A DNA stretch of 64,000 nt, from NCBI GenBank assembly GCA_028869135.1, contig JAGWTC010000003.1, positions 62,001 through 126,000 of the forward strand. Reading direction: 5' to 3'. The stretch comes from Rhodocyclaceae bacterium. Lineage in GTDB: Bacteria > Pseudomonadota > Gammaproteobacteria > Burkholderiales > Rhodocyclaceae. Made by a program: the position numbers and the translations under genes. Below, piece by piece: positions 1 through 64,000 of the stretch (position 1 is its first letter; the number at the start of each line of letters is the position of its first letter). The notes under the pieces are model-generated. The model had not been told where the DNA came from and did not search any database. It was given only the letters and a program-made list of their open reading frames with translations.

Positions 1-415
1 GTTGCACCGCCGTATCAACGGCGGCATGGAAGGCCGCGACGTTCTGGATGACCTGATCCGCCGGCATCACGACAAGGATGGGATCGCCGCCGATCTCGGC
101 GGCGGCATGCGCAGCCACGGTCAGGGCCGGTGCGGTATTGCGGCCGGCCGGTTCAAGCAGCAGGCCGTTGTTGTCGAGTTTGAGCTCGCGCAACTGCTCG
201 GCCAGCAGAAAACGGTATTCCTCGTTGCCGACCAGCAGCGGTGCCTGCACCACGCCGCCGCAGGCAAGCTTGACGCCTTTCAGGCGCAGCGCCGTCGCCT
301 GCAGCATGGTGTGATTGCCCGACAGCTTCAGCAACTGCTTCGGATACTGTTCGCGGGACAGAGGCCACAAGCGGGTGCCGGAGCCGCCACAGAGAATCAC
401 GGGTTGTATTTTCAT
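1..415 (-). CDS. manC: Mannose-1-phosphate guanylyltransferase (3' part outside window)
   Basis: Only the N-terminal 138 residues are present; the gene continues past the left edge. The enzyme makes GDP-mannose from mannose-1-phosphate and GTP in the cytoplasm, a precursor for exopolysaccharide. Translation from the ATG at 415 gives the nucleotidyltransferase signature GGSGTRLWPLS at residues 10-20, then QYPKQ, as in the ManC/AlgA/XanB family. Further on come the family-typical stretches EPAGRNTAP and VMPADQVI. It lies 64 bp downstream of the exosortase-associated hydrolase genes on the same strand, which fits a role in the same polysaccharide pathway. Whether a C-terminal phosphomannose isomerase domain is fused cannot be seen. 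Confidence 0.9.
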   Translation of the reverse strand, partial: MKIQPVILCGGSGTRLWPLSREQYPKQLLKLSGNHTMLQATALRLKGVKLACGGVVQAPLLVGNEEYRFLLAEQLRELKLDNNGLLLEPAGRNTAPALTVAAHAAAEIGGDPILVVMPADQVIQNVAAFHAAVDTAVQ

Positions 416-479
416 GTTCTAACCATTGGTGTTTTACGCGTCTGCGTCTGCTGTGGGGTATCAAGACTGGCCCATTAGG

Positions 480-1322
480 CTACGGGCGGCCAAGCGCTCC
501 ATTCAGCCACGCGATTGTTGCATTCTCTGCATCTTTGCGCCATTCGGCGCGAGAAAAAGTATGGTCGGCCTCGGCAAAGTCGGCGCGGCTCACATGGGCG
601 CCCGACAGCACCGTCGACTTCGCCAGATCGAGCTGGGCCAGAAACTCCCGGGCGGTGGGATCGCGCCTGCAGAGCAGGAACAGCATGGGCAAATCGAGTT
701 CGGACAAGGCTCCCAGCATGATGGTCGTCGCCCCCCCGGTAGCAGGCGAAAGCCTGGCCTGCCGGCGGTGTCCGGCCAGTTCGCGCATGCTGCGCCAGGG
801 GTTGATGCCGCCGCGCAAAAGTTTGCGCCAGAATGCCATTTCGAAGAAGCGTTGCCGATAGTACATATGGACCGTGGCATGCGCCCTGGCCTGATCGCTG
901 TGCAGCCAGGGGTTGGCCAGCGCCACGCCCGCTATGCGCCTGTCGCCGCTGCGATGGGCGTAGAGCAGCGCTGCGCTGGCGCCGTCGCACAAGCCCCACA
1001 GCGCGACCCGGCGCACGCCAGGATGCGCGGCCTGCAGCAGATCGATCGCCGCCGCGATATCCGCGTCGACGGCGTCGAAAGCCACGCTCGGGCCGGTGCT
1101 GTCGCCCATGCCGCGATAATCGAAGCGCAGGGCGGGATGGCCGGCGGCAGCCAGCGCACGCGCCAGCAAGGCAAACTGGCGATGACTGCCGATACGGTAC
1201 TGAGGCCCGCCGACGACAATCACCACGCCGGTTTCGCGGCCCGTTCCGGACGGATGGCTGACAATGCCAACCAGCGACTCCGAGCCGCACCGGAACAGAT
1301 GCGCCGTTTCGGTCACGCTCAC
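480..1322 (-). CDS. Exosortase A system-associated hydrolase 1 (alpha/beta hydrolase)
   Basis: A 280-residue alpha/beta hydrolase fold protein matching the exosortase A-associated hydrolase 1 family. Visible motifs are the oxyanion-region GGPQYRIGSHRQ (38-49), DYRGMGDS and the elbow GLCDG (100-104), where Cys102 replaces the usual nucleophilic Ser. A late DHTFSR supplies the likely catalytic His. The start is taken as the GTG at 1322, because its GTGA overlaps the TGA of hydrolase 2 by four bases, a standard coupled start; the same frame stays open further upstream, but inside the neighbouring gene. The substrate is unknown. Its place beside an acyl carrier protein and hydrolase 2 suggests acyl-ester or thioester chemistry in exopolysaccharide modification; that is inference. 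Confidence 0.85.
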   Translation of the reverse strand: MSVTETAHLFRCGSESLVGIVSHPSGTGRETGVVIVVGGPQYRIGSHRQFALLARALAAAGHPALRFDYRGMGDSTGPSVAFDAVDADIAAAIDLLQAAHPGVRRVALWGLCDGASAALLYAHRSGDRRIAGVALANPWLHSDQARAHATVHMYYRQRFFEMAFWRKLLRGGINPWRSMRELAGHRRQARLSPATGGATTIMLGALSELDLPMLFLLCRRDPTAREFLAQLDLAKSTVLSGAHVSRADFAEADHTFSRAEWRKDAENATIAWLNGALGRP

Positions 1323-2113
1323 GGCAGCAGGCTTTCCATGACGCCGAGACTGCGGGCCATCAGATCGGGGCATGACTGCACACCCGGCGTCAGCCAGCAT
1401 TGCGCGTCGTCGCTGACGCTGCTGCCGGCTTGGCGGCCTTCGACAAAGCGCCGCAGGCCGGGCGACAGCTCGCCGCCGCCGGGCAGGATTTCGACACAGT
1501 GCATCCGCTGCCGCAGTCCGGGCGGTTTCAGCGTGCTCGCGGCGAGACCCGCAGCCAATCCGGGAGCCACGGTATAACCGGCGACTTCGACGGGGGCGCC
1601 TGCCGCCAACTGTGCCAGCAATGCCTCGGTACCGCCCCGGGTCCGGCCGTCGAGCAGCTCGGCGGCCAGGTGCAGACGCAGAAATTGCTGCAAGTGTTGC
1701 TTGCCCGAAAGCACGGGCTGCCACAGCAACAGACCGACATCGGCCGCCGCTTCGCCGGCCAGTTCGCTGGCCAGCAAGGCGCCGCTGCGCAAACCCCACA
1801 AACATAGAGGCACGTCAAAGCAATCGCGTAGCGACTGCATGGCAGCCCGGCCGTCGCGGCGCCATTGCGCCCAGTCGGCATCGGCAAAATCGCCGGCGCT
1901 GTCGCCGCACCCGAAAAAATCGATCTGCAACACCGCATAGCCGCGGGCGGCAAACGCTCGCGCCTGCTCGGCGACGACATGGCGCGAGCGGTTCAGTTCT
2001 TCGGCAAATGGATGCAGATACAGAATGCTGCCGCGCGGCCTGCCCTCCGGCAGATGCCACAGGCAGAAGCGCTGGCTGCCGTCGACGGCCAGAAAGCCGG
2101 GCTCAAGCGTCAA
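1319..2113 (-). CDS. Exosortase A system-associated hydrolase 2
   Basis: Alpha/beta hydrolase-like protein of about 264 residues, second of the hydrolase pair that accompanies exosortase A loci. The N-terminal half carries LHPFAEELNRSR (33-44) and DFFGCGDSAGDF. The position of the nucleophile elbow reads GLRSG (107-111), so it lacks the canonical GxSxG and may be catalytically unusual. The TTG at 2113 is chosen because it overlaps the end of the acyl carrier protein gene, as expected for coupling; earlier in-frame starts lie inside that gene. The start is the least certain part of the call. Its 3' end overlaps hydrolase 1 by four bases. Confidence 0.8.
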   Translation of the reverse strand: MTLEPGFLAVDGSQRFCLWHLPEGRPRGSILYLHPFAEELNRSRHVVAEQARAFAARGYAVLQIDFFGCGDSAGDFADADWAQWRRDGRAAMQSLRDCFDVPLCLWGLRSGALLASELAGEAAADVGLLLWQPVLSGKQHLQQFLRLHLAAELLDGRTRGGTEALLAQLAAGAPVEVAGYTVAPGLAAGLAASTLKPPGLRQRMHCVEILPGGGELSPGLRRFVEGRQAGSSVSDDAQCWLTPGVQSCPDLMARSLGVMESLLP

Positions 2114-2354
2114 GTCTGGCCTGCACGAATCGGGTGAAGCTGCCCACCGTGGCGAACAGGCTGGCGTCGATCTCGTCGTCGGCGATGCTGAGGCCGAAAC
2201 GCTCTTCAAGTGCCGTCAGAAGGCCGACTACCGCCATGGAGTCCAGCTCGGGCAAGGCACCCAGCAAAGGCGTGTCGGCCGTAAATCCCCTTGTCCGCCC
2301 GGCCAGCCCCAACACATCATCGAGCAGGCGCAGCACATCGTCTTCGACCGTCAA
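2103..2354 (-). CDS. Acyl carrier protein, exosortase-associated
   Basis: An 83-residue acyl carrier protein. The phosphopantetheine attachment site is LDSM with Ser39, within a helix II pattern typical of carrier proteins (ELDSMAVVGLLTALEERFGL). It is first in a minus-strand operon followed by hydrolase 2, hydrolase 1 and manC. In related genomes this carrier protein usually sits next to the exosortase-associated acyl-CoA ligase and PLP decarboxylase. Here those partners are near 43-47 kb. It probably carries an acyl or aminoacyl group destined for the polysaccharide; the group is not known. Its promoter would lie in the 78 bp before the ATG. Confidence 0.9.
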   Translation of the reverse strand: MTVEDDVLRLLDDVLGLAGRTRGFTADTPLLGALPELDSMAVVGLLTALEERFGLSIADDEIDASLFATVGSFTRFVQARLDA

Positions 2355-2432
2355 ACCGTTCTCCCTGGCAATACTCTTGAAATGACACCGGATTATACGG
2401 ACAAGCGATTTCGCTGTTCCATCCGTCGAGAA

Positions 2433-3317
2433 TCAAGCCTCACCGGCGTCCATGCGCGTGGACAAGAGGCTGGCGCCGACGATCAGCACGCCGCCTATCC
2501 AGTCGCGCAGCCCCAGCGTTTCGCCCGCCAGCAGCCATGAAGCGATCGCGGCCACGACCAGTTCGAACAGCATGATCACGATGGCCTGCGCCGCGCGCGT
2601 ATGCGTAATCGCGTACTGGACGATGGCATTGGTGAAGACCAGCGTCATGCCCACGATGCAGAGCATCGCCCAGGACGCGGGTACGAGTTGCCACTCAGTG
2701 CGCGGGAAAAAGAACCAGAAGAAAACGCTCCAGGCAATCACGCCGAGAAACACCGACAGCACCTTCTGCTCGATCATCAGGTTGCTGGTCTTCTTGATCA
2801 GGACGTTCGACAGGGCAAAACAGATGCCGGCCACCAGCCCCAGCCATTCAGCATCCGACTGCGGCCAGGGTATGCCGAACTGTGGGTGCCACAGCATGAC
2901 GCAAGCACCGGACAACGAAATCGCGATGATCAGGGTGCCCGTTGCATTCAGGCGCTCGCCCAGCAGCGCGCGGGCGAAAATCACCGTCCACAGGGGTGAC
3001 AGATAGAACAGCAGCAAGACCCGCGTGACTTCGCCGAGCAAGGTGCCCATGACAAAGCCCAGATTGCAGGCGCCGGCGGCCAGCCCGACCGCAAGCAGCA
3101 TGGGGTGCAGCGGCACCCCGCGCAACTTCCTGCGCCACAAGGCCAAGCCGGTCAGAAAAGCGGCCACATACGTCAGGATGACAGCTTCGATCCCGCTCAT
3201 ACCCTGCGCTTCAAGCACGCGATAGGGATACCAGATCAGGCCCCAGACCGTGGCGCCGGTCAAAAGGCAGATTACAGGGGTGGATTTCGCCGGAGCGGAG
3301 ATTTGCGGGGTGTCCAT
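2433..3317 (-). CDS. EamA/DMT-family inner-membrane transporter
   Basis: A 294-residue protein with about ten hydrophobic segments in the two-fold repeat layout of the drug/metabolite transporter (EamA) family. Each half ends with a family-like pattern: LLGERLNATGTLIIAISLSG in the first and LLAGETLGLRDWIGGVLI in the second. The substrate cannot be told from sequence; relatives export amino acids and other metabolites. It is divergent from dapC with only 39 bp between the starts, so the two probably share a promoter region. The N-terminus is short and polar (MDTPQISAPAKSTP) before the first membrane segment. Confidence 0.85.
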   Translation of the reverse strand: MDTPQISAPAKSTPVICLLTGATVWGLIWYPYRVLEAQGMSGIEAVILTYVAAFLTGLALWRRKLRGVPLHPMLLAVGLAAGACNLGFVMGTLLGEVTRVLLLFYLSPLWTVIFARALLGERLNATGTLIIAISLSGACVMLWHPQFGIPWPQSDAEWLGLVAGICFALSNVLIKKTSNLMIEQKVLSVFLGVIAWSVFFWFFFPRTEWQLVPASWAMLCIVGMTLVFTNAIVQYAITHTRAAQAIVIMLFELVVAAIASWLLAGETLGLRDWIGGVLIVGASLLSTRMDAGEA

Positions 3318-3318
3318 T

Positions 3319-3324
3319 TATAAT
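3319..3324 (+). promoter_or_regulatory. Candidate -10 element for dapC (TATAAT)
   Basis: A perfect TATAAT lies 33 bp before the GTG taken as the dapC start. No good -35 hexamer is seen 16-18 bp upstream. If this is the -10, the in-frame TTG at 3324 is at or upstream of the transcription start and cannot be the translation start, which supports the GTG at 3357. Confidence 0.4.
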
Positions 3325-3356
3325 TGTCTGCTTTGCGCCACCGAAGTACTTCAGCC

Positions 3357-4568
3357 GTGAATCCAGACCTCGCCAAGCTCCAGCCCTACCCTTTTGAAAA
3401 ACTGCGCGCCATGCTGGCCAGCGGCGCGCCAGCAACGCCGTCGACCCAGCGTGAAATCAGGCTCGGCATCGGCGAGCCGCAGCATGCAACGCCCGAGTTC
3501 ATCAAGCAGGCGCTGTGCAACAGCCTCGCCGGGCTCGCGAATTATCCCACGACCCAGGGCGACGAAAAACTGCGCGTGGCGATCAGCGAGTGGATTGCGC
3601 GGCGCTACAAGATTGCGGCGCCGAATCCGGCCACGCAGATCCTGCCGGTAAACGGTTCGCGCGAAGCGCTGTTCTCCTTCGCCCAGGCCGTGGTCGACCG
3701 CAGCAAGCCGGGCGCACTGGTGGTCAGCCCCAATCCCTTCTACCAGATCTACGAAGGCGCCGCCTACCTGGCCGGCGCCACGCCGGTGTTCCTCAACAAT
3801 CTGCCGGAAAACGACTTCAACTTCGACTATCAGGAGCTCTCGGAGCAACAGTGGCAACGCGTACAGCTCCTATTCGTTTGCTCGCCCGGCAATCCAACCG
3901 GCAAAGTCCTCACCCTTGATGACTGGAAGGAACTGTTCGCGCTGTCGGACAAGTATGGCTTCATCATTGCCGCCGACGAGTGCTATTCGGAGATCTATTT
4001 CGACGAGGCCGCCCCACCGCTGGGCGCCCTCGAAGCCGCACGGAAACTCGGGCGCGACGACTACCGCCGCCTGGTGGTGTTTTCCAGCCTGTCGAAGCGT
4101 TCCAACGTGCCGGGCCTGCGCTCGGGCTTCGTCGCCGGCGATGCAAATGTCATGAAGTCCTTCCTGCTCTACCGCACCTACCACGGCAGCGCCATGAACC
4201 CGGCGGTGCAGGCGACCAGCGTGATCGCCTGGCAGGACGAAGCGCACGTCATCGAAAACCGCCGTCTCTACAAGGAAAAGTTCGACAAGGTGACGCCGCT
4301 GATCGCGCCTTATCTCAAGACGGCTGTGCCCGATGCCGGTTTCTACCTGTGGGCCTCAGTTGCCAACTACGCGCCGATAGCCGACGAGGAATTCACCCGT
4401 CGCCTGCAGCATCAATATAATGTCGGGGTTCTGCCCGGCAGCTATCTGGCGCGCGAGGCCAACGGCGTGAACCCGGGCGCCGGTTTCGTCCGTCTGGCAC
4501 TGGTCGCCAGCCTCGACGACTGCCTCGAAGCCGCCGGTCGCATTGCCGATTTCTGCAAGTCTTTGTAA
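3357..4568 (+). CDS. dapC: Succinyldiaminopimelate transaminase
   Basis: A 403-residue fold-type I PLP aminotransferase. It converts N-succinyl-2-amino-6-oxopimelate to N-succinyl-LL-diaminopimelate with glutamate, in the lysine and peptidoglycan pathway. SPGNPTGKV (166-174), DECYSEIYF (197-205) and the Schiff-base Lys237 in SSLSKRSN are present, and RSGF follows. The start is the GTG at 3357 giving VNPDLAKLQPYPFEKL, the usual N-terminus of this family; an upstream TTG at 3324 would add 11 atypical residues. The next gene is dapD, 26 bp on, and dapE follows after the pilU-like gene, so pathway context supports the name over other class I aminotransferases. Confidence 0.92.
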   Translation: MNPDLAKLQPYPFEKLRAMLASGAPATPSTQREIRLGIGEPQHATPEFIKQALCNSLAGLANYPTTQGDEKLRVAISEWIARRYKIAAPNPATQILPVNGSREALFSFAQAVVDRSKPGALVVSPNPFYQIYEGAAYLAGATPVFLNNLPENDFNFDYQELSEQQWQRVQLLFVCSPGNPTGKVLTLDDWKELFALSDKYGFIIAADECYSEIYFDEAAPPLGALEAARKLGRDDYRRLVVFSSLSKRSNVPGLRSGFVAGDANVMKSFLLYRTYHGSAMNPAVQATSVIAWQDEAHVIENRRLYKEKFDKVTPLIAPYLKTAVPDAGFYLWASVANYAPIADEEFTRRLQHQYNVGVLPGSYLAREANGVNPGAGFVRLALVASLDDCLEAAGRIADFCKSL

Positions 4569-4594
4569 TTCACCGCATCCACTGAAAGAAGAAC

Positions 4595-5416
4595 ATGAGC
4601 GACATTCAACAGATCATCGAACAAGCCTGGGAAGACCGCGCCAACCTGAAGCCCGGCAGCGCGCCGGCCAAGGTCGGCGAAGCCGTGGACCACATCATCA
4701 ATGAGCTCGATGCCGGCAAGCTGCGCGTCGCCGAGAAGATCAACGGCGAATGGGTCACCCACCAGTGGATCAAGAAGGCCGTGCTGCTGTCCTTCCGCCT
4801 GGAAGACAACAAGGTCATGAGCGCCGGTGATCTCAACTTCTTCGACAAGGTGGACACCAAGTTCGCCAGCTACGACCAACACAAGTTCCAGCAGGGCGGC
4901 TTCCGCGTCGTCCCGCCGGCCGTCGCCCGCCGCGGTTCCTTCATCGGCAAGAACGTCGTGATGATGCCGAGCTACGTGAATATCGGCGCCTACGTCGACG
5001 AAGGCACCATGGTCGACACCTGGGCCACCGTCGGCTCCTGCGCCCAGATCGGCAAGAACGTGCACCTCTCCGGCGGCGTCGGCATCGGCGGCGTGCTGGA
5101 ACCGCTGCAGGCCAACCCGACCATCATCGGCGACAACTGCTTCGTCGGCGCCCGTTCCGAAGTGGTCGAAGGCGTCATCGTCGAAGACAACTGCGTGATC
5201 TCGATGGGCGTCTACATCGGCCAGAGCACCAAGATCTACGATCGCGCCACCGGCGAAGTCATCTACGGTCGCATTCCGGCCGGCTCGGTCGTGGTTTCCG
5301 GCAACCTGCCCTCGGCCGACGGCAAGTACAGCCTCTACTGCGCGGTCATCGTCAAGAAGGTCGATGCCCAGACCCGCTCCAAGACCAGCATCAACGAGCT
5401 GCTGCGCGGCGACTAA
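4595..5416 (+). CDS. dapD: Tetrahydrodipicolinate N-succinyltransferase
   Basis: A 273-residue acyltransferase with a left-handed beta-helix of hexapeptide repeats in its central part (for example [31 protein letters not shown]). It transfers succinyl from succinyl-CoA to tetrahydrodipicolinate, the step before DapC. Length and N-terminus ([15 protein letters not shown]) match the DapD family closely. A purine-rich ribosome-binding site (AAAGAAG) precedes the ATG. It lies 26 bp after dapC and is probably co-transcribed with it. Confidence 0.96.
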
Positions 5417-5457
5417 GAAAATCAGCTCTAGGCAGTCCTGACTCCTGGGAGGGAACG

Positions 5458-7757
<2,300 letters not shown>

Positions 7758-7779
7758 AATTCAACCGCAGTCCACCACG

Positions 7780-7876
7780 TCACCAAGAACACAAAATTGC
7801 ACCAAGAAGGGCAAAAAATCTAAAGGGCTTTTCCTTGGTGGATCTTGGTGCTATTTGTAACTTGGTGGCTCGCATT
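7780..7876. repeat. Intergenic CTTGGTG inverted repeats
   Basis: Between dapE and prmB, CACCAAG occurs twice on the left and CTTGGTG three times on the right of the spacer, so several alternative hairpins can form. No good T-tract follows, so a terminator is not claimed. It looks like dispersed intergenic repeat debris. Confidence 0.4.
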
Positions 7877-7893
7877 TGACCTGGGTTTAAAAC

Positions 7894-8781
7894 ATGAGCG
7901 CAATGCTAGACGATCTCCATACCATTCGCGACTGGCTGCGCTGGGCGGTCAGCCGCTTCAGCGAGGCGCAGTTGAGCTTCGGCCACGGTTGCAGCAATGC
8001 CTACGACGAGGCCGCCTGGCTGATTCTGCACACCCTGCATCTGCCGCTCGACCAACTGGATACCTTCATCGATGCCCGTCTGGCAAGAGACGAGCGCCTG
8101 GCCGTGCTCGAAATCCTGCAGCAACGCATTGCCCGCCGCGTGCCGGCCGCCTATCTGACCCACGAAGCCTGGCTGGGCGACTTCAAGTTCTATGTCGATG
8201 AGCGCGTCATCGTGCCGCGCTCCTATTTTGCGGAGCTGCTCGAAAACGGCTTTGCGCCTTGGGTCGAGGATGCGCATGCCGTCACCGATGCACTGGACCT
8301 GTGTACCGGCTCGGGCTGCCTCGCCATCATCATGGCCCACGCCTTCCCCAACGCCCAGGTGGACGCCGTCGACATTTCGCCGGATGCTCTGGCGGTGGCA
8401 CGCCGCAATGTCGCCGACTACGGTCTTGAGGATGTGGTGATGCCGATCGAATCGGACGTGTTCGCCAAGCTCGGCGGTCGCCAGTATGACCTCATCATTT
8501 CGAATCCGCCTTACGTGACGACCGAGTCCATGGACGCCTTGCCGCCCGAGTATCGCCACGAGCCCTCGCTGGCCCTCGCCGCCGGCGCAGACGGGCTCGA
8601 CGTGGTGCGGCGCATTCTGGCCGGTGCCAAGGCGCATCTGAAGCCCGGCGGCGTACTGGCCATCGAAGTCGGCCACAACCGGGATCTGGTCGAAGCGGCC
8701 TTCCCCCTCCTTGAAGCGGTGTGGCTCGACGCCGAAGGCGGAGACGAAAAGGTCTTCGTGCTCACAAGGGAACAGCTTTAA
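7894..8781 (+). CDS. prmB: Ribosomal protein L3 N5-glutamine methyltransferase
   Basis: A 295-residue class I SAM-dependent methyltransferase of the HemK/PrmB group. The SAM-binding loop DLCTGSGCL is at 135-143 and the glutamine-binding NPPY motif at 204-207. PrmB rather than PrmC is favoured by the L3-type sequence YLTHEAWLGDFKFYVDERV before VPRS and by the longer N-terminal domain. It modifies a glutamine of ribosomal protein L3 during ribosome assembly. It is the last gene before a clear terminator. Confidence 0.9.
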   Translation: MSAMLDDLHTIRDWLRWAVSRFSEAQLSFGHGCSNAYDEAAWLILHTLHLPLDQLDTFIDARLARDERLAVLEILQQRIARRVPAAYLTHEAWLGDFKFYVDERVIVPRSYFAELLENGFAPWVEDAHAVTDALDLCTGSGCLAIIMAHAFPNAQVDAVDISPDALAVARRNVADYGLEDVVMPIESDVFAKLGGRQYDLIISNPPYVTTESMDALPPEYRHEPSLALAAGADGLDVVRRILAGAKAHLKPGGVLAIEVGHNRDLVEAAFPLLEAVWLDAEGGDEKVFVLTREQL

Positions 8782-8802
8782 ATCGTCCCTTCAACATCGA
8801 TA

Positions 8803-8827
8803 AAGCCCCGAAAGGGGCTTTTTTTAT
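8803..8827 (+). terminator. Rho-independent terminator after prmB
   Basis: AAGCCCC, GAAA loop, GGGGCTT, then a run of T. It closes the dap-prmB transcription unit. Confidence 0.9.
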
Positions 8828-8975
8828 ATCTTTCATTTTTACCACCTGAATAGCGCTTTGATGGCAAAATCGAATTGCACAATAAAGTCGGTTTATCCAA
8901 CTTCCCGGATTGCGCGCATCTCCGGCGCCTAAAGATCGCTCTGGAAACCGTCGCCTGACAAAAAAGGTAAATATC

Positions 8976-10589
8976 ATGACTGTCGCAAAGCGCTTGTTCC
9001 TGCTAATCGTTATTTCGATTGCCGCCCTCCTCATCCTCGGCATCGGCAGCATCGTGGCGATGAAGGACACCAATCATCGGTTGGAAAACGTCAACGAGAA
9101 TCTCCTGCCCAGCGTGGTTGCGCTGGAGAGCACGGGACAATCCTTGCTGCGACTGCGCATCCGCGTGCTCTATCACATCCTCAACGAAGACCCGGATAAG
9201 CAGGCCGAGTTCGAGAAGGAGATTGCAAAACTGACCAAGGATGTTCAAGAGAGCTTTGACAATTACGGCAAGAATCTGGTCAAAGACGAAGCCGACAAAA
9301 GCTATCTCGACAAAGATATTGAGGCCTTCAAGGCTTTCGATGCCGTCAAGGATCAGGCTGTCAATATGTCGCGCAACCTGCAAAAGACGGATGCACAGAC
9401 GTTGATGCTGCAAAGCTCCAAGGTTTCCCAGGCCGCCACGCAAGCCTTGCTCGATCACGCAAAATACAACGCAGAGCTCGGCACCGCCGCCGAAAAGGAA
9501 TCGGCGGCGGCCTACAAGCGGACGCTGACCATACTGATTGCGCTCATCGTTCTCGCCGCGGGCGCCGTCAGCGTGATCGGATTTGCCATCTATCGCAATG
9601 TCGTCGGCTCGCTGGGCTCCTTGCGCGACACGCTGACCCAGATCGAAAGCTCGCTGGACTTCACCAAGCGTGCGCCGGTGACGAGCCGGGACGAAGTCGG
9701 CATGACGGTTGAAGCGTTCAACCGCCTCACCTCCCGCCTGCAGACCAGCCTGAGGGAAATCGCCGAGCAATCCGACCGCGTCAGCAGCGCCGCCAAGCAA
9801 CTGACCGAAACCGCCCATATCGTTACTGACAGCGCTTCGAGTCAAAGTGCGGCCGCAGCCGACATGGCGGCCACGGTCGAGGAAATGACGGTCAGCATCA
9901 ACCACGTCGCCGATCAGGCCGGCGAAGCCAATCGCCTTTCGGGTGAGTCCGGCGAACTGGCGGTCAATGGCGAAAAGACCATCGTCGAAACGGTCGAGGA
10001 CATCAACGAAATCGCCCATACCGTGCGCTCCGCATCCGAGTACGTCGCCAACCTCGACCGCGACAGCCAGAGCGTCAATGAAGTCGTCGGCGTGATCAAG
10101 GAAATCGCCGATCAGACCAATCTGCTGGCGCTGAACGCCGCCATCGAGGCGGCCCGCGCCGGCGAACAGGGCCGCGGTTTCGCGGTGGTCGCTGACGAAG
10201 TCCGCAAACTGGCCGAACGCACTTCGCAATCGACTCAGGTCATCGCCGAAACCATCGCCGCCATGCAGGTCAATGCGCAGAACACCGTCGAAGGCATGAA
10301 GGCCGTCGACGATCGCGTGGCCGTCGGCGTCGAGCGTGCCAATGCAGCCAACTCGGCCATTGCGCAGATTCGCACCAGCTCGGGCCGTGCCGTCGAGCGC
10401 GTGGCGGAAATCAGTGATGCCATCCGCGAACAAGGCATCGCCAGCACCAGCATCGCGCAGCAGGTAGAGAAGATCGCCCAGATGTCCGAGGAAAACCATG
10501 CGGCGGCGGAAAACACCTCCGCCACGGCCGAGGAGCTGGATCAGCTCGCCCATCGCATGAAAGAGATTGTCAGCCAGTACAAGATCTAG
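8976..10589 (+). CDS. Methyl-accepting chemotaxis protein
   Basis: A 537-residue transmembrane chemoreceptor. An N-terminal membrane segment (about 7-27) is followed by a helical four-helix-bundle-type periplasmic domain, a second membrane segment at about 182-206, a HAMP region, and a long cytoplasmic coiled coil. The signalling hairpin signature [20 protein letters not shown] begins near residue 376. The ATG at 8976 is preferred to an earlier in-frame start because AAAAGGT precedes it and the first residues then lead straight into the membrane segment. The ligand is unknown and no che genes are adjacent. There is no C-terminal CheR-binding pentapeptide. Confidence 0.93.
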
Positions 10590-10607
10590 GCTCAAGTAAC
10601 GCAACTG

Positions 10608-10643
10608 CCCGCATGTCCGACCGGATTCGCATGCGGGCGTTTT
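10608..10643 (+). terminator. Terminator after the chemoreceptor
   Basis: Inverted repeat GCCCGCATG / CATGCGGGC separated by 13 bases, followed by GTTTTT. Confidence 0.85.
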
Positions 10644-10668
10644 TCATTTCATGCCGAAGAGGATGATC

Positions 10669-11652
10669 ATGCAAATACACTTCACCCGCGTCGTTCGCAA
10701 TCTGATCGGTTTCGTGCTGGGCGCCGGCATCTGCGCCGCCTGCCTCGCCCAGACCTGGCCGAACAAGACGGTTACCGTCGTCGTCCCCTGGCCGCCGGGC
10801 GGTCCCTCCGACACGGCGGCGCGCCCGCTGGCCAAAGCCATGAGTGAAAGCCTCGGCCAGACCTTCCTCGTCGACAACAAGGGCGGCGCCGGCGGCAATA
10901 TCGGCTCGGCCCAGGTCGCCAAGGCGGCACCCGACGGCTATACCCTGCTCATCACATCGAGCGCCCCGATCGTCATCAACCCCAGCCTCTACAAGAGCAT
11001 GCCCTTCGATCCGGACAAGGATCTGACGCCAATCACCAATCTGATCCGCGTGCCGCTGGTGCTGGCCGTCAACCCGTCGGTGCCGGCCAGGAACCTCAAG
11101 GAGCTGATTGCCTATATCCGCGCCCAGAACGGCAAGATCGTCTACGCTTCGGCCGGCAACGGCACGCCGCAGCATCTGACCGGCGAACTGTTCAAGTCCA
11201 TCGCCAAGCTCGACATCACCCATGTGCCCTACAAGGGCTCGGCGCCGGCCATCGCCGATTTGCTCGGCGGCCATGTGCCCATGATGTTTGACAGCACCGT
11301 CGCCGTCACACCGCATATCAAGTCGGGCAAGCTGCGGGCGATCGCCGTCAGCGGCGCCAAGCGCTCGCCGCTGTTCCCGGACGTGCCGACCTTCGGCGAA
11401 TCCGGTTTTGCCGCCGTCGAATCCTACGCCTGGTATGGCCTGTTTGGCCCGGCCAACATGCCCAAGGACCTGCTCGCCAAGGTCAATGCCGAAGCCGTCA
11501 AGGCGATGAAGCAGCACGACTTCCAGAAGACCCTGGCGGATACCGGCTCTGAATATGTCGGCAGTTCGCCCGAACAGTTCCAGGCCTTCGTCAAGGACGA
11601 AAGCCAGAAATGGGCGCGCGTGGTCAAGGCCAGCGGCGCCACGGTCGACTGA
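10669..11652 (+). CDS. Bug/TctC-family periplasmic solute-binding protein
   Basis: A 327-residue exported binding protein of the tripartite tricarboxylate (Bug) family, abundant in betaproteobacteria. An N-terminal signal peptide ends near CLAQ; the mature start WPNKTVTVVVPWPPGGPSD is the hallmark ligand-binding strand, and GGAGGNIG and PYKGSAPA are further family motifs. No TctA/TctB membrane subunits are nearby, so it is an orphan. The ATG at 10669 is chosen over two earlier in-frame ATGs because GAAGAGG sits about 7 bases upstream. The ligand, usually a carboxylate, cannot be predicted. Confidence 0.92.
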   Translation: MQIHFTRVVRNLIGFVLGAGICAACLAQTWPNKTVTVVVPWPPGGPSDTAARPLAKAMSESLGQTFLVDNKGGAGGNIGSAQVAKAAPDGYTLLITSSAPIVINPSLYKSMPFDPDKDLTPITNLIRVPLVLAVNPSVPARNLKELIAYIRAQNGKIVYASAGNGTPQHLTGELFKSIAKLDITHVPYKGSAPAIADLLGGHVPMMFDSTVAVTPHIKSGKLRAIAVSGAKRSPLFPDVPTFGESGFAAVESYAWYGLFGPANMPKDLLAKVNAEAVKAMKQHDFQKTLADTGSEYVGSSPEQFQAFVKDESQKWARVVKASGATVD

Positions 11653-11666
11653 GCTTGATTCGCACA

Positions 11667-11695
11667 AAAGGCCGCTCCAAGGAGCGGCCTTTTTG
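11667..11695 (+). terminator. Terminator after the Bug protein
   Basis: AAAGGCCGCTCC, AA, GGAGCGGCCTTTTT: a 10-bp GC-rich stem with a T-tract. Confidence 0.92.
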
Positions 11696-11799
11696 CTTGC
11701 TGCGACGTACCGGCCTTGCTCGCATCACACGCCGCGCATGGGCACAGTCCGACCGCCCGGCGCTGGTATGATGCCCCATCATTTCCCCCGGAGAAGATC

Positions 11800-12417
11800 A
11801 TGCGGAACCCCGGTTTGCTTGTGTGCGCCTTCGTTGCCCTGCTCCTTTCGGGCTGCGGCTACAACACCTTCCAGACTACCGACGAACAGGTCAAGGCAGC
11901 CTGGTCCGAAGTCATCAACCAATACCAGCGGCGTGCCGACCTGGTGCCGAATCTGGTCAATACGGTCAAGGCCTACGCCCAGCATGAGAAAGACGTGCTG
12001 ACCTCCGTCACCGAGGCGCGCGCAAAGGTCGGCAGCATCCAGGCCACGCCCGAGCTCATCAACGATCCGGCTGCGCTCGGCAAGTTTCAGGCCGCCCAGG
12101 GCGAGCTCTCCAGCGCTCTGTCGCGCCTCCTGGTCGTCAGCGAAAATTATCCGCAGTTGAAGGCCGACGCCAATTTCCGCGACCTGCAGGCCCAGCTCGA
12201 AGGCACCGAGAACCGCATCACCGTGGCGCGCAATCGCTACATCAAGGCGGTGCAGGAATACAACGTCGCGGTCCGCACCTTCCCCAACAACCTGACCGCT
12301 ATGGCCCTCGGCTACAAGGAAAAGCCCAACTTCACGGTCGAGAACGAGGCTGAAATCTCGAAGGTGCCCAAGGTCGACTTCGGCACGACGCCGCAGTCTC
12401 CTGCGCCGGGCCGCTAA
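11800..12417 (+). CDS. lemA: LemA family lipoprotein
   Basis: A 205-residue LemA-family protein. The N-terminus is a lipoprotein signal with lipobox LLLSGC (lipidated Cys19). The conserved core QRRADLVPNLVNTVKAYA and SENYPQLKA-NFRDLQ, typical of the helical LemA domain, follows. The ATG at 11800 has a GGAGAAG ribosome-binding site; the upstream extension is not signal-like. It is followed after 6 bp by two TPM-domain genes, a common pairing. Function in this group is poorly defined; membrane stress or membrane protein quality control is often suggested. Confidence 0.92.
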   Translation: MRNPGLLVCAFVALLLSGCGYNTFQTTDEQVKAAWSEVINQYQRRADLVPNLVNTVKAYAQHEKDVLTSVTEARAKVGSIQATPELINDPAALGKFQAAQGELSSALSRLLVVSENYPQLKADANFRDLQAQLEGTENRITVARNRYIKAVQEYNVAVRTFPNNLTAMALGYKEKPNFTVENEAEISKVPKVDFGTTPQSPAPGR

Positions 12418-12423
12418 GCGACA

Positions 12424-13281
12424 ATGATCCGGGTCTGGATGCGCCGCCTTTGCGCAGCGTGCGCCCTGCTCTCCGCCTGGTCGGTCTTTCCGGCCGCGGC
12501 GGATGCGCCCGTGCCGCCTTTGACGGCCCGGGTGGTAGACAAGACCGGCACGCTGAGCGCAACCGAGCAGGCAGAGCTTGAGCGCACCCTCGCCGAATTC
12601 GAAGCACGCAAGGGCAGCCAGATCGCCGTGCTGCTGGTTCCGACCACCGAGCCTGAGACCATAGAGCAGTATTCGATGCGCGTGGTCGAGCAATGGAAAC
12701 TCGGTCGCAAGAAAGTCGACGACGGCGCCCTGCTTCTGATCGCCAAGGATGACCGCACCCTGCGCATCGAGGTCGGTTACGGACTTGAAGGCGCGCTCAG
12801 CGACATCGTCAGCAAGCGCATCATCAGCGAGGACATCGTGCCGCACTTGCGCAAGGGCGATTTCGCCGCCGGCATCCGCGCCGGCGTGGACCGCATGATT
12901 CGGGTTATTGACGGCGAACCGCTGCCGTCCCCGCCGCCTCAGCAGAACTATTCGAACACGGGCGGCCCCAGCCTGAATAACGCCTTACCTGTGATTCTCA
13001 TCTTCGCGGTGATCGGCGGCGGCATTCTGCGCGCCATGCTCGGACCGCTGCCGGGAGCGCTCGCAACGGGCGGACTGGTTGCGGTGGGCGCCTGGCTGCT
13101 GCTCGGCGTGCTTTCCTTTGCCCTGATTGCCGGACTCATCGCAGCCGTCGCCACGCTGGCCGGTATTGGCCGCGGCGGCTTTGGCGGCGGAGGATTCCGG
13201 GGCGGCGGTGGCTTTGGTGGGGGCGGCTTCAGCGGCGGCGGCGGCGGGTTCGGCGGCGGCGGCGCTTCGGGGAGATTCTGA
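12424..13281 (+). CDS. TPM-domain membrane protein with Gly-rich tail
   Basis: A 285-residue protein of the YgcG type. After a signal peptide (about 1-26) comes a TPM domain (about 35-150) with VVDKTGTLS, VDDGALLLIAKDDRTLRIEVGYGLEGAL and the acidic-rich end typical of the family. Hydrophobic segments at about 187-205 and 215-240 follow. The C-terminus from about 245 is almost pure glycine with Phe and Arg (GGFGGGGF repeats), a common ending of this family. It is cotranscribed with lemA and the next TPM gene. Confidence 0.9.
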   Translation: MIRVWMRRLCAACALLSAWSVFPAAADAPVPPLTARVVDKTGTLSATEQAELERTLAEFEARKGSQIAVLLVPTTEPETIEQYSMRVVEQWKLGRKKVDDGALLLIAKDDRTLRIEVGYGLEGALSDIVSKRIISEDIVPHLRKGDFAAGIRAGVDRMIRVIDGEPLPSPPPQQNYSNTGGPSLNNALPVILIFAVIGGGILRAMLGPLPGALATGGLVAVGAWLLLGVLSFALIAGLIAAVATLAGIGRGGFGGGGFRGGGGFGGGGFSGGGGGFGGGGASGRF

Positions 13282-13283
13282 GC

Positions 13284-13781
13284 ATGCAGATCAAACGCAT
13301 CTTCAGTCATCTACTCTACAGTCGGCGTCGCTTGCGTCGCGCCTTCCCGCCCGAATGCCTGACGCGGATCGAAGCCTGTATCCGCGAGGCTGAGGCCGGT
13401 CATAGCGGCGAGATCCGCTTCGCCGTCGAGGCCTCGCTCGAAGGCGCTCCGCTATGGCGCAACCAGTCCGCGCGCGCACGTGCGATCGATGTGTTTTCGC
13501 AGCTGCGTGTCTGGGATACCGAGCACAACAATGGCATTCTGATCTACCTGCTCATGGCCGATCACGACGTCGAGATCGTTGCCGACCGCGGCGTCAATGC
13601 GCGCGTCGTGCAGGAGGAGTGGGAAAAGATCTGCCGCGAGATGGAAAACCATTTCCGCAGCGGCGCCTTCGAAGCCGGCCTGCTCGCAGGCATCCACGCC
13701 GTCGCGAGCCACTTGCGGCGGCATTATCCCAAGGCCGCCGGCCATGCCAACGAAATTCCGGACCGGCCGGTGATTCTCTAG
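13284..13781 (+). CDS. TPM-domain protein, soluble
   Basis: A 165-residue TPM-domain protein without signal peptide or membrane segment. The core GEIRFAVEASL and NNGILIYLLMADHDVEIVADRGVNARV corresponds to the domain of the upstream protein. The start lies 2 bp after the stop of that gene, so the three-gene lemA-TPM-TPM order is tightly coupled. The biochemical role is unknown. Confidence 0.88.
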   Translation: MQIKRIFSHLLYSRRRLRRAFPPECLTRIEACIREAEAGHSGEIRFAVEASLEGAPLWRNQSARARAIDVFSQLRVWDTEHNNGILIYLLMADHDVEIVADRGVNARVVQEEWEKICREMENHFRSGAFEAGLLAGIHAVASHLRRHYPKAAGHANEIPDRPVIL

Positions 13782-13782
13782 G

Positions 13783-14355
13783 CTAGACGGTCAGCAGGTC
13801 CGCCGGCGTATCGATGTCGCGGTGAATGCCGTCGTCCAGACAGGACACCAGCGTCACCTCATCGGCATGCGCCTGCAACAGCGCGCGCGCGCCGCTGTCG
13901 CCGATCAGGCCGGCCAATTGCGCAAACCACTTTTTCGAGAAGCCGACCGGATGTCCGCGCTGCGCCTGATGCACAGGCGCGGCGATGCTCGCACCGGCAA
14001 GGATGGCGTCGGCGACGCGTTGCATCGTCGCGGTCTGCACATAAGGCATGTCGGCCAGGCTCAGTAACCAGCCCTGCGCGTCGGCGCAGGCACGAACGCC
14101 TGCCGCCAGCGAATGGCCCATGCCGGCATGGCTGTCTTCGCTGACGACAATGCGAGCGCCTTCGTCCCACAGCAGGCACGCAAGCCGCTCCTGATCGGGG
14201 CGCAGCACCGCCACCACTTCACCGCATACCGGGCGCAGATTGCGGAAAGCCGCCAGCGCCAGCGGCGTGCCATCGTGCATCGGGTGCAGCAGCTTGTCGC
14301 CGCCGAAGCGGCGGCTTTGCCCCGCCGCGATCAGTACGCCGCTCAGCTTCGTCAT
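13783..14355 (-). CDS. MocA-like molybdenum cofactor cytidylyltransferase / NTP transferase
   Basis: A 190-residue nucleotidyltransferase of the MobA/MocA type. The N-terminal LIAAGQSRRFGGDK is the nucleotide-binding loop and LADMPYV holds the metal-binding aspartate. MocA adds CMP to molybdopterin for xanthine dehydrogenase-family enzymes, which fits the operon: it directly follows an XdhC gene with an ATGA overlap and the molybdenum hydroxylase lies upstream. That context favours MocA over MobA. It converges on the TPM gene with a 1-bp gap. Confidence 0.85.
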   Translation of the reverse strand: MTKLSGVLIAAGQSRRFGGDKLLHPMHDGTPLALAAFRNLRPVCGEVVAVLRPDQERLACLLWDEGARIVVSEDSHAGMGHSLAAGVRACADAQGWLLSLADMPYVQTATMQRVADAILAGASIAAPVHQAQRGHPVGFSKKWFAQLAGLIGDSGARALLQAHADEVTLVSCLDDGIHRDIDTPADLLTV

Positions 14356-15347
14356 GTCGTCAGTCGTTCGCGCACGGGATGCGCCGCTTTTTGCAAAGGT
14401 GCGCCGACGCCGTTTTTCACCGCTGTCATCTCGGCCAGGATGGCAACCGCGATTTCCGGCGGCGTCCGGCTGCCGATGGGCAGCCCCACGGGGCCGTGCA
14501 GGCGCGCGGCCTCCTCGGCCGTGATGTCGAAATACTCCTGCAGTCGCGCCCGGCGCTTGTCGTTGTTGACTTTGGAGCCCAACGCGCCGACGTAGAAGGC
14601 CGGCGACTTGAGCGCTTCGAGCAGCGCCATGTCGTCGAGCTTGGGATCGTGCGTCAGGGCGACGACGGCGCTGTTCGGATCGAGCTCGAGCGCCAGCACG
14701 GCATCGTCCGGCATGTCCGTGCGCAACTCGGTGCCCGGCACATGCCATTCGCTGCTGTACTCGAGGCGCGGATCGCAAACGATGACCTGGTAGTCGAGCG
14801 GCAGCGCCATCTGCGCGAGATAGAAGGAAATCTGCCCGGCGCCGATGATCAGCAGGCGGCGGCGCGGACCATGTACCGTGGTGAGCATTCCCTCCTGCCA
14901 TTGCACCGCGTCGCCGCGGCGGCCGGACGAGTAAGTGACCGAACCAGTGTTCGTATCGACGCAGCGCAGCTCCAGTTGGCCGCTGCCGATGCGTGCGGCG
15001 AAGGAAGCCAGCGCGGCATGATCGGGCGCGGGCTCGACGATCAGTTCCAGCGTGCCGCCGCAAGGCAGGCCGAAACGCGTCGCCTCCTCCTTGGTCACGC
15101 CATAAGTCAGCGCGAACGGTTGCGTGCCGCCGATACGCCCGTCGCGCATGCGCGCAATCAGATCGTCCTCAATGCAGCCGCCCGAGACCGAACCCTGCAC
15201 CATGCCGTCGTCGCGCAGCGCCAGCCAGGCGCCGGGCGGCCGCGGGGACGAGCCCCAGGTCTTGGCCACCGTCACCAGCGCCACCCTGCGCCCGTCGGCC
15301 GTCCAGCGCTGCACGGCCGTCAACACCTGCATATCCAGGCTGTCCAT
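14352..15347 (-). CDS. XdhC/CoxI-family molybdenum hydroxylase maturation protein
   Basis: A 331-residue XdhC-type protein that binds sulfurated molybdenum cofactor and delivers it to xanthine dehydrogenase-type enzymes. The N-terminal XdhC/CoxI domain has GSSPRPPG and GSVSGGCIE (52-60); a Rossmann-like C-terminal domain begins at LLIIGAGQIS (165-174). The start at 15347 lies 2 bp after the stop of the catalytic subunit, and the 3' end overlaps mocA by four bases. An earlier in-frame ATG at 15395 would sit inside the upstream gene. Confidence 0.9.
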   Translation of the reverse strand: MDSLDMQVLTAVQRWTADGRRVALVTVAKTWGSSPRPPGAWLALRDDGMVQGSVSGGCIEDDLIARMRDGRIGGTQPFALTYGVTKEEATRFGLPCGGTLELIVEPAPDHAALASFAARIGSGQLELRCVDTNTGSVTYSSGRRGDAVQWQEGMLTTVHGPRRRLLIIGAGQISFYLAQMALPLDYQVIVCDPRLEYSSEWHVPGTELRTDMPDDAVLALELDPNSAVVALTHDPKLDDMALLEALKSPAFYVGALGSKVNNDKRRARLQEYFDITAEEAARLHGPVGLPIGSRTPPEIAVAILAEMTAVKNGVGAPLQKAAHPVRERLTT

Positions 15348-15349
15348 GA

Positions 15350-17572
15350 TCAGGCCTTCAGGGCTTCGGTATCGATGGGCAAGGCGGTGATCCACTTGCC
15401 GCTCGCCGCCGCAATGGCGTTCACCATCGCCGGCGCCAGCGGCGGCACGCCGGGCTCGCCGATACCGGTCGGCTTTTCGGCCGAGGGCACGATATGCACT
15501 TCGACCCTGGGCATTTCATTGATGCGGATCGGCATGTAGTCATGGAAGTTCGACTGCTCGACCACGCCGTCCTTGAGCGTGATCTTGCCGTGCAGCACCG
15601 ACGACAAGGCAAAGCCGACGCCGCCCTCGACCTGCGCACGCACATTGTCCGGATTGATGGCGATGCCGCAGTCGACGGCGGAGACGATGCGATCGATACG
15701 CACCGAGCCGTCCTTCTGCAACGTCACCTCGGCCACATGCGCGACGTAGGAATTGAACGACTCATGCACCGCCACGCCGCGGCCGCGGCGTTCGCCGGCC
15801 TTGCCCTTGGCCAGCGGCTTGTTCCAGCCGGCCTTTTCCGCAGCGAGCTTGAGCACGGCGGCGTGGCGCGGGTGTTTGTCGAGCAGGGCCAAGCGCATCG
15901 CGACCGGGTCCTTGCCTGCCGCCTTGGCGACCTGATCGACGAAAACCTCGGTCGAGAATGCCGTATGCGAAGAACCGACCGAACGCCACCACAGGACCGG
16001 CACCCCGATGTCCTTGGGCGTATGCAGATCGACGAGCATGTTCGGCACGTGATAAGGCAGATTGGCCGCGCCTTCGACCGAGACCGCATCGATGCCGTCC
16101 TTGACCATCATGCCTTCGAACGGCGAGCCGGTCAGAATGGATTGCCCGACCAGGCGATGCTGCCAGCCGACCAGATTTCCCTTGTCGTCGAGCGCCGCCT
16201 TGAGGGCATGATGGAAAGCCGGCCGATAGTAGCCGCCATGGGTATCGTCTTCGCGCGTCCACACCAGCTTGACCGGCGGCGTCTTGCCCGGGGTCTTGGC
16301 ATCCAGCGCCTTGACGATCTGCGCGGCCTCGACGAGATAGTCCGAATCCTTGCTCGCGCGACGGCCGAAACTGCCGCCGGCGTAGAGCATGTTGATCGAC
16401 ACCTGCTCCGGCTTGAGACCCACGGTACGGGCGACGTTCATCTGGTCGATGGTCTGGAACTGTTCGCCGTTCCAGACCTCGCACTTGTCGGCGCCCAGCT
16501 GGATCACGCAGTTCATCGGCTCCATGGCCGAGTGCGCGAGATAGGGGAAGTCGTAGCCGGCTTCGACAACCCTGGCCGCGCCGGCGAACGCCTTGTCGGC
16601 ATCGCCTTCCTTGCGCGCCACTGCGCCAGGCTGCTTGGCCAGCGCCTTGTAGCGCGCGGAAATTTCGTCGCTGCTCAGTTTGAAGGCAGCGCTATCGTCC
16701 CATTCGACCTGGAGCGCGTCGCGCCCCCTCTTCGCGCTCCAGGTGTCCTTGGCGAGCACGGCCACGCCGTGCTGAATCTGCACGACATCGACCACGCCCT
16801 TGATCTTGCGCGTCTCGGAGGCATCGAAGGACTTGGGCTTGCCGCCAAAGCGCGGCGAGTGCGCCACCACCGCGACCAGCATGTTGGGGAAATGGATGTC
16901 CTGGGTGAACTGAGCCGTACCGTTGCTCTTGGCAAGCGCATCCTTGCGCGGCGCCTTCTTGCCGATCAGCTTGAAGTCCTTCGGATCCTTAAGCTTGATG
17001 TCGCTCGGTACCGCCTCCGTAGCCGCATCCTGCGCCAGCTCGCCGAAGCTGGCCTTGCGCTTGCTAGGCGCATGACTCACGACGCCTTCGCTGACGACGA
17101 TTTCCGAAGCGGGCACATTCCACTTCTTAGCGGCCGCGCTGATCAGCATCGCGCGCGCCGCGGCGCCGGCCATGCGCAACTGCTCCCACGAGTTCGCCAT
17201 CGCCGTACTGCCGCCGGTGCCTTGCGTCGGCCCCCAGAACAGATTGTTGTAGCGCTTGGCGTCGGCCGGTGCGCCCTCGACCTTGACGTCGTCCCACCTG
17301 GCGTCGAGCTCTTCCGCAAGAATGGTGGCGAGCCCCGTGTAAGTTCCCTGCCCCATTTCGAGATGCTTGGAAATCACCGTCACGCTGTTGTCGGCGCCGA
17401 TGCGCAGGAAGGCGTTCGGTTCGAAGGTCACGCTGCCGACGACTTCGCCGCCGGCCTTGCCCGGCCCGGCCGGCGCAGCCAGCACGCGCAATGGAAGACA
17501 CACGCCCAAGGTCAGGCCGGCTGCACCTTGAAGGAAGTTACGACGACTCAGGTTTTCGATCTGCATGCTCAT
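15350..17572 (-). CDS. Molybdopterin-binding subunit of an aldehyde/isoquinoline oxidoreductase-type hydroxylase
   Basis: A 740-residue large subunit of the xanthine dehydrogenase family, closest in layout to isoquinoline 1-oxidoreductase beta subunits (IorB). The Tat signal SRRNFLQG at 9-16 and a hydrophobic stretch to AAPAG show periplasmic export. [13 protein letters not shown] and the C-terminal [14 protein letters not shown] (with the catalytic Glu) are molybdenum-site motifs. Its partner is the 2Fe-2S subunit directly upstream; there is no separate FAD subunit, so electrons probably pass to a cytochrome. ATGAGCATG gives two possible starts; the first has GAGG before it. The substrate is unknown. 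Confidence 0.9.
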
Positions 17573-17582
17573 GTCCGCCTCC

Positions 17583-18041
17583 TCAAGCCAGCGCCTTGGC
17601 GGCTTCGTGAATCGCAGCGCGAATGCGCACATAGGTGCCGCAGCGACAGATGTTTCCGGACATGGCCGCATCGATATCCGCGTCGGTCGGCTTCTTCTTG
17701 CTCGACAGCAAGGCGACTGCGCTCATGATCTGGCCCGACTGGCAGTAACCGCACTGCGCGACGTCGAGCTTGCGCCAGGCCTCCTGGACCGCCTTGCCGA
17801 CCTTGGACGCATCGACCGCCTCGATCGTGCTGATCTTCTTGCCGGCCGCGGCCGACACCGGGGTCGAGCAGGAACGAATCGGCTCGCCGCCCAGATGTAC
17901 CGTGCAGGCGCCGCACAGGCCCATGCCGCAGCCATATTTGGTGCCGGTGTATTGCAGGGTATCGCGCAGCACCCAGAGCAAAGGGGTGTCCGGCTCGACG
18001 TCCACGGAGTGGACCTTGCCGTTGATATTCAACTCGATCAT
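17583..18041 (-). CDS. 2Fe-2S subunit of the molybdenum hydroxylase
   Basis: A 152-residue protein with two 2Fe-2S clusters, as in IorA and the small subunits of aldehyde dehydrogenases of this family. The plant-type cluster uses Cys38, Cys43, Cys46 and Cys58 ([13 protein letters not shown]); the second uses Cys97, Cys100, Cys132 and Cys134 (QCGYCQSGQ and NICRCGT). It has no signal peptide, so it is likely carried out by the Tat signal of the large subunit after cofactor assembly. It is the first gene of the four-gene operon ending in mocA. Confidence 0.93.
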
Positions 18042-18301
18042 GGGAGGCTCCCGGTTGGGGTAGTGATGGTTTTATTGGGACAGCAGGGCCGGCTAAGTCT
18101 AGTTGTGGGAATTGGCCTACTCAAGGCATCTTGCGTGAACAGTCTGTTCAAACTCGCCAAACTATTCATGCCGATATAGCGGCGTTTTCATTGTCATGGC
18201 CGGCGGAATCACGCCAGCGGACCGAGAATCAAAGTGCCGATCCGGATGCAGCGATCAAAGGGGAACCCGATCGTACGAGGGCATGCTTTTAGACGCGGCT
18301 G

Positions 18302-18326
18302 AAACGCCCGGATTTTCGGGCGTTTC
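18302..18326. terminator. Hairpin between the hydroxylase operon and the tRNA cluster
   Basis: AAACGCCCG, GATTTT, CGGGCGTTT forms a 9-bp stem with short A and T tracts on each side. It lies upstream of both flanking units, so it could end antisense or stray transcription. The rest of 18042-18339 shows no convincing gene; only a short minus-strand leader of the hydroxylase operon is expected there. Confidence 0.5.
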
Positions 18327-18339
18327 AGGGATTCAGCGT

Positions 18340-18368
18340 TTGACCGTATAGCCCAGGCCAAGTAGAAT
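18340..18368 (+). promoter_or_regulatory. tRNA-Pro promoter (TTGACC-17-TAGAAT)
   Basis: TTGACC at 18340-18345 and TAGAAT at 18363-18368 are spaced 17 bp, ending 10 bp before the tRNA. It is a good sigma-70 promoter for tRNA-Pro and probably tRNA-Arg. Confidence 0.8.
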
Positions 18369-18378
18369 GCGCGTCGTT

Positions 18379-18455
18379 CGGGGCGTAGCGCAGCCCGGTA
18401 GCGCGCCTGCTTTGGGAGCAGGATGTCGCAGGTTCGAATCCTGCCGCCCCGACCA
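18379..18455 (+). tRNA. tRNA-Pro (anticodon TGG)
   Basis: Acceptor CGGGGCG pairs with CGCCCCG, discriminator A and encoded CCA. The anticodon stem CCTGC/GCAGG encloses TTTGGGA with anticodon TGG. GGTTCGAATC gives the T-arm. Confidence 0.97.
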
Positions 18456-18475
18456 ACATTGCTTTCCCTCGGTCA

Positions 18476-18552
18476 CCGTCCGTAGCTCATCTGGATAGAG
18501 CACCGGCCTTCTAAGCCGGGGGTAACAGGTTCGAGTCCTGTCGGGCGGACCA
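18476..18552 (+). tRNA. tRNA-Arg (anticodon TCT)
   Basis: Acceptor CCGTCCG pairs with CGGGCGG (one G-U), discriminator A and CCA encoded. The anticodon stem CCGGC/GCCGG encloses CTTCTAA, anticodon TCT. It starts 20 bp after tRNA-Pro. Confidence 0.97.
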
Positions 18553-18579
18553 CAAAATTTGATTTTTGCGCGCTGGCGA

Positions 18580-18608
18580 TTGTAAGAACCCCGCGCTTGC
18601 TGTAGAAT
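18580..18608 (+). promoter_or_regulatory. tRNA-His promoter (TTGTAA-17-TAGAAT)
   Basis: TTGTAA at 18580-18585 and TAGAAT at 18603-18608 with a 17-bp spacer. The -10 is identical to that of the tRNA-Pro promoter, so tRNA-His can be transcribed separately. The -10 lies about 40 bp before the mature tRNA, so a 5' leader is expected. Confidence 0.7.
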
Positions 18609-18648
18609 CGCGCCTCTCGCGTTTTGCAACAATGCAAGGCGCATCGGT

Positions 18649-18725
18649 GGTGGCTGTAGCTCAGTTGGTAGAGTCCCGGATTGTGATTCCGGTTGTCGTG
18701 GGTTCGAGCCCCATCAGCCACCCCA
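18649..18725 (+). tRNA. tRNA-His (anticodon GTG)
   Basis: Begins GGTGGCT with the extra 5' G typical of tRNA-His and ends AGCCACCCCA with encoded CCA. The anticodon stem CCGGA/TCCGG encloses TTGTGAT, anticodon GTG. Confidence 0.97.
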
Positions 18726-18734
18726 CCCCATCCT

Positions 18735-18759
18735 AAAAAGCCGCTCATGCGGCTTTTTT
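18735..18759 (+). terminator. Terminator after tRNA-His
   Basis: AAAAAGCCGC, TCAT, GCGGCTTTTTT. The symmetric A and T runs could also serve the minus-strand gene ending at 18773. Confidence 0.92.
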
Positions 18760-18772
18760 GTTTTCCTCCATA

Positions 18773-19084
18773 TCAATCGTCCTTGTCCGGTAGCGGATAG
18801 GCATCGGCCACATAGCCGGGCCCCTTCATCACGAGCACGACAAAGGCGGCAATGGCGACGGTCAGCAGCAGGCTCCAGTAGGAAAAGAACAGGCTGATCA
18901 GATAGATCTCGGGCATGGACAGTTGCGCCCGGAATCCCGCCCCGCCGAAACAGCGCAGGCACAGCAGCGCCACCGCCAGGAGCAGCGTCCCCCAAATCGC
19001 CACCGCCGGCAGGCGACGCAATATCTCGCGTTCGCGGCCGGCGGGGCCGCCGGGAAAGCCCGGCAATCGATTGAACAGCCTCAT
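18773..19084 (-). CDS. Small two-helix membrane protein of unknown function
   Basis: A 103-residue protein with two hydrophobic segments (about 28-45 and 61-86) and a charged C-terminus (YPLPDKDD). I do not recognise a family. It lies 68 bp downstream of the ycnI-like gene on the same strand, so it may belong to the copper-related unit. Codon use is like its neighbours, which supports it being a real gene. Confidence 0.6.
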   Translation of the reverse strand: MRLFNRLPGFPGGPAGREREILRRLPAVAIWGTLLLAVALLCLRCFGGAGFRAQLSMPEIYLISLFFSYWSLLLTVAIAAFVVLVMKGPGYVADAYPLPDKDD

Positions 19085-19152
19085 TTCATCGCCCCTTTTG
19101 CATTCTGCCGGGAAGATGAGAGGTGCAAGCGATATGCCCGGCCCTCAGGCGT

Positions 19153-19689
19153 TCAATGCTTGTGCTGCTCGTGCCCCATCATCCCGCCCTGAACTTCCAG
19201 CACCGCGGCAGGCGTCTGCAGCTTGACCGAGGCATCGGCGCCCGGAATTTCATTCCAGTCGATGCGGCCCTGCTCGCAGATCTGGCTGACCTTCCAGTAA
19301 AGCTTGCCGGCGGCATCGGGCAACTTTGCAGCGATGGAAAACTCGTCGAAATAGCTGTCGGGCAGGTAGTCGTCCGGCGTTTTCGCCGTCCAGCGGATTT
19401 CGCTGACATCCTCCGTCACGGTGCGCCCGTGGCTCGTATAGGGGGTCGCCAGCGCCTTGCGCTCGATGTCGATCTTCCATCCGGACTTGGGCATGGGCTT
19501 TGCGCCCTGCACGCCATCCGGAATCGTGACGACGAGCTGCTTCACCGGCGAACCTTCGCAGCCATGGCTGACGCGCAAGGCGCCGCGATAATAGCTGCCA
19601 GCCGGCGCGCTCTTGTTGTCCAGCACGACATGCGCATGTGCGGTTGCGGCCAGCAAGCCGGCCATGAGGGCAAACGTTGATTTTTTCAT
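19153..19689 (-). CDS. YcnI-like DUF1775 copper-binding protein
   Basis: A 178-residue exported protein with a signal peptide ending in AHA, so that the mature chain would start with His20 (HVVLDNKSAPAGSYYRG). An N-terminal His and a Trp-containing core are known in YcnI (DUF1775) copper-binding proteins. The tail HEQHKH is an additional metal-binding candidate. AGGAGA precedes the ATG. It follows a TonB-dependent receptor and a DUF2946 gene on the same strand; together they look like a copper acquisition or homeostasis set. Copper specificity is inferred from the family. Confidence 0.88.
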   Translation of the reverse strand: MKKSTFALMAGLLAATAHAHVVLDNKSAPAGSYYRGALRVSHGCEGSPVKQLVVTIPDGVQGAKPMPKSGWKIDIERKALATPYTSHGRTVTEDVSEIRWTAKTPDDYLPDSYFDEFSIAAKLPDAAGKLYWKVSQICEQGRIDWNEIPGADASVKLQTPAAVLEVQGGMMGHEQHKH

Positions 19690-19705
19690 GATGTTCTCCT
19701 AAAGG

Positions 19706-21760
19706 TTACATGCGCCATTGGACGCCGGCGTAAAGGGAGCGGCCGTCGCCCGGCAGATACACGGCCTGGTCGGTGCCCGCTGCATTGAAGTCGCGCACGA
19801 CCGCGGTGGTAGCAGCATATTTCCGGTCGCCCAGATTGCGCGCCTCGACAAACCACGACATGCCCCTGGCAGCTTGCTGGCCGAGCTTGAAGCCGAAAAT
19901 GGCATAGCCCGGCGCACGCGTGCTGTTGGTCATGTCTACCGGCGTATCGCCGGCAGCCTCCATCGTCGGACCGACGTAGAGCGACGCCTTGCGATACAGC
20001 AGTTCCGAGCGCAGCAAGGCTTTGGGAACGCCGGGCAGGGTGTTGTTGCCGAACACCGGATCGTTGTCGAAACGGAAACTGTTGAGCAGCAGGTTGCTGC
20101 GCCATTCCAGGTCGGCCGGCAGGCGCGCGGTCAGGCCGAATTCGATGCCGGCATGGATGGTGCTGCCGACATTCACGGTCTGCGGCGCGGCGCTGCCGGA
20201 ATTGCCGGCGGCGAAAACCTGCGTCTGCATCAGTTCATCCTTGATGCGCGCATAGTAGGCGGAGACATCCCAATCCACGCTGCCGCTCTGGCCACGGCTG
20301 CCGACTTCCAGCGTGGTGCCGCGTTGCGCCTGGTTGATGAGCGGCTTGACGCCACCGGCCAGCTCGCCGAAGGACGGCGGCTCGTAACTGCGCGACAGAT
20401 TGGCGAACCACTGCACCGCCCGGCTCTGCTGATACAGCAGACCGAGCTTGGGGCTGGTGGCGCTGTAGCTGGCGTTGAAGCTCTCATCCTGGCCCGGCGT
20501 GAAAAACTGGTCGGTGTTCTTGCGCACCGCACGCGTGTATTGCAGCCCGGCGATCGCGGTCAGCTTTTCGTTGAGGCGCAGGCGATCCTCGGCATACAGT
20601 TCGACATTGCTTGCCACCTGGTAGAACTTGTTGGTCCGCGCGCCGCGCTGCCCGCCGACATTGACGAAACGGTCGTCGTGCGTGGTTCCGCGCGAGGGCG
20701 CGAAGCCGACCACGACTTCATTTCCCAGCCCGAACAGGCGGCCCTGAGCGATATAGCGCAGATCGAGGCCGTAGTCCTGATTCTTTTGATCAAGGACCTG
20801 ATAGATGGGGTGGAACAGGGTCTTGTCGACATACCAGAGCCCCATTTCGAGGCGTGCATCGCCCAGGCGCACGGTCGTCTTGTTGGCAAGGCGCCACTGG
20901 TCGATGTCGCGTTTCTGGTTGCCTGCGACCGCTGTAGCGTTGGCCTGGCGGGGGTTGGCCTGCAACTGCTGCCAGGTCAGATTGCCCGGCAGCTGGGAGT
21001 TGCTGTTGGCATAGGCCAGATAGAAGCGCGTTTCGACATCCGGATTGATGCGGTAGCCCACATTGCCGTTGAAGCGCTGCGCGCTTTGTTTCGCATGATC
21101 GCGAAATCCGTCCTGATCAAAAGTCGAGGCGCTGAGAAAATAATCGAGGTCGCCGCGGACGCCGCCCGTTGCAACCCCCAGACGCTGATAACCGTAGCTG
21201 CCGGCTTCGCCGCGCAGCTCCAGCCGGGGCGCGTTATAGCCGGTCGGCGAAACGTAGTTGATCGCACCGCCCAGCGTGGAGCTGCCGTAGCGCAAGGCGT
21301 TGGCGCCGCGATAGACCTCGACGTAACGCGTCGCCAGCGGTTCGAGCGTCTGGAAGTCGCCGCTGCCGTCGGCAAGATTCATGGGCACGCCGTCCTGCAT
21401 CAGCTTGATGCCGCGCATGTGGAACGTGCGTTGCAGGCCCGAGCCGCGTATTGAAAGGCGACTCTCCTCGGCGCCGAAGCGCGATTGCACCAGCACGCCG
21501 GTGGCCATGCCCAGCGTGTCGCTGAAGGTGGATACGCGGCCTTCGCGGTAGGTATCGGCATCCACGACATTCGCACCGCCGGGAATTTTTGCCAGCGCAT
21601 CGCGCGCCTGTTCGATGTCGACCTGCGTGAGCGAGGGATCGGGTGCGGCGCTGACCGTGACTTCGGGCAGCATGACCGCGCCGCCCGGACTTTGCGCCTG
21701 CGCCGGAAAAGCCGCGGCGAACGCCAGCGTCAAGGGCGCCAGCTTGAAACAAGTATGCAT
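19706..21760 (-). CDS. TonB-dependent outer-membrane receptor, probably for copper
   Basis: A 684-residue TonB-dependent receptor. A signal peptide (about 1-22, ending AQA) precedes a TonB-box-like EVTVSA near residue 33 and the plug domain with RFGAEESRLSIRGSGLQ and GGAINYVSP. A beta-barrel follows, and the chain ends in the outer-membrane consensus with a C-terminal aromatic stretch (YAGVQWRM). CAGGAAG precedes the ATG. The substrate is not fixed by sequence; the flanking DUF2946 and YcnI-like genes point to copper. No cobalamin riboswitch motif is seen upstream, which argues against a B12 receptor. Confidence 0.88.
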   Translation of the reverse strand: MHTCFKLAPLTLAFAAAFPAQAQSPGGAVMLPEVTVSAAPDPSLTQVDIEQARDALAKIPGGANVVDADTYREGRVSTFSDTLGMATGVLVQSRFGAEESRLSIRGSGLQRTFHMRGIKLMQDGVPMNLADGSGDFQTLEPLATRYVEVYRGANALRYGSSTLGGAINYVSPTGYNAPRLELRGEAGSYGYQRLGVATGGVRGDLDYFLSASTFDQDGFRDHAKQSAQRFNGNVGYRINPDVETRFYLAYANSNSQLPGNLTWQQLQANPRQANATAVAGNQKRDIDQWRLANKTTVRLGDARLEMGLWYVDKTLFHPIYQVLDQKNQDYGLDLRYIAQGRLFGLGNEVVVGFAPSRGTTHDDRFVNVGGQRGARTNKFYQVASNVELYAEDRLRLNEKLTAIAGLQYTRAVRKNTDQFFTPGQDESFNASYSATSPKLGLLYQQSRAVQWFANLSRSYEPPSFGELAGGVKPLINQAQRGTTLEVGSRGQSGSVDWDVSAYYARIKDELMQTQVFAAGNSGSAAPQTVNVGSTIHAGIEFGLTARLPADLEWRSNLLLNSFRFDNDPVFGNNTLPGVPKALLRSELLYRKASLYVGPTMEAAGDTPVDMTNSTRAPGYAIFGFKLGQQAARGMSWFVEARNLGDRKYAATTAVVRDFNAAGTDQAVYLPGDGRSLYAGVQWRM

Positions 21761-21856
21761 GATTCTTCCTGTCGTACCGGCGCCTGGAGGCGTCGGCTGT
21801 TGTCGTCAAAATGCCGAGCGGGTCGGCGGGCAACGGGCGGGCCCGAATCCGGGGAT

Positions 21857-22246
21857 TCAGGCGCGGGACAGGACGGGAGGCGCTCGGGGAGGCGCGTTCA
21901 GCAGAATGATCTGCTGCGGCAGTGCGACATGCAGTTCGGGGAGTTGCAGCGTCGGCGACTCGTGCCAGACGCCGCCGGACAGACGCAGCGGTTCAAGCGC
22001 AATCAGCGCGCTGCCGGTACAGCACAGTGCGCAGTGCTGAACGCCGTGATGCTGGCCCGAGGCCTGGCCGGCATCGACGCTCTGCTGGATCTTCTTGATG
22101 CCGTGCGAGGTGCAGACTTCGGTCCATACCGGTCGGGTATTGGGCTGGGCCGCGCGCGCCGCTGCGTGCGCCGGGAAAACGAGCCCCCACAGCAGCACGA
22201 ACAGTGCTAGCAGGCTGATGCGACGTTGGGCGCGTGAAGTCAACAT
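21857..22246 (-). CDS. DUF2946 family protein
   Basis: A 129-residue protein with a signal peptide (about 1-29). It has Cys45 and the motif HCALCC (71-76) preceded by HH, a possible metal site. The length and the HCxLC pattern match DUF2946, a family repeatedly found beside copper receptor and transporter genes in proteobacteria. It is the first gene of the minus-strand set with the TonB receptor 96 bp downstream. The start is not preceded by a strong ribosome-binding site. Confidence 0.8.
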   Translation of the reverse strand: MLTSRAQRRISLLALFVLLWGLVFPAHAAARAAQPNTRPVWTEVCTSHGIKKIQQSVDAGQASGQHHGVQHCALCCTGSALIALEPLRLSGGVWHESPTLQLPELHVALPQQIILLNAPPRAPPVLSRA

Positions 22247-22313
22247 TGCGGCCGATTGTAACAGCGGTCTTGCCGAATGCTGGCAAGAGAGGTTGACTCA
22301 GATCATCCGGGAC

Positions 22314-22934
22314 TCAAAAGACCTCGCCATTGCGGATCAAACCGACCGCCAGCCCTTCGATCGCCAGCGTGTCGTCCACGACAATCGGCGGGTAGTCGGG
22401 GTTTTCCGCCAGCAGCCGAACCTTGCCGTCGCGACGGGACAGACGCTTGACCGTCACCTCGTCGCCCAGCCGCGCAACCACGATCTGCCCGTCGCGGGCC
22501 TCGGCGGTCTTGTGCACGGCCAGCAGATCGCCGTCGAGTATGCCGACGCCCGTCATGCTGTTGCCGCGCACCTGCAGCAGATAATCGGCACGCGGGCTGA
22601 ACAGGCCGGCATCCATTTGCACGCGGCGGCGCTGGTTTTCCACCGCCAGAATTGGACTACCCGCAGCGACCGAACCGATCAAGGGCAGGCCGAGTTGCTC
22701 CACCAGGCGGATGCCTCGCGCCGCGCCCGGCTCGAGCACGATATTGCCCTTCTTCGCCAGCGCCCTGAGGTGTTCCTCGGCGGCGTTCGCCGAGGCAAAG
22801 CCGAATGCGTTGGCGATTTCCGCGCGCGTCGGCGGCGCCCCCAGCACATCGAGGGAGTTACGGATGAAGTCGAGGATTTCGCGTTGCCGCGGGGTCAGGC
22901 CGTCCTTGCCGACGGCCGCAGAAATGCGTGCCAT
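22314..22934 (-). CDS. lexA: SOS response repressor LexA
   Basis: A 206-residue LexA. The N-terminal winged helix ([29 protein letters not shown]) binds SOS boxes; the C-terminal S24 domain has the self-cleavage site Ala91-Gly92 and the catalytic pair Ser126 (GNSM) and Lys163 (TVKRL). The ATG at 22934 has CGGAGCAG upstream. A perfect LexA operator lies 22 bp before the start, showing autoregulation. RecA-stimulated cleavage induces the regulon. Confidence 0.97.
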
Positions 22935-22956
22935 GATCTGCTCCGATAAAAACTGA

Positions 22957-22972
22957 CTGTATTTTTATACAG
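22957..22972. promoter_or_regulatory. LexA operator (SOS box) of lexA
   Basis: CTGTATTTTTATACAG is a full match to the CTGT-N8-ACAG LexA box, with further A/T symmetry in the centre and TA following. It sits 22 bp before the lexA ATG, in the position expected for autorepression. Confidence 0.95.
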
Positions 22973-23021
22973 TATTCGAAACAAAATCAAGTAAACGTCG
23001 CAAGTGTTTGAAAAACAAACT

Positions 23022-23597
23022 TTAGCTCTTGGCGGAAATCTCCGGCCAGGCTTTTTTCAGGTAGTAGCCCATGGACCAGAGCGTCAGGACGGCGGCAATG
23101 CAGATCAGCAACCGGCCTGCGCGCATGACGTCGAAACCGTGCAGCGGCGCGCCGTAGAGCAGCATGGGGATGGCGATCATCTGCGCGGCGGTCTTGAGCT
23201 TGCCGATGAAGGACACCGCCACGCTCTTGGCCGCGCCGATCTTCGCCATCCACTCGCGCAGCGCCGAAATGGCGATCTCGCGGCCGATGATGACGCAGGC
23301 CGAGAGCACGACTTCCCAATAGGGGTTTTTACTGACCAGCAATACCAGGGCCGCGGCGACGATCAGCTTGTCGGCAACCGGGTCGAGGAAGGCGCCGAAG
23401 GCCGAGGTCTGATTGAGTTTCCTCGCCAGCCAGCCGTCGAACCAGTCGGTCACGGCGGCGCCGACGAAGATCACGGTGGCGATCAGATTCTGCTCATGCG
23501 GCGTCAGCATGCCCTGCGGCGTATAGAACACCCCGACGATGACGGGGATGCACAGCATGCGGAACCAGGTGAGCAGATTGGGGATATTGACCGACAT
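23022..23597 (-). CDS. pgsA: CDP-diacylglycerol-glycerol-3-phosphate 3-phosphatidyltransferase
   Basis: A 191-residue inner-membrane CDP-alcohol phosphatidyltransferase that makes phosphatidylglycerophosphate. The signature DG-x2-AR-x8-G-x3-D-x3-D is complete in DWFDGWLARKLN through GAFLDPVADK. Several membrane helices and the N-terminus NIPNLLTWFRM match PgsA. It follows uvrC by 12 bp, an order seen in many proteobacteria. Confidence 0.95.
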   Translation of the reverse strand: MSVNIPNLLTWFRMLCIPVIVGVFYTPQGMLTPHEQNLIATVIFVGAAVTDWFDGWLARKLNQTSAFGAFLDPVADKLIVAAALVLLVSKNPYWEVVLSACVIIGREIAISALREWMAKIGAAKSVAVSFIGKLKTAAQMIAIPMLLYGAPLHGFDVMRAGRLLICIAAVLTLWSMGYYLKKAWPEISAKS

Positions 23598-23609
23598 CGG
23601 GACGTGGGG

Positions 23610-25472
23610 CTAATGGAGTTCGTTATAGATTTCTTCCGCCAGTTTACGGCTAATTCCATCCACGCGGCATAAATCTTCGACGGTTGCGGCAAGCACCCCC
23701 TGCAGACCGCCGAAATGAGCCAGAAGTTTCTTGCGCCGCGTCGGGCCGACCCCGGCCACATCCTCCAGGCGCGAGTGGCCGCGCGCCTTGGCGCGCCGGG
23801 CACGATGGCCGACAATGGCGAAACGGTGCGCTTCGTCGCGGATTTCCTGGATCAGGTGAAAGCCCGGATTGTCCATCGGCAGATGCAGTGGCGCCTCGCG
23901 ACCGTGCACGAAAAGCGTCTCCAGGCCGGGTTTGCGGTCCTCGCCCTTGGCCACGCCGACGCTCTGCAGATGCTCGAGTCCGAGCTCCGTAAACACCTCG
24001 CGCGCCACGCCGTGCTGGCCCTTGCCTCCGTCGATCAGGATCAGGTCGGGCGCCACGGCGTCGCCGCTGGCGACCTTTTCATAGCGTCGCGTCAGCGCCT
24101 GGCGCATCGCCGCGTAGTCGTCGCCCGGCGTGATGCCACTGATATTGAAACGTCGGTACTCGCTGTTCTTCATCGCGCCGTCGATGCAGACGACGCAGGA
24201 GGCCACCGTGCCCTCCCCCTGCGTGTGGCTGATGTCGAAGCATTCGATGCGCGCCGGCGGCTCGTCCAGCCCCAGGGCTTCGCGCAGGGCTTCGAGGCGG
24301 GCACCCGAGCGGATCGCGTTCTGACGCCGCGCCTCGATCGCCAGCTGGGCGTTCTTCTCCGCCATCTGCAGCCAGGCCCGCTCCATCTCGTTGCGCGGCT
24401 GAGCCACGGTTACCTTGTGTTCGGCGGATTCGAACACGGCCACCACCTGCTCGGCAATATCGTGCGCGACCAGAATGCGTACCGGCGGCGGATGCAGCAG
24501 GTAGTGCTGTTCGACGAAGGCAATCAGGCCTTCGGCTTCGTCCCCGTTGAGGCCCGAGGACGCCCCTTTGGGGAACTGCGCCCGATCGCCCATGTGCTGG
24601 CCGCCGCGCACCATGGCGAGATTGATGCAGAGCGCATCCTGGCCGGCCACTGCCGCGATGATGTCCACATCCTCGTCACCCGTCGAGCTGACGAACTGCT
24701 TGTGCAGCACCGACTGCAGCGCGCGGATCTGGTCGCGCCATTGCGCCGCCTCTTCGAAACGCATGCCTTCCGCCGCCGCCTGCATCTTCACGGTCAGGTC
24801 GTCGATGACCTCGCTGTGCTTGCCGCGCAGGAACAGGTCGGCCATGCGCACATCCTGGGCGTAGTCCTCCTTCGAGATCAGGCCGACGCAAGGACCCTTG
24901 CAGCGCTTGATCTGGTATAGCAGACAGGGCCGCGAGCGATTGCGGAATACCGCTTCCTCGCAGGTGCGCAGCAGGAAGGTCTTCTGGATCAGTTGGATGC
25001 TCTCGCGCACCGCGAGGCCGCTGGGGAAAGGCCCGAAGTACCTCGCCTTCTTGTCGAAACCGCCGCGATGATAGGCCAGACGCGGGAACTCGCTCGCCGT
25101 CAGGCTGATATACGGATAGGACTTGTCGTCGCGAAAGAGGATGTTGTACTTCGGCGCGAGCTTCTTGATCAGCGTGTTTTCGAGGATCAGGGCTTCGGCT
25201 TCGGAGCGCGTGGCCGTCGTCACCACGTTCGCCACCTGCTGCAGCATCAGCGCGATGCGCGGGCTGTGGCCGGTCTTCTGGAAGTAGGAACTGACGCGGC
25301 GCTTGAGGTTCTTGGCCTTGCCGACATAGAGCACCTCCTCGCCCCGGCCGAGCATGCGGTACACACCCGGATCCTCGGTCAGCGTGGCGAGAAAGGCCTT
25401 GGCGTCGAATTGTGGTTCGGGCGCCGAAGCGGAGCTCGAAGTCGAGCTGTCGGCGCCTGCTTTATCGGTCAT
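23610..25472 (-). CDS. uvrC: Excinuclease ABC subunit C
   Basis: A 620-residue UvrC that makes both incisions in nucleotide excision repair. It has an N-terminal GIY-YIG nuclease domain (PGVYRML, VLYVGKAKNLKRRVSSYF), a UVR motif around FEEAAQWRDQI, an RNase H-like C-terminal nuclease domain (IECFDISHTQGEGTVAS, LILIDGGKGQ) and a terminal helix-hairpin-helix pair (LEDVAGVGPTRRKKLLAHFGG). The ATG at 25472 is preferred to one at 25511, which would give a non-family N-terminus. The leader contains a Ser/Ala-rich linker unlike most UvrCs. It is divergent from earP with 29 bp between. Confidence 0.96.
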   Translation of the reverse strand: MTDKAGADSSTSSSASAPEPQFDAKAFLATLTEDPGVYRMLGRGEEVLYVGKAKNLKRRVSSYFQKTGHSPRIALMLQQVANVVTTATRSEAEALILENTLIKKLAPKYNILFRDDKSYPYISLTASEFPRLAYHRGGFDKKARYFGPFPSGLAVRESIQLIQKTFLLRTCEEAVFRNRSRPCLLYQIKRCKGPCVGLISKEDYAQDVRMADLFLRGKHSEVIDDLTVKMQAAAEGMRFEEAAQWRDQIRALQSVLHKQFVSSTGDEDVDIIAAVAGQDALCINLAMVRGGQHMGDRAQFPKGASSGLNGDEAEGLIAFVEQHYLLHPPPVRILVAHDIAEQVVAVFESAEHKVTVAQPRNEMERAWLQMAEKNAQLAIEARRQNAIRSGARLEALREALGLDEPPARIECFDISHTQGEGTVASCVVCIDGAMKNSEYRRFNISGITPGDDYAAMRQALTRRYEKVASGDAVAPDLILIDGGKGQHGVAREVFTELGLEHLQSVGVAKGEDRKPGLETLFVHGREAPLHLPMDNPGFHLIQEIRDEAHRFAIVGHRARRAKARGHSRLEDVAGVGPTRRKKLLAHFGGLQGVLAATVEDLCRVDGISRKLAEEIYNELH

Positions 25473-25501
25473 GCGGGCAAAGCGAAGATAGAATCGCGTC
25501 G

Positions 25502-26719
25502 ATGGTAACACCTGACCCCAAGCCCACCTGCGACATCTTCTGCCGCGTCATCGACAACTACGGCGACATAGGCGTGTGCTGGCGTCTGGCGCGGCAATTG
25601 TGCGAAGAACACGGCTGGCGCGTGCGGCTGTGGGTGGACGATTTGCGGGTGTGCGCACAACTGGTTCAGGGCGAGGTCGTCGAGGGCATCGAGCTGCATG
25701 CGTGGCATGACGCCAGCCCGGCCACGCCCCCCCGCCCGCACGAGCGGCGGGCGGAGTTTCTCGCTTCGACGCTTGAGTCGTCGGCTCCCTCCCCCCTTGC
25801 GGGAGAAGGACAGGGAGAGAGGGCCGCCCCCCTCCCCGCATCCGTCGTCATCGAAGCCTTCGCCTGCGAACTCCCGGACCGTTATGTCGCCGCGATGACG
25901 GCCATGGCGCGACAGCCGGTCTGGCTCAATCTCGAATATCTGTGCGTGGAAGATTGGGGCCCGAGCTTTCATCTGCAACCCTCGCCGCATCCCCGTCTGC
26001 CGCTGCTCAAGCACTTTTTCGTGCCGGGCATTGCGCCGGGCACAGGCGGCCTGTTGCGCGAAGCCAACCTGTCGGCACGCCGCCAACGCTTCGACGCCGC
26101 GGCGGCCCGCCGCACCTATGCGGCCGACACCGCAGGACGCTGGGTATTCTTGTTCTGCTACGACAATCCGGCCCTGCCCTGGCTGCTCGACGCCTGGGCC
26201 GACGGCGACCAAGCCGTGCATTGCCTGGTCGCGGCCGGCAAGGCCAACGCCCAGGTCTCCGCCTGGCTCGGCAACGCCCTGCCACCAAGTCACGGCGCCC
26301 GCCGCGGCGCGCTGCATCTGCACGCGCTGCCCTTCGTGCCGCAGCGCGACTTCGATCAGCTTCTATGGACCTGCGACCTCAATCTGGTGCGCGGCGAAGA
26401 CTCGTTCTCCCGCGCGCTGTGGGCGGCGCGCCCCTTCGTCTGGCAACTCTATCCGCAGCAGGACGCCGCTCATCACACCAAACTGGCCGCATTCCACAAG
26501 AACTACGCCGCGCCCGAGGCCCTCCAGGCCTTCAGCAATCTCTGGAACGGCATTGCCGTGCCGACGCCGGAAAACGTCGCCCGGTCCTGGCAGGCGCTGG
26601 ATGCCGCCCTGCCCGCGCTGCAGGCGCATGCGCAAACATGCCTGCCGCGCTTCGAAGCAGTGGGCAAGCTTGCCGAAAACCTGGTCGATTTCTGCCGCAG
26701 GACAGGGAATATTTCTTGA
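25502..26719 (+). CDS. earP: EF-P arginine rhamnosyltransferase with in-frame repeat insertion
   Basis: A 405-residue EarP that transfers rhamnose from dTDP-rhamnose to Arg32 of EF-P, needed to relieve ribosome stalling at polyproline. The N-terminal DNYGDIGVCWRLA (Asp18 and Asp22) and the C-terminal RGEDSFSRALWA are diagnostic. The gene is followed by efp 87 bp downstream. About residues 73-112 appear to be an in-frame insertion encoded by a dispersed-repeat-like sequence (SPLAGEGQGER) between the Rossmann strands HAWHD and VVIEAFACELP. All catalytic residues lie outside it, so the enzyme may still work. Confidence 0.93.
   Translation: MVTPDPKPTCDIFCRVIDNYGDIGVCWRLARQLCEEHGWRVRLWVDDLRVCAQLVQGEVVEGIELHAWHDASPATPPRPHERRAEFLASTLESSAPSPLAGEGQGERAAPLPASVVIEAFACELPDRYVAAMTAMARQPVWLNLEYLCVEDWGPSFHLQPSPHPRLPLLKHFFVPGIAPGTGGLLREANLSARRQRFDAAAARRTYAADTAGRWVFLFCYDNPALPWLLDAWADGDQAVHCLVAAGKANAQVSAWLGNALPPSHGARRGALHLHALPFVPQRDFDQLLWTCDLNLVRGEDSFSRALWAARPFVWQLYPQQDAAHHTKLAAFHKNYAAPEALQAFSNLWNGIAVPTPENVARSWQALDAALPALQAHAQTCLPRFEAVGKLAENLVDFCRRTGNIS
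25718..25837 (+). repeat. Translated dispersed-repeat insert within earP
   Basis: This GC-rich segment contains CTCCCTCCCCCCTTGCGGGA and a following GAGAAGGACAGGGAGAGAGG, the layout of short imperfect palindromic repeats scattered in many high-GC proteobacteria. Read in this frame they give the familiar peptide SPLAGEGQGER. Its length keeps the frame open. The boundaries are judged by where the EarP-like protein sequence resumes. Confidence 0.6.
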
Positions 26720-26806
26720 CCTGAAACAGCTTTGCAACTAGCAATTCCCTACAAAAACCGTTAAAATTTCGGGCTTTACTTCACCCCTCCCTCAAGCAGA
26801 CGCATC

Positions 26807-27364
26807 ATGAAAATCGCACAGGAACTCCGCGCCGGCAACGTCATTCTGGTCAGCGGCACCCCGCTGGTCGTGCAAAAGACCGAGTACAACAAGTCCGGCC
26901 GTAACGCCGCCGTGGTCAAGATGAAGATGAAGAATCTTCTGACCGGCGCTCCCAGCGAAGCCGTCTACAAGGCCGACGACAAGTTCGACACCGTCCAGCT
27001 TGACCGCAAGGAAGTCACCTACTCCTATTTCAGCGACCCGGCCTACGTCTTCATGGACGCCGAGTACAACCAGTACGACGTCGACGGCGAGAACATGACC
27101 GACGCCCTCAAGTACCTCGAAGACGGCATGGCTTGCGAAGTCGTGTTCTACGACGGCAAGGCCATCTCGGTCGAACTGCCGAACAGCGTGGTACGCGAAG
27201 TCATCTACACCGAGCCGGCCGTCAAGGGCGACACTTCGGGCAAGGTCATGAAGCCGGCCAAGTTGTCCACCGGCTTCGAACTGCCGGTTCCGCTCTTCGT
27301 CGATATCGGCGACAAGATCGAAATCGATACCCGCACCGACGAATACAAGGCCCGCGTGAAGTAA
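26807..27364 (+). CDS. efp: Translation elongation factor P
   Basis: A 185-residue EF-P, the three-domain factor that binds between the P and E sites and rescues stalling at consecutive prolines. The tip of domain I reads KSGRNAAV with Arg32, the residue rhamnosylated by EarP, rather than the Lys of the EpmA pathway; the earP gene is immediately upstream. The length is normal and the C-terminal domain ([27 protein letters not shown]) is complete. Confidence 0.98.
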
Positions 27365-27390
27365 GCCACACCTGCCCCGGGGCCTGGAGC

Positions 27391-27424
27391 AAAAAAAGCA
27401 AGGACGCTGTCCTTGCTTTTTTCA
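27391..27424 (+). terminator. Bidirectional terminator between efp and the tauE-like gene
   Basis: AAAAAAAGCAAGGAC, GCT, GTCCTTGCTTTTTT: a strong stem with A and T tracts on both sides, placed between convergent genes. Confidence 0.93.
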
Positions 27425-27436
27425 TTTGCGCCTTCC

Positions 27437-28231
27437 TTATTGCGTCAGGGAACCGACGGCCACGGCACAGGCGACGACGAAGACAAGCACGGTAAAGCTC
27501 GCTTGCAGCACACGCGGCGACAGGAATCTCACCCACATGCGGCCGGCCAGCATGCCCAGCGTGGCGGCCCCGACAAAAGGCAAGGCGATTGACGGCGGCA
27601 GCGGCGCACCATGGCTGAGCGCCATCAAGGCCCCGCCCCCGCTCACCAGCGCAATCACCATCAGCGCCGTGGCAACGATGCCGTGGATCGAGATATTGCT
27701 GAAGCGCTGCAGCAGCGGCACGATGATGAATCCTCCGCCGACGCCGAGCAGACCCGTCGTCAGCCCGGTGCCGGCGCCGATGGCAGCCACGACCGCTCCG
27801 CTGCGCCATGACCAGACGATGCGTCCGCTGCGCGCATCCAGCGGCCGCTGCGAAAGCGTCTCTGCCGGCGTGGGCTGTCCGCGAACAAGCCGATAGGCCT
27901 GGCGGCCTCCGATATACAGCATGAGCACAACGAACAGCCAGGCCCCCTGCCGCGCACTCAGCGCCGCGCCGAGGCGCACCCCCAGGGCCGTGAACGGCAC
28001 GCCGAGCAGCGACATCAGGGCAGCGGCGCGATAGCGCACCAGTCCCTGGCGCCAGCCGCCCCAGGCGCCGATGGCCGCGCTCACGGCGACCGCCAGCAAG
28101 GCCAGCGGCGTCACCTGGGCCAATGGGCTGTCCAGCGCGAACATCAGGGCAGGCACGGCCAGTATTCCGCCGCCGGCGCCGGTCAAGCCCATGACCGCGC
28201 CGACCAGCAAGCCGAGTGAGACCAGCAGCAT
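27437..28231 (-). CDS. TauE/SafE-family sulfite exporter-like permease
   Basis: A 264-residue membrane protein of the TSUP (TauE/SafE) family, with two repeats each opening with a glycine-rich helix: GAVMGLTGAGGGILAVPAL near the N-terminus and GLLGVGGGFIIVPLL in the second half. The ATG at 28231 shares its first base with the TGA of the YedE-like gene (TGATG). Position within a sulfur gene set suggests export of sulfite or another sulfur oxyanion formed by persulfide oxidation; the substrate is inferred. Confidence 0.88.
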   Translation of the reverse strand: MLLVSLGLLVGAVMGLTGAGGGILAVPALMFALDSPLAQVTPLALLAVAVSAAIGAWGGWRQGLVRYRAAALMSLLGVPFTALGVRLGAALSARQGAWLFVVLMLYIGGRQAYRLVRGQPTPAETLSQRPLDARSGRIVWSWRSGAVVAAIGAGTGLTTGLLGVGGGFIIVPLLQRFSNISIHGIVATALMVIALVSGGGALMALSHGAPLPPSIALPFVGAATLGMLAGRMWVRFLSPRVLQASFTVLVFVVACAVAVGSLTQ

Positions 28232-28641
28232 CAGGACGTGCGCGCCGGCAGCAGCTCGAACAGAGCCATGCCGGCGAACATGGCACCGGCAAACCACAAG
28301 GCCTTGCCCTGCGCGAGCAGCACCAGCGCCGGGCCCGGACAGATGCCCGCCAGCCCCCAGCCGATGCCGAACAGCAGACTTCCCGCGATCAGGCGGCGGT
28401 CGATGCTGCGCCCTTGCGGCAGTTGCAGAGGCGCTCCGAATGCCGTGCGCGCTTGTCGGCGCCCCCGGGCATAGGCAAGAGCCGACACGGCGACGCCGCC
28501 GCCCATGACCAGCATCAGGGACGGATCCCATGCCCCGGCCAGATCGAGAAACGCCTGGACCTTGGCCGGATCGGCCATGCCGGCCAACAGCAGGCCGAGC
28601 CCGAACAGCAGGCCGCTGCCGAATGCGGTAAGGATCATCAT
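28231..28641 (-). CDS. YeeE/YedE-family sulfur transport protein, second half
   Basis: A 136-residue membrane protein of the sulfur-transport (YeeE/YedE) family, the second of a split pair. It shows [21 protein letters not shown] and the Cys motif GICPGPAL. The ATG at 28641 overlaps the stop of the first half (ATGA), so the two proteins are made together and probably act as a heteromer. Relatives import thiosulfate or handle sulfide-derived sulfur. Confidence 0.88.
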
Positions 28642-29069
28642 GCCAACCCCCAAACGTGCTTGAGCAGATACACAACAAGAAAGCCCGCCGCCATGAAAGC
28701 CGCCGTGGCGATCAGAGAGCGCGGCGACAAGCGCGAGATGCCGCAGACGCCATGTCCGCTGGTGCAGCCCGAGCCGAGCCGGCTGCCGAAACCGACCAGC
28801 AGACCGGCCGCGACCAGCAGCGCGGGCGACGCACTGACCGTCGCCGCCGGCAGCTCGGCAACCATGCGCCAGACGAGCGGCGCCAGCAGCAGGCCGGCAA
28901 TGAAGGCGGCCCGCCAGGCGCGGTCGGGGCCGCGCAACAGGCCGCCGACGATGCCGCTGATGCCGGCAATGCGGCCGTTCAGCAGCAGCAAGGCCGCCGC
29001 CGCAAGGCCGATCAGCATCCCGCCGGCCGCGGCGGTCCATGGGGTAAAGTGGCTCCAGTCAACCGTCAT
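28638..29069 (-). CDS. YeeE/YedE-family sulfur transport protein, first half
   Basis: A 143-residue membrane protein with four to five hydrophobic segments. The motif [17 protein letters not shown], with its conserved cysteines, is the hallmark of the sulfur-transport domain. It pairs with the next gene and is preceded by a BigR-like repressor gene 12 bp upstream on the same strand, so it is probably controlled by that repressor. Confidence 0.9.
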
Positions 29070-29081
29070 CGTCTTATCCTT

Positions 29082-29390
29082 TCAGTCTTTCGGGCAATAC
29101 AGGGAATACAAGGTCTTGAGCAGCGCGAGCACGCTGGCATCGGCAATGGCGTAATAGATGTACTTTCCTTCGCGCCGGGTATCGACCAGCTCCTCCTTGC
29201 GCAGCACGCCGAGCTGTTGCGAAAGCGTGGGCTGGCGGATATCCAGTTGCGCTTCCAGTTCGCCCACCGAATGCTCGCCCTGGCTGAGCTGGCACAACAG
29301 CAGCAATCTGTCTTCATTGGCCAGCGCGCGCAGCACCGCAGTCGCCGTGCCGGCGGCCGCGCGCATGCGTTCCATATCCACTTTCGCCAT
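29082..29390 (-). CDS. ArsR-family persulfide-responsive repressor (BigR/SqrR-like)
   Basis: A 102-residue winged-helix repressor. The recognition region reads LDIRQPTLSQQLGVLRKEELV and the wing REGKYIYYAI. It has only two cysteines, Cys33 in LLLLCQLSQGEH and Cys99 in LYSLYCPKD, the pair that forms a polysulfide bridge in BigR/SqrR/YgaV sensors, and lacks metal-binding arrangements of other ArsR proteins. GAGG before the ATG at 29390 favours that start over an earlier one. It is first in an operon with yedE-like and tauE-like genes and divergent from a persulfide dioxygenase. Confidence 0.88.
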   Translation of the reverse strand: MAKVDMERMRAAAGTATAVLRALANEDRLLLLCQLSQGEHSVGELEAQLDIRQPTLSQQLGVLRKEELVDTRREGKYIYYAIADASVLALLKTLYSLYCPKD

Positions 29391-29410
29391 GCTCACCTCA
29401 ATCGATATAC

Positions 29411-29446
29411 TAGACAACATTATATTTTATTGTATAGTATTGTCAA
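29411..29446. promoter_or_regulatory. Overlapping divergent promoters of the persulfide module
   Basis: Leftward: TTGACA (complement of 29441-29446) and TATAAT (complement of 29419-29424), 16 bp apart, nearly consensus. Rightward: TAGACA (29411-29416) and TATAGT (29433-29438), also 16 bp apart. The two cover the same 36 bp, flanked by the inverted GACAA/TTGTC. A single BigR-like dimer bound here could shut both genes. Confidence 0.75.
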
Positions 29447-29468
29447 CACGCACAGCAGGAGGCAAGTC

Positions 29469-30329
29469 ATGCAAGCCCAAATCCAGAGTTTCTTCGACCC
29501 GGCCACCCACACGATCACCCATGTGGTCTTCGATCGCGAAGGCGGCAGCGCCGCCGTAATCGATCCGGTCTGGGACTTCAATCCGCATTCGGGGCGCACC
29601 GCCACGCACAGCGTCGATCAGGTGGCCGACTTCCTGCGCGGGCAGCGCCTGCGGCTGGAGTGGATACTGGAAACACACGCCCATGCCGACCACCTTTCCG
29701 CCGCGCAGCACCTGCGCCGGGAGTTCGGTGGACGCATCGGCATCGGTGCCCGGATTCAACAGGTTCAGGATGCCTTTCGCCGCATCTACAACCTCGGCGA
29801 CGACTTTGCCGCCGACGGCCGCCAGTTCGATCATCTGTTCGAGGACGGCGAGCGCTTCAGGATCGGCGATCTCGAAGCCGAGGCCATTCTCGTCGCGGGC
29901 CATACGCCGGCCGATCTGATGTACCTGATCGGCGACGCAGCATTTATCGGCGACACGATGTTCATGCCGGACACCGGCACGGCGCGCTGCGACTTTCCCG
30001 GCGGCGACGCGCGCGCGCTCTATCGCTCCATCCGCCGCATTCTGGCGCTGCCCGAGCAGACCCGCCTTTATCTGTGCCACGACTACGCGCCGGACGAGCG
30101 CGCGCCGCAGTGGCAAACCAGCGTGGCCGAGCAGCGCCGCGCCAACATCCACGTCCATGACGGCATCGACGAGGACAGCTTCGTCGCCATGCGCGAGAAG
30201 CGCGACGCAACGCTGGACATGCCGGTGCTGCTCATCCCCTCCATCCAGGTCAATATCCGGGCCGGACAGTTGCCGCCGGCCGAAGGCAACGGCAGGCACT
30301 ATCTGAAATTCCCGGTCGACGCGCTGTAG
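29469..30329 (+). CDS. Metallo-beta-lactamase-fold persulfide dioxygenase (ETHE1/Blh type)
   Basis: A 286-residue hydrolase-fold protein. ETHAHADHLSAA (His70, His72, Asp74, His75), GHTPAD and FIGDTMFMPDTGTARCDF are metal-site and family motifs of ETHE1-type persulfide dioxygenases, which oxidise glutathione persulfide to sulfite. The long form with C-terminal HYLKFPVDAL matches the Blh proteins paired with BigR. CAGGAGG precedes the ATG. It is transcribed away from the repressor gene from an overlapping promoter. The product sulfite could be exported by the TauE-like protein. Confidence 0.92.
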   Translation: MQAQIQSFFDPATHTITHVVFDREGGSAAVIDPVWDFNPHSGRTATHSVDQVADFLRGQRLRLEWILETHAHADHLSAAQHLRREFGGRIGIGARIQQVQDAFRRIYNLGDDFAADGRQFDHLFEDGERFRIGDLEAEAILVAGHTPADLMYLIGDAAFIGDTMFMPDTGTARCDFPGGDARALYRSIRRILALPEQTRLYLCHDYAPDERAPQWQTSVAEQRRANIHVHDGIDEDSFVAMREKRDATLDMPVLLIPSIQVNIRAGQLPPAEGNGRHYLKFPVDAL

Positions 30330-30448
30330 CAGGCTTGCGGAACCTGCGGCGGCCGGACGGGACTAAGCATGGGCAAACGCCAATAGGCGTAATATTCCGT
30401 CTTTCCCGAACCCGCCTTTCCCCGCCTTTTGGCGGCCCCTCATCCTTC

Positions 30449-32557
30449 ATGTGCGTACCGGCCCTGCTGCAGAGACTCGTTCCACTTCTCCTCCTTTTCA
30501 GCCTCGCCGCCACCGGCCTTGCGGCGGACCGCGCCGCAACGGAACAGGTCCAGGTCAGCCTGATCGCCGAACGCAATACCATCAGCCCGGGCGGCGAGAT
30601 TCTGATCGGTCTCGAACAGAAGATCATTCCGCACTGGCACACCTATTGGCAAAACCCCGGCGACTCGGGCCTTCCGACCAGCATCAACTGGCAATTGCCC
30701 GCAGGCGCCAGCGCCGGCCCCATCCTCTGGCCGTTACCCGGCCGTCACAAACAGGGCGCACTGACGAACTACGGTTACGCCGGCCGGGTAATGCTGCTCT
30801 CCGCCATCAAGGCACCGGCGAACGCCAAGCCGGGCAGCGATTTTCCCGTCGTTGCCAAGGCGAGCTGGCTGGTCTGCGAGGAAATCTGCATTCCGCAACA
30901 GGCCGAACTGAGCCTCACGCTCAAGGTAGGCAAACCGGCCGGCGCAGCCCATCCGGCGATCCTGGCTGCCCGTGCCGCCGTGCCCGTGGATGCGCCGTGG
31001 CCGGCAACGGTGAGCCATGAGAACGGCAAGGTTCGCCTGCGCATCGCCAGCCCCGAGCTCGCGCACGGCAAGCTCGATGATGTCTGGTTCTACCCGCTCA
31101 AGTGGGGCAAGCTGGTTCACGGCGCGCCGCAATCACCGAGCCGCGACGGCGACACGCTGGTGCTCGACATGCAGCCGGGCGAAGCGCCCGGCCTTGACGG
31201 CGAACCCCTCGAAGGCGTGCTTGCCGTCACCGAGAGCAGCGCCGACGGCAAGCTCATGCGTGGCTTCAATCTGAGCGCCCGGCCCCTGGCGGCATCGGCC
31301 GCAGGCGCGACGACAAACCACACCGAGATCGGCCTGGCCGCCGCCTTCCTGCTCGCGCTGGCCGGCGGTGTCATTCTCAACCTCATGCCCTGCGTCTTCC
31401 CGGTACTGTCGATCAAGGCGCTGGCGCTGATCCGTCACGGCGTTCATGCCGACCACGGCACTCGCATGCACGGGCTGGCCTATACCGCCGGCATCATTCT
31501 CAGCTTTCTCGTGCTGGCCGCGCTGCTGCTTGCGCTGCGCGCCGGCGGCGCGCAGATCGGCTGGGGCTTCCAGTTCCAGACACCGGGCTTCGTGCTCGCC
31601 GTCGCCTGGCTGATGTTCGCCATCGGCCTCAGCCTTTCGGGCGTTTACACACTCGGCAATTCCGTCGCCGGCATCGGCGAGGCGCTGACGGAAAAACCGG
31701 GCTATCGTGGCAGCTTTTTTGCCGGCGTCCTCGCCGCCATCGTCGCCACGCCCTGCACCGCGCCATTCATGGGCGCCGCGATTGCCTATGCACTGGCGCA
31801 ACCGGCGCCGCACCTGATCATCGTCTTCACCGGCCTCGGCCTGGGTCTGGCCCTGCCCTATCTGCTGCTCAGCAACTGGCCCTTGCTGCAACGCTGCCTG
31901 CCCAGACCCGGCCTGTGGATGGAGCGTCTCAAGCAGGTGTTCGCCTTCCCCATGTACGCCACCGCCTTGTGGCTGAGCTGGGTGCTGGTGCAGCAAGCCG
32001 GCGCCGATGCCCTGCTGGCAGCTTTCGGCGGCATGCTCGTCATTGCCTTTGCCGCCTGGCTCTTTAACGGCACGCGCAACGCCTCGGCGACGCAGCGCCG
32101 CATCGCAACGCTGATTGCCGTGGCGCTGATCGCAGCAGCCGGCATCGTCGCCGGCCTTCAGCTTCAGGCCGCGCCGACAAGCGCCGCAGCGAGCGGGCAC
32201 GCCGCCGACGAAACCTGGCAAGCGTATTCGGAGGATACGCTGCAGGCGCTGCGCGCGGAAGGCAAACCCGTATTCCTCAACTTCACCGCCGCCTGGTGCA
32301 TCACCTGCCTCGCCAACGAGCGCGTCGCGCTGAGCAAGGACAAGATCATCGCCGCCTTCAAGGAACAGGGCATCACCTACCTCAAGGGCGACTGGACCAA
32401 TCAGGATGCCGCCATCACCCGGAAGCTCGCCGAATTCGGCCGCAACGGCGTGCCGCTGTATGTGTTTTACCCGGCCGGCAAGGACTCGAAGCCCGTTGTG
32501 CTGCCCCAGCTTCTGACCCCGGATATCGTGCTGGAGCACATCCGACCCAGCCACTGA
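30449..32557 (+). CDS. DsbD/ScsB-like transmembrane thiol-disulfide reductase
   Basis: A 702-residue protein that passes reducing power from the cytoplasm to the periplasm. A signal peptide leads to an N-terminal DsbD-alpha-like domain with Cys143 and Cys147 (LVCEEICIP). The central membrane domain carries Cys315 (NLMPCVFP) and Cys436 (ATPCTAPF), and the C-terminal thioredoxin domain has WCITC (616-620). This domain layout fits ScsB-type proteins. The start at 30449 has no clear ribosome-binding site, and the longer open frame upstream is not signal-like. It is followed by a periplasmic redoxin 12 bp on. Confidence 0.9.
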   Translation: MCVPALLQRLVPLLLLFSLAATGLAADRAATEQVQVSLIAERNTISPGGEILIGLEQKIIPHWHTYWQNPGDSGLPTSINWQLPAGASAGPILWPLPGRHKQGALTNYGYAGRVMLLSAIKAPANAKPGSDFPVVAKASWLVCEEICIPQQAELSLTLKVGKPAGAAHPAILAARAAVPVDAPWPATVSHENGKVRLRIASPELAHGKLDDVWFYPLKWGKLVHGAPQSPSRDGDTLVLDMQPGEAPGLDGEPLEGVLAVTESSADGKLMRGFNLSARPLAASAAGATTNHTEIGLAAAFLLALAGGVILNLMPCVFPVLSIKALALIRHGVHADHGTRMHGLAYTAGIILSFLVLAALLLALRAGGAQIGWGFQFQTPGFVLAVAWLMFAIGLSLSGVYTLGNSVAGIGEALTEKPGYRGSFFAGVLAAIVATPCTAPFMGAAIAYALAQPAPHLIIVFTGLGLGLALPYLLLSNWPLLQRCLPRPGLWMERLKQVFAFPMYATALWLSWVLVQQAGADALLAAFGGMLVIAFAAWLFNGTRNASATQRRIATLIAVALIAAAGIVAGLQLQAAPTSAAASGHAADETWQAYSEDTLQALRAEGKPVFLNFTAAWCITCLANERVALSKDKIIAAFKEQGITYLKGDWTNQDAAITRKLAEFGRNGVPLYVFYPAGKDSKPVVLPQLLTPDIVLEHIRPSH

Positions 32558-32569
32558 GAGGAGATCACC

Positions 32570-33178
32570 ATGTTCATGCGTCATGTCGCGCCGCTGCTGG
32601 CCACCCTCGCCTGCGCGCCGCTGTCGGCACATGCATCCCCCGCCGTCGATCAGCCCGCGCCCAGCTTTATCGCCAACACGGCCGACGGCAGGAGCGTCAA
32701 CCTCGACAGCCTCAAGGGCAAAACCGTGCTGCTCGAATGGACCAACCACGACTGCCCCTTCGTCAGAAAACACTACGAGAGCGGCAATATGCAAGGCTTG
32801 CAGAAAGATGCGGCCGCCAAGGGCGTGGTCTGGATGCAGGTCATCTCCTCCGCGCCCGGCAAGCAGGGAAATGTCGACGGCGCCACGGCGCTAAAACTGA
32901 ACAGCACCCGCGGTGCAACGCCCGCCCATGTGATTCTCGACCCGGAAGGCAAGCTGGGCAAGCTGTATGGCGCACAAACCACGCCACACATTTTCATCAT
33001 CGATGCCAGGGGCCTGCTGGCCTACAAGGGCGGCATCGACAGCCTCGCCAGCGCCGACAAGGCCGACATCGCCAAGGCCGAGCCCTATGTCAGCGAAGCC
33101 TTGTCCGCACTCGCCGCCGGCAAGAAAATCACCGCCAGCAACACCAAGCCCTACGGCTGTTCGGTCAAGTACGAATAA
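32570..33178 (+). CDS. Periplasmic redoxin/thioredoxin-like protein
   Basis: A 202-residue exported redoxin with a signal peptide ending AHA. The fold motifs PAPSFIANTADGRSVNLDSLKGKTVLLEW, then TNHDCPFVRKHY, and TTPHIFIID are present. The usual CxxC is replaced by a single Cys in DCPFVRKHY, as in AhpC/TSA-like redoxins of this subfamily; another Cys is near the C-terminus (YGCSVKY). It is probably cotranscribed with, and reduced by, the DsbD-like protein. A GAGAGGAG ribosome-binding site precedes the ATG. Confidence 0.85.
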   Translation: MFMRHVAPLLATLACAPLSAHASPAVDQPAPSFIANTADGRSVNLDSLKGKTVLLEWTNHDCPFVRKHYESGNMQGLQKDAAAKGVVWMQVISSAPGKQGNVDGATALKLNSTRGATPAHVILDPEGKLGKLYGAQTTPHIFIIDARGLLAYKGGIDSLASADKADIAKAEPYVSEALSALAAGKKITASNTKPYGCSVKYE

Positions 33179-33551
33179 GCGCAAGCAGCTAAAGGCAGCG
33201 CAGTACCATCCCAGCGCCACCATCGATTTTTTGGCGACGCCGCTCGCCAGATCTGAAGTTGCTCCACTTCCGTTGCGCAACGGTCGCGACTGAGGAGACC
33301 CAAAGCGCAAAATGAAGCTTATGATCCAGACATTTCAAGCTCATTCAATTCTGATACTGTAATACCCGAGTCGATTTAGCCCGAACCTGATCAAGCAATT
33401 TGGGGGGCAAAGGCCTGAGACGGATTTTCTATTTACATTAGGCCGCACTAAAAAATAGACATGTCTGATTATATTGGAATAAATCGAACAACCCACATCC
33501 GTATACTGACAAAGACGGAAAGCTTTCCGTCTTTTAGGATGTCTACTTTAC
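33179..33551. other. Intergenic stretch left of the cassette array
   Basis: No convincing gene and no integrase is seen in these 373 bases. It becomes A/T-rich after 33300. CCGTTGCGCAACGG (33270-33283) is a short palindrome. A gene-start promoter for the first cassette could lie here, but I find no well-spaced -35/-10 pair. Confidence 0.6.
33511..33535. terminator. Perfect palindrome before the cassette array
   Basis: AAAGACGGAAAG/CTTTCCGTCTTT is a 24-base perfect palindrome with an added T. It could end transcription in either direction just before the first cassette. With no loop bases of its own, the hairpin would open at the centre. Confidence 0.6.
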
Positions 33552-33564
33552 GTTAGAGGTTGCC

Positions 33565-33831
33565 ATGCTGCCCTGGCTTTTTCTCGCGGGAACCATTGTC
33601 TGCGCACTAATCACGCTACAGGTGCTTGGTCTGTTTGAATGTTGGGGAAAGCGCCCCCGGCATTTTTTGAATTGGGTGTATGGGGAAAAAACCGCAGAGC
33701 GGATGGAGGCACAGGCCAGCGATGAACAGAAGAAGGATATGGTCTATCGCTGGGAGCTAGGAACCACCATTTTCTGGGTTGGTATCACTCTGTTTTTAGG
33801 TAGCCAAACCTTTCGCGCTTTCATGCAATGA
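33565..33831 (+). CDS. Cassette 1: small membrane protein, unknown
   Basis: An 88-residue protein with hydrophobic segments at about 3-22 and 68-84 and a charged middle (RHFLNWVYGEKTAERMEAQASDEQKKD). I recognise no family. The ATG is 6 bases after GTTAGAG at 33552, the first R'-like box, and the stop precedes attC1 by 13 bases, which is normal cassette spacing. Confidence 0.7.
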   Translation: MLPWLFLAGTIVCALITLQVLGLFECWGKRPRHFLNWVYGEKTAERMEAQASDEQKKDMVYRWELGTTIFWVGITLFLGSQTFRAFMQ

Positions 33832-33844
33832 AGCCGATCCAAAC

Positions 33845-33937
33845 CTCTAACCTTTCGGTCAAGCGGGACTGCGGAACCGGCGTGGCTTCTTCGGTCAGTC
33901 TCTTTCGCGCCGCAGCCCCTTACCGCCAACGTTAGAC
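33845..33937 (+). repeat. attC1 (93-bp family)
   Basis: R'' CTCTAAC to R' GTTAGAC. The arms and the centre GGGACTGCGGAACCGGCGTGG with CGCCGCAGCCCC define the 93-bp family, shared with attC3, 4, 9 and 10. Confidence 0.93.
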
Positions 33938-33940
33938 ACT

Positions 33941-34258
33941 ATGACTAAAGTTGCTCTTAAGGTAATCAACGCGGGTGCTTACGCTGAAGTTGTTCGCGAG
34001 AAGCTGCCATTTTCTTCTGTGGAAAATGGCATTGTTGTTATGCGTTCGCAGCTAGATGCCAGCGCTCCGCTAAACGATCATCTAGTTTGGTTGTGGGGCC
34101 TCGTGCAACACCAGCGTCGCGTTTTGAAAACGGCCGTTGAAAGCGGGGCTCAAATTGTCTGTGAGTGCTCTGCACAAAAGGGGAGTGTTCATGTTCTACC
34201 TAACGGTGCAGAAATGCTTCACCTCCTTGGTGCAGAACTGTCAGTGGAGGTTAAGTAA
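33941..34258 (+). CDS. Cassette 2: 105-residue protein, possibly DUF4279-like
   Basis: Soluble protein without signal peptide or membrane segment. The C-terminal half (LVWLWGLVQHQRRVLKTAVESGAQIVCECSAQKGSVHVLPNGAEMLHLLGAELSVEVK in outline) has the pattern of a helix, a strand, and a final helix-strand with LLGAELSVEV, which recalls the end of DUF4279 proteins (compare cassette 10). The similarity is weak and only by eye. The ATG lies 3 bases after attC1 and the TAA lies 10 bases before attC2. Confidence 0.7.
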   Translation: MTKVALKVINAGAYAEVVREKLPFSSVENGIVVMRSQLDASAPLNDHLVWLWGLVQHQRRVLKTAVESGAQIVCECSAQKGSVHVLPNGAEMLHLLGAELSVEVK

Positions 34259-34268
34259 TGCGCCGTGT

Positions 34269-34331
34269 GTCTAACCTTTCAGTCAACCGGACCTGCCGCA
34301 AGCGGCAGCCCGGTTACCTCCAACGTTAGGC
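34269..34331 (+). repeat. attC2 (short family)
   Basis: R'' GTCTAAC to R' GTTAGGC, 63 bp. The centre is a tight hairpin, CTGCCGC-AA-GCGGCAG, unlike the 93- and 75-bp families, but both outer arms are conserved (CAACCGGAC, CGGTTACC). Confidence 0.92.
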
Positions 34332-34345
34332 GTCACGTAAAAACC

Positions 34346-34771
34346 ATGAAGCATATTCATAGCTTTGCACTCACTGTCGCGTTGGTCTCGGCTCCAGCCT
34401 TGTGCAGCGCAGGCGGAACCGATGGCTTCGATGCCGTAGAGAGGCTGCTACGAACCGAACCAACGACATACGCTTGGTTGGCTGCCACACTGGAGTTGCC
34501 AGACTCGGCGTTCGCCGAAACCAGAATTGGCTCTCACTTCAAGCATCTCGGTGGCATCCGGTTGGGGCCATATACATTCCGCGCAAAGCCCAAGATGTCC
34601 ACTGGCCAAATGGAAGTGACTGTGTGCACTAGGTCGCGATTCCTGGACTCAAAAGGCAAAGAATTACCTGAATCGCGAATTGACCAGGCCCTGAAGGTAG
34701 ATGAAAAGCTAGTGTCCATTCAAGTTCACGATGTTCGGGCGAAACCGTCACATCCAGAGTGCCCGACGTGA
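34346..34771 (+). CDS. Cassette 3: exported protein, unknown
   Basis: A 141-residue protein with a Sec signal peptide (MKHIHSFALTVALVSAPALCSAG). The mature part has two cysteines (VCTRSRF, HPECPT) that could form a disulfide, and no recognised domain. The ATG at 34346 is 14 bases after attC2; the longer open frame reaches back through attC2 and is not the real start. The stop touches attC3 with one base between. Confidence 0.7.
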   Translation: MKHIHSFALTVALVSAPALCSAGGTDGFDAVERLLRTEPTTYAWLAATLELPDSAFAETRIGSHFKHLGGIRLGPYTFRAKPKMSTGQMEVTVCTRSRFLDSKGKELPESRIDQALKVDEKLVSIQVHDVRAKPSHPECPT

Positions 34772-34772
34772 C

Positions 34773-34865
34773 GCCTAACCTTTCGGTCAAGCGGGACTGC
34801 GGAACCGGCGCGGCTTCTCCGGTCAGGCTCTTCTGCGCCGCAGCCCCTTATCTCCAACGTTAGGC
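34773..34865 (+). repeat. attC3 (93-bp family)
   Basis: R'' GCCTAAC to R' GTTAGGC. Nearly identical to attC1, with small changes in the centre (GGCGCGGC, TCTTCTGCGCC). Confidence 0.93.
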
Positions 34866-34892
34866 CAGTCCAAACTTACGGAGGCTATTACT

Positions 34893-36026
34893 TTGCGAGT
34901 GAAAATAACAAATCCTCCCATGCTTTCACATGGTCTTCTGCGTCAGCACGTTTGGGCGCGTTGGCTGCTGGCGGCAATGGGGTGCCTTGGTGCCGCAGCC
35001 CAAGCCATGGAGGTACCAGCTGGTTGGGATCTGACATTTACAGAACAACGGGCAGAAGCTCCGCCGATCCGACGTGGCTGGAACGACACCTTCAATCTAT
35101 ACGAGACGATCGACAGACTCGGCTGGCAAATTCGCTACTTCCTGCAGCAGGTGCCGATTACTCGTCTGGATGAAGCAGTGTTCGTGCAACACGACGTTGG
35201 AAATCGCTATGGGCTATTCATCGAGGGCGGGAAAGCATGGCTACTGCTTGACCGCGACTACTCTGCAGTTGAAATACGGGCAGTTGAGGTCAGTTCAGCG
35301 CAAAAGATCATCCGTGAGTATGCAGACCGTGATGGCCCCACGCGCTTTGCTTCGTACCAGATCACCACGGGGCCGACCTGCTCAGCAGAGGTGGCGCACG
35401 CTGTGGCTAGCGTCTATGACAACGGCAAGGTGAAACAGTATTGGTTGTCAGGTGCCGACTTCTGCGAGATTCACACCGAACTGCTGGCCCCAATTAAACA
35501 GGTTTTTTGCGGCGGGCATTGCCGAACGACCCAGATGGTTCCACTTTGGGCTGCCAACCTCAAAAAAGAATTACTGGCCTTGCCCGCCTTGGGCGAACCG
35601 ATGGTCACCTCAGTGCGTGATCGAGAGACTCTTCTGCAGCAAACTAATGCACTTTTGGTGAATGGTGGCAGTGTCGAAGCCGTGTGCCACGCAGTAAACG
35701 AGCTTTTGGATTTGCCGTCTCCCAGGCAAAAAGGGCGGGCGCGCGACTTTAACGATCCAGACAAGGAGATCAGTGCAGCGATGGTGGCATTGATGGGGCG
35801 CGTGGACCCACACCACTGTACTTATAAGACTGGGACGCCGCTGCTGGAAATTCTCGTGAGGCGTAGCTCTGCTGAGGTAATCGAGGCCGCACTGAAAGCA
35901 GGGTTTCCTGTCAACGAGAGGCATCATCACACGCCTCTTGATGCTGCGATTTTTGCCGACCGCTGGGACATCCAGCAAATGCTGGAACGCGCGGGTGGTG
36001 TACGCCACACGACGCTGGGAAAATAG
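34893..36026 (+). CDS. Cassette 4: large exported protein with ankyrin-like C-terminus
   Basis: A 377-residue protein, by far the largest cassette product here. A signal-like hydrophobic stretch (WLLAAMGCLGAAAQA) follows a basic N-terminus. The middle has no recognised domain and several cysteines (DFCEIH, VFCGGHCRT). The last 60 residues read like an ankyrin pair: TPLLEILVRRSSAEVIEAALKAG-FPVN, then TPLDAAIFADRWDIQQMLERAG. The TTG at 34893 is chosen because GGAGG is 8 bases upstream; a GTG two codons later is possible. About 140 bases without a convincing gene separate its stop from attC4. Confidence 0.75.
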   Translation: MRVKITNPPMLSHGLLRQHVWARWLLAAMGCLGAAAQAMEVPAGWDLTFTEQRAEAPPIRRGWNDTFNLYETIDRLGWQIRYFLQQVPITRLDEAVFVQHDVGNRYGLFIEGGKAWLLLDRDYSAVEIRAVEVSSAQKIIREYADRDGPTRFASYQITTGPTCSAEVAHAVASVYDNGKVKQYWLSGADFCEIHTELLAPIKQVFCGGHCRTTQMVPLWAANLKKELLALPALGEPMVTSVRDRETLLQQTNALLVNGGSVEAVCHAVNELLDLPSPRQKGRARDFNDPDKEISAAMVALMGRVDPHHCTYKTGTPLLEILVRRSSAEVIEAALKAGFPVNERHHHTPLDAAIFADRWDIQQMLERAGGVRHTTLGK

Positions 36027-36165
36027 TGAAAGGGCCATGGATGGAGCCAATAAAAGCGCCTACGATATCTTCGCCTCGACTAACACACAAATTGTGCTCA
36101 TTGGCCGTCCAAGCATCCGTCACCAGTGCAGTCTCAATGTTGAAGTGCAACGATATGAAACATTT

Positions 36166-36258
36166 GCCTAACCTTTCGGTCAAGCGGGACTGCGGAACCG
36201 GCGTGGTTTCTCCGGTCGTTTGCTCTCGCGCCGCAGCCCCTTACCTCCAACGTTAGGC
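36166..36258 (+). repeat. attC4 (93-bp family)
   Basis: R'' GCCTAAC to R' GTTAGGC; matches attC1 and attC3 except for a few central bases (GTGGTTTCTCCGGTCGTTTG). Confidence 0.93.
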
Positions 36259-36269
36259 AAACGAAAACC

Positions 36270-36611
36270 ATGCGATTGATTGCCGCGATACCAAAACTCG
36301 CCTCACTCGATATTCAGCGAAGTATCTCCTTCTTTACTCGCCTTGGATTTTCTTCGCTAGCAGCCTATCCAGACTATGGGGTTGTTGAGTGGGACGGAAT
36401 ACAAATCCATTTTTGGCGCTGCGATGATCCACAGCTTCCTAAGGCTACAGGGTGTCGAATTAACGTTGAAGGAATCGAGGAGCTGTTTAAGCACTATTCG
36501 TCGTTGGGAGTAATTCACCCCAATGGTGCTCTTGAGAAAAAGCCTTGGGGCTTTACGGAGTTCTCAGTGCTCGACGTAGATGGCAATCTAATTACCTTTG
36601 CGGAGCGGTAA
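36270..36611 (+). CDS. Cassette 5: VOC-superfamily protein, bleomycin-resistance type
   Basis: A 113-residue protein of the vicinal oxygen chelate fold. IPKLASLDIQRSISFFTRLGF is the usual first beta-alpha unit, VEWDGIQIHFWRC is the central strand pair, and PWGFTEFSVLDVDGNLITFAE is the family's C-terminal signature, close to bleomycin-binding proteins. It lacks the metal ligands of glyoxalase I, which favours drug sequestration over catalysis. Resistance to bleomycin-type drugs is plausible but not proven. Cassette-borne VOC proteins are common. The start is 11 bases after attC4. Confidence 0.85.
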   Translation: MRLIAAIPKLASLDIQRSISFFTRLGFSSLAAYPDYGVVEWDGIQIHFWRCDDPQLPKATGCRINVEGIEELFKHYSSLGVIHPNGALEKKPWGFTEFSVLDVDGNLITFAER

Positions 36612-36621
36612 TGCAAATACT

Positions 36622-36696
36622 GCCTAACCCTTCGGTCAAGCGGGACCGTCTTCCGGCGTGCCGCCTCCAGCCGGCCCCTTACCTCCAACGTTAGGC
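36622..36696 (+). repeat. attC5 (75-bp family)
   Basis: R'' GCCTAAC to R' GTTAGGC. The centre GGGACCGTCTTCCGGCGTGC and CGCCTCCAGCCGGCCCC defines the 75-bp family, shared with attC11, 12 and 13. Confidence 0.93.
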
Positions 36697-36749
36697 TTGC
36701 AAGAGAACATCGCGTATTGTGATGTCGTTTTAACAACCGGAGAAATGTC

Positions 36750-37061
36750 ATGGTCAAAGTAGCCTTGTTCGTTCGCCTTGAAGCGAAACCCGGAAAAGAG
36801 AAAGAGGTTGAGAGCTTCCTTATGAGCGGCCTTCCCATCGTAAATGAGGAGCCTGCCACCACTGCTTGGTTTGGCATTCGCCTCGGACCGAGCACTTTCG
36901 GAATCTTTGATGCTTTCCCGGATGAAGCGGGTCGGCAGGCACATCTCTCCGGCAAGGTCGCAGCAGCGTTGATGGCAAAGGCAGGTGAGTTGTTCTCCGA
37001 GCCTCCGTCCATCGAAAACGTTGATGTACTTGCAGCAAAGCTACCCGGCGAGCAAGCCTAA
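36750..37061 (+). CDS. Cassette 6: antibiotic-biosynthesis-monooxygenase (ABM) fold protein
   Basis: A 103-residue protein of the dimeric alpha/beta-barrel type. KVALFVRLEAKPGKEKEVESFL, TAWFGIRLGPSTFGIFDAFPDEAGRQAHLSG and the closing helices fit putative quinol monooxygenases (YgiN-like). Known members oxidise quinols or small aromatics; the substrate here is unknown. The ATG is 53 bases after attC5 with GGAGA upstream. The stop codon lies inside the start of attC6, so the cassette is very compact. Confidence 0.82.
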   Translation: MVKVALFVRLEAKPGKEKEVESFLMSGLPIVNEEPATTAWFGIRLGPSTFGIFDAFPDEAGRQAHLSGKVAAALMAKAGELFSEPPSIENVDVLAAKLPGEQA

Positions 37062-37167
37062 CAATTCGTTCAAGCCGAACTTGCTTCGTTACAGCAAAAG
37101 CGTGGCAGAAAAAGCTTGCCACGCTTTTGCCTCCACTACGCAAGTCGGCTTAACTCAGGCGTTAGGG
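37056..37167 (+). repeat. attC6 (112 bp, mobile-integron style)
   Basis: R'' GCCTAAC to R' GTTAGGG. It has the classic AACAATTCGTTCAAGCCGA and TCGGCTTAACTCAGGCGTTAG arms seen in mobile class 1 integron sites, not those of its neighbours. The centre holds AAAGCGTGGCA / TGCCACGCTTT, a long extra stem. Confidence 0.92.
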
Positions 37168-37173
37168 CGCGGT

Positions 37174-37578
37174 ATGAATTCACCACTGCTGCACTACTCG
37201 GACTTGTCTATGGAAGCCATAAAGGATTTCCACCAACAACATGGAGGGCTGAAGATCGAACTAAGCCCTTCGCACGGGAAGCGTCTCTTATCGCTCCTTG
37301 ACCAACGGGATCGCCTTGAAAAGGAGTTGCTCACCGGTACCAGTATTTTCCGATTGCTGTGGAACCATCTCTTCTTCCTTTGGCAAAAATTTATCGCTTT
37401 CATGTTTCACAACCGGCTTTTGTTTGTTGAGCGATATGTTCGGGGCGTTGACGCCACCCATGGCTACGACACAAGTCCGGAGGGAAAGCACACATTTCTA
37501 CTCCTTCCACTAAACAAAGATCGCCCTAACCCTGCGGTCAAGCGGGACGCGCCGCAAGCGGCGCGCCCCTTACCTTAG
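37174..37578 (+). CDS. Cassette 7: unknown protein whose C-terminus is encoded by attC7
   Basis: A 134-residue protein starting at the ATG 6 bases after attC6. The N-terminal half is polar and helical (SMEAIKDFHQQHGGLKIELSPSHGKRLLSLLDQRDRLEKELL), followed by a hydrophobic aromatic stretch (LLWNHLFFLWQKFIAFMFHNRLLF) that may bind or cross a membrane. No stop occurs before attC7, so the last 18 residues (NPAVKRDAPQAARPLP in outline) are attC sequence read in frame. No family recognised. Confidence 0.65.
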   Translation: MNSPLLHYSDLSMEAIKDFHQQHGGLKIELSPSHGKRLLSLLDQRDRLEKELLTGTSIFRLLWNHLFFLWQKFIAFMFHNRLLFVERYVRGVDATHGYDTSPEGKHTFLLLPLNKDRPNPAVKRDAPQAARPLP

Positions 37579-37587
37579 ACGTTAGGC
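37524..37587 (+). repeat. attC7 (short family)
   Basis: R'' CCCTAAC to R' GTTAGGC, 64 bp, with the central hairpin GCGCCGC-AA-GCGGCGC. It overlaps the end of cassette gene 7. Confidence 0.9.
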
Positions 37588-37591
37588 TTTT

Positions 37592-38053
37592 ATGGCTCCT
37601 GATCCTCACTGGACAACATATCTTGCTGCGCTACTAACTCCAACAGTGGCGATTCTTGGCTCGCTGATCGCGTACCGACAATGGCGTCTCGCTCAAAACA
37701 AGTTAAAACTTGATTTATTTGACCGCCGCTTCGCTGTTTACGACGCGGCTCGAACACTACTGGCTTCAATCATGACGAGCGGCAAAGCAAAAGACGAAGA
37801 GGTTTATAAGTTCATGGCCGCGACGCGAGAAGCAAAATGGTTGCTCAATAGCTCTATTGATGAGTATTTCGAGAAACAGCTATATCACAAGGCTGTTAAT
37901 TTGCAGACCCTAGCCGCTGAACTCGAAGGGCTTCCTGTTGGCGAAGAGCGAACCATTAACGTTCATTCTCAAGCCGCTTTGAAAAAGTGGTTCATGGCGC
38001 AGTATGAGGTGCTGGATGAAAAATTTTCGCCATTCCTACAGCTGCAACACTAA
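37592..38053 (+). CDS. Cassette 8: membrane-anchored protein, unknown
   Basis: A 153-residue protein with one N-terminal membrane helix (YLAALLTPTVAILGSLIAYRQW) and a helical cytoplasmic part (KLKLDLFDRRFAVYDAARTLLAS). Proteins of this plan (one membrane helix, then LFDRRFxVY) are common in bacterial genomes without known function. It starts 4 bases after attC7 and its stop abuts attC8. Confidence 0.75.
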   Translation: MAPDPHWTTYLAALLTPTVAILGSLIAYRQWRLAQNKLKLDLFDRRFAVYDAARTLLASIMTSGKAKDEEVYKFMAATREAKWLLNSSIDEYFEKQLYHKAVNLQTLAAELEGLPVGEERTINVHSQAALKKWFMAQYEVLDEKFSPFLQLQH

Positions 38054-38120
38054 GCCTAACCCTGCGGTCAACCGGACCTGCGCGAAAGGCCGCGCAGTCC
38101 GGTTACCTTGAACGTTAGGG
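38054..38120 (+). repeat. attC8 (short family)
   Basis: R'' GCCTAAC to R' GTTAGGG, 67 bp, with the central hairpin CTGCGCG-AAAGGC-CGCGCAG. Directly follows the stop of cassette gene 8. Confidence 0.92.
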
Positions 38121-38124
38121 TTTT

Positions 38125-38415
38125 ATGGCTTGCTCATGCCCAAACTGTTCCTTTGCGCTTAGTCCATTTAAGGTTCGAGGCCATATGGTTTGCCCAAAGT
38201 GCGACAGCAAACTGAGTGTCAGTTACATGGGCGCAATGATTGCCGCGTTTGTGTTGTGGGGGCTTGTCGACTTGTTTCTTATTGCGGTTATGTTCTCGGC
38301 GTTTGGCGACTCATTGATTATCCATATTGCTCGCGCGCTTGTTAGTGGTGTTGTCGGGCTCTCGTTTGTTGGCGCCGCCGTCAATAGCTTTGCTACCGTC
38401 AGGAGTGAGAGTTGA
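38125..38415 (+). CDS. Cassette 9: zinc-ribbon membrane protein
   Basis: A 96-residue protein. The N-terminus has two CxxC-type pairs, CSCPNC and CPKC, 17-18 residues apart, forming a likely zinc ribbon. Two hydrophobic segments follow (about 37-57 and 65-90). This zinc-ribbon plus two-helix plan is known in many small uncharacterised proteins. The start is 4 bases after attC8. Confidence 0.78.
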   Translation: MACSCPNCSFALSPFKVRGHMVCPKCDSKLSVSYMGAMIAAFVLWGLVDLFLIAVMFSAFGDSLIIHIARALVSGVVGLSFVGAAVNSFATVRSES

Positions 38416-38419
38416 AACA

Positions 38420-38512
38420 CCCTAACCCTTCGGTCAAGCGGGACTGCGGAACCGGCGTGGCTTCTCCGCCCAGTCGCTTTCGCGCCGCAGCCCCTTACCT
38501 CCAACGTTAGGA
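38420..38512 (+). repeat. attC9 (93-bp family)
   Basis: R'' CCCTAAC to R' GTTAGGA. Same centre as attC1 (CTGCGGAACCGGCGTGGCTTC). Confidence 0.93.
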
Positions 38513-38522
38513 GTTCATCTCA

Positions 38523-38999
38523 ATGCATCTACGCGCACCTTCATATATCAAATGGGCATACGCCTTAGTGGTTCTGAGTGCTGTTCTCCCAATAGGCCTG
38601 GCAAGTTCGGGCTGGGTGGCCTTAGCAACTGGAGGTACATCTCTGGGAGTCCCGTTCTTGGGGCCAATCGTCCTTCTTGTCATAGGGCTGTACCGAGTGT
38701 TTCTTGTAGTAAAGATTCCGGGGACTCTTGATTCCCCCGAGATAGTAGGGTTGGGTAATACGCTCCGTAAGGTCGGCATTTTTCTACTTGTCTTCGGTGG
38801 CGCCATTGCTGCGCTCAATCTCATTTCACGGCCACTATTGCTGGCATTGCCATCGCGCTATACAAGCGGTGCACCAGTCTTTTTTGTCGTTGGTGTGTAT
38901 TTATCCATGCTTGGCGGTATTGGTTTGCTTGGTTTAACCATGTTCGAGCTCAGTCGTCTTCTAGGTTTCGAGCAACATGCGCGTAAACAAAACTCCTAA
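38523..38999 (+). CDS. Cassette 10 (membrane): four-helix membrane protein, unknown
   Basis: A 158-residue protein with four hydrophobic segments (about 10-32, 40-62, 82-102 and 115-145). No family is recognised. The ATG lies 10 bases after attC9, and the TAA falls inside the R'' box of attC10, the compact spacing typical of cassettes. Confidence 0.75.
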   Translation: MHLRAPSYIKWAYALVVLSAVLPIGLASSGWVALATGGTSLGVPFLGPIVLLVIGLYRVFLVVKIPGTLDSPEIVGLGNTLRKVGIFLLVFGGAIAALNLISRPLLLALPSRYTSGAPVFFVVGVYLSMLGGIGLLGLTMFELSRLLGFEQHARKQNS

Positions 39000-39086
39000 C
39001 CTTTCGGTCAAGCGGGACTGCGGAACCGGCGTGGCTTCTCCGACCAACCGCTCTCGCGCCGCAGCCCCTTACCTCCAACGTTAGAC
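38994..39086 (+). repeat. attC10 (93-bp family)
   Basis: R'' TCCTAAC to R' GTTAGAC. Differs from attC9 only at a few central positions (CCGACCAACCGCTCTC). Confidence 0.93.
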
Positions 39087-39098
39087 CGCAAGAAACCC

Positions 39099-39545
39099 AT
39101 GCCTCACTATTGCAGCCTATTTGTTCGATCGGACCGAGAGCGAGAGGCCGAAGAGTTGTTCCAGGCACCTGCTCTGGAATTGCTTGAGGTCGAAGATTAT
39201 TTGTCGCCGGAGAAAGTTGCTAGTACAGAGCGTATGCGTTCTGCGGGGTTCATTCTAAGAAATGATCTTCCTCGGTTTAGGTGGTGTTTAGATACACGTG
39301 AAAAAATTAACGCTGAGAGCTTTGATCTATTCGCCCATGTCTCATGGCTACTCGCGCAACTCAAACCTTCTGTGTCGCTTGAAGAAGCACGGGATCGAGG
39401 GGTCGAATTGTTTCTTAGCCTTTACTACGCTGGTAATGGCACAGGCGGTGGTCCCCTTATCTCTCAAGAGTTGGCAGAACTACTTGCCCATCGCGGAATC
39501 TCGATGCAGGTTGGGTTTTATTATGAAGACAGCAATGCGGTCTAA
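39099..39545 (+). CDS. Cassette 11: DUF4279-like protein
   Basis: A 148-residue soluble protein. The C-terminal part (SLYYAGNGTGGGPLISQELAELLAHRGISMQVGFYYED) has the glycine-rich turn, the 'IS-ELAELLAxR' helix and the final strand of DUF4279 proteins. DUF4279 members occur singly or near contact-dependent or polymorphic toxin genes and have no settled function. The stop lies in attC11. The start is 12 bases after attC10. Confidence 0.78.
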   Translation: MPHYCSLFVRSDREREAEELFQAPALELLEVEDYLSPEKVASTERMRSAGFILRNDLPRFRWCLDTREKINAESFDLFAHVSWLLAQLKPSVSLEEARDRGVELFLSLYYAGNGTGGGPLISQELAELLAHRGISMQVGFYYEDSNAV

Positions 39546-39614
39546 CCCTTCGGTCAAGCGGGACCGTCTTCCGGCGTGCCGCCTCCAGACGGCCCCTTAC
39601 CTCCAACGTTAGAG
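39540..39614 (+). repeat. attC11 (75-bp family)
   Basis: R'' GTCTAAC to R' GTTAGAG; nearly identical to attC5 (one change, CAGACGG for CAGCCGG). Confidence 0.93.
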
Positions 39615-39626
39615 CTTTTACCTCGA

Positions 39627-40241
39627 ATGCAAACAGTCATCAAAGTCGGACTTATGCTTGCTTCGTCCCTTCTGCTAGGAGGATGTTCAGAGACAATCGA
39701 GTGGAAAGAAGAGGTCTTGCTAAGCACAGGCCAGAAGATTGTTGCCGCTAGATCTGTTGAGCGAATTCCGGCAGAGCTTGGTCATAGACGAGCGACGTCC
39801 TATGAAATTGATGTCCAATATCCCGACACGGTGAAGAAAGTGAGTTGGGAAGGTGAGTTTGGAGTTAGTCCAATAATGCTCGATTTCAAGGATGGGCAAG
39901 CATTCATCGTAGCGCTACCTATGATGTGTGACGCCAAAATTAAAGAATTTAGCATCAAGGAGTTTCCATACATCTTTATGAAGAGCTCAGATGGTAGACG
40001 CTGGAACGTAGTTCCTCCTGACGAGTTCCCTGCGGAGTTCAAGAGAAGCAATCTGATGGCCAGTTACGACGAATATCGTATCGGCGAAGGAAAATATCAA
40101 TCACTTGACGCGGTATCACAGCAGAATCTATTTCTCGAAAAGGCTACTGATGGTTTTTTCCAGGTAACGATACCTCGTAGCCCCGATGAGTGGCGCTATA
40201 AATACGACAAGGCATACAAAGGCTGTGCTCAACAACGTTAG
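39627..40241 (+). CDS. Cassette 12: lipoprotein, unknown
   Basis: A 204-residue lipoprotein with signal peptide and lipobox LLLGGC. The mature part has acidic and aromatic patches and no recognised domain (SETIEWKEEVLLSTGQKIVAARS). The ATG at 39627 is 12 bases after attC11; an open frame reaching back into the attC is ignored. The 3' end contains CAACGTTAG followed by an R''-like box, as if the gene had run into an older attC. Confidence 0.75.
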   Translation: MQTVIKVGLMLASSLLLGGCSETIEWKEEVLLSTGQKIVAARSVERIPAELGHRRATSYEIDVQYPDTVKKVSWEGEFGVSPIMLDFKDGQAFIVALPMMCDAKIKEFSIKEFPYIFMKSSDGRRWNVVPPDEFPAEFKRSNLMASYDEYRIGEGKYQSLDAVSQQNLFLEKATDGFFQVTIPRSPDEWRYKYDKAYKGCAQQR

Positions 40242-40316
40242 CCAAAAATCTAACCTTGCGTTCGAGGCGGTCTGCTCAAAAGACCGCACAGGTGCAAGCT
40301 GCGTAGATAACGCTGC
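40233..40316 (+). repeat. Degenerate attC-like stretch after cassette 12
   Basis: An R'-like GTTAGCC at about 40237-40243 is followed by TCTAACC, CGTTCGAGGCGGTCTGC and AGACCGC, which can form a short stem. It ends in a run into the intact attC12. It may be a decayed attC or a very small cassette remnant. Confidence 0.4.
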
Positions 40317-40391
40317 CTCTAACTTTTCGGTCAAGCGGGACCGCCTTCCGGCGTGTCGCCTCCAGCCGGCCCCTTACCTCCAACGTTAGAG
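40317..40391 (+). repeat. attC12 (75-bp family)
   Basis: R'' CTCTAAC to R' GTTAGAG. Same family as attC5 with minor substitutions (ACTTTTCGG, CCGCCTTCC, GTGTCGCC). Confidence 0.93.
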
Positions 40392-40410
40392 CTATTCCTC
40401 GGGAGAAACC

Positions 40411-40671
40411 ATGCCTACTACCAAAGAAATGCTGCTTAGAAAGTGGTGGTTTATTTCGCCGGTTGCGTTTGGTTCGGTGTTTTCTTTAAGTTGGTTGCTG
40501 CGCCAAACAGGGCTCAGTACAGACCTAGACAGTTTTGTATCCCCGCTTGCTTTTGTGCACTACATGCTCCTGTTAGGTCTGTGGACTTTATATTCCGACC
40601 TAGGATCCGTTTTAGTCCTTCGCGTTTGGCCAATGGTCGCGCGGTTTGTTTTCCGAGCTAAAAGCCAATAG
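40411..40671 (+). CDS. Cassette 13: two-helix membrane protein, unknown
   Basis: An 86-residue protein with two hydrophobic segments (about 12-30 and 44-64) and basic ends (LLRKWW, RFVFRAKSQ). No family recognised. GGGAGAAACC precedes the ATG, 19 bases after attC12. Confidence 0.7.
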   Translation: MPTTKEMLLRKWWFISPVAFGSVFSLSWLLRQTGLSTDLDSFVSPLAFVHYMLLLGLWTLYSDLGSVLVLRVWPMVARFVFRAKSQ

Positions 40672-40681
40672 CCATGTTTCG

Positions 40682-40756
40682 CTCTAACCCTTCGGTCAAG
40701 CGGTACCGTCTTCCGGCGTGCCGCCTCCAGTCGGCCCCTTACCTCCAACGTTAGCT
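40682..40756 (+). repeat. attC13 (75-bp family)
   Basis: R'' CTCTAAC to R' GTTAGCT; a GGT for GGG change in the left arm (AAGCGGTAC). Confidence 0.92.
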
Positions 40757-40777
40757 GTCTTAATCGCAAAGGATCTT

Positions 40778-41188
40778 ATGAAAAGCTATTTTGCAAGCCT
40801 CGCTGTCGTTATGTCTATTGCATTGACTGGGTGCCTTTCGGATGAAACAAAAGACATTCAGGGAAAATGGGCTATCGATATGAACGCAACGCTTGAGCGC
40901 GCCCAAAGCATGGGTGCTTCGTCACGCGACCTTCAAAGCTTGCGAACAACATATGACGGTGCCCGCATGCAGGTCATGGAAGGCAAGCTTGTTCTTTCCT
41001 TACAAGGCGAATCAGACACGATGGACGTGCCATACAAGCATGTTTCGTCTGGCAGCGGCTGTCACAAACTAAATCTCACTTTGGAAGGCAAAGAGTCTCC
41101 AGCCCAATATTGCATCCGCAATGGCCTACTGGAAGTAGAAGACCTGGCCTCTCGTCGGGCGATTGAAATTTATCGCCGAGTTTCGTAG
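40778..41188 (+). CDS. Cassette 14: lipoprotein, unknown
   Basis: A 136-residue lipoprotein with lipobox ALTGC after a short basic N-terminus. The mature part begins SDETKDIQGKWAIDMNATLE and has two further cysteines (SGCHK, QYCIR) that could pair. The 'GKWxID' opening and strand pattern recall small lipocalin-like or 'DUF' beta proteins, but I make no assignment. The ATG at 40778 is 21 bases after attC13 with AAAGGA upstream. It is followed by a truncated attC. Confidence 0.72.
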   Translation: MKSYFASLAVVMSIALTGCLSDETKDIQGKWAIDMNATLERAQSMGASSRDLQSLRTTYDGARMQVMEGKLVLSLQGESDTMDVPYKHVSSGSGCHKLNLTLEGKESPAQYCIRNGLLEVEDLASRRAIEIYRRVS

Positions 41189-41195
41189 TGAATAC

Positions 41196-41224
41196 AGCTA
41201 ACCCTTCGGTCAAGCGGGACCGTA
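41196..41224 (+). repeat. Truncated attC14 (left half only)
   Basis: AGCTAAC followed by CCTTCGGTCAAGCGGGACCGT matches the left arm of the 75-bp family, then the sequence departs at about 41224. No matching right arm or GTTAG follows. It marks the right edge of the array. Confidence 0.88.
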
Positions 41225-41249
41225 AAACCCAATCCATAACGCATCGCCG

Positions 41250-41939
41250 ATGAGACACCGCGAAAATCACAGGACACAGCGCACCGGGTGGTTGCGTGCC
41301 TCAGTGCTTGGTGCCAATGACGGCATCGTTTCCACCGCCAGTCTGATTCTCGGTGTGGCGGCGACGGACGCCGGCGCCAAGGCGATTCTGGTTGCGGGCG
41401 TTGCCAGCCTGGTGGCCGGGGCCATGTCGATGGCGGCGGGCGAGTATGTTTCGGTCAGTTCGCAGGCCGACACCGAAAGCGCCGATCTGGCACGCGAAAG
41501 GACGGAGCTCGCGGAATATCCGAAACAGGAACATGCCGAGCTCACGGCCATCTATGTCAAGCGCGGGCTGGACGAGACCTTGGCTTCGAGCGTGGCGACA
41601 CAGTTGATGGCGCATGATGCGCTGGCAGCGCATGCGCGCGACGAGCTCGGCATTTCGGACACGCTGGCGGCCAGGCCGGTGCAGGCCGCGCTCGCTTCGG
41701 CCGCAACCTTTGCCACAGGTTCGGCCTTGCCTTTGTTGGTGGTCCTGCTGCTTCCCGCTTCCGCGTTGATGTGGGGCGTGGCGGGCAGCTCGCTGATCTT
41801 TCTCGCGCTCCTCGGGGCAATCGCCGCGCGCGCGGGCGGCTCGCCGGTGTTCGCGTCCACCCTGCGCGTGACCGTCTGGGGCGCGCTGGCGATGGCCTTG
41901 ACCGCCGGCGTGGGCGCGCTCTTTGGCGTGGCCGCTTGA
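41250..41939 (+). CDS. VIT1/CCC1-family metal transporter
   Basis: A 229-residue membrane protein of the vacuolar iron transporter family. GWLRASVLGANDGIVSTASLILGVA and SLVAGAMSMAAGEYVSVSSQADTE are the characteristic first two membrane regions with acidic and methionine residues. The cytoplasmic metal-binding loop (AEYPKQEHAELTAIYVKRGLDETLA) is present, then three C-terminal helices. It probably exports Fe2+ or Mn2+ from the cytoplasm. GC content is high, as in the host, so it is not a cassette; it starts 26 bp after the broken attC. Confidence 0.92.
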   Translation: MRHRENHRTQRTGWLRASVLGANDGIVSTASLILGVAATDAGAKAILVAGVASLVAGAMSMAAGEYVSVSSQADTESADLARERTELAEYPKQEHAELTAIYVKRGLDETLASSVATQLMAHDALAAHARDELGISDTLAARPVQAALASAATFATGSALPLLVVLLLPASALMWGVAGSSLIFLALLGAIAARAGGSPVFASTLRVTVWGALAMALTAGVGALFGVAA

Positions 41940-42100
41940 GGGCTTCTCGCCCTCGCCTTGACAGCCGCTCCCGAAATCCGGCGTCAAGCGTAAAAAATTC
42001 CGACACTTTTCCGAACTTAGCGACATTCGGGCGCAAGTTCGAGCGATTTAAGTGAACGATTCAAATTGCCGGCGAGCGGCTCCGGGTATGATTTGACGCC

Positions 42101-43192
42101 TTGCTTCACAGCGTACCGCGCCCCGATTCTGTCGTGCTTCCCTTCTCGCCCCCTGCGGATTTTTCGACCCTGCGTACCGCGCATCCCGCTCTCGCGATGC
42201 GCGCTGCGCAAGGCAGCCTGTTTCGCAGCCTGCCCTGGTTCGAAAACCTGCATGCGCATGGACTGGAACGCGAACGCAGCAACGACACGCTGCGCCTGCC
42301 TGCCGACGCGGGCGGCTGCCTGCCGCTGCTCGACGATGGTCGTTGCATGCGGGCGCTGGCCAACTACTACAGCAGTGTGTACGGTCCCATCGGCTCACTG
42401 CCGCCGAGCCTTGCCGCCGCAATCAAGGAAAGCAAACCGGCGCTTGTGGACCTGCATCCGCTCGATCCCTGCACGCCGGAGTTCCAGCAGATCAAGCAAG
42501 CCCTCGCCGAAGCCGGCTACTGGGTAGACGACTACTTCTGCTTCGGCAACTGGCACCTCGCGGTCGAAGGCCGCAGTTGGCCCGCCTATCTGGCCGGACG
42601 CCCGTCGCAATTGCGCAGCAATATCCAGCGCGGCAGCGGCAAGCTCGACAAGGCCGGCACATGGAATATTCACATCCAGCAGGGCGCGGACACGGCGCTC
42701 GAAACCGCCATCGCGGCCTTCGTCGGCGTCTATGCCAAAAGCTGGAAAGACGAGGAGCCGCAACCCGAGTTCATTCCCCATCTGTGCCGCACCGCCGCGC
42801 GCGAAGGCTGGTTGCGCCTCGGCGTGCTGCGCCTCGACGGTGCGCCGATTGCCGCCCAGCTCTGGCTGACGCACGGCGGCGTGGCCAGCATCTACAAACT
42901 GGCCTACGCCGAGGAGGCCGCCCGCTACTCCGCCGGCACGGTACTGACCGCGGCGATGTTTGAACACGCGCTTGACGTGGATCGCGTCGGCGAAGTCGAC
43001 TACCTGAACGGCGACGAGCCCTACAAGCGCGACTGGATGAGCCATAGGCGCGAACGGCGCGGCATTATCGCCTTCGACCTGTCGCAATGGAGCGGCCTCA
43101 CGGCGGCATTGCGGCACTGGGCGGGGCGCGCCTTGCGCTCGCTGCAGGCGCAAGGCCGTAATACGCGACAGAGTCGCCCTCGGGAAACATGA
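42101..43192 (+). CDS. GNAT/FemAB-like acyltransferase of the exopolysaccharide locus
   Basis: A 363-residue protein with a C-terminal GNAT domain of the BcsL/CelD (FemAB-like) type: LRLGVLRLDGAPIAAQLWLTHGGVASIYKLAYAEEAARYSAGTVL. The middle has YLAGRPSQLRSNIQRGSGKLDKAG. The TTG at 42101 is the first start in frame; a GTG at about 42131 is possible. The stop overlaps the next ligase gene (ATGA), so it belongs to the exosortase A unit. It probably acylates a sugar or a lipid intermediate; the substrate is unknown. Confidence 0.82.
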   Translation: MLHSVPRPDSVVLPFSPPADFSTLRTAHPALAMRAAQGSLFRSLPWFENLHAHGLERERSNDTLRLPADAGGCLPLLDDGRCMRALANYYSSVYGPIGSLPPSLAAAIKESKPALVDLHPLDPCTPEFQQIKQALAEAGYWVDDYFCFGNWHLAVEGRSWPAYLAGRPSQLRSNIQRGSGKLDKAGTWNIHIQQGADTALETAIAAFVGVYAKSWKDEEPQPEFIPHLCRTAAREGWLRLGVLRLDGAPIAAQLWLTHGGVASIYKLAYAEEAARYSAGTVLTAAMFEHALDVDRVGEVDYLNGDEPYKRDWMSHRRERRGIIAFDLSQWSGLTAALRHWAGRALRSLQAQGRNTRQSRPRET

Positions 43193-44757
43193 TGCGCGCC
43201 GCCGCTTATCTGCTCGATGATCTGACGACCCGCGCCGCCGAGCTCGCGCCGGAGGCGCCGGCCTTGTCCGACGGGCAGCAGACGCTCGCCTACGCCGCGC
43301 TGGAGACGGCCATCGACGCCTGCGCGAACGGCCTCCTGACGCTCGGCCTGCAACGCGGAGAGCGCGTTGCCTTCTGGCTAGACAAGCGCACGGAGGCGGT
43401 GATTGCGCCATTCGCCGCCGTGCGCGCCGGCGGCGCTTTTGTGCCGATCAATCCGCTGCTCAAGGGCGCGCAAGTCGAGCACATTCTGCGCGACTGCAAT
43501 GTGCGTATCCTCGTCACCTCGCCCGAGCGCCACGCGCTGCTCGCCGAGGTACTGCCGAACTGCAGCGCGCTGCGCCACGTCGTGCTGACCGGCGCCGGCG
43601 TGCCCGGCGTCATCGCGTGGCGCGACCTGCTGGCGGCGACCCCGCAGCGCCGGCCCAAGACCATCGACAGCGACATGGCGGCGATCTTCTACACGTCCGG
43701 CAGCACCGGCCGCCCCAAGGGCGTGATGCTGACGCACCGCAACCTGGTCGCCGGCGCCGCGAGCGTCGCCTCCTATTTGGGCAACCATGCCGGCGACAGC
43801 CTGCTCGCCGCCCTGCCCTTGTCGTTCGACGCCGGCTTCAGCCAGCTCAGCACGGCCTTTCATAGCGGCGCGCGCGTGGTCCTGCACAACTATCTGCTGC
43901 CGCAGGATTTGCTGAAAGCCCTGGCGCGCGAACGGATCACCGGACTCACGGCGGTGCCGCCGCTGTACATGCAGCTCGCGCAACAGCCATGGCCGGCCGG
44001 CATCGACGCGCACCTGCGCTATTTCGCCAACACCGGCGGCCGCATGCCGCTGAATACGCTGCAGCAGTTGCGTGCGGCACTGCCGCGCAGCCAGCCCTTC
44101 CTGATGTACGGTCTGACCGAGGCCTTCCGCTCCACCTATCTGCCGCCCGAGGAGGTCGATGCGCGGCCCGATTCGATCGGCAAGGCGATACCCAATGTCG
44201 AAGTGCTGGTGCTCCGCCCCGATGGCAGCGAATGCGCCGTCGACGAACCGGGCGAGCTGGTGCATCGCGGCGCCCTGGTGAGCCAGGGCTACTGGAACGA
44301 TCCGGCCACCACCGCCCAGCGCTTCAAGCCGCTGCCGCGACGGCCCGGCCAGGTGCTGGACGAGATCGCCGTGTTCTCGGGCGACACGGTGCGCCGCGAC
44401 GCGGACGGTTTTCTGTATTTCATCGGCCGCCACGACGAGATGATCAAGACCTCGGGCTATCGCGTCAGTCCCACCGAAATCGAGGAGGCGGCGCATGCGA
44501 CCGGCCTGGTGGCGGAGTGCTGCGCCTGCGGAATCGACGATGAAGCGCTGGGGCAACGCATTCGCCTGGCTGCCGTGCCCGCCGGCGCCGAAGGGATGAC
44601 CGCCGAAGCCTTGATGCAGGCCTTGCGCCTGCGCCTGCCCGGCTACATGGTGCCGGCACACATCGAGGTCGTGGCCGCGCTACCGCGCAATGCCAACGGC
44701 AAGCTCGATCGTCAGGCGATGTCCGCCGCCGCAACCTTGAGCGTTAGGGAGCAATGA
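43189..44757 (+). CDS. Acyl-CoA ligase (AMP-forming), exosortase A-associated
   Basis: A 522-residue adenylate-forming enzyme. FYTSGSTGRPKGVMLTHRN is the ATP-binding loop, MYGLTEAFRSTYLPPEE the central motif, and GRHDEMIKTSGYRVSPTEIEE with NGKLDRQAM the C-terminal hinge and catalytic Lys. It matches the exosortase A-associated ligase family, predicted to load a carboxylic acid on the companion acyl carrier protein. That carrier (2103-2354) lies about 41 kb away. It overlaps its neighbours at both ends by ATGA. Confidence 0.92.
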   Translation: MMRAAAYLLDDLTTRAAELAPEAPALSDGQQTLAYAALETAIDACANGLLTLGLQRGERVAFWLDKRTEAVIAPFAAVRAGGAFVPINPLLKGAQVEHILRDCNVRILVTSPERHALLAEVLPNCSALRHVVLTGAGVPGVIAWRDLLAATPQRRPKTIDSDMAAIFYTSGSTGRPKGVMLTHRNLVAGAASVASYLGNHAGDSLLAALPLSFDAGFSQLSTAFHSGARVVLHNYLLPQDLLKALARERITGLTAVPPLYMQLAQQPWPAGIDAHLRYFANTGGRMPLNTLQQLRAALPRSQPFLMYGLTEAFRSTYLPPEEVDARPDSIGKAIPNVEVLVLRPDGSECAVDEPGELVHRGALVSQGYWNDPATTAQRFKPLPRRPGQVLDEIAVFSGDTVRRDADGFLYFIGRHDEMIKTSGYRVSPTEIEEAAHATGLVAECCACGIDDEALGQRIRLAAVPAGAEGMTAEALMQALRLRLPGYMVPAHIEVVAALPRNANGKLDRQAMSAAATLSVREQ

Positions 44758-45947
44758 GGATGCCGGCTGCACACCACTCCACTCCACCCTCGCATCGTGC
44801 AATGCTGCTGCTCTGGCTGCTGACAGTCGCGGTGATCTATTACGGCTCGCTCTACCCTTTCCAGCTACGCCCGCTGGAACATCCCGACCAGGCCGTAGCC
44901 TATCTCCTCACGACCGTGGATCAATGGGACCGACCGGGCGACCTTATTTCCAATGTCCTGCTCTATATCCCTTGCGGCCTGTTCGGCATGCTGGCCTTGC
45001 GCAGGCTATGCTCGGTCGGCATCGCCATCGTCGCCGCCACTGTCGTCGGCACGCTGATTTCGGGCTCGGTGGAGTTACTGCAGTTCTATGCCGGCTATCG
45101 CAATCCCACCTTCGGCGATATCTACGCCAACGCCATCGGCAGCCTCATTGGTGCGCTGGCAGGTCTGGCCGGCAGCAGCCGCTTCCATCCGGGCTGGCTT
45201 GCCCCGCTGGTCAAACATCCGCGCTCGGGTTTGCTGCTGGTACTGTGGCTGGGCGGACGGCTCTATCCCTATGCGCCGACCATAGATCTGCATAAATACT
45301 GGCATGCACTGAAGCCGCTGATCGTTTCGCCGAGCTTGCCGCCGCTGGAATTGTTCCGCTACAGCGTGATGTGGCTGTTCATCGCAGCGCTGATCCAATC
45401 CTGCTACGGAGCGCTACGCTGGCGCAGCGCCCTGCTGCTGTTTGCGCTGGCCTTCTTCGCTGCAAAGGTGCTGATCACAGACAACGTCATCAAGCCGGCC
45501 GATATAGTCGGTTTCGTGCTGGCCTTTGCACTTTGGCTGGTGTTCTTCGCTCCCTTGCACTTGCGTTATCTCATGCTGGCGGTACCGTTCCTTGCACTGC
45601 TCGCCGTCACGCTGCTGGCGCCTTTTTCTTTCAGCGACGAAGCGCTGCGCGGCTACGGCTGGATCCCGTTCAAGAGTCTGATGAACGGCTCGATCGGCGT
45701 GAACGTTCAATCCTTCTGCGAGAAAACGGCGCTGTACGGCGGCATGATCTGGCTATTGGCGCGCGGCGGCTTTTCGTTCGCGGTCGCCACGCTACTGACC
45801 GCCTCGGCGCTCTCGGTAGCCAGCTATCTGCAAATCTTCCTGCCCGGCCGCAGCGCCGAAATCACCGATGTCGTGATCTGCCTGCTGATGGGCGTGGTCT
45901 TCGCCGCCCTGCCCAGGCCGGCGCCACCGAGCCGTCATGACGAATAA
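44754..45947 (+). CDS. VanZ-like membrane protein
   Basis: A 397-residue protein with about ten hydrophobic segments. The N-terminal half is VanZ-like: YYGSLYPFQLRPL, DLISNVLLYIPCGLFGMLAL, SVELLQFYAGYRNPTFGDIYANAIGSLIGA (a conserved D-N-GS pattern). The second half repeats a similar plan (PFSFSDEALRGYGWIPFKSLMNG, INVQSFCEKTALYGGMIWLL), so it may be a duplicated VanZ domain. VanZ proteins are common in polysaccharide loci, of unclear role. It is coupled to its neighbours on both sides. Confidence 0.85.
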   Translation: MRMPAAHHSTPPSHRAMLLLWLLTVAVIYYGSLYPFQLRPLEHPDQAVAYLLTTVDQWDRPGDLISNVLLYIPCGLFGMLALRRLCSVGIAIVAATVVGTLISGSVELLQFYAGYRNPTFGDIYANAIGSLIGALAGLAGSSRFHPGWLAPLVKHPRSGLLLVLWLGGRLYPYAPTIDLHKYWHALKPLIVSPSLPPLELFRYSVMWLFIAALIQSCYGALRWRSALLLFALAFFAAKVLITDNVIKPADIVGFVLAFALWLVFFAPLHLRYLMLAVPFLALLAVTLLAPFSFSDEALRGYGWIPFKSLMNGSIGVNVQSFCEKTALYGGMIWLLARGGFSFAVATLLTASALSVASYLQIFLPGRSAEITDVVICLLMGVVFAALPRPAPPSRHDE

Positions 45948-47169
45948 GGCCATCGATCAGGTCGCCATCGACTGGCCCTGCGCCGACGGGCAGTTGCTGC
46001 TCGGCGGCCGTACGCTCGACGCCGTGGCGGCAGAGCTTGGCAGCGACGCCTTCTACGCCTACGATCGCGGCCGCATGGAGGCACGCGTCGCCGCCTTGCG
46101 TCGGGCCTTGCCGCCGTGCATCGGCCTTCACTACGCCGTCAAGGCCAATCCGCTGCCTGAACTGGTAACTTTCATGGCCTCTCTGGTGGATGGGCTGGAT
46201 GTCGCTTCGCGGCGGGAAATGCAGCTTGCGCTCAACAGCGGCATGCGCGCCGCAAGCGTCAGCTATGCCGGGCCCGGCAAGGGCATGCAGGATCTGCGCG
46301 ATGCCGTGGCGGCCGGCATCCTGATCAATGTCGAATCACCGCGCGAAATCGAGCGGCTGGCGCAGATCGCAGCCGAAACCGGCCAGACGGCGCGCATCGC
46401 GGTTCGCGTCAATCCGGCCTTCGAGCTGCGCGGCGCAGGCATGCGCATGGGCGGCGGCGCAAAGCCCTTCGGCATCGACGAGGAAGCCCTGCCCGCGCTG
46501 CTGCCGACTTTGCAGCGGCCCGGCTTGCGCTTCGAAGGCTTCCATCTCTACTGCGGTTCGCAAAGCCTCAATGCGTCGGCCATCGCGGAATCGCTCCAAC
46601 AAGGCTATGCGCTGGCGCTGCGCCTCGCCGCGTGGGCGCCGGCCCCGGTGCTCAGCCTCAATCTCGGCGGCGGGCTGGGCATTCCCTACTTTCCCGGCGA
46701 GCGTCCGCTCGATCTCGCGCCGATCGCCGCAGCGCTCGACAAGATCGCCACGGATGCCGCGATGCAGATGCCGCAGGCGCGCCTGCATCTGGAGCTCGGC
46801 CGCTATTTGGTTGGCGAGGCCGGCATCTATGCAACGCGCATTGTGGACAGGAAAGTCTCGCGCGGCGAAACCTTCCTCATCACGGCCGGCGGCATGAATC
46901 ACCATCTCGCCGCCAGCGGCAATCTGGGCCAGGTGATACGCAAGAACTATCCGGTCGTCATTGGCAACCGCCTTGAAGGCAGCGAACTGGAGCGGGTTCA
47001 CATCCATGGTCCGCTGTGCACGCCGCTCGACGTGCTCGCACAGGGCGTGGTGCTGCCACGCGCCGAACCCGGCGACTGGGTGGTGGTATTTCAGTCCGGG
47101 GCCTACGGCTACAGCGCCAGCCCGCACGGTTTTCTCTCGCAGCCGCTTCCTTCGGAGATATTGACATGA
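45937..47169 (+). CDS. PLP-dependent decarboxylase, exosortase A-associated
   Basis: A 410-residue fold-type III PLP enzyme related to diaminopimelate and ornithine/arginine decarboxylases. LHYAVKANPLPE carries the PLP-binding Lys69; GGGLGIPYFPGE contacts the phosphate, and LELGRYLVGEAGIY and HIHGPLCTPLDVLA are conserved. It matches the exosortase A system-associated decarboxylase family. It is thought to make an amino-acid-derived precursor for the polysaccharide or its anchor; the substrate is not known. The start overlaps the VanZ gene by 11 bp. Confidence 0.92.
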   Translation: MTNKAIDQVAIDWPCADGQLLLGGRTLDAVAAELGSDAFYAYDRGRMEARVAALRRALPPCIGLHYAVKANPLPELVTFMASLVDGLDVASRREMQLALNSGMRAASVSYAGPGKGMQDLRDAVAAGILINVESPREIERLAQIAAETGQTARIAVRVNPAFELRGAGMRMGGGAKPFGIDEEALPALLPTLQRPGLRFEGFHLYCGSQSLNASAIAESLQQGYALALRLAAWAPAPVLSLNLGGGLGIPYFPGERPLDLAPIAAALDKIATDAAMQMPQARLHLELGRYLVGEAGIYATRIVDRKVSRGETFLITAGGMNHHLAASGNLGQVIRKNYPVVIGNRLEGSELERVHIHGPLCTPLDVLAQGVVLPRAEPGDWVVVFQSGAYGYSASPHGFLSQPLPSEILT

Positions 47170-48506
47170 AGCCGTCTTCCGTCCTGTGCGCCATGGCCTT
47201 GCTGGGCGCGCTCTCCAGCGCGATGGCGGGCGGTCTGCCGGAGCCATCTGCCTACCGCGGCGAAATCCGTCGCGACGCCAACGGGCATCTGGTGGCCGAA
47301 CCCGTGCCGGCATCCGACCCTGCCGACGGGGAGCCGGCGCCTAAAACGGCCCCCCGCCATCCGGCGGCCGCTACGGCGAAGAGCGCGCCGATGCTGCCGC
47401 AGGCCGCGTCCGAACCCCGGCTCATCCGCGTCGGCCCGCAACAGGCTGTGCACAGCCTTGCCGCCGCCGCCAGGCTTGCGGGTGACGGCGACACCATCGA
47501 GGTGGATTCGGGCGACTACATTGCCGACGTGGCGATCTGGAAGCAGGCCAAGCTGACCATACGCGGCATCGGCCCGAATCGCCCGCGCCTCATTGCCGAC
47601 GGCGCCAATGCCGAGGGCAAGGGCATCTGGGTCGTGCGCGGCGGCGAGATCACGGTCGAGAACCTCGAATTCCGCGATGCCCGCGTCGCGGACAGGAACG
47701 GTGCCGGCATACGCTTCGAGAAGGGCTATCTGACGATCCGCAACTGCAAGTTCGAGAACAACGAGAACGGCATCCTGACTGCCGGCGGCGCCAATATGTA
47801 TCTCGATATCGAGAACTCCGAGTTCGGCCACAATGGCGCGGGCGACGGCCGCAGCCACAATCTCTATGTGGGCGAGATCACGCGTTTGCGCGTCAAGGGC
47901 AGTTATTTCCACCACGCCCGGGTCGGCCATCTGTTCAAGAGCCGGGCCGAGGAAAACCACGTTTTCTACAATCGCCTGAGCGACGAGATCGACGGCCGCG
48001 CGAGCTACGAGCTGGAGTTTCCCAATGGCGGGATCGCCTATGTCGTCGGCAATCTGATCGAACAAAGCTCGCAGACCGAAAACTCGAACATCGTTTCCTT
48101 CGGCGCCGAAGGCTACAAATCCATGCGAAACGAACTGTATCTCGTCAATAACACCATCGTCGATGACCGCCCCAGCAATGGCAATATCCTGGCCATGAAG
48201 CCGGGCGCGCAAAAGCTGGTCGCGCTGAACAACATTCTCGTCAGCCGCAACAAGATCAATCCGAATCTGGAAGGCCAGATAAGCAACAATCCGAACGCCG
48301 ACTGGGACCAGTTTGTCCTGCCGCAGCGTTTCGACTACCGCCTCAAGGCGGGATCGAGTCTGCTCGGCAAATATATGCAGCCGCCGACGCCCCATGGCGT
48401 CAGTCTGGTGCCGCAACGCGAATACGCGCATCCGGCCGGCAGCCGGGCGCTTTCCGTCCCGGTCCGGAACCCCGGCGCATTCCAAACCCTGCCTGCGAAA
48501 TCCTGA
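47166..48506 (+). CDS. Exported right-handed beta-helix protein
   Basis: A 446-residue protein with a signal peptide (MKPSSVLCAMALLGALSSAMAG), a Pro/Ala-rich linker to about 85, then parallel beta-helix coils (pectate-lyase-like): GGEITVENLEFRDARV, GYLTIRNCKFENNENGI, MYLDIENSEFGHNGAG and further turns. It resembles exopolysaccharide lyases or surface proteins in such loci. The true start is the ATG at 47166, overlapping the decarboxylase stop (ATGA). No PEP-CTERM or other sorting signal is seen at the C-terminus. Enzymatic activity is not proven. Confidence 0.85.
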   Translation: MKPSSVLCAMALLGALSSAMAGGLPEPSAYRGEIRRDANGHLVAEPVPASDPADGEPAPKTAPRHPAAATAKSAPMLPQAASEPRLIRVGPQQAVHSLAAAARLAGDGDTIEVDSGDYIADVAIWKQAKLTIRGIGPNRPRLIADGANAEGKGIWVVRGGEITVENLEFRDARVADRNGAGIRFEKGYLTIRNCKFENNENGILTAGGANMYLDIENSEFGHNGAGDGRSHNLYVGEITRLRVKGSYFHHARVGHLFKSRAEENHVFYNRLSDEIDGRASYELEFPNGGIAYVVGNLIEQSSQTENSNIVSFGAEGYKSMRNELYLVNNTIVDDRPSNGNILAMKPGAQKLVALNNILVSRNKINPNLEGQISNNPNADWDQFVLPQRFDYRLKAGSSLLGKYMQPPTPHGVSLVPQREYAHPAGSRALSVPVRNPGAFQTLPAKS

Positions 48507-48601
48507 TACATGCCATCTGAATTGTGCTCACCGCCCCGCCGCAACGCGCCTGTCTTGGCGGCGGATCGCCCGCTTGAATCAAGGCCAGGCGAGGCTACGT
48601 C

Positions 48602-50053
48602 ATGAATTCCCTGCGCCAGAAAATCGTTCTCCAGTTTCTCGTCAGCAACGGTGCGACGGCGGCCAATTTCGCGCTGTCCATCGTGCTTGCGCGGCTGCTC
48701 AGTCCCAGCGAAATCGGCATCTTCTCGATGACGGCAATCGCGGTCAGCTTCGCGCACGTCTTCCGCGACTTCGGCGTCGTCACCTTCATCAAGCAGCAGA
48801 AGACGCTCGACAGTGAAACCATCGCCAGCGCCACAGGCGTGCTGATCACCGCCTCGTGGACGATTGCCACCGCGCTCTATCTGCTCAGCGGCTACTGGGC
48901 CGACTTCTTCAACGAGCCTGGCATACGCGATGTCATGCATGTGCTCGCGCTCGGCTTCGTCTTCATTCCCTTCGGTGCGATTCCGCAGGCCGTGCTGACG
49001 CGCAACTTCGACGTCGAGAAACAGGCCGTCGTCACGCTGGCCTCGACGACAACCTATATCGGCGCGGCGATTCTGTTCGCGCTGAATGGCTTCAGCTACA
49101 TGAGCATGGCCTGGGCGAATCTCGTGAACATCATCGTCAGCGGCGCCTGCTACATTGCGCTGCGTCCGCCCGAGGTCGGCATGCGCGTCTCGCTCAGACA
49201 CTGGCGCCACGTCGTCAATTTCGGCACCGGCGCCATGCTGACCTCTTCACTCAAGGCCATCGATCTCGCCCTGCCCGACATCCTGCTCGGCAGAATGTCG
49301 GGGCCGCGCCAGGTGGGCCTGTTCAGCCGCGCCAATTCGACGGTGAATATTCTCAACCACGTCGCCGGGCCGACCATCAGCTACATTGCCCTGCCCTATC
49401 TCGCCCGCGTGCATCACGCCGGCCACGACATGGCAGCCGAGATGAAGCGCGTCATCGCCTACATCACCGGCATCTTCTGGCCGGCACTGGCGGCGATTGC
49501 CATGCTGGCCGAACCCATCGTCGTTCTGCTCTACGGCGAGGCCTGGCGCGAAAGCGCAAGCGCCATGGTGTGGCTGTGCGTCTCCAGCGCCGCGCAATGC
49601 ACCTTCAGCCTGGCCCAGCCGGCGCTGACAGGCATCGGCCGCCCCTATCTGAGCGCCATCGCCCTTGTCTGCGCCGTCGCGCTGAAGATCGTTCTCGGCA
49701 TTGCGCTCTACGACGGCAGCCTCGCCTCCTTCGGCATGGCCGTCGCGTTTGCCGATCTGCTGACGATCATCCCCTACGTCTATCTGCTGCGTACCTATCT
49801 CGGCCTGAGCCTCGCCGATATCGCGCAATCCCTCACCCGTACCGCAGTCGTCGCGGCAGCCGTGCTCGGGGTAACATTCGTGTGCCGGGACTTCCTGCTG
49901 CCTGCCGACTGGCCGGCAGCGCCGACCGTGATCGTGTGCGTGACGATTGCCGCTCCGATCTGGTATCTGGCCGTTCGGCTGACGCAGCATCCTCTGACGA
50001 AAGAGCTCACGCTACTGCAGGGCGAGCTCCGCAAACGCCTGGTTCGGACCTGA
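48602..50053 (+). CDS. Polysaccharide flippase (Wzx-like, MOP family)
   Basis: A 483-residue membrane protein with about 14 hydrophobic segments. SNGATAANFALSIVLARLLSPSEIGIFSM and the repeated FGTGAMLTSSLKAIDLALPDILLGRM fit lipopolysaccharide/exopolysaccharide flippases of the WzxC type. It moves lipid-linked repeat units across the inner membrane. The 95 bases before it have no gene; a separate promoter is possible. It is followed by a pyruvyl transferase gene. Confidence 0.92.
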   Translation: MNSLRQKIVLQFLVSNGATAANFALSIVLARLLSPSEIGIFSMTAIAVSFAHVFRDFGVVTFIKQQKTLDSETIASATGVLITASWTIATALYLLSGYWADFFNEPGIRDVMHVLALGFVFIPFGAIPQAVLTRNFDVEKQAVVTLASTTTYIGAAILFALNGFSYMSMAWANLVNIIVSGACYIALRPPEVGMRVSLRHWRHVVNFGTGAMLTSSLKAIDLALPDILLGRMSGPRQVGLFSRANSTVNILNHVAGPTISYIALPYLARVHHAGHDMAAEMKRVIAYITGIFWPALAAIAMLAEPIVVLLYGEAWRESASAMVWLCVSSAAQCTFSLAQPALTGIGRPYLSAIALVCAVALKIVLGIALYDGSLASFGMAVAFADLLTIIPYVYLLRTYLGLSLADIAQSLTRTAVVAAAVLGVTFVCRDFLLPADWPAAPTVIVCVTIAAPIWYLAVRLTQHPLTKELTLLQGELRKRLVRT

Positions 50054-50068
50054 TATGCGCCCCACATT

Positions 50069-51286
50069 GTGAAGAACTCCGCCCCGCACATCGCCATCTA
50101 CGGCGCCGTCGCCGACATTCCGCCGCAACTGGGCAGGCCGCTGCCCCGGCTGGCGCGGATCAAGCGCAGCGTCAAGGCACGGCGCGACATCTCCCGCTTC
50201 AGGCGCAATGCCGGCTTCCGTTGCGACTACCGCGACTACGAAGTGGGCCATGCTTCCAACATCGGCGATGTCGCCATTGCCGAAACCATACGCCGCGAAT
50301 TACGCAGTCTCCATCCCGACTGCGTATTCAGCAATATCGACTGGGGCAATATCGGTCAACTCAAGGAGCGGCATGCGCGGCACAAGATCGACCTGCTGGT
50401 CGTCGCCGGCGGCGGCTACTTTCTCTTCGATCACGCCGGCCATCTGCCCGACCGGCTGGGCGCCGACCTCGCCGTGCTGCAGACCACCGGCATACCCTAT
50501 GTCTTCTGGGGCGTGGGCGTCAATCAGCCCTACCATCCGCTGAACGGCATTTGCCAGCCCCGGCCGACGGCGGCCGATGAGGCAAGGCTGAAAACGCTGC
50601 TTGACGGCGCGATGCTGATTACCGTGCGCGATGAATACTCCGCCACCTATCTGGCGGGCTACACCCAGCAGCAGGTGCACCTCGTCGGCGACCCGGCCCT
50701 GCATGTCGCGGCGGCGCTCGAACCGAGCGCCGCCGGCACCAGCGACGATACACCCGTCGTCGGCCTCAACCTGTCCTTCCACGGCCCCAGCAGCAATCGC
50801 TTCCTGCTCGACAACCTGCCGGCCTACGCCCGCTCGCTGAAGGCAATCCAGCGCGAAAGCGGCTGTCGTTTCCGCTACATCACGCATCACGCCTGCGAGT
50901 ACATCGTGCCCCGGCTGCTGCGTGCGGCCGGCATTCCGCTGGAGATCGTCCATGCCGATCTGGTCGGCACCTGCAAGGCCTATCGCGACATTGACCTGCA
51001 CATCGGCGGCATGCTGCACTCCTGCATACTCGCCGCCTCGGCCGGCACGCCGTGGATCGCGATCGCCTACGACATCAAGCATCAAGGTTTCAATCAGCTC
51101 ATGGGTGTCGAGGGCCACTATCAGGACGCGCTCAATTTTTCCGAATCGGCGCTGCTGGCACTTGCCCTCGAATCCCTGCATAACCGCGATGCCCTGCGCG
51201 CCCGCATCGCAGCCCGCCGCGACGAGCTGCGCGAACGCATCGCGCAGGTCACGCACGGCGCCATCGCGCAACTCCGGATGAAATGA
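50069..51286 (+). CDS. Polysaccharide pyruvyl transferase family protein
   Basis: A 405-residue protein of the polysaccharide pyruvyl transferase (WcaK/CsaB) family. NIGDVAIAETIRREL is the family N-terminus, LLVVAGGGYFLFDH the central glycine motif, and DIDLHIGGMLHSCILAASAGTPWIAIAYDIKHQGF the conserved C-terminal core with the key His. It adds ketal pyruvate to a sugar, giving negative charge. The GTG at 50069 is used as start. The stop overlaps the next gene by ATGA. Confidence 0.9.
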   Translation: MKNSAPHIAIYGAVADIPPQLGRPLPRLARIKRSVKARRDISRFRRNAGFRCDYRDYEVGHASNIGDVAIAETIRRELRSLHPDCVFSNIDWGNIGQLKERHARHKIDLLVVAGGGYFLFDHAGHLPDRLGADLAVLQTTGIPYVFWGVGVNQPYHPLNGICQPRPTAADEARLKTLLDGAMLITVRDEYSATYLAGYTQQQVHLVGDPALHVAAALEPSAAGTSDDTPVVGLNLSFHGPSSNRFLLDNLPAYARSLKAIQRESGCRFRYITHHACEYIVPRLLRAAGIPLEIVHADLVGTCKAYRDIDLHIGGMLHSCILAASAGTPWIAIAYDIKHQGFNQLMGVEGHYQDALNFSESALLALALESLHNRDALRARIAARRDELRERIAQVTHGAIAQLRMK

Positions 51287-52230
51287 AAGCTCTCGATCTT
51301 CCTCTCGTCTCAGTCGTCATCCCCGTTCGCAACGGCAAGGAGTACATTGACGAAGCCCTGCACAGCGTGCTGGCGCAGGACTACGGCAATCTGGAAATCA
51401 TCGTCGTCGACGACGGCTCCACGGACGACGATTACGACAGGCTTGCGCAGATCGATCCGTGCATACGCGTCGTGCATCTCGAAGGCCGCGGCGTGTCCTT
51501 CGCCCGCAACACCGGCATGCGGCAATCCGGCGGCCGTTACATCGCCTTTCTCGACGCCGACGACATCTGGTTCCCCGGCAAACTGGCGGCGCAGATCCGT
51601 TATCTGGAACGTCACCCCGATGTGGGCGTGATCTTCGGCGGCTTCCTCAAATGGACCAGCGACGATTCCGGCCACTTTCCGCCAGCGAGCGCGCTGAGCA
51701 GCGACTGCTCGCATCTCGAACGGGCAAACCCGGAACGCTCGGGCTGGCTTTATCACCGCCTCCTGATGGGCCTGCTGGTCGGCATGAACACCGCCGTGAT
51801 CCGCCGCGAGATCTACGAATGGCTGGGCGGCTTCCGCGAAGACATGCGCATCGGCGAAGACTACGATTTCTGGCTGCGCGCCTCGCGCACCACCCAGATG
51901 CACGCCCTCGACGGCGATGTCGCGCTCTACCGCATCCATGCGCAAAGCGCGATGCACAAGCTCGACGACGAAAACTATCTCGGCCGTCTGTTGCTGAATA
52001 CCGTGGAGCGCTACAGCCTCAACAATCTCGACGGCAGCCTGCTGAAGGAAAAGACTTTTCATCGCCGCGTCGCCATGACCTACTTCAATCACGGCTATGC
52101 GCACTACTGGCACGGCAAGATAGCCGTCGCCCGGCGCGCTTTCGCCTATTCGCTGAGGCACGGCGGACGACGCCTGCGTTCCGGCGTCTATTGGCTGCTC
52201 TCCCGCCTCAAGCGCACCCAGACCTCCTGA
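51283..52230 (+). CDS. Family 2 glycosyltransferase
   Basis: A 315-residue GT-A fold glycosyltransferase. SVVIPVRNGKEYIDEALHSVLAQDYGNLEIIVVDDGSTDD is the standard nucleotide-binding start, FLDADDIW the DxD metal site, and GGFREDMRIGEDYDFWLRAS holds the catalytic ED. The sugar and acceptor are unknown. Located in the polysaccharide operon. Confidence 0.92.
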   Translation: MKALDLPLVSVVIPVRNGKEYIDEALHSVLAQDYGNLEIIVVDDGSTDDDYDRLAQIDPCIRVVHLEGRGVSFARNTGMRQSGGRYIAFLDADDIWFPGKLAAQIRYLERHPDVGVIFGGFLKWTSDDSGHFPPASALSSDCSHLERANPERSGWLYHRLLMGLLVGMNTAVIRREIYEWLGGFREDMRIGEDYDFWLRASRTTQMHALDGDVALYRIHAQSAMHKLDDENYLGRLLLNTVERYSLNNLDGSLLKEKTFHRRVAMTYFNHGYAHYWHGKIAVARRAFAYSLRHGGRRLRSGVYWLLSRLKRTQTS

Positions 52231-52272
52231 GCGCCGCGGCGCCCGCAATCAATCATCTCTCGCGGAAACACG

Positions 52273-53508
52273 ATGCGCGTACTCTTTCTTTCCATGTGGT
52301 ACCCGAACCAGGAAAACCCCGTGTTCGGCACCTTCGTCCATGAGCAGGCCGTGGCCCTGCGCAACTGCGGCGTCGACGTCCGCATCGTCCAGCCGATTCC
52401 GTTTGCGCCCTTTCCGCTCGGCCTCTTCAGCGCGCGCTATGCCGCGCTGGCCAAGATTCCGGCACGGGAAACCCATGAAGGCTTCGAGGTCTACCATCCG
52501 CGCTACCTGACGCTGCCGCACCATCTGCGCTTCGATCGCGTCGGCGACTGGATGTTTGCCGGCGTGAAGAAGACCGTCGAGGAAATTCACGCCGAATGGC
52601 CTTTCGATGTCATTCACGCGCATGCCACATTTCCCTGCGGCTACGCCGCCAACCGCCTGCGCGACGAATCCCTGCCCGGCGTCAAGGTCGTGCACACCAT
52701 ACACCGCACCTGCATTGTCGACGCCCCCGGCTACAGCGCAGCCTGCAGGCGCAAGGTCACGCAATCGCTGGACGAGGCCGATGCCGGCGTCTTCGTCGCC
52801 AGCGAAGGCCTGCGCCTGGCCAACGACCTGACCGAAGGCCGCATGCAGGCGCGCAGCCACTATGTGACCAACGGCGTGAACACGGAAAAATTCAGTCTCG
52901 CGGGCGACGACGAAGTCGTGCTAGCCAGGCTCAAGGCGGAGCACGTCGATAGCTGGAATCTGGTCTTCGTCGGCTACCTCAACCAGCGCAAGGGCATGTA
53001 CGAACTGCTGCCGGCCGTGGCGCGCCTGGTTCGCGCCGGGCACACCCGACTCAGGCTGTTCCTGGTCGGCCGCAACGAGCTGGGCGGCTACATTGCCGAT
53101 TTCGTACGCGAACACGGGCTTGAAGACAATGTGGTTCTGGTCGGCAGCGTCCACCACTCGCAGGTCAAGCACTGGATGCATTTCGCCGACGCCTTCGTCC
53201 TGCCCTCGCATTCCGAAGGTTTGCCGACAGTGCTGTTCGAGTCCCTGTTCTCCGGCACGCCGGCCATCTTCACCCGCGTCGGCGGTATCGCCGATGTGGT
53301 CGAGGACGGCGAACATGCGTTGCTGATCGAGCCCAAATCGACCGACGCCATCTGCGCGGCGATCGAGCGCCTGATGGAGGATGCGGCCCTGCGCGACCGC
53401 CTGAGCCGGCAGGGCCATGCGCTCATACGCGACCACTACACCTGGCAGCTCAACGCCGAGCGCCACGTCGAGCTCTACGCTTCGCTGCTCGACGGCGCGG
53501 GAAGCTAG
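52273..53508 (+). CDS. Family 4 (GT-B) glycosyltransferase
   Basis: A 411-residue GT-B glycosyltransferase. N-terminal MRVLFLSMWYPNQENPVFGTFVHEQAVAL and the C-terminal HSEGLPTVLFESLFSGTPAIFTRVGGIADVVEDG (E-x7-E) are typical of family 4 retaining enzymes. Its 3' end converges on the FemAB-like gene and overlaps it by 4 bases: both stops share CTAG. The sugar is unknown. Confidence 0.92.
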   Translation: MRVLFLSMWYPNQENPVFGTFVHEQAVALRNCGVDVRIVQPIPFAPFPLGLFSARYAALAKIPARETHEGFEVYHPRYLTLPHHLRFDRVGDWMFAGVKKTVEEIHAEWPFDVIHAHATFPCGYAANRLRDESLPGVKVVHTIHRTCIVDAPGYSAACRRKVTQSLDEADAGVFVASEGLRLANDLTEGRMQARSHYVTNGVNTEKFSLAGDDEVVLARLKAEHVDSWNLVFVGYLNQRKGMYELLPAVARLVRAGHTRLRLFLVGRNELGGYIADFVREHGLEDNVVLVGSVHHSQVKHWMHFADAFVLPSHSEGLPTVLFESLFSGTPAIFTRVGGIADVVEDGEHALLIEPKSTDAICAAIERLMEDAALRDRLSRQGHALIRDHYTWQLNAERHVELYASLLDGAGS

Positions 53509-54536
53509 CCCAGGCGCCAGATCAGCGCCAGTGCGGCGCGGGCGGGCATGGTGCCGAGGCCGCCCGCGCTCCACAAACCGCGGTAGAACTGATGCTCGCG
53601 GTTGGAGAAGTCGCGTTTGGCCTGGGTATCGCCTTCGCCACGGTCGATCAGCGTAACCCCTCTTTGCGCGACCGCCTCCAGCACACGACGGAACAGGATG
53701 CGCCCCGGCGCATAGGTGGAATAGGCGGGATCGTAGACCGGAAACCAGTAGTGCAGGGTTGCATGGCAGCGCAGGCCGAAATGCGCCGCCACCAGACGTT
53801 CGCCTGTCTTCAAGGTACTCAGCATGCCGGCGCACTGCGGCGATTTTTCATCGAGCAGACGGAACAGCAGATCGACATTGCGCCGTTCGAACAGCGGCGC
53901 CTGCTGCTTGTCAGTGCGCGTGTACTGGGCACACTTCAGCTCGATCAGCATCTGCAGATCGGCTTGAGGAGAAGTCGACTCCAGCTCGAAGCGGATTTCG
54001 CCGTGATCGGCGATCAACTTGCGTTCGCGGCGTTCGGTATCGCCGACGAACTTCTTGTCGCTCTTGCGCAAGCGGCTCCAGAACTCCTCGACCGGCGCTG
54101 CGATATGCGTCTGCAAGCCGATGCGCGGCTGCACACCCTGCAGGCCGTGCTGCAACTGCGCCGCCTCAAGATGGGTAAAGACCACCACAGGCAAGCCGCC
54201 ACGCCGCAGCGCATCGGAAATATCGATGCGCAGATCGGGCGATGCGACCAGGCCGAAGTAGTCGCTCATGACACCGCCTATAGGCTCGTACGCGCCGAGG
54301 CGGCCGGCCCAGTCGGCGCGGCGTTGCAAGGGAAGAAAACACATCGGCGTCTCGCCCGCGTAACCGACCAGCACCATGGCCGAAGGATCGACGGCGGCAA
54401 CGGCTTCAGCGTAGGCCGGCGCCATGAAGGCGTGGCGATTGGCCGCATGGGCCTCGACGAGCGCGGCCCAGGCCGCACGTTCAGGCGCAGCCAGCCCGGC
54501 AATCGACCGGGCGATGAAATTCAAGGCGCGCGACAT
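53505..54536 (-). CDS. FemAB/BcsL-like GNAT acyltransferase
   Basis: A 343-residue protein of the CelD/BcsL type with a C-terminal GNAT domain (GMLSTLKTGERLVAAHFGLRCHATLHYWFPVYDPAYSTYAPGRILFRRVLE). The ATG at 54536 overlaps the stop of the upstream deacetylase (TGATG), so the upstream open frame is not used. It ends a minus-strand operon. It is the second of three FemAB-like genes in this locus. The acyl donor and acceptor are not known. Confidence 0.85.
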   Translation of the reverse strand: MSRALNFIARSIAGLAAPERAAWAALVEAHAANRHAFMAPAYAEAVAAVDPSAMVLVGYAGETPMCFLPLQRRADWAGRLGAYEPIGGVMSDYFGLVASPDLRIDISDALRRGGLPVVVFTHLEAAQLQHGLQGVQPRIGLQTHIAAPVEEFWSRLRKSDKKFVGDTERRERKLIADHGEIRFELESTSPQADLQMLIELKCAQYTRTDKQQAPLFERRNVDLLFRLLDEKSPQCAGMLSTLKTGERLVAAHFGLRCHATLHYWFPVYDPAYSTYAPGRILFRRVLEAVAQRGVTLIDRGEGDTQAKRDFSNREHQFYRGLWSAGGLGTMPARAALALIWRLG

Positions 54537-55540
54537 CAGCTCGAAGCCTGCGGGCGGAAGAACAGAAAGGTCGCCAGACGCGCAAAGGAAATGCGGCCGT
54601 GCTGGGTGGTCCATTCATTCTCGGGCACATGAATGCGGCCGATGCGGCGGCCCTTGCCCGGCGTACGCAGATCCAGCAGCGTGGCGTCGCTGGTGAAAGC
54701 CAGATCGAAACCGGCGCGCTCGGTCAGATCAAGCAGCGCTTGCGTGTAGGCGCCGTGGGGAAAGGACATGGTGGCGACGGCAGGCTGCAGGGCGGCGAGG
54801 AGATCGTGCGAGCGCCGCAACTCGGCGAGCGGTTCGGCCACAGTTGTCAGCGGCGCATGCGTATGGCCATGCGCGCCGAATTCCAGGCAGCGGCGATCCG
54901 CCGTCGCGAGCTCGACCTCGGTCAGCATCTGCCGCTCGGCCGGGTGTTGCGGCGCGAGCGCGGTCAGCAGGTCCAGACGCTGCGACAAAGGCAGTGCAGC
55001 CACCTTGCCGGCAACCTCATGATCGGTTGCGCGGCTGCGCGCCCGGCCCTCGGGCAGCGCCAGCTCGCGCATCAGGGCGGCGGCGCGTTCGGGCTGTTCG
55101 AGTATCCGCACCAGCATGTCCTGCCACCAGATCGGGCGCGGCGACTCCATGATTTCGGTCGCGACAAAAACCAGCGCCGGCAGTTGGCGCGCATGCAGTT
55201 GCGGATAGGCATGGGCTAGGGTGTCGCGCCAGCCGTCGTCGAAGGAAATCAGGGCCGGACAGGTCGGCAGGCTTGCGCCGCCGTTCAAGGCCGCATGTAC
55301 CTGAACCGCGGTGACAACATGATAGTGCCTGGCGATGAAATCCAGGCAAAGGCCGAAACCTTCAACGCTGAAGGTGAACTCTTTCTCGGCTTGCGCGTAG
55401 GCCTCGCTGTCTTTCGGCAGCACGCGATGAAACATGAAGACAGTCAAGGCTTCGGCGTTGCGGCGGCGATGCCAGTATCCGAACACGCCCGTCGCATAGG
55501 CCAGCGACTTGAGTGCCGATTTGAGCGTTTCCAATGCCAT
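54536..55540 (-). CDS. Polysaccharide deacetylase, NodB-like
   Basis: A 334-residue carbohydrate esterase family 4 protein. The metal-site motif LISFDDGWRD and the second motif FGAHGHTHAPL are clear, with PHGAYT (third motif). It removes acetyl groups from N-acetylated sugars. Unlike the usual exosortase-associated deacetylase it is accompanied by a second deacetylase upstream. It lies 1 bp from that gene and overlaps the FemAB-like gene. Confidence 0.88.
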   Translation of the reverse strand: MALETLKSALKSLAYATGVFGYWHRRRNAEALTVFMFHRVLPKDSEAYAQAEKEFTFSVEGFGLCLDFIARHYHVVTAVQVHAALNGGASLPTCPALISFDDGWRDTLAHAYPQLHARQLPALVFVATEIMESPRPIWWQDMLVRILEQPERAAALMRELALPEGRARSRATDHEVAGKVAALPLSQRLDLLTALAPQHPAERQMLTEVELATADRRCLEFGAHGHTHAPLTTVAEPLAELRRSHDLLAALQPAVATMSFPHGAYTQALLDLTERAGFDLAFTSDATLLDLRTPGKGRRIGRIHVPENEWTTQHGRISFARLATFLFFRPQASS

Positions 55541-55541
55541 G

Positions 55542-56510
55542 TCAGACCAGTACTGATTCGGTAATGCCGAGCGTCTTGCCCGGCAGCAGATAGTTGCGCG
55601 CCAGTTGATAACTCATCCGCAGCGAACCCGGCCCCCAGGGGGTGAAGCGCGGGATCTGGAACAGCGAGGTTTGCGTCGTCGCCGCCCCCCATTGCGTCGT
55701 CACGGCGTACTTGTAGCCAGCCTCCTTGACCAGGCGCACATGACGTTCGTTGAAGTCCTGCGCCGGGCGGCCGTTGGGATAGGCGAAGCCGGTGATCTCG
55801 GCCCCGATCAGGGCGGACAGGGACTCGCGCGCCGCCGCAATCTCGTTGCGCGCTTCGCGTTCGCTGCACAGTGTCAGAATCGGGTGGTTCACGGTATGGG
55901 CGCCGATTGAAAAGCCCTTTGCATGCAGGGTGCGCACGTCGTTCTCGCTCATGCGGCTCAGCGTCTCCGGCCGCGCGCCGGACATGGCCTCCAGCCCTTC
56001 GATCAGGGATTCGCGCCGCGCCAGCGGCAGGTATTTCAGATACTGCTCGACCCGGCGGACGGCCTGCAGGCGCGAGGCCTCATCGGCGACGTCGAGCGCG
56101 TCGAGTTCGGCGTCTGCGAGCGTCAGGCGGCCTGCCGGCAGCAACGTCATGGCCTGCTCCACGCGCTCGTGCCACATGGGCTTGCCGGCAAACTGCCCGG
56201 TGGTCAGGAAGAAAGTCGCATGCAGATTACGCTCCAGCAGCGCCGGCATGACATGCTCGACCCAACTGCAATAGCCGTCGTCGAAAGTCAGGCAGGCCGT
56301 GGCCGCCGGCAAATTGCCCTGAGCCAGCCTGTCGACGGCTTCGTCGAGCGGAAGCACGCTGAAATGCTCGGCAACGTAATCGAGCATCTTGAGAAAATCG
56401 GTATAGGCGAGATCGTAAGGCGCCAGTTTCGAGGCCTGCAAAGGCACCTTGTGGAACAGGAAGATCGACAACTTGTCCCGGCTCAGGCCGCGCAATACCA
56501 GTTCCATCAT
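55542..56510 (-). CDS. Polysaccharide deacetylase, NodB-like
   Basis: A 322-residue CE4 protein. It has CLTFDDGYCSW (first metal motif), SIGAHTVNHPIL (second) and YPNGRPAQDF (third). No obvious signal peptide is seen, so the site of action is uncertain. The start overlaps the O-ligase stop (ATGA). The two adjacent deacetylases differ in sequence, so they likely act on different sugars or linkages. Confidence 0.88.
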   Translation of the reverse strand: MMELVLRGLSRDKLSIFLFHKVPLQASKLAPYDLAYTDFLKMLDYVAEHFSVLPLDEAVDRLAQGNLPAATACLTFDDGYCSWVEHVMPALLERNLHATFFLTTGQFAGKPMWHERVEQAMTLLPAGRLTLADAELDALDVADEASRLQAVRRVEQYLKYLPLARRESLIEGLEAMSGARPETLSRMSENDVRTLHAKGFSIGAHTVNHPILTLCSEREARNEIAAARESLSALIGAEITGFAYPNGRPAQDFNERHVRLVKEAGYKYAVTTQWGAATTQTSLFQIPRFTPWGPGSLRMSYQLARNYLLPGKTLGITESVLV

Positions 56511-57835
56511 GGCGCATCCTCCTCCACGCGCAGCGCCACGGCGTCGGCGCGCATAGCTTCATGCCGTACCCATTGGCGCAGCATTTCCATGGCCATCAGG
56601 ATCACATAGAACGGCTCGAAATAGGCCATGCTGACGGCGGAGCCGGAAATCATGTAGGCGAAGAGCGACAGGAACAGCGTATCCGACATGTCGCGCGCCC
56701 ACAGCCAGCGACCGTTTGTCGTGCGGCGCCGGATTTCGGCGCGCGCCCTGAAGGCGTTCACGAACAACAGGCCGAACAGGCCCAGGCCGACGAAACCCAT
56801 GTCGCCAAGCACTTCAAAGAAGATATTGTGCGCGGCCTTGCCCCGCTCGTCCGGCGGCGGCGTGGCAATCCAGCCGAGCAGACCCTGCCTGTAGCGATAG
56901 GCGTCCCAGGTCGGCGTGTACTGGATGGCATGAAAACCGCCGCCGAACACCGGGTTCTGCAACGCCACGGCCGAGCTGATCTTCCACGCCGCCACGCGCC
57001 CCATGAAAGAGGAATCGCTTTCGATGTTTTCCATGGAGCTGACGCGGCTGAACATGCGTTCGGGCGCGAGAGTCACGGCAGCGGCGGCGAACGAGACGAT
57101 CAGCACCAGTGAAACCAGCTTGTGACGCGAGGTCAGCACGAACCACAAGGCCAGCGCCAACAGGCCAACCAGTCCGCCGCGCGACATGGTGCCGAGCACG
57201 CAGGCGACGGTCAAGGCCATGGTGCCGAGAAAGGCGATGCGCAGCAGCCGGTTCTTCGAATACTGGTACAGATAGAAGAGGATGGGCAGCACCATGACCA
57301 TGGCCACCGCAAGCTGATTGTTGTCGGACATCATCGACGACGGGATGCCCAGCGGTCGATGCGCGCCGCCCGATTTGATTACCTTGAGCCCTTCAACCGC
57401 GCCCTGAAAGCCAAGCCCCAGCGCGAGTACCAGCAACAATGCGTGAAATCGATAGCGGGTGGTCAGCAGCAGGGGCGCCAGCAGGCAGTAGATCAGGGTC
57501 TTGACGAACTGCACGGCCAGGGTTTCGTTGAGGGGGTTGCCGGAGTAGGCGAATATCGCGCAAAGAATGCCGTGCGCCATGAAGGCCAGCATCAGCAGCA
57601 CGGTCGGGTTCAGATAGCCGTGGCGGTTCTTGAAACGGTTGCGACCGATGAGCAGCGCGCCGATCGCGACGACAGCGAAGATCAGGTTGAAGCGGACGCT
57701 GTCCATGAAGCCGTAGAGATAATAGGCAGGCGACAGCATAGACACCCAGCCGCACAGGAGGTAGGCGATAAAGGCGTTCAGCATCCCCAGCGGGACGAAG
57801 ACCAGCATCGCGCCGAGCAGGAACAGATCACGCAT
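56507..57835 (-). CDS. O-antigen ligase/polymerase-like protein (exosortase-associated)
   Basis: A 442-residue membrane protein with about 12 hydrophobic segments, a large periplasmic loop around residues 290-350 and the Wzy_C signature (GRVAAWKISSAVALQNPVFGGGFHAI). It matches the putative O-glycosylation ligase family found in exosortase A loci. It may transfer or polymerise the glycan onto proteins or lipids. The ATG at 57835 overlaps the 54-residue gene upstream by 8 bp. Confidence 0.9.
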   Translation of the reverse strand: MRDLFLLGAMLVFVPLGMLNAFIAYLLCGWVSMLSPAYYLYGFMDSVRFNLIFAVVAIGALLIGRNRFKNRHGYLNPTVLLMLAFMAHGILCAIFAYSGNPLNETLAVQFVKTLIYCLLAPLLLTTRYRFHALLLVLALGLGFQGAVEGLKVIKSGGAHRPLGIPSSMMSDNNQLAVAMVMVLPILFYLYQYSKNRLLRIAFLGTMALTVACVLGTMSRGGLVGLLALALWFVLTSRHKLVSLVLIVSFAAAAVTLAPERMFSRVSSMENIESDSSFMGRVAAWKISSAVALQNPVFGGGFHAIQYTPTWDAYRYRQGLLGWIATPPPDERGKAAHNIFFEVLGDMGFVGLGLFGLLFVNAFRARAEIRRRTTNGRWLWARDMSDTLFLSLFAYMISGSAVSMAYFEPFYVILMAMEMLRQWVRHEAMRADAVALRVEEDAP

Positions 57836-57992
57836 CGGGCTCGCCCTGTTCCGGCGTACCGCCGCGCTTTGCATCCGTCTTGTACGAGAACAGGCCGAGA
57901 TCGTCCGGCGCATCCTTGTTCTCGCCGCGGAAGATGGCAAAGGCCAGCATCAGCATGAGAACGATATCGGCGAGAAAGAAAAAGCCCTCCAA
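57828..57992 (-). CDS. 54-residue membrane protein in the exosortase locus
   Basis: A small gene found by reading between its neighbours. From the TTG at 57992, preceded by GGAGG, it encodes LEGFFFLADIVLMLMLAFAIF as a single membrane helix, then RGENKDAPDDLGLFSYKTD and a polar tail. It sits 2 bp after the TIGR03088-like glycosyltransferase stop and overlaps the O-ligase start, so it is firmly in the operon. Similar small 'single helix plus LFSY' proteins accompany other exosortase A loci, as far as I recall. Function unknown. Confidence 0.75.
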   Translation of the reverse strand: MEGFFFLADIVLMLMLAFAIFRGENKDAPDDLGLFSYKTDAKRGGTPEQGEPDA

Positions 57993-57994
57993 GC

Positions 57995-59149
57995 TCAGCC
58001 TCCCTGGCGCGCTGCGCCTTGTTCAAACAGACAGGCGTAGGCCTGCAGTGTTTTGTCGAGGTCGTGCGCCGCTGCCGCATGCGCTCTCAATGCGCCAGCA
58101 TCGGCGGCGACATCGCCGCGCAGGCATGCCTGCAGGGCCTTCAGCAGCGCCGCCCGGTCCCCGCTCGGCACGAGCTTGCCGGCACGGCCGTCGTCGAGCA
58201 CGGCGCGGTTGCCGCCGACATCGGTGGCGACGATGGCGACTGCGGAGGCGATGGCTTCCTGCAGCGTGCAGGACGTGCCTTCGGAGATCGAGGGCAGCAC
58301 GAAGCAATCCAGACGTCGCAAAATCTCGGCGACATCGCTGCGACTGCCGGCCAGCCACAGCCGGTCGGACATGCCGGCCGCTTCCATGCGCCGCGCAATC
58401 TCGCCATGCAGACTACCCTCACCCACCATCGCCAGACGCAAGGACGTCGCGCGGGGCCCGCCGGCATTGACGAGATCGATGAAGGCATCGACCAGGAGCA
58501 AGGGATTCTTGATGGCTTCCTGACGGCCGACGGTGCCGACCACCCAGTGCTTGTCCCTGACAAAGGGATAGCCCGCAGGACACGGGTCGGCGGCAGCGAG
58601 CGGGCGGAAGCGGTCCAGATCGACGCCATTGCCGATCAGGTGCAGGCGCTCTGCGCCAATACCGATGCGCGACTTGAGATAATCGGCAATCTGCGCCGAA
58701 ACCGCCACATAGGCCTGCACCCAGCCGCGATACAGGCGCCGCAGCCGGCGATAGGCCGGCCGGCGCCCGCGCAACTCGTCCATCTCCAGACCGTGTTCGG
58801 CATGCACGCGCCAGGGCACGCCGGCCAGGCAGGCGACCGGCGCGAATTCGAGCGCGGCCAGATTGCAGCCATGCCAGACATCGGGCCTGAGGCGGCGCAG
58901 CAGGCGATACATGTGCGGATAACGCCAGAAGGACTGGCCCGGAGGCTTCTCCAGTGCATGCAAGCCAACATCCGGCACCCGGATGCGCGCGGCGACTTCC
59001 GGCAGCACCTCGGTAATCGCGATGATCGAATGCCGGAAGCGATCAGGCGGCAAGCCATTCACCAACTGGACGACGACATTCTCCATGCCGCCGACGCCGA
59101 GACGGTTGAGCACGTGCACGACATGAATTTTCTCGCCGGAAGCCTTCAT
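57995..59149 (-). CDS. Glycosyltransferase of the XrtA system (TIGR03088-like)
   Basis: A 384-residue GT-B glycosyltransferase. HVVHVLNRLGVGGMENVVVQLVNGLP is typical of the TIGR03088 sugar transferases in exosortase A loci, and PSISEGTSCTLQEAIASAVAIVATDVGGN is the donor site. The ATG at 59149 overlaps the stop of the upstream glycosyltransferase (ATGA); the longer open frame is inside that gene. Donor sugar unknown. Confidence 0.88.
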   Translation of the reverse strand: MKASGEKIHVVHVLNRLGVGGMENVVVQLVNGLPPDRFRHSIIAITEVLPEVAARIRVPDVGLHALEKPPGQSFWRYPHMYRLLRRLRPDVWHGCNLAALEFAPVACLAGVPWRVHAEHGLEMDELRGRRPAYRRLRRLYRGWVQAYVAVSAQIADYLKSRIGIGAERLHLIGNGVDLDRFRPLAAADPCPAGYPFVRDKHWVVGTVGRQEAIKNPLLLVDAFIDLVNAGGPRATSLRLAMVGEGSLHGEIARRMEAAGMSDRLWLAGSRSDVAEILRRLDCFVLPSISEGTSCTLQEAIASAVAIVATDVGGNRAVLDDGRAGKLVPSGDRAALLKALQACLRGDVAADAGALRAHAAAAHDLDKTLQAYACLFEQGAARQGG

Positions 59150-60303
59150 CTCGGTCCGGCCGCGTTCGCCAGAGCAACCACGCGTCGCGCGTTGCCGTTC
59201 CAGGTCAGATCCTGCCGGACAATGCTGTCGCGGGCGCCGACTGCGAGTCGCGTCCGCAAGGCAGCATCGGCGCAAAGGCGCGCCAATGCTTGCTCCATTC
59301 CGTCACCGCCCTTCTCGTCGAACAGCAGCGCATTATCGCCGTCGGTAAGCACCTCGCAAAGATTGGGCGTGCGCGGCGCAAGCACCGCCTTGCCCAAGGC
59401 CAGGTACTCCATCAGCTTGAGCGGCGAAGCATAAGGCACCACCGCAGGTTGCAGCGCGATATCGAAGCTCGCGACCCAGCCCGGCACTTCGTCGCGATGG
59501 ACCACGCCGGTAAAAGTGACGCGGGCGGCGATACCAAGCTCGCGCGCCAACTGCTCCAATGCGTCCCTGACCGGCCCGTCGCCGACAATCAGCAGATGCG
59601 CATGGGCGGGTGCAGCCGGCATGGCCATCCAGCGGATCACCTTGTCCATGCCGTGCCAGTCGCGCACGAAACCGGTGAAGCCCAGCACCAGCTTGCCCGC
59701 AAGGCCGCGCTCCGCCTTGGCCTGCTCGGGCGCCGGCGCGGCGGCAAAGTGTGCTTCATTGATGCCATTCGGAATCACGACGATGCGGCTTTCCGGCACG
59801 CCGTAGGCGCGCACATGCTCGCCGAGGACGCGCGTGACGGGCAGCACATAGTCGGCGCCGCACCAGGCCCGGCCTTCGGCCCAGCGCGCCAGCGCCTTGA
59901 GCGACAGGCCGCCGCTGTGCAGGGAGCGTTCATGAACCAGCGGCGCATTGACCTCCAGCAGCAAGGGAATGCCGCGTCGGCGCTTGAGCATGACGCCGGC
60001 CAGCAGGAAGAGGTTGTAGCGTTCGTAAATCACGTCCGGCTCGAACTCGGCCGCGGCGGTCGCCAGCCGTCGATAGGCGACCCAGCTATAGGCCAGTTCC
60101 AGCAGTTCGTACAGTGCGCGCGGCAGGGCATTGCGCATGCGCTGCACCCAGCCCACGCCGCCGCCCATCCGGCCCTCTTCGCCTCCGGCCGGAGCGACCA
60201 CGCGCACTTCATGGCCGAGCTTGCGCAAGGCGGCGATCATTTCCTCGATGTGTACGGCCTGCCCGTCCTTGGACGCCGTGCGGTGATGGTAGAGAATCTT
60301 CAT
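59146..60303 (-). CDS. Glycosyltransferase family 4, XrtA system
   Basis: A 385-residue GT-B enzyme. MKILYHHRTASKDGQAVHIEEMI at the N-terminus, VIPNGIN, TGFVRDWHGMD and LKLMEYLALGKAVLAPRTPN are visible. It lies 11 bp from the end of xrtA, in the position held by TIGR04063-type glycosyltransferases in related loci, but the exact subfamily is uncertain. Confidence 0.85.
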   Translation of the reverse strand: MKILYHHRTASKDGQAVHIEEMIAALRKLGHEVRVVAPAGGEEGRMGGGVGWVQRMRNALPRALYELLELAYSWVAYRRLATAAAEFEPDVIYERYNLFLLAGVMLKRRRGIPLLLEVNAPLVHERSLHSGGLSLKALARWAEGRAWCGADYVLPVTRVLGEHVRAYGVPESRIVVIPNGINEAHFAAAPAPEQAKAERGLAGKLVLGFTGFVRDWHGMDKVIRWMAMPAAPAHAHLLIVGDGPVRDALEQLARELGIAARVTFTGVVHRDEVPGWVASFDIALQPAVVPYASPLKLMEYLALGKAVLAPRTPNLCEVLTDGDNALLFDEKGGDGMEQALARLCADAALRTRLAVGARDSIVRQDLTWNGNARRVVALANAAGPR

Positions 60304-60314
60304 CCGGAATCCGG

Positions 60315-61826
60315 CTAACGTTGAGCACGCACCTCTGCCAGCAGCGGCAGCAGCGCGTCCGAGAGCGCAGGCGCGAAGGCTCCCAGCGCGGCAGCGCCGC
60401 CGCCCGGCTGCTCTTCCGGCGCATAGAGCACGACGATGGCGCCGTCATCGCCGCGCCCGCTGAGTCTCGACTTCAGCATCAGCAGCTTGGCCTTGATGTC
60501 GCTGGCGGTGAGTTGCCCGTCGATCCAGTACCAGTGCCACACGCGCAAACGCTGTTCGCCGCCGCTGACGCTGCCGCCGCGCAGCACGGCAGTGCGTACG
60601 GAAAACCCGTTCGACTCGGCGCCGCCGCGCTCGACGACCGCCCAGAACGGGTCGTCGCTGCGCGCCAGCATGTTCTCGGAGCTGACCAGCTTGCGCTGCT
60701 TGTCCTGATGCCGGTAGTAGGCGACATAGACCGCCGCCTGACGCCCGCCTTCCGCGTAGCTGCGCTTCCATGTCGCCGCCGGCTGCGTGAAGGCCGGCTG
60801 CCAGCCGCTGAACCCGACCGGCATGCCGTGCCATTGGCCGACATCCGGCAGCATGTCCGTATTGAAGGCAGGCGTCTGCGTCAAGTCGCCGCGTTCGATC
60901 AGCCACAAACCGGCACGCGGCAACAACAAGGCGACGACAAGCAGCACGCAAGTCAACAGCAGGCTGCCGCGGCGCGACGCGGCATGGGCGGACAAATCGG
61001 GTTTGTGTTCCGGCTCCTGCCAGCGCATACCCATCATGAACAGCAACGTCATGACGATGCCGAAGAAAACCCAGCCGTAGACCAGATGATCGACGCCGGT
61101 GGCAAGCTTGTTGCCCGACAGGTGGCCGAGCATGACGATGCCGTAGGCGCGCACCCAGTTGGCGACCAGCGGCACCAGCGCGGCAGCGATGATGAACAGC
61201 ACGCGCCGCTTCAGGGTGCTGTAGTTCAGATAGGCGAAGAGCATGCCAACGCAGATGGAGGCGATCAGATAGCGAATGCCGCTGCATGCCTCGACCACGG
61301 ACCAGTGTCCGCTGGGGATGACGAACTGCAAGCCCTCCTGATACACCGGGACCCCTGACAGGCGCACCCCCGCCACCGTGATGTCGGCGGTCCACTGCAT
61401 CAGGCGCGGCATGATGAACTCGCCGAAGGGTACGCAGAAATACAGGAACAGCAAGGGGAACAGGATGGCGCGCGCGACCGGAATTCCCAGCAGCATGGGC
61501 ACGCTGAACACCACCATGCTGACCAGGGCGAACTGTGTCACGACGTTTGCAGCGGCAAGCTGTCCCAGCAACCACAGTGCGCCCACCAGCAGCAGCGGAA
61601 TCACCATCGTCGGCGCCGGCGCCGGCGTAAAGCGCGACAAGGGCTCGCGCAATCGCCAGATCAGCCACAGCGTGATCGGCGGCACCAGAAAAGCGTGGGT
61701 GAAGGTACCCGAGCGGTCCCAGATTTCCACCATGCCGGCAAGCGTGGACCAGTAAGCGGCGGCAATCAATGCAAAGGCCAGCAGCAAGGCCGCCAGCGAC
61801 CTGGGCCATGCAGAGAGATGTCTCAT
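60315..61826 (-). CDS. xrtA: Exosortase A with fused EpsI domain
   Basis: A 503-residue inner-membrane protein. Residues 1-270 form the exosortase domain with about eight membrane helices and the catalytic triad Cys181 (VVEACSGIRYL), Arg226 (ANWVRAYGI) and His247 (GVDHLVYG). The C-terminal part (from about 300) is an EpsI-like periplasmic domain with one membrane helix, as usual in XrtA. Exosortase A recognises PEP-CTERM sorting signals and cleaves or transfers them. No PEP-CTERM protein is seen in this window, so substrates are elsewhere. The start overlaps the TIGR03087-like gene (ATGA). Confidence 0.96.
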   Translation of the reverse strand: MRHLSAWPRSLAALLLAFALIAAAYWSTLAGMVEIWDRSGTFTHAFLVPPITLWLIWRLREPLSRFTPAPAPTMVIPLLLVGALWLLGQLAAANVVTQFALVSMVVFSVPMLLGIPVARAILFPLLFLYFCVPFGEFIMPRLMQWTADITVAGVRLSGVPVYQEGLQFVIPSGHWSVVEACSGIRYLIASICVGMLFAYLNYSTLKRRVLFIIAAALVPLVANWVRAYGIVMLGHLSGNKLATGVDHLVYGWVFFGIVMTLLFMMGMRWQEPEHKPDLSAHAASRRGSLLLTCVLLVVALLLPRAGLWLIERGDLTQTPAFNTDMLPDVGQWHGMPVGFSGWQPAFTQPAATWKRSYAEGGRQAAVYVAYYRHQDKQRKLVSSENMLARSDDPFWAVVERGGAESNGFSVRTAVLRGGSVSGGEQRLRVWHWYWIDGQLTASDIKAKLLMLKSRLSGRGDDGAIVVLYAPEEQPGGGAAALGAFAPALSDALLPLLAEVRAQR

Positions 61827-63034
61827 GCCGGCTGCGCTCCCGACTCGGTCTGCGTCAGATGGCGGTCGATGCCGGCCAGATGCGCGTCCCAGCTATAGCG
61901 CGCCACGACGCAGGCACGGCCATTGGCGCCCACCTCCGCTGCGGCGGGCGCATTGGCCAGCAGATGGCGGATCGCGGCAACGTATTCGTCGGCGCTTTCG
62001 GCGGTCAGGAAATCCGTCCCCTGCCCGGCTTCTATGGCGTTGGCGCAGCCGCGCGCGGCGACCACCGGGCGTCCCATGGCCATCGCCTCAAGCACCTTGT
62101 TCTGCACACCACGCGCGATGCGCAGCGGCGCCACCACGACGGCGGCATGAGCGAGCCAAGGGCGCACATCGGGAACGGTGCCGCTGACCGCCACACCCTC
62201 CCCGGCCAAGGCCAGCACCGCAGGCGTCGGACTGCGGCCGACGATATGAAAGCGCAGGCGCGGCTCTACGGCGCGCAGCCGGGGCAGTACTTCGGCGGCA
62301 AACCAGCACACGGCATCGATATTCGGCCAGTAGTCCATGGCGCCGGTAAACACCAGCGGCAATTCGTCCTCGCCGTAGGGCGAAACGCCGGCATGCTGCG
62401 GCGAAAAGAAATCTGCATCCACGCCATTGCCCACCGCATCGACGCTTGCGCTGCACTCGGGCGCCATTTTTGTGAACAAGGCGGCCTCGGCCGGCGTCAC
62501 GAAGAAGGAACGGCGCGCGCGCGCCGCGACCTGACGCTCGAACTTCAGCAGCATTCGCCCCTCGCGACGATAGATCCAGGACATCGGCCAACGATGGCTT
62601 GCAGCATAGGCCGTCCACTTCGCCGAATCGGCATCGACGAAATCGACGAGGCAGGGCAAGGTGTCCGGCACATACTGCGCCATGACCGACGAGAACACGA
62701 CGGCTGCATCGAAAGGCCGCTGCGCCAGCGTTGCCGCGACCCAGTCGCGCATGCCGCGGCGGCGGTAATACGGCAGGGACAGCGCCTCGCCGCTTAACAG
62801 GCCGCTGAGGCTGCTCAACTTGGCAATACGCGGCGACAGGCGCTCCACATGCAGCCCGGCGCAATAGCCGCGCACGGTGTCCACGTATTCTTCGTCGGCG
62901 GGATCATCGATGAAGGTACCGAGGTGCACTTCATGGTCACGCGCCAGATGCTTGAGCAAATGGAAGGAGCGCACCTTGTCGCCCTTGTTGGGCGGATAAG
63001 GCAGACGGTGTACGAGATAGAGCAGGCGCGCCAT
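61823..63034 (-). CDS. Glycosyltransferase of the XrtA system (TIGR03087-like)
   Basis: A 403-residue GT-B glycosyltransferase. The N-terminus LLYLVHRLPYPPNKGDKVRSFHLLKHLA is the signature of the TIGR03087 family (sugar transferase, PEP-CTERM/XrtA). VDFVDADSAKWTAYA and PLRIARGVQNKVLEAMAMGRPVVA complete the core. It is directly upstream of xrtA with a 4-bp overlap, the standard order. Donor sugar unknown. Confidence 0.93.
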   Translation of the reverse strand: MARLLYLVHRLPYPPNKGDKVRSFHLLKHLARDHEVHLGTFIDDPADEEYVDTVRGYCAGLHVERLSPRIAKLSSLSGLLSGEALSLPYYRRRGMRDWVAATLAQRPFDAAVVFSSVMAQYVPDTLPCLVDFVDADSAKWTAYAASHRWPMSWIYRREGRMLLKFERQVAARARRSFFVTPAEAALFTKMAPECSASVDAVGNGVDADFFSPQHAGVSPYGEDELPLVFTGAMDYWPNIDAVCWFAAEVLPRLRAVEPRLRFHIVGRSPTPAVLALAGEGVAVSGTVPDVRPWLAHAAVVVAPLRIARGVQNKVLEAMAMGRPVVAARGCANAIEAGQGTDFLTAESADEYVAAIRHLLANAPAAAEVGANGRACVVARYSWDAHLAGIDRHLTQTESGAQPA

Positions 63035-63049
63035 CAGGGTGTGCTCGCG

Positions 63050-64000
63050 CTAACCAAGATTGCGCACGATATGCGGCCCCAGCCAATTGGCCAGGCCGAT
63101 GGGCATGCGCTGCCATGCCGCGATCATGAGCTTGTACTTCGGGTTGTTCGGGTTGTTCTGCGGGATCGAATCGCGCTTGAACAGACGATATTCGTAGTAG
63201 AGGGGCTGCGGCTCGAAGCCCCAGTTTTTCTTGAACGAATAGGAGCCCGTGCCCTGCTTGCTGCGTCCGTAATCGAAGACCTTGAGGCCGCGCGCGCAGG
63301 CGCGACGCATCAGCTCCCAGTACTTGAAGTCGTTGGCGGCGAGGTCGCGCGCATCGACATGGTCGCCGGCATAGTACGGCAGCACCTCGTCGCGGAAATA
63401 GAAGCTCAGCACGCTGCTCAACGGCTTTCCGTCCGGGCCGCTGACCGTCAGCACCTCGGCGTCGGCGCCGAACTCGGCGAGCAGCGCGGCGAAATAGCGC
63501 TTGGGAAATGCCGGCGTACCGTGCCGATGAACGTTGTCGGCGTAGAGGTCGAAGAAGCGATCGACATTGCTGTCGACGTCGCTGCGCAGCTCGTTCTTGA
63601 TCCCCTTCCTGACCATGGCGCGCTGCTTGCGCGGGATGGCCTGCATATTGGCGTCCTCGTCCGGCAGAATCTCGCGGCGGAAAGTCACATAGAGATCCTG
63701 GGTCGGCCAATCGGCGTGACGGACCGCCAGATTGCGATATTCGAGGTGGGTGACGCCCAGCCGGGCGGCGATGCGTTCCGCCTCCTGCTCCAGCGCCGCC
63801 GCCACCGCTTCGTCGTCGGCCAGCACGCCGCCGTAAACGGCAAAGGGCAGAGAGCTCAGCGAATTTCCGAACAGGCGGCTATTGACCTGAACCAGCGGCA
63901 GCACGCCGACGATCTTGCCGGCCCGTTGCGCATAGAGAAAGAAGGTCGGATGCGCAAAAACCCCGTGGATGACACGCTGCCATCCCGCCCGATGGAAGAA
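63050..64000 (-). CDS. FemAB-family XrtA-associated protein (5' end outside window)
   Basis: The open frame runs through the right edge in phase, so at least 317 C-terminal residues are present. The visible part includes PLVQVNSRLFGNSLSSLPFAVYGG, MQAIPRKQRAMVRKGIKNEL and FDYGRSKQGTGSYSFKKNWGFEPQPLYYEY, all typical of the FemAB/TIGR03019 family of exosortase loci. These may add an amino acid or acyl group to the glycan. It ends 15 bp before the TIGR03087-like gene. Confidence 0.92.
   Translation of the reverse strand, partial: FFHRAGWQRVIHGVFAHPTFFLYAQRAGKIVGVLPLVQVNSRLFGNSLSSLPFAVYGGVLADDEAVAAALEQEAERIAARLGVTHLEYRNLAVRHADWPTQDLYVTFRREILPDEDANMQAIPRKQRAMVRKGIKNELRSDVDSNVDRFFDLYADNVHRHGTPAFPKRYFAALLAEFGADAEVLTVSGPDGKPLSSVLSFYFRDEVLPYYAGDHVDARDLAANDFKYWELMRRACARGLKVFDYGRSKQGTGSYSFKKNWGFEPQPLYYEYRLFKRDSIPQNNPNNPKYKLMIAAWQRMPIGLANWLGPHIVRNLG

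Follow-up and report, generated by a model that had tools for sequence, protein, structure and literature searches.

Results

The earP locus

The window analysed here, a stretch of 64 kb on contig C36 of a draft Rhodocyclaceae genome (2.82 Mb in 63 contigs, 96% complete), carries on its plus strand, at 25502-26719, a coding sequence for a protein of 405 amino acids plus stop; a longer version of the same ORF begins at 25412. The protein is EarP by its match to Pfam family PF10093 (E 2.2e-123, 412.5 bits), which is broken into two stretches, and by its fold, as the top 14 Foldseek matches are all EarP structures. Directly 3' of earP, an ORF of 185 amino acids at 26807-27364 (plus strand) was named efp, the gene of the translation factor that is the substrate of EarP, from its translation by eye. 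On the other side a uvrC-like ORF (23610-25511, also read by eye) is divergent from earP, and the two overlap by 10 bp (25502-25511) at the listed start codons; probably the true start of one of them lies further in. Farther along the window, between 33832 and 41230, there is a row of repeats of 97 nt and shorter, with 12 copies of a 38-nt core and short ORFs between them, which by their motif look like integron attC sites; six of the short ORFs between these repeats match no Pfam family, and there is no integrase among the ten ORFs scanned.

EarP of Pseudomonas and Neisseria (structures 6j7k, 5nv8 and 5wxi) is of the same family and fold as the window protein and, by alignment, has identical catalytic acids, the roles of which are those assigned in the portion of PMC5615199 drawn on here. 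These acids, D18, D22 and E299, are present in all 107 rows of an alignment of the window protein with 106 distinct relatives (109 proteins). Outside the loop described below, the window protein shares 57.9% identity with one of these relatives, L018, and thus matches it as well as another relative, L017, does (55.9%). As far as sequence can tell, EarP with its insert therefore shows no sign of a decaying enzyme.

An extra loop in the N-terminal domain

A first-pass annotation of this DNA had proposed that about 40 residues interrupt the N-terminal Rossmann domain of EarP, and our comparison bears this out at a slightly smaller size. In the multiple alignment the stretch from W68 to V115 comprises 46 amino acids in the window protein and 9-20 in 104 of the 106 distinct relatives; in both genomes of the same genus (G001 and G002) it comprises 11, which puts the excess at about 35 amino acids (105 bp). 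The extra residues sit between two strands of the Rossmann domain, and the long gap in the DNA alignment to the earP copy of G002 falls at the inserted segment. The three EarP structures lack the insert, their alignments ending at query residue 57-69 and restarting at 109-111. The annotation had named as its own refutation a segment shared with orthologues as an ancestral loop; none of the 106 distinct relatives in the multiple alignment carries it, and the loop lengths across them rule an ancestral loop out. The two relatives with longer loops are Pandoraea captiosa (27 amino acids) and Cupriavidus cauae (59). The loop of the latter is an AGES-rich tandem stretch unrelated in sequence to the window insert and represents a second, unrelated mode of growth at the identical position of EarP.

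The boundaries given earlier, 25718-25837, were close. Our best DNA limits, which are approximate and based on the excess of about 105 bp and on the lengths of the inverted pairs described below, are 25718-25823 (plus strand), a segment of 106 bp when read as one inverted pair. That the insertion keeps the frame was rightly recognised, as the ORF is open across it and is identified as EarP by PF10093. An AlphaFold2 model based on an alignment of 49 rows has a confident core (mean pLDDT 90.3, pTM 0.87), with pLDDT below 50 at residues 72-96 and 98-100 and with flanking strands at 63-67 and 115-119. EarP residues 72-100 are accordingly predicted by the model to be disordered.

A dispersed repeat unit within the insert

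The downstream part of the insert, 25783-25823 on the plus strand, is a clear copy of a dispersed repeat, and its translation includes SPLAGEGQGER. A degenerate pattern search of the source genome gave eight distinct places (ten rows), the window copy included. A covariance model built from 14 copies, among them the window copy, found, at 11 sites of the source genome, 17 matches with E below 1e-6, of which 14 are the training copies and three are new. With this model, trained with it, the window copy scores 53.5 bits (E 2.4e-9 in its own genome) and is the only match in the 64 kb under default filters. A profile built without the window copy recovers the same 41 bp at E 1.5e-8, as compared to E 0.22 for the best match in the reversed window.

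In each unit a pyrimidine arm is followed, after a loop of about 5 nt, by its complementary purine arm and then, beyond a short spacer, by another purine arm as the third arm. From its sequence the repeat is the BoxC/PIT "intrastrand triplex motif" in the sense of the sections of Holder et al. 2015 (PMC4666352) used here: the units are by eye nearly identical in sequence to the E. coli motif of Table 1 of that paper, and the two have in common the arm layout, the dispersed occurrence and the frequent arrangement in inverted pairs. All 17 units score above the maximum of 3000 control 43-mers for triplex potential, and the three consecutive arms are predicted to be able to form a class II triplex (Y-R-R). 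The window unit has the lowest triplex score of the 17, with 7 of 9 pairs and 7 of 9 triads. In a plasmid collection 12 records match the query; none covers 80% of it, and the matches listed all fall within the unit part.

A complete inverted pair or a single unit?

The 17 strong units of the source genome are dispersed over 11 sites. At six of these sites the units form an inverted pair, 99-109 bp long in all, in which 17-27 nt separate the two units. In the EarP insert, a GC-rich hairpin at 25718-25758 (minus strand) occupies the position expected for the left partner and is separated from the clear unit by a linker of 24 nt (25759-25782). Apart from the unit itself it is the best match in the window to the 16 other units, scoring 14.6 as compared to at most 12.2 elsewhere in the window (42,498 overlapping 43-mers). 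Several results speak against it: its score is attained by 6 of 2000 shuffled versions of the stretch; among 12 further loci of the source genome another place scores 14.8, slightly above the putative partner; the covariance model gives 25718-25758 just 2.3 bits; and its triplex score falls inside the control range. With moderate confidence we regard this hairpin as a decayed partner unit.

For the upstream 60 bp of the insert no convincing copy was found elsewhere. Matches to the upstream half outside the window are short and weak (G007 at E 0.004, G032 at E 0.01 and weaker, G000:C1 at E 0.02, G047 and G027 at E 0.07-0.09, and G002, over the first 17 bases, at E 0.07), and the two that were inspected do not show the element, so that this half was rejected as an independent known repeat. 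The claim that the extra peptide is the translation of a dispersed repeat thus stands for 25783-25823, with the 17 strong copies at 11 sites that the proposed genome search brought to light, while the upstream half amounts at most to a degenerate partner unit. Taken together, the size of the insert, the spacing and the degenerate partner point to the insertion of an inverted pair as a whole (about 106 bp).

Other copies in the source genome

A second copy of the repeat lies in frame in recC of the source genome (C5:9203-9243; L166, L003), where PF04257 spans it. RecC is longer by 17 amino acids, exactly at the repeat, than its orthologue in G001 (82% identity over the query); no RecC match was found in G002, the other genome of the genus. 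The RecC insertion is cleaner than that of EarP. EarP and RecC are the two of the 11 sites that lie in recognisable genes; the C39 site has a spanning ORF with no Pfam family, and the remaining sites were judged from their ORFs.

In-frame copies in related genomes

Units at E <= 1e-4 are present in 25 of 61 genomes of the family, the source genome included. In 9 of the 28 loci that this search gave in other genomes the unit falls within a Pfam domain or in the stretch separating two domains of a single ORF, namely in CusA-like pumps (L211, L219), AroA (L213), KdtA (L216), biotin carboxylase (L220), PolA (L222), terminase (L223), asparagine synthase (L225) and lipoyl dehydrogenase (L230). The same holds for 11 of 59 sites selected from the listed matches in six genomes (L235, L236, L238, L246, L250, L272, L275, L280, L284, L291 and L292), one further region of the 60 (L248) having no unit at the threshold. 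Of these, L275 is counted through its identity of place with L211, and L238 because the acyl-CoA dehydrogenase domain is matched in two stretches, one of which was located. Besides acyl-CoA dehydrogenase, genes new in this set include those of UvrD, UDP-sugar dehydrogenase, MetRS and LeuRS, as well as a hybrid kinase, a glycosyltransferase, a second AroA (G002) and a second KdtA (G012). Two places are common to both sets (L211/L275 and L220/L235), which leaves at least 18 distinct sites in relatives and at least 20 in all. Pfam scans covered 30 of 36 spanning ORFs in the first set and 20 of 51 in the second, so that the counts of copies within coding sequences are lower bounds. The choice of frames is supported by nine ORFs on other frames or on the opposite strand at such places, none of which matches a Pfam family. 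The first-pass suggestion that such repeats can become protein sequence is supported, and the EarP insert is joined by many other coding cases within the family, RecC and AroA among them.

Where solved enzymes could be compared, the insert of AroA corresponds to a gap of 15 residues against 3nvs and that of the CusA-like pump of L219 to 18 residues against CusA 3t51; the structure alignment of KdtA leaves the repeat site uncovered. In three families the repeat occupies the same place in two genera: in AroA (L213 in G075, L272 in G002), in the CusA-like pump (L211 in G003, L219 in G019) and in KdtA (L216 in G006, L236 in G012). The AroA loop could be read in 33 genomes (35 of 40 loci), and just two of these, G002 and G075, have the insert, both of them in the same loop; the five unparsed loci include that of G083, whose match is long enough to hold an insert. 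The remaining 31 genomes lack it, a distribution that suggests repeated insertion, transfer or else numerous losses.

Discussion

Origin of the EarP insert

We consider it highly probable that the extra loop of EarP arose when a copy of the BoxC/PIT repeat, most likely a complete pair, was inserted in frame into the gene and then drifted. The inverted pair of about 106 bp would have entered the part of the gene that encodes a loop joining two strands of the N-terminal Rossmann domain, and the enzyme produced would be complete, with about 35 disordered residues added to it. Such an outcome follows from three properties taken together: the repeat is poor in stops, as 87 of the 102 frames of the 17 units (six frames each) are open; the net gain in length leaves the reading frame intact; and the loop accommodates changes in length. 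Insertions that break a needed gene would be lost, so that the survivors expected are those with lengths divisible by three in loops and linkers. Later drift would account for the degenerate left unit and for the right unit, whose triplex pairing is weaker than that of any other of the 17 strong copies in the genome. EarP would have retained its activity with the insert; the segment may well be disordered in the real protein too, as it is in the model, and the inserted peptide is probably neutral.

A point against this reading is that the EarP loop can lengthen by other means, as the 59 amino acids of the C. cauae protein demonstrate. One could accordingly argue that the window insert is a lineage-specific loop grown by local gain of sequence, which owes its resemblance to a repeat to base composition. 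The variable loop length among relatives, including the tandem AGES-type residues of that one protein, would fit such an origin, as would the lack of a clear copy elsewhere for half of the insert. However, base composition does not readily explain a 41-bp unit that scores 53.5 bits and that a profile made without it recovers at E 1.5e-8, against 0.22 in the reversed sequence. For 25783-25823 local growth is thus largely refuted, and for the insert as a whole we regard it as unlikely. A trace less likely still is that the insert is selected in EarP, for instance for contact with EF-P or for translational control through proline pairs or mRNA hairpins. The insert does contribute a PP motif at residues 76-77, and according to the part of PMC6544042 cited here polyproline stalling is relieved by EF-P. 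Yet the number of PP motifs ranges from 0 to 5 over the 107 EarP rows, seven of which, the window protein included, have PP in the loop, and a feedback through this motif was judged weak on these counts; moreover, the segment is predicted to be disordered and is not common to relatives. An assembly artefact, finally, might be suspected in a genome of 63 contigs and 96% completeness, but the site lies well within a contig of 177 kb, the frame is kept and the copy is distinct from the other copies seen, which makes this explanation very improbable.

How, then, would the inserted BoxC/PIT repeat have moved? Membership in the REP/RAYT system was considered and rejected. There is no invariant GTAG or CGTC tag column among the 14 aligned units, and a search for the Y1 (RAYT) transposase family PF01797 gave no match in the source genome at its 96% completeness, the control search giving matches in 5 of 14 genomes. 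With neither a tag nor a Y1 transposase, the REP/RAYT route is unsupported.

Wider meaning

Taken by itself, the EarP case is modest; the recurrence across housekeeping genes is what adds weight to it. Bacterial palindromic repeats of such kind have mostly been described as intergenic. Here a triplex-forming repeat, known chiefly from work on genome instability, is part of a coding sequence at no fewer than 20 sites in one family, two in the source genome and at least 18 in relatives; the proteins concerned include RecC, AroA, DNA polymerase I, UvrD and two tRNA synthetases. As the same kind of repeat is found in frame in other housekeeping genes of relatives, it looks like a recurring source of novel protein sequence. 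We would go further only tentatively, with a proposal of which we are not quite half persuaded: that the BoxC/triplex repeats of the Rhodocyclaceae move by a new route that needs no RAYT of the own genome, that they keep supplying housekeeping genes with new in-frame protein segments, some loops having been hit repeatedly in different genera (AroA, CusA, KdtA), and that the EarP insert is a domesticated copy. This raises questions that can be tested, namely how the repeat moves without an evident transposase and what effect a loop of 15-35 residues has on an essential enzyme. For annotators, the lesson is that stretches resembling SPLAGEGxGER can be translations of a repeat.

Comparison with known in-frame repeats

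Palindromic repeats within genes are already known. The RPE of Rickettsia are described, in the parts of PMC3733652 and PMC2759123 relied on here, as palindromic repeats that lie in frame in housekeeping genes and are read as protein; going by these descriptions alone, they resemble the EarP repeat in being palindromic, in frame and translated, and they belong to other organisms. ERIC-like units likewise occur in enterobacterial genes, as stated in the same portion of PMC2759123. GTAG- and CGTC-tagged REPs are found in ORFs both as single units and as dimers, the dimers coding for 20-30 amino acids, and many of these REPs lie in DNA repair genes including recBCD (PMC3733652, in the sections cited). 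The repeat described here shares with them the location within genes and differs in having neither the GTAG or CGTC tag nor a Y1 transposase. No report of a BoxC/triplex repeat read in frame as protein was found in searches of the open-licence literature. The table of PMC2267715, in the form available to us, has no genic or intergenic class for BoxC, and coding copies may therefore have been seen before. Finally, the copies of the E. coli BoxC/PIT repeat discussed in the cited sections of PMC4666352 are intergenic, whereas in the source genome 2 of the 11 sites of its close counterpart lie in frame within genes.
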